DNA of 10,854 nt. Origin: Methanobacteriota archaeon. GTDB taxonomy: Archaea; Thermoplasmatota; Poseidoniia; Poseidoniales; Thalassarchaeaceae. This document shows, piece by piece, positions 1-10,854 of this stretch. A program made the translations under genes and the position numbers. Positions within the stretch are counted from its first letter, which is position 1; every line of letters starts with the position of its first letter. Below the pieces are notes generated by a model. It did not search any database. It had not been told where the DNA came from and was given only the letters and a program-made list of their open reading frames with translations. Location of the stretch: positions 16,113-26,966 of the forward strand of contig NYXO01000003.1 in NCBI GenBank assembly GCA_002685415.1. Reading direction: 5' to 3'.

Positions 1-3000
1 GAAATCCGTTACTTCGCGATAGACGATAGATTGTATCCACTTGGTGGAGCATATTATGCTGATCAAAGTTATCACCGTGGTCAAACAACAGGTATTTTCT
101 ACGCTCCAACCACTCTTTCTGGTCTTGACCCGAATCATTACATCGAATCGGTTTATGAGACCCAGCGTGGAGACAGGCCAACGGTCTTCATGAGTGCTGA
201 AAGATATGAGCAGGAGTATTTGTCAGATGTTGTCAAGCAACAATCTGGAGCAATGGAAGACACAACAGACATGATTCAACTTGTTGACATACAATATCAG
301 CAAACCGAATCTTTCTTCGAAACCATGGTGGCTAGAATCTACGTTGGATACGGCACCTCTAGTTTGGGATTGACAGTTGATCCATCTCAACCTGGACCAA
401 CATGGGCGATTAGCGGCACTCCTGGTTCGCCACTAGAGAACGCCTTCCCGCTTCCTGGTGCAATGATGAATCACTTCGTCATCGCAAATTGGTACGATGA
501 CGGTTCAGATTCACCTGATGAGGACAATAACAGCGTACCTGATATTTTCGATGGTGGATATGCCGCAATCGGTCGAGCCAATTCAAATGTTAAGGTTGTC
601 AAATACTACAGCGGTGCCACTGTAGAGGGTACGGTGGAATTAGATGGAATCGGTCCAGTTCCAAATGCTAGAATCTTAATCGAGAGAGATGCCTTCAGTG
701 GTGAAGAGGTAGCAGACGAAAATGGAACGGTGACTGACCAAGATCTTCGAACTTATTGGGTGCCCATCGGCACTGTTGATGCTGATGAGAATGGTCACTA
801 TTCATTCACAGTACCAGCCGGAAAAATAAGAGTTTCAGCCTTCTTTGGCGAACCTGACCTTAGGGCTGCTCGTGACGAATTAACCAGTGGTTCCGGAGGT
901 ATGCTGCAAGATGTAGCCACAGAAGTGACAATTGGTGAGAGAAATGTCAACCTAATCACAGGAATACTTGGAAATGTATCTGGTTCTCAGTGGTTATCCG
1001 AGACTATCATTAATGTCTCCGGAGAAGATGGCCATTCCAATGGTGAAGCTCTAATTAACGGAGATATCATTGTAGAGCCATCATTCTCTACAGGTCGGTT
1101 AGTCTGGAATGGAGAGGGAGACTTCAACGGTCAAGCAGTTACAGATGCTGTTGTTGAATTATCCCCTGCATGGGATAAAATTCAGATGGAACCAATCATG
1201 CTGGAGACCTCAACAGGAAGTGTAAACGGCCCGGATCTTGCATTCCAAGGAATAGGTCAAGTGACATTCACCGGTGAAGGAGAAGTCATTAGTAACGGTC
1301 TGATGACTGTTGATAATTTCGTAGGAACTCATACTCAAACTATTCTCAATGGGCATAGCCTTGCTGGCTCAGGTGAATTTACTGGCCGAGGTATTCTGAC
1401 CGGAGTAATCGACGGGCAGGATGTTGTCGATGGAGATTGTAACGAAAATGGAACAATGCCAGAGAATTATTCGGTTTGTAACCTATCTGATGGTGACTTC
1501 TTGATTGAGGGCGCAGTTAACGCAACAGGTCGTTTTACCTCGAACGGAACCTCCTCATTCTCACAAGAACACAATGGCTCTTCATTAACTGGTTCAGGGG
1601 TGTTCACTGTAGATGCCAGTAATGATGGATTAGAATCCTATGGTACTCTAAATGGAACAGGTACTTTCACTGGCGAGGGTGAATTCAGCGGACCTATGGT
1701 TCAAGCCGGAACCTTCCACCTAATCGATGCTATACCCGGAAATTACAACGTTGCAGTAATCTTCAATGATGGTACTAGAATCGAGATTATTGACGGATTC
1801 AACATCCCTTACCAAGGGGTGCCTTCACTGAACCAAATTGATGTAGCGGGTGGTTCCATTTCCGGAACCCTAACTGACGAAGATGGAAATACGCTGTCAG
1901 GTTCCGTTACAATGCTTCTTTCTGAATCAGAAAATAATTCAATCCTTGGAGAATGCAGCGAAGTAATGTATGCTCCATGTAGTCTAACCGCTGATGAGAA
2001 TGGGTCATTTGAGTTCGGCCCTATCATACCAGGTGAATACACCTTTGCTCTTGATATGGATGAAGACGGATTTAACGAAATTGAATTGACGCATGAATTT
2101 GATGCGGAAATGGATTCAACAGTTGATTTCCCAACACCCGTGCCTACTGTATTTGACTTGACTTTCTCCCTAAATCAAATCATTGAGGGAGTACAAACGT
2201 CAGTAGACAATCTTGACAATTTGACACTACTGAAGAGCGATAATTCAGCGCCACCAGTGGTTGCAATATTCGACAACGACAGTGGGAATTACTTGGCGGA
2301 ATTATCACAAGGTCAGTGGATTCTAAGCCATGACTTGAGTGATTCCGAGCAATTATGGGAACAGATTGACATTCAATCTGACATATCTACCTCCTTTGTG
2401 TTCAGAGAATCAATGAATGTAGTTGGGACCGTATATTATGAAACCAATGCAGAAGTCTCTGATTCTCAAATTCAAGCCGAAGTTGTTGATTTCACTCAGG
2501 TGATTTTCCATTGGGAGAATTTCACAACAACCGTATCCACTGACGCTAACGGTGTATTCAATGTCGTCCTACCAATTGGCTCCGTAGTTGATGCTGCGGT
2601 ATTTGGTAATGTATTGAATGTCGTTAATGGGACTCGCTTCACAGTCGAGGAAGGTATGGAAAATATCACAATGGTCGCACGTCCGGGATATGATGTAAGT
2701 GGAAATCTGAATCTGAATAGATTAGGAAACTATTATTCTTCGAATCTAGATGGCTGGGAACAGGTCACAGTATTTGCTACAAATGATGCTATTGATGCGG
2801 TATGGCATATTGAAGCCACTCAGTTTGGTAGCTTCAACACAATCCTTCCGGCAGGAAACTGGTCATTTACAACAGACTTAGAGTGGCTAAACGCTAGCGA
2901 ATCAACTCTACTTGTTGATGGTGAAAACGATACGTTAGAGATGTATCTTTACCCTGCAGATTCTTATCTTGAAGTGGATTTCTTCCTGGATAATTCAGGA

Positions 3001-5910
3001 GATAACAGCGTCGCCAATGGTACGCCTGTTGAATACAAATTCTCCGTGGTACCAGTAGATAACACCGAGGGAATGACAGTAAACATCGAAGCTAATGGAG
3101 ATGAATGGATTTCAGAAGGATCCGCTAGAGTGCCTCTAGAGGCCGGCTCATACAGGATTAATGTTGAACTTTCAAATGCTCGAGCCGGAGATATTTTCGG
3201 AACTAGAATTATGTCTGGAGATGCCTACTTTGAAGTCGGCTTCGGAGGAGAGGTTATCAGCAGAAGTATTGGTTTTGATCCAGAATGGAAGATAGACCTC
3301 ACCTTCACCAATGAAAGTGGCGGCCCATTGGCAGACCAGTTAGTTAGATTCATCAATCCGGAAAACACGGGAGAAGTGATTACTAGGAAGACAGATATGA
3401 ACGGTACTTTAGTTGATCACCTCGCAGATGGTGAGTGGATTGTTGTAGTCGATTCAGTAGAGACAGACACTGGAGTTGTAGAAGGTGTTCGAACAACCAT
3501 AACAGTATCAGAACAAACTGCTAACGACGCACAAACTATCTCTACGAGTGAACTTGCAACCTTTTCAATCAGAATTTCAGATTCAGAAGGAGTATATCTC
3601 CAAGGTATGGACTTGAAACTAACATCTAATGATGGACTAGGAATAGTATATCTTGATAGTACCAATGGGGCAGGAGAAACCTCAGGAATTATTTCCTCCG
3701 GTTCGTGGAATATCGAACTGAACCAAACCATGGATAGAACTCGATACATAATCGATTCAATTGAATTGTTAGATGGAGGTTTGGCTGCTGGTGAAAATGA
3801 CTTAATCGAGATTATCGCATCAACTCATTATGAGTTGTCCGGGACAATATTCTGGGATCTTGACGATGATGACGATGCTGACGTTGGAGAAGGAGTACCT
3901 GAAGTGGAAATTCAGATGTCTAGCGAAGGCCATGACAATATTACCCAAATCACAAACTCCGCTGGAGATTGGAGTGTATTTGTACCAGCAAATACAACTT
4001 GGCAGGTCTCAACATTCAGAGAAGGTTTTGATCAAGAAATCGAATCAATTGCCATGAATGCTCCTAACTCAGTAGAAATTGAGCTAACCGCAGGGTATGT
4101 GAACATCTACGGAAATGTAACTCACTCCGACTTAGTGGATATTGGTGACCAAGTAGACTTAATTTTGATTCCATCCAGTGGTATGGTTCGAGATACAGTA
4201 GTTCCCGAGAAGGTACTCGTGGATGGAGTTTGGAATGGTCAATGGACTGCTTCTGTTGAACCTGGTCGTTGGGTAATTAGAGCCACATTGGAAGCTTCCA
4301 ACCTCATAGGAATGGCTAGTATCAACGCAGACATTAGTGATGGTGGTAACGTCGATATCGACTTAGTCTACGGTGGTTGGCTATATCTATCAACTCAATG
4401 GCTGGACTTCAATGGAACTCAGCATCATGCTTCTGAATCGCAAATTGAAGGTGCAGAGATTGTGGATGAAGTAGAATTCATTCTGTCCTCAGGAGCTGGT
4501 GTCCGATGGGATGCAATGTTGTCTGAGACAGGTGAAATTTCAATCCTAATGCCTACTGGAACGATTGGTATCGAAGGAAAATTCTCCGTAGAACAGATGG
4601 ATCGAGTAATGGAATATTCAACAAGCAAGTCAATTAGCGTACCAGGTTCTGGTACAGATTTGACTGCCTCTGTGACTCAGGACATATTGTTCGATAGAAT
4701 TTCGAATCACACAATTAGTGGTACAATAGTATCGGTAACTGGTGGAGAATTAACAGATGCTGGTGAGTTCGATGATGTACAAGCTACTCTTGGCGATGAT
4801 GGCGATTACGATTCAATAGAGTTCACAATGTCTCTTGATTATCTTGGACATGAGTCTGTGTCAACTTACACAGTATCTGGAAATGTTGCAGGCACCGATG
4901 GCAAAGATTGGAGCGTAGAAGTTTGGGACGATTCAATCGATAATTGGACTACTCCTTTCACCTTTGAGTTTGGTTTGGACAGTAACAATAGTACAAGCTA
5001 CGACAATCTACGTCTGAGGATTACTCCAGCCAATCAATCTACTGCTCAGTCATTAAGCAACGGCCATACTGTAGATATCAGGTTCACTTCTGCAGATGGC
5101 TATCAGTTTGAACAAGAAGTGGTTGTGAGAATTCCACAATTCCATAATTTCGAATTAAGGGAACCACTTTTGGACATCTACGGAATTCGTCCAGGTGAGG
5201 AATTGTCAATTCCTATATTGTTCACAAATTCTGGAAATGGTGATGAGAGGTTCGAATTTGTATTCGATGATACTCAATTACCTCCTGATTGGGAAAGAAC
5301 CGGTGCTACATCGCACACATTGGGTGCGTTTGTTGACTCCACTCATACAATCAAGGTGATAGCACCAGAGAACGCTACAGGAACTGAAGATTTCATCATA
5401 ACAATGTCAGTTACTGACAAGAATAATGGGACCTATGCTCCACTTGTAATTAGGGTGAAAACTTCTCTTCCTGTTCTTGAAATTTCCAATGTTTATTCCA
5501 ATGGAGATCCGTTATTTGGAACTATCCACACATTTACAGTGGTTGTGGAAAATACTGGATTAGTAGATGCTCAGGACGTCAAGTTGGTTGGAACTGTTCG
5601 TGGTAAGAATGTAACTTCAAGCGTTACACAAGATGTATTGTCCGGAGATTCGGTAACCTACCTAATTGATGTAAATTTGACAGACTTCGATGGTCCATCA
5701 CAAGAGTGGTTTGACTTTGAGATTGTAACAGAGGGTCAAGAATTTAGCGAAGAACCTGAGATTGTCAGTAAGAGATACTCACTAAAGGCTCCTGCAGTGG
5801 ATGATTCAACTGCAACTACTGTTATCGGTGTAGTACTCGCGCTAATCTTGGTGTTTGTTGTTTGGTACTTTACAAGATCAGGGTCGAGAAGACCCGGTGC
5901 TCCATTCTGA
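1..5910 (+). CDS. AglB/STT3-like oligosaccharyltransferase C-terminal part with giant Ig-like extracellular extension (5' partial)
   Basis: The frame is open from base 1, so the gene starts upstream; the TTG at 31 is only an internal codon. Residues below count from base 1. Residues 1-210 resemble the post-membrane domain of archaeal AglB (STT3 family, which transfers lipid-linked glycans to Asn of sequons outside the membrane). They include an IRYFAIDDRLYP-like opening, GIFYAPTTLSG (~32-42), FFETMVARIYVGYG (~104-117), MNHFVIANW (156-164) and VKVVKYYSGATVEGTV (~197-212), which parallel the AglB segments before its KIFEYVKGA-type motif. Then follow a carboxypeptidase-regulatory-like domain (~207-280), a Gly-rich insert (~370-572), several Cna-B/carboxypeptidase-regulatory-like modules (~615-1270), an SdrD-B-like module (~1277-1365), further beta-sandwiches, a NEW3-like domain (~1721-1820), a CARDB-like domain (~1824-1930), one membrane helix (~1939-1957) and a basic tail. 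The catalytic WWDxG region lies outside the window, so the enzyme call is family-level inference. It could also be an inactive paralogue or a surface protein that borrowed this domain. The reading frame is certain; the function is moderately so. Confidence 0.72.
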   Translation, partial: EIRYFAIDDRLYPLGGAYYADQSYHRGQTTGIFYAPTTLSGLDPNHYIESVYETQRGDRPTVFMSAERYEQEYLSDVVKQQSGAMEDTTDMIQLVDIQYQQTESFFETMVARIYVGYGTSSLGLTVDPSQPGPTWAISGTPGSPLENAFPLPGAMMNHFVIANWYDDGSDSPDEDNNSVPDIFDGGYAAIGRANSNVKVVKYYSGATVEGTVELDGIGPVPNARILIERDAFSGEEVADENGTVTDQDLRTYWVPIGTVDADENGHYSFTVPAGKIRVSAFFGEPDLRAARDELTSGSGGMLQDVATEVTIGERNVNLITGILGNVSGSQWLSETIINVSGEDGHSNGEALINGDIIVEPSFSTGRLVWNGEGDFNGQAVTDAVVELSPAWDKIQMEPIMLETSTGSVNGPDLAFQGIGQVTFTGEGEVISNGLMTVDNFVGTHTQTILNGHSLAGSGEFTGRGILTGVIDGQDVVDGDCNENGTMPENYSVCNLSDGDFLIEGAVNATGRFTSNGTSSFSQEHNGSSLTGSGVFTVDASNDGLESYGTLNGTGTFTGEGEFSGPMVQAGTFHLIDAIPGNYNVAVIFNDGTRIEIIDGFNIPYQGVPSLNQIDVAGGSISGTLTDEDGNTLSGSVTMLLSESENNSILGECSEVMYAPCSLTADENGSFEFGPIIPGEYTFALDMDEDGFNEIELTHEFDAEMDSTVDFPTPVPTVFDLTFSLNQIIEGVQTSVDNLDNLTLLKSDNSAPPVVAIFDNDSGNYLAELSQGQWILSHDLSDSEQLWEQIDIQSDISTSFVFRESMNVVGTVYYETNAEVSDSQIQAEVVDFTQVIFHWENFTTTVSTDANGVFNVVLPIGSVVDAAVFGNVLNVVNGTRFTVEEGMENITMVARPGYDVSGNLNLNRLGNYYSSNLDGWEQVTVFATNDAIDAVWHIEATQFGSFNTILPAGNWSFTTDLEWLNASESTLLVDGENDTLEMYLYPADSYLEVDFFLDNSGDNSVANGTPVEYKFSVVPVDNTEGMTVNIEANGDEWISEGSARVPLEAGSYRINVELSNARAGDIFGTRIMSGDAYFEVGFGGEVISRSIGFDPEWKIDLTFTNESGGPLADQLVRFINPENTGEVITRKTDMNGTLVDHLADGEWIVVVDSVETDTGVVEGVRTTITVSEQTANDAQTISTSELATFSIRISDSEGVYLQGMDLKLTSNDGLGIVYLDSTNGAGETSGIISSGSWNIELNQTMDRTRYIIDSIELLDGGLAAGENDLIEIIASTHYELSGTIFWDLDDDDDADVGEGVPEVEIQMSSEGHDNITQITNSAGDWSVFVPANTTWQVSTFREGFDQEIESIAMNAPNSVEIELTAGYVNIYGNVTHSDLVDIGDQVDLILIPSSGMVRDTVVPEKVLVDGVWNGQWTASVEPGRWVIRATLEASNLIGMASINADISDGGNVDIDLVYGGWLYLSTQWLDFNGTQHHASESQIEGAEIVDEVEFILSSGAGVRWDAMLSETGEISILMPTGTIGIEGKFSVEQMDRVMEYSTSKSISVPGSGTDLTASVTQDILFDRISNHTISGTIVSVTGGELTDAGEFDDVQATLGDDGDYDSIEFTMSLDYLGHESVSTYTVSGNVAGTDGKDWSVEVWDDSIDNWTTPFTFEFGLDSNNSTSYDNLRLRITPANQSTAQSLSNGHTVDIRFTSADGYQFEQEVVVRIPQFHNFELREPLLDIYGIRPGEELSIPILFTNSGNGDERFEFVFDDTQLPPDWERTGATSHTLGAFVDSTHTIKVIAPENATGTEDFIITMSVTDKNNGTYAPLVIRVKTSLPVLEISNVYSNGDPLFGTIHTFTVVVENTGLVDAQDVKLVGTVRGKNVTSSVTQDVLSGDSVTYLIDVNLTDFDGPSQEWFDFEIVTEGQEFSEEPEIVSKRYSLKAPAVDDSTATTVIGVVLALILVFVVWYFTRSGSRRPGAPF
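496..555 (+). other. Acidic Ca-loop-like insert in the AglB-like domain
   Basis: Residues 166-185 are a short Asp/Asn-rich stretch (DDGSDSPDEDNNSVPD) placed between the MNHFVIANW and VKVVKYYSGA segments. The spacing of acidic residues resembles thrombospondin-type-3 or EF-loop calcium ligands. Calcium binding is an inference from composition only. Confidence 0.35.
1108..1716 (+). repeat. Glycine-rich short-period beta repeat region in the giant protein
   Basis: Residues ~370-572 contain a degenerate, short-period pattern of Gly-x-Gly followed by an aromatic or aliphatic residue and Thr/Asn-Gly. Visible copies are GEGDFNG, FTGEGEVISNG, GSGEFTGRGILTG, FTSNG, GSGVFTV and GTGTFTGEGEFSG. FTGEGE occurs twice, encoded near 1267 and 1669 by different synonymous codons, so this is an old protein-level repeat and not a recent DNA duplication. 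The region sits among beta-sandwich modules and is followed by an IPGNYNVAVIF segment that looks like the last strand of such a module. A beta-solenoid or bactofilin-like sheet is plausible but unproven. Confidence 0.55.
3829..4095 (+). other. SdrD-B/Cna-B-like domain with acidic metal loop
   Basis: Residues 1277-1365 begin YELSGTIFWDLDDDDDADVGEGVPEVEI. This matches the family pattern G-x-V/I-F-x-D-x-(Asp-rich)-D-x-G-E-x-G-V/I-x-x-V that opens SdrD-B type beta-sandwiches, where the Asp cluster binds calcium. It continues with a Thr-x-(Ser/Asn)-x-Gly-x-Trp turn (TNSAGDWSVFVPANTTW), the usual continuation in this fold. Calcium binding is inferred from the family. Confidence 0.6.
5161..5790 (+). 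other. Membrane-proximal NEW3-like and CARDB-like domains
   Basis: Residues ~1721-1820 run from LLDIYGIRPGEELSIPILFTNSGNGDERFEF to about VIRVKT. This is the pattern of NEW3/alpha-galactosidase-associated domains: a Pro-Gly-x-x-hydrophobic strand, a TNSGNGxxxF turn, and a LPPDW strand. Residues ~1824-1930 (LEISNVYSNGDP, VENTGLVDAQDVKLV) match CARDB-type cell-adhesion modules. Such pairs are common just outside the membrane anchor of archaeal surface proteins. No enzymatic residues are expected. Confidence 0.6.
5815..5910 (+). other. C-terminal transmembrane helix and basic tail
   Basis: An uninterrupted hydrophobic stretch (TVIGVVLALILVFVVWYF, residues ~1940-1957) is followed by TRSGSRRPGAPF. 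The Arg residues after the helix fit the positive-inside rule, so the long beta-sandwich region would lie outside the cell and the tail inside. No PGF-CTERM-like sorting motif and no Cys lipid-anchor motif is visible, so this looks like a retained membrane anchor. Confidence 0.8.
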
Positions 5911-5957
5911 CCCGAATAACCGGCTTTTGCAACCTTGGTCAAGACAAGACCTCATAG
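5911..5957 (+). other. Short intergenic gap between giant protein and protease
   Basis: The 47 bases carry no clear TATA-like box about 26 bases before either candidate protease start and no strong T-tract terminator beyond CTTTT. An in-frame TAG lies at 5955-5957, immediately before the GTG at 5958. The short gap and lack of signals suggest that the protease may be read on the same transcript as the upstream gene. Confidence 0.4.
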
Positions 5958-7232
5958 GTGAAAACTAGACACATCGCTCTAAGTGATTGGCCTATGACTC
6001 TAGAAGATCTTGAGTTAATGCCTGAACCTGAAGATAGCAGGTTACTAACCGCTGTCGATCCCCAGGCGCCGGGGTACCCCGGCTCACACTATGGCTTGAC
6101 CGATCAAGAAGCACGAGAGCTTCGTTGGCCACTAGGTCCAATGAAGGAGTTTCTTTGGCCATGGGGTGCTGCAAGTTTCGCCATTGGAACAGTTCTGTTG
6201 TTGATGACATGGTCCTCGATTCAACCATTTTTGGTGTCTTATCTTCCCGATTCTGAGTGGGCATATGAATCCTCAGGAATTAGGGAATTACAAGACCAAG
6301 GCTACTTTGGTGATGGGATTCATGTATGCATAGTGGACACAGGAATCGATTTTTCTCATCCAGATTTCGAAAATACTAATTTGGTTGGTTTTCGTGATTT
6401 TTACTCCGGTGATCATGGAAATATTCGTGATATAGGAGATAATTATCATGGCACGTTGATGGCTGGGCTGTTGGTTGCCAATGGCACTTACGTTGGTGCA
6501 GCCCCTAACGTCTCTCTCTCAGTAGCGCTAGCCCTTGGTCCTGAGGGGGAAGCAGGTCAATCTGACAGAGTCTCTCTAGCGATTCGATGGTGTAGAATTT
6601 CTCAGGATGTTGATATCATAAGCCTAAGTTTAGGTGGTGATCCAGGAATGGGGATGAGCAATCTTCAATCTGAAACCGTTCAATCAGTCAATGAGGCATT
6701 GGATGCGGGTATATTCGTCGTTGCCGCAGCTGGAAATAATGGAAATAAAGCGAACATCAACGACGTATCAATTCCGGCAAACATTCCAGGAGTTATTGCA
6801 GTGGGAGCCTCCACAGTAGATGGTAAAATTTGGGCAAACAGCTCTGTTGGATCCAACATCGACCCTTATTCTAGTGAGGAGAGAGAATTCCCCAATCAAA
6901 AGCCAGAAGTAACCGCTCCGGGAGTTAGGATGTTCTCAACGGCATCGACTGAAATCAGCCCACCCTACGCCTATTCTACAGGGACTTCTGATTCGACCGT
7001 TATTGTCGTTGGGGCTCTTGCTCTGATTCTTCAAATTCATGGAAATCAAATGCGTGGAGATGACAATAAATTTGACTTCGAAGAAATGAACATGGTCAAG
7101 AAAGCCCTTGCCAATTCATCACTAATGAGTCGGGATGTTGATGCAATTCACTCTAACAAATCAGGATATGGTGAAATGAATGCGGCAGCATGGTTAGAAG
7201 AAATTAGGACTGAGTTTAATCTAAACTCATAA
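5958..7232 (+). CDS. Membrane-anchored subtilisin-like serine protease (peptidase family S8)
   Basis: Hydrolyses peptide bonds, probably at the outer face of the membrane. Numbering is from the GTG at 5958. The catalytic Asp127 lies in VCIVDTGIDFSHPDF, His164 in NYHGTLMAGLLVANG, the oxyanion Asn260 in AAAGNNG, and the nucleophile Ser344 in STGTSDSTVIVVGALAL. All four are present, in canonical order and spacing. Residues 65-93 hold one hydrophobic segment (FLWPWGAASFAIGTVLLLM core) after a ~60-residue acidic N-terminus, with Lys63 next to it, which suggests a cytoplasmic N-terminus and an extracellular catalytic domain. I see no recognisable I9 propeptide between the helix and the catalytic domain. 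GTSDST replaces the usual GTSMAxP, so the Pro is lost. The GTG directly follows an in-frame TAG; the ATG at 5994 (412 residues) is an equally possible start and keeps the helix. It may mature or release surface proteins such as its neighbours (inference). Confidence 0.93.
   Translation: MKTRHIALSDWPMTLEDLELMPEPEDSRLLTAVDPQAPGYPGSHYGLTDQEARELRWPLGPMKEFLWPWGAASFAIGTVLLLMTWSSIQPFLVSYLPDSEWAYESSGIRELQDQGYFGDGIHVCIVDTGIDFSHPDFENTNLVGFRDFYSGDHGNIRDIGDNYHGTLMAGLLVANGTYVGAAPNVSLSVALALGPEGEAGQSDRVSLAIRWCRISQDVDIISLSLGGDPGMGMSNLQSETVQSVNEALDAGIFVVAAAGNNGNKANINDVSIPANIPGVIAVGASTVDGKIWANSSVGSNIDPYSSEEREFPNQKPEVTAPGVRMFSTASTEISPPYAYSTGTSDSTVIVVGALALILQIHGNQMRGDDNKFDFEEMNMVKKALANSSLMSRDVDAIHSNKSGYGEMNAAAWLEEIRTEFNLNS
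6068..6083 (+). repeat. 16-bp perfect GC-rich palindrome inside the protease gene
   Basis: GCCGGGGTACCCCGGC equals its own reverse complement over all 16 bases and stands out in AT-rich surroundings. It encodes part of the QAPGYPGSH segment of the cytoplasmic N-terminus. It could be a protein-binding site or a chance product of Pro/Gly codons; nothing in the window favours a specific role. Confidence 0.6.
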
Positions 7233-7254
7233 TTGTCATTTTCTGGATTTTATT
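7233..7254 (+). terminator. T-rich archaeal-type terminator candidate after the protease
   Basis: Immediately after the TAA the plus strand carries short T runs (ATTTT, ATTTTATT) over about 20 bases. Archaeal RNA polymerase terminates at oligo-T tracts without needing a hairpin, so this is a plausible end for the protease transcript. The runs are only four T long, so efficiency is uncertain. Confidence 0.4.
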
Positions 7255-7279
7255 CAACCGAGCCTACGGCTCGATGAAT
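7252..7279 (+). other. Intergenic hairpin (inverted repeat)
   Basis: ATTCA (7252-7256) pairs with TGAAT (7275-7279), and CGAGCC (7259-7264) pairs with GGCTCG (7268-7273) around a TAC loop, leaving a small AC/A internal bulge. Eleven base pairs in 28 bases is the strongest local dyad in the non-coding sequence. It lies after the T-rich stretch and before the TATA-like box, so it could stabilise the 3' end of the protease mRNA or be an operator for the next gene. No T-run follows it, so it is not a bacterial-type intrinsic terminator. Confidence 0.6.
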
Positions 7280-7285
7280 CCCTAT

Positions 7286-7294
7286 GATTAAATC
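7286..7294 (+). promoter_or_regulatory. TATA-like box for the beta-helix gene (leaderless transcript candidate)
   Basis: GATTAAATC contains TTAAAT at 7288-7293, centred about 26 bases before the ATG at 7316. In archaea the TATA box sits about 26 bases before the transcription start, so the transcript would begin at or next to the start codon. GGAAG at 7308-7312 is too close to the ATG to be a good Shine-Dalgarno site, which also favours a leaderless message. The match to the TTTAWAW consensus is imperfect. Confidence 0.35.
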
Positions 7295-7315
7295 ACTTCT
7301 AGATACCGGAAGATT

Positions 7316-10300
7316 ATGACCGGCACCCGAGTAAGAAGCCAGTTCCTAGTATTCTTGATGCTAACGAGCACCATGTTGGCCTTAGCTGGCCCTGCCTCGA
7401 TAGTATCCGCCAATAACGAAACTACCAGTGGGACAATTACTGGACTGGAGAGATGGAGCGGGACTCACCAACTAACCGGGGATGTTACAATTGCAGCCGG
7501 TGCCAAACTGATAATCGACCCCGGTACTGATGTTTTGTTCCCTAATGGGACTATGCTAGACGTTCGGGGTAATCTATGCGCCGGTGTTGCATCATGCGGT
7601 TCTAGTGGTAATGCGGCTTCAGGAAATCCAATTACTCTAACTTGGTCTGAGCCAGCAAATTCCAATGCAACAGGTGAATGTTACGGGTTAGGCACAGGAA
7701 GTTCACAAATATGGATCGAAGACCCCTCTTGCGGTGAAGGCGTAATTCTGCGCGATACCATGGATTTATCACAATCGGGAATGAGGAGTATGCATTTTGA
7801 TGGCGCATGGGGTGTGCCATTTTACGTTCAACTAGAGTACGAATATCGCTATGGCGCATTGATCCTCGATGGAGCAAGCCCAACTCTCAGAGATATGAGA
7901 TTTCAAGATATCAATACCACAAGTGTACTAGCAGCAAATTTAGCCCAACCAAACTTCATCGGTGGAGAATATGTTGCTGGAAATGACGACGAAAGTGGCG
8001 TAACAGGTCAAGCAGTACAAATTTATGGCGGTGGAACACCAATTTCACCTATGATTTTCCAAGATGCGACTTTCCAATCGACAAACAAAGGCTGTGGAAA
8101 TAGAGATGGCGGAAGATCTGCTATTTGGGCATCTCAGACATTTATTCGAGTTCAAAACTCCGATTTCGCTAGTGGGGATTTTGGTCTAAGCATCAGAAAT
8201 TCTGCGGGGAAAGTGACGAATTCCACAATCTCAGTGACTTGTAACGGCATTGATGTAAATAGCTTGAAGGCAATTGGAAATACCCAATATGATGTAGAAA
8301 TAGCAGATAATGTCATCACAACCACTGAACGAACTCCAATCACCGCTTACTCTGGTGCCGATGTAAGAATTCACAATAACCAACTATCAGGAGCAGGAGA
8401 GGGCTCTGGAATAGCCGTATATTCATCTAAAGCTGAAATACACAACAATGACATCGGGCCTATTGGCGGTTGGAATGGTCTTTGGCTATTGGGAAGTTTT
8501 GATGTAAGAGCAGAAAATAATACAATTTCGGACACCGCAAGGGAACCGATACTAGCAGGAGAATATGGTAATCAAGCACCATCACCCACACCTGCGAGAT
8601 TATACCTAGCCAACAATACAATATCCACCCAAGGAAGTGGGGAATGTTCCTCACAGAAGTGGTGGGGCGGTTCTTTCACTTGTCCTGCGATTATGGCACA
8701 CAGATCGGGGGCGACAATTGTTGACAATGAAATAAATGCAGGTGGAAGTGCAGATGGAATTAGGGCAACAGGAGCCTTGCTAGATGTTCGTAGGAATATC
8801 TTCAACGTTCAAGGAGCCGGGGCTATATTGCAACATTATGACAGTGGCTTTGCAGATTCTCAACAATATGGAACTCTAGCATTCTTTAGCAACAATGAAT
8901 GGAATGGAGTAAGCGTAACTTACAACGTATCAAAGTCTTCAGTAACTGTTCAATCCGAGTACATACCAAGTCCTCCACCTGATGAACATCCAGTTCTACT
9001 CAGTTGGGCAGATCAAGAAGCATGGGTACAAAATGGCTGGCAGAATGGAATCATACCACATGAGGTTAGAGCTTGTGATACCTGTGAAGATTTCACCCCT
9101 TACAATTTCCCATTGGCCATAAATATGGATAACAACTCTACCGTTTTCACCTTCTCAAATGTTTCAAATTTAGATTTATCAAAGGTGAAAATCGAAACCC
9201 AACCCACAAAATATGCAGTTCAGGTACAGAGGGCTGAACTGGTTAGATTCCAAACTCTTGTCAATGGACAACGCGTTGAAAATGCGAATGTACTGATAGA
9301 AGATGCACTAGGAAATGATCTATACAGCCTCGAGACTGGCTCTGATGGCTACACCCCATGGTTCTCTCTTGCTTCTAATTTCCATCTTGATTTCAGAGGT
9401 TTAGCAGGAGGCGACAATCCAGATGGTTTTGCAGATGATGAATTCGAAGACTCTTGTTCAGATGGAGAGGACAATGATGGTGATTTGCTACTTGATACAG
9501 ATGATCCAGATTGTGATTATTCAGCAGGAACAAGGGAATTATCCCTCTACAGATACACAGCCTACAAATTTGGTTATGGATTAGATACAGGAGAGTTTAC
9601 CCTTTCTGATACAACCTATCAAGACACTCTATTCCTTCATAATGAACCCCCGAGTATATCGGTAATACAAAATGACGGTGAATCCTTCAGAAGAGTGGTC
9701 AATTTGACGGGTTCCGCTTATGACGGAACGTGGGCTGGAATTTACGAAACTGACGAATTAGCTCAATGGGATCAGAAAGGTTTTGTTCACGCTGTAGAAA
9801 TAAAAGATCCATTCACCAGCGATTGGAACGCGGCTGGATATGCTATCGATTCATCCGGAGCCGAACCCGGTTATGTGTCTAGAAACAATCACCCATTCAG
9901 TAGTTGGTATTACGAATATGATATGTCAGGTAGGCAAGAAGGCGACTATACGTTTGAATTCAGAGCCTTTGATGGCCTCGAGTACTCTCCGATTGTGACT
10001 CGCACAATCAAGGTCAATACCGAAGCTCCGACTGTTTCGGTAACTTCCCCTAGCACACAATCTACTCATGCTGATGGAACTGTAACTTTCGAAGGAACCG
10101 CACATGACCCATATGGTTGTCCGATTGATTGCGGGACAGATATAGACCAGATATATTTCCAAATAGATGGTCCAAATTACAACGTAGTTACTTCCACAGA
10201 AGGTGGGACGGATTGGTCATGGACCTGGGATTTCAGTGGGCTACCTCGTGATTTAGCAACATACACATTCACCGTTTGGGCATCAGATTCCGATTTCTGT

Positions 10301-10854
10301 AAAGGTGATATAGATGAGTGTGAAGGCGTAGTAATTGACTTGCAAATTGACAACCAAAACTCAAGACCATTTGTTAGCCTAACCTCTCCACAGAGCGGAC
10401 AGATATATGCTGTGGATGAAAAATCAATCATCAGTGGAGTCGCAAGAGATAATGATGGAGATGTAACTCGCGTTGATGTTGAAGTGTTTGATGTGTCAAA
10501 TGGGTTCCTCAACGTCTTCACAGGTGCTGTCACGGAGTTCGAATCCAATGGTTATTGGGAACTAGAATGGGATTCAAGAATTTTGACTCATAACATGCAA
10601 TATCTAATCAAAGCAAGATCCTATGATGGGTATGAATACAGCGATTGGATGGAAGCACAGGTAATCGCAGATAATCCACCCGATGCGGATAATAACAGAC
10701 CAACCTTTGATGCAACAAATTGGCAAACAGAGATTACGCTTTATTGCGAATTTGATACCACTTCACAAAACCCCTGTACAACAGCAGAAATTAATTTGTT
10801 AGAGTTCTTTGACGATGTAGATGGCGTGAATTCACTCATTCTGTCTGTCTATGA
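7316..10854 (+). CDS. Secreted parallel beta-helix protein with Ca-loop and Ig-like repeats (3' partial)
   Basis: The frame is open from the ATG at 7316 to the window end: 1179 codons with no stop, the last two bases being an incomplete codon. An in-frame TAA at 7289 with no start codon between fixes this start. Residues 1-32 form a signal peptide (MTGTRVRSQ, then a hydrophobic core FLVFLMLTSTMLALAG, ending SIVSA before NNETT). Residues ~40-80 have a TGDVTIAAGAKLIIDPGTDV opening typical of beta-helix N-caps. Residues ~180-545 carry a ladder of ~22-residue parallel beta-helix (PbH1) coils. Residues ~643-700 look like a carboxypeptidase-regulatory-like module (VNGQRVENANVLIEDALGN). C714-C733 flank an Asp-rich calcium-type loop. 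From ~778 on there are at least three Ig-like repeats. The fold suits carbohydrate or cell-surface binding, as in adhesins and some polysaccharide-active enzymes; no catalytic triad is evident, so no enzymatic role is claimed. The C-terminal anchor, if any, is outside the window. Confidence 0.88.
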   Translation, partial: MTGTRVRSQFLVFLMLTSTMLALAGPASIVSANNETTSGTITGLERWSGTHQLTGDVTIAAGAKLIIDPGTDVLFPNGTMLDVRGNLCAGVASCGSSGNAASGNPITLTWSEPANSNATGECYGLGTGSSQIWIEDPSCGEGVILRDTMDLSQSGMRSMHFDGAWGVPFYVQLEYEYRYGALILDGASPTLRDMRFQDINTTSVLAANLAQPNFIGGEYVAGNDDESGVTGQAVQIYGGGTPISPMIFQDATFQSTNKGCGNRDGGRSAIWASQTFIRVQNSDFASGDFGLSIRNSAGKVTNSTISVTCNGIDVNSLKAIGNTQYDVEIADNVITTTERTPITAYSGADVRIHNNQLSGAGEGSGIAVYSSKAEIHNNDIGPIGGWNGLWLLGSFDVRAENNTISDTAREPILAGEYGNQAPSPTPARLYLANNTISTQGSGECSSQKWWGGSFTCPAIMAHRSGATIVDNEINAGGSADGIRATGALLDVRRNIFNVQGAGAILQHYDSGFADSQQYGTLAFFSNNEWNGVSVTYNVSKSSVTVQSEYIPSPPPDEHPVLLSWADQEAWVQNGWQNGIIPHEVRACDTCEDFTPYNFPLAINMDNNSTVFTFSNVSNLDLSKVKIETQPTKYAVQVQRAELVRFQTLVNGQRVENANVLIEDALGNDLYSLETGSDGYTPWFSLASNFHLDFRGLAGGDNPDGFADDEFEDSCSDGEDNDGDLLLDTDDPDCDYSAGTRELSLYRYTAYKFGYGLDTGEFTLSDTTYQDTLFLHNEPPSISVIQNDGESFRRVVNLTGSAYDGTWAGIYETDELAQWDQKGFVHAVEIKDPFTSDWNAAGYAIDSSGAEPGYVSRNNHPFSSWYYEYDMSGRQEGDYTFEFRAFDGLEYSPIVTRTIKVNTEAPTVSVTSPSTQSTHADGTVTFEGTAHDPYGCPIDCGTDIDQIYFQIDGPNYNVVTSTEGGTDWSWTWDFSGLPRDLATYTFTVWASDSDFCKGDIDECEGVVIDLQIDNQNSRPFVSLTSPQSGQIYAVDEKSIISGVARDNDGDVTRVDVEVFDVSNGFLNVFTGAVTEFESNGYWELEWDSRILTHNMQYLIKARSYDGYEYSDWMEAQVIADNPPDADNNRPTFDATNWQTEITLYCEFDTTSQNPCTTAEINLLEFFDDVDGVNSLILSVY
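8342..8935 (+). repeat. Parallel beta-helix (PbH1) coil repeats
   Basis: Residues ~343-540 show successive coils with an Asn ladder followed by a hydrophobic residue: VRIHNNQLSG, AEIHNNDIGP, VRAENNTISD, LYLANNTIST, ATIVDNEINA, LDVRRNIFNV and LAFFSNNEWNG. Several coils are separated by about 22-30 residues and carry G-I/L-x-V/A strands between them (SGIAVYSS, NGLWLLGS, DGIRATGA). Asn-stacking ladders of this type are characteristic of right-handed parallel beta-helices such as NosD/pectate-lyase-like folds. Confidence 0.8.
9455..9514 (+). other. Cys-flanked Asp-rich calcium-loop motif
   Basis: Residues 714-733 read C-SDGEDNDGDLLLDTDDPD-C. This is the C-x-D-G-x-D-N-D-x-D-x-x-x-D-x-x-D-x-x-C pattern seen in secreted bacterial and archaeal proteins and related to thrombospondin-type-3 calcium loops. 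The two Cys could form a disulfide closing the loop. It joins the beta-helix half to the Ig-like half of the protein. Confidence 0.75.
9647..10671 (+). repeat. Three tandem Ig-like domains
   Basis: Three modules of roughly 100-125 residues start with Pro-x-hydrophobic-Ser-V (PPSISV at 9647, APTVSVTSP at 10025, RPFVSLTSP at 10364). Each contains a G-x-A-x-D turn (LTGSAYDG, FEGTAHDP, ISGVARDN), and copies 1 and 3 end with a matching strand and DG-x-E-Y-S motif (FRAFDGLEYSP, ARSYDGYEYSDW). Copy 2 has a diverged equivalent (FTVWASDSDFCKG). This is the layout of bacterial Ig-like repeats in extracellular proteins. A fourth may start near 10690 (RPTFDATNW). Confidence 0.7.

Follow-up and report, generated by a model that had tools for sequence, protein, structure and literature searches.

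The DNA considered here, referred to as the window, is a stretch of 10,854 nucleotides from contig C48 (positions 16113-26966) of genome G000, a 1.62-Mb draft in 85 contigs that is 67.55% complete and contains ambiguous bases. Its source is an archaeon of Marine Group II (MGII) that resembles Thalassarchaeum and probably belongs to the order Poseidoniales. Related loci in named genomes number 19 and are 34-89% identical, with the two from Candidatus Thalassarchaeum MGIIb-O1 at 81% and 87%. Positions 1-5910 of the forward strand form a single open frame of 1,969 codons whose 5' end is open. The frame extends upstream of the window, with no intervening stop, to an ATG at C48:12486 and encodes a protein of 3,178 amino acids. 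The window covers the last 1,969 of these, residues 1210-3178, and adding 1209 to a window residue number gives the protein number. Residues 1-1209, encoded upstream of the window at C48:12486-16112, comprise most of what is almost certainly an oligosaccharyltransferase (OST) of the AglB/STT3 type, including the STT3 region and the DXD, TIXE and WWDYG motifs. The frame continues into the window with the last part of the OST C-terminal domain (residues 1210-1409, positions 1-600, forward strand), which is followed by a long stalk and a terminal membrane helix. The initial annotation had described an AglB-like domain running unbroken into a chain of beta-sandwich modules and an end helix; this arrangement is real, and the peptides quoted in its support lie in the frame.

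Neighbouring genes were compared by tblastn (E 1e-5) at 40 MGII and 38 non-MGII loci. The purD gene lies upstream on the same strand at 39 of the 40 MGII loci, and the remaining locus, L087, begins inside the gene. Immediately downstream of the OST gene, positions 5958-7232 of the forward strand encode a subtilase of 424 residues (Peptidase_S8, 129 bits against a cut-off of 21.8) that occupies the same place at 36 of the 40 MGII loci; the available sequence of L081, L082 and L085 does not extend downstream. The window ends within a third gene (positions 7316-10854, forward strand) that encodes a surface protein with Beta_helix and Big_7 matches. This protein has 1,409 residues in full, extends to C48:27654, begins with a signal-peptide-like sequence, and is found in the same place at 34 of the 40 MGII loci, with sequence too short at five. 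L099 lacks both downstream genes, and neither is found beside the OST gene at any of the 38 non-MGII loci.

Given the draft state of the genome, with its low completeness, many contigs and ambiguous bases, one might suspect that so large a frame is an artefact of assembly or a chimera. That suspicion is refuted by full-length copies from independent assemblies as well as from a single-cell genome, which leave it with practically no probability. The single-cell genome AG-404-A19 (locus L069) has a frame of identical length, 3,178 residues, and the frame is complete at 36 of the 41 MGII loci read, with lengths of 3,124-3,275 residues. Four of the other loci (L081, L082, L085 and L087) run off the contig and one (L072) is interrupted. 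Several frames of the window genome contain unreadable codons (X), one of which is the codon for the catalytic E725 of the OST.

The oligosaccharyltransferase core and its membrane segments

Assignment of the protein to the OSTs follows from its family matches and motifs. Residues 385-632 match PF02516 (STT3) with 55 bits against a cut-off of 24.5. Residues 362-986 match TIGR04154, the archaeo_STT3 subfamily associated with the archaeosortase A system, with 138.1 bits, below the curated cut-off of 450; the protein, though almost certainly an OST, lies outside this subfamily. The first DXD motif is placed by alignment at D398 and the second at D514/D516, and the TIXE motif at T722/E725, the E725 codon being ambiguous and read as X in the window assembly. 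WWDYG occupies residues 952-956 and is present at all 79 loci read. The columns of these motifs, whose roles are taken from parts of PMC8342417, are conserved in 53 of 53 representatives, the only exception being the X at E725 in the window genome. An in-frame STT3 membrane domain and a WWDxG motif upstream of the window had been proposed as the check on the OST reading, and both were found there, the motif as WWDYG.

The closest solved structure by sequence is that of Archaeoglobus fulgidus AglB, and the protein shares its STT3 core and motifs with AglB-Long of that species (PDB 3WAJ, 5GMY, 7E9S). As described in part of PMC3703281, A. fulgidus AglB-L has 868 residues, divided between a membrane region of 499 and a C-terminal domain of 369. 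Compared with this enzyme, the MGII OST has, by hydropathy, roughly 7-10 additional membrane helices in front of the core, as well as about 1,770 additional residues and a terminal helix behind it. Other characterised AglBs are, to our knowledge, shorter than about 1,100 residues.

STT3/AglB/PglB enzymes have 13 membrane helices in the core. In the present protein a crude hydropathy scan identified 22 segments ahead of WWDYG, 11 of which precede the first DXD motif. Foldseek returned no match at E <=0.001 for the N-terminal membrane module, for which the underlying model is poor. Extra helices, about eight, also precede the OST core in L115 and L116 (families f20 and f13). The predicted model of the OST part as a whole is poor (mean pLDDT 50) and confirms neither the fold nor an arch. 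One portion that is well predicted (pLDDT about 80) is a mixed alpha/beta insert located after WWDYG, within the C-terminal domain of the MGII enzymes (L069 residues 988-1195).

Only two hydropathy segments follow WWDYG. The first (residues 2060-2078) lies within the stalk, and we take it to be a hydrophobic strand rather than a helix. The second (residues 3149-3167, positions 5818-5874, forward strand) is the C-terminal membrane helix, and a segment near the C-terminus is present in all 36 complete MGII copies. The helix is followed by a short basic tail (residues 3168-3178, positions 5875-5907, forward strand) that is probably cytoplasmic and looks as though it binds something intracellular. 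Tethering of the protein to the membrane at both ends, as initially proposed, would fit this helix and basic tail. The tail of the window protein ends in RRPGAPF, an ending restricted to its closer relatives; other MGII tails are basic and often end in F.

The stalk

The OST domain meets the stalk at KYYSGA (residues 1410-1415, positions 601-618, forward strand), such that the first 213 window residues (protein 1210-1422) cover the last stretch of the OST C-terminal domain and the first of the stalk. In 21 relatives cut at this point the junction usually reads KYYxGA; variants include QYY, KFY and KWY. The tyrosine is aligned in 52 of 53 rows and is replaced by F in L135. The KYYxGA junction is common to relatives across the phylum.

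The stalk itself (residues 1416-3145, positions 619-5808, forward strand) is a sequon-rich chain of beta-sandwich modules with a length of 1,704-1,765 residues in 25 MGII copies. The modules had been termed Ig-like in the initial annotation. The beta-sandwich chain is borne out, but the modules are better described as transthyretin-like (TTR-like), or carboxypeptidase-regulatory. CarboxypepD_reg (PF13620) matches at residues 1828-1893 (positions 1855-2052, forward strand); the score is 40 bits over the whole protein against a cut-off of 32.3, with no single stretch passing alone. The family is matched in 15 of 15 MGII copies and in 21 of 21 other relatives. A predicted model of L069 residues 1405-2600 is all-beta (mean pLDDT 66), and its structural matches are TTR-like. 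Within the proximal stalk the modules are interrupted by a glycine-rich all-beta stretch with GxGxF-like steps (window positions 1051-1743, residues 1560-1790), which is modelled with low confidence and has many sequons common to the family.

The 25 MGII stalks contain 1,077 N-X-S/T sequons compared with 475 of the reversed form [S/T]-X-N, and forward sequons outnumber reversed ones in each of the 25, although these rows are related by descent and are not independent tests of the excess. The non-stalk remainder of the same proteins shows no excess (159 forward, 202 reversed). In seven stalks 23-50 sequons were observed where shuffling predicts 12-21. Since the excess is confined to the stalk, the stalk itself is probably glycosylated, and the excess may be the trace expected of selection for a glycosylated arm. 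L115 and L116 have about 100 sequons after WWDYG, roughly double the MGII number.

Constraint was measured on 15 MGII rows, taking the nine that diverge most and comparing them with the reference. By this measure identity is 0.26 in the N-terminal module, 0.55 in the STT3 membrane domain, 0.46 in the OST C-terminal domain, 0.41 in the proximal stalk, and 0.28 and 0.24 in the distal stalk. The length of the arm is kept, but its sequence loosens away from the enzyme.

Beads-on-a-string beta-sandwiches are also found in the carboxypeptidase-regulatory and CnaB-type shafts of adhesins and pilins and in an S-layer entry (8qox chain B). Adhesins and pilus shafts rank highest in Foldseek searches with the stalk, and the same repeats are present in many other proteins of these genomes, so the stalk could be an adhesin-like surface arm that is joined to the OST in a single polypeptide but plays no part in glycosylation. 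The known shafts are not fused to an OST, and none is known to be anchored in the membrane at either end of the chain as well as the other. In the proteins described here the fusion persists in an order and in several families, the junction is conserved, and the proximal stalk is conserved like the enzyme, all of which argue against an adhesin-like arm and make it very unlikely.

Distribution in MGII and across the phylum

An STT3 match is present in 184 of 193 genomes of the order, one per genome, and in 32 of the 34 with completeness of 90% or more and contamination of 5% or less. Among the matches listed, many of the order's STT3 frames are about 3,200 residues long and some are shorter, several of these being at contig ends. 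The 36 complete MGII copies have a length of 3,183 +/- 32 residues, and the tail after WWDYG accounts for 2,226 +/- 23 of these. A widespread marine archaeal order keeps one OST of about 3,180 residues in which the length of the arm, though not its sequence, is nearly constant.

Long forms also occur outside MGII. A different order within the class has them at seven loci (2,317-2,363 residues), several families of the phylum have forms of 2,080-2,740 residues, and an STT3 match is found in 285 of the 340 genomes of the phylum sample. Thirty-eight non-MGII loci, including the seven of the other order, were read; they were hand-picked, mostly for long frames, and the tail after WWDYG is about 1,500-1,920 residues in 30 of them. 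A terminal helix is present in 29 of these 30, the exception, L115, being cut by the contig end. At the other eight loci the tail is 599-838 residues and has no terminal helix; whole clades have such short tails (500-840 residues). The existence of short-tailed clades indicates that an OST can function without a long tethered arm.

A quick, unrooted tree of the OST core was built from 53 rows with no outgroup, leaving out L069-L087, L089, L093, L097, L101, L108, L112 and L144. It recovers the class (SH-aLRT 97). Of the seven short-tailed rows, six group in a single clade (support 100) that adjoins the long-tailed families f13 and f20 (support 87). The seventh short-tailed row (f4) is a long branch of unsure placement. 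This topology suggests, for a tree that is unrooted, that the short tails arose by secondary shortening.

Collinear homology between the MGII stalks and those of other groups was considered and rejected. An hhalign comparison of A4 with A5 covered 902 columns with Prob 99.8 and E 3.8e-28, and a control (A7) gave Prob 12.9, but a non-OST repeat array (A10) aligned with A5 over 664 columns with Prob 99.4 and E 5.2e-21. Because repeat arrays confound the test of collinearity, the shared junction is the firmer evidence.

Role of the arm and resemblance to NOMO

In the mechanism that we propose, the STT3 core would transfer a lipid-linked glycan to Asn-X-Ser/Thr sites of proteins at the external surface of the membrane. 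The beta-sandwich chain would fold outside the cell, be glycosylated by its own OST, and be tied back to the membrane, forming an arm or arch next to the active site. Such an arm would most likely retain or steer freshly exported surface proteins close to the catalytic site, while leaving space for them beneath the cell coat. This reading, of an OST elongated at both ends whose arm is an acceptor-holding or acceptor-guiding device within the same polypeptide as the enzyme, is given about an even chance of being correct; it counts against acceptor holding that ordinary shafts of adhesins and pili are also built from TTR-like arrays. The conserved neighbours would suit it, as the beta-helix/Big_7 surface protein is a plausible candidate acceptor and the subtilase a plausible candidate processing enzyme.

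Alternatively, the stalk could be a spacer or anchor of the surface coat, with the OST as its membrane base and the glycosylated beads building or spacing the coat. A stalk reaching into the coat would not be expected to have a membrane helix at its outer end that pins it back, no MGII surface-layer protein was identified here, and the likeness to known shafts is that of a common fold. A coat spacer is therefore considered rather unlikely. Whether the arm handles acceptors or spaces the coat, MGII would provide a case, open to testing, in which an OST is equipped with its own device for doing so.

A further possibility concerns NOMO, a component of the BOS complex of the multipass translocon in the endoplasmic reticulum. 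NOMO is a lumenal protein in its own right; it has one terminal membrane helix and lacks an STT3 part. Like the stalk, NOMO (PDB 9c7v chain B) is a chain of transthyretin-like domains, and it is the best PDB match of the stalk profiles. In a profile of nine stalks from non-MGII families, NOMO2 was the top solved structure with E 2e-24, the next having 7.5e-6; it matched a two-sequence stalk profile with E 3.5e-4, and it was the sole match under 0.01 of the MGII stalk profile (E 0.0016). The NOMO_5th family is found in 12 of 21 OST relatives from outside MGII, and in 32 genomes all three PF23194 matches, each under the curated cut-off, are in OST frames. These results could mean that the OST is permanently fused to a relative of NOMO and acts at the translocon.

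Several observations oppose such a fusion. The NOMO match consists of six pieces that are not collinear, and the order of domains in NOMO differs from that in the OST stalk. NOMO_5th is found in none of 15 MGII copies, and four of five PF22902 matches in the 32 genomes, all under the curated cut-off, lie outside OST frames. Single-sequence searches of solved structures did not find NOMO. It is also absent from the best 50 of 109 Foldseek rows (E <=0.001) and from 50 VIA rows, which does not exclude it. Repeat arrays confound the comparison: a control array of similar repeats from three sequences had NOMO2 as its fourth match (E 0.05), in a shallower profile that makes the comparison less than strict, and a two-sequence non-OST control array, again of differing profile depth, did not match NOMO at E 0.1. 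In 20 control proteins the NOMO families are not among the 25 listed of the 73 families matched, which puts them in at most two of the 20. CarboxypepD_reg matches are numerous in the 32 genomes and, among the matches listed, many are outside the OST. Following these controls, we describe the stalk as apparently resembling NOMO and withhold a claim of homology; a fused NOMO relative acting at the translocon is decidedly improbable. Doubtful to the same degree is the idea that the OST and NOMO-like arm of MGII and other Thermoplasmatota represent, in one polypeptide, an ancestor or an analogue of how OST and the NOMO-bearing BOS complex are arranged at the translocon in eukaryotes. Were it true, it would reveal the origin of NOMO, whose first work would have been protein handling for N-glycosylation, and the stalk may in any event offer a prokaryotic reference point for NOMO. 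A likeness to EMC7 was rejected as not specific, being found in three of 21 OST relatives and seven of 20 controls.

For an OST, the architecture described here is unusual. Among the papers listed in the open-access literature, to which the search was confined, none was seen to describe an AglB of this size from MGII or Thermoplasmatota, or any OST bearing a comparable stalk, and the portions consulted of PMC5898192, PMC7883539 and PMC4973528 do not mention one. The protein points to N-glycosylation in the uncultivated MGII. Part of PMC9723583 includes 'oligosaccharyltransferase', under lipid metabolism, among the genes commoner in metatranscriptomes in which genus O1 of MGIIb is active, and this O1 gene may be the one described here.
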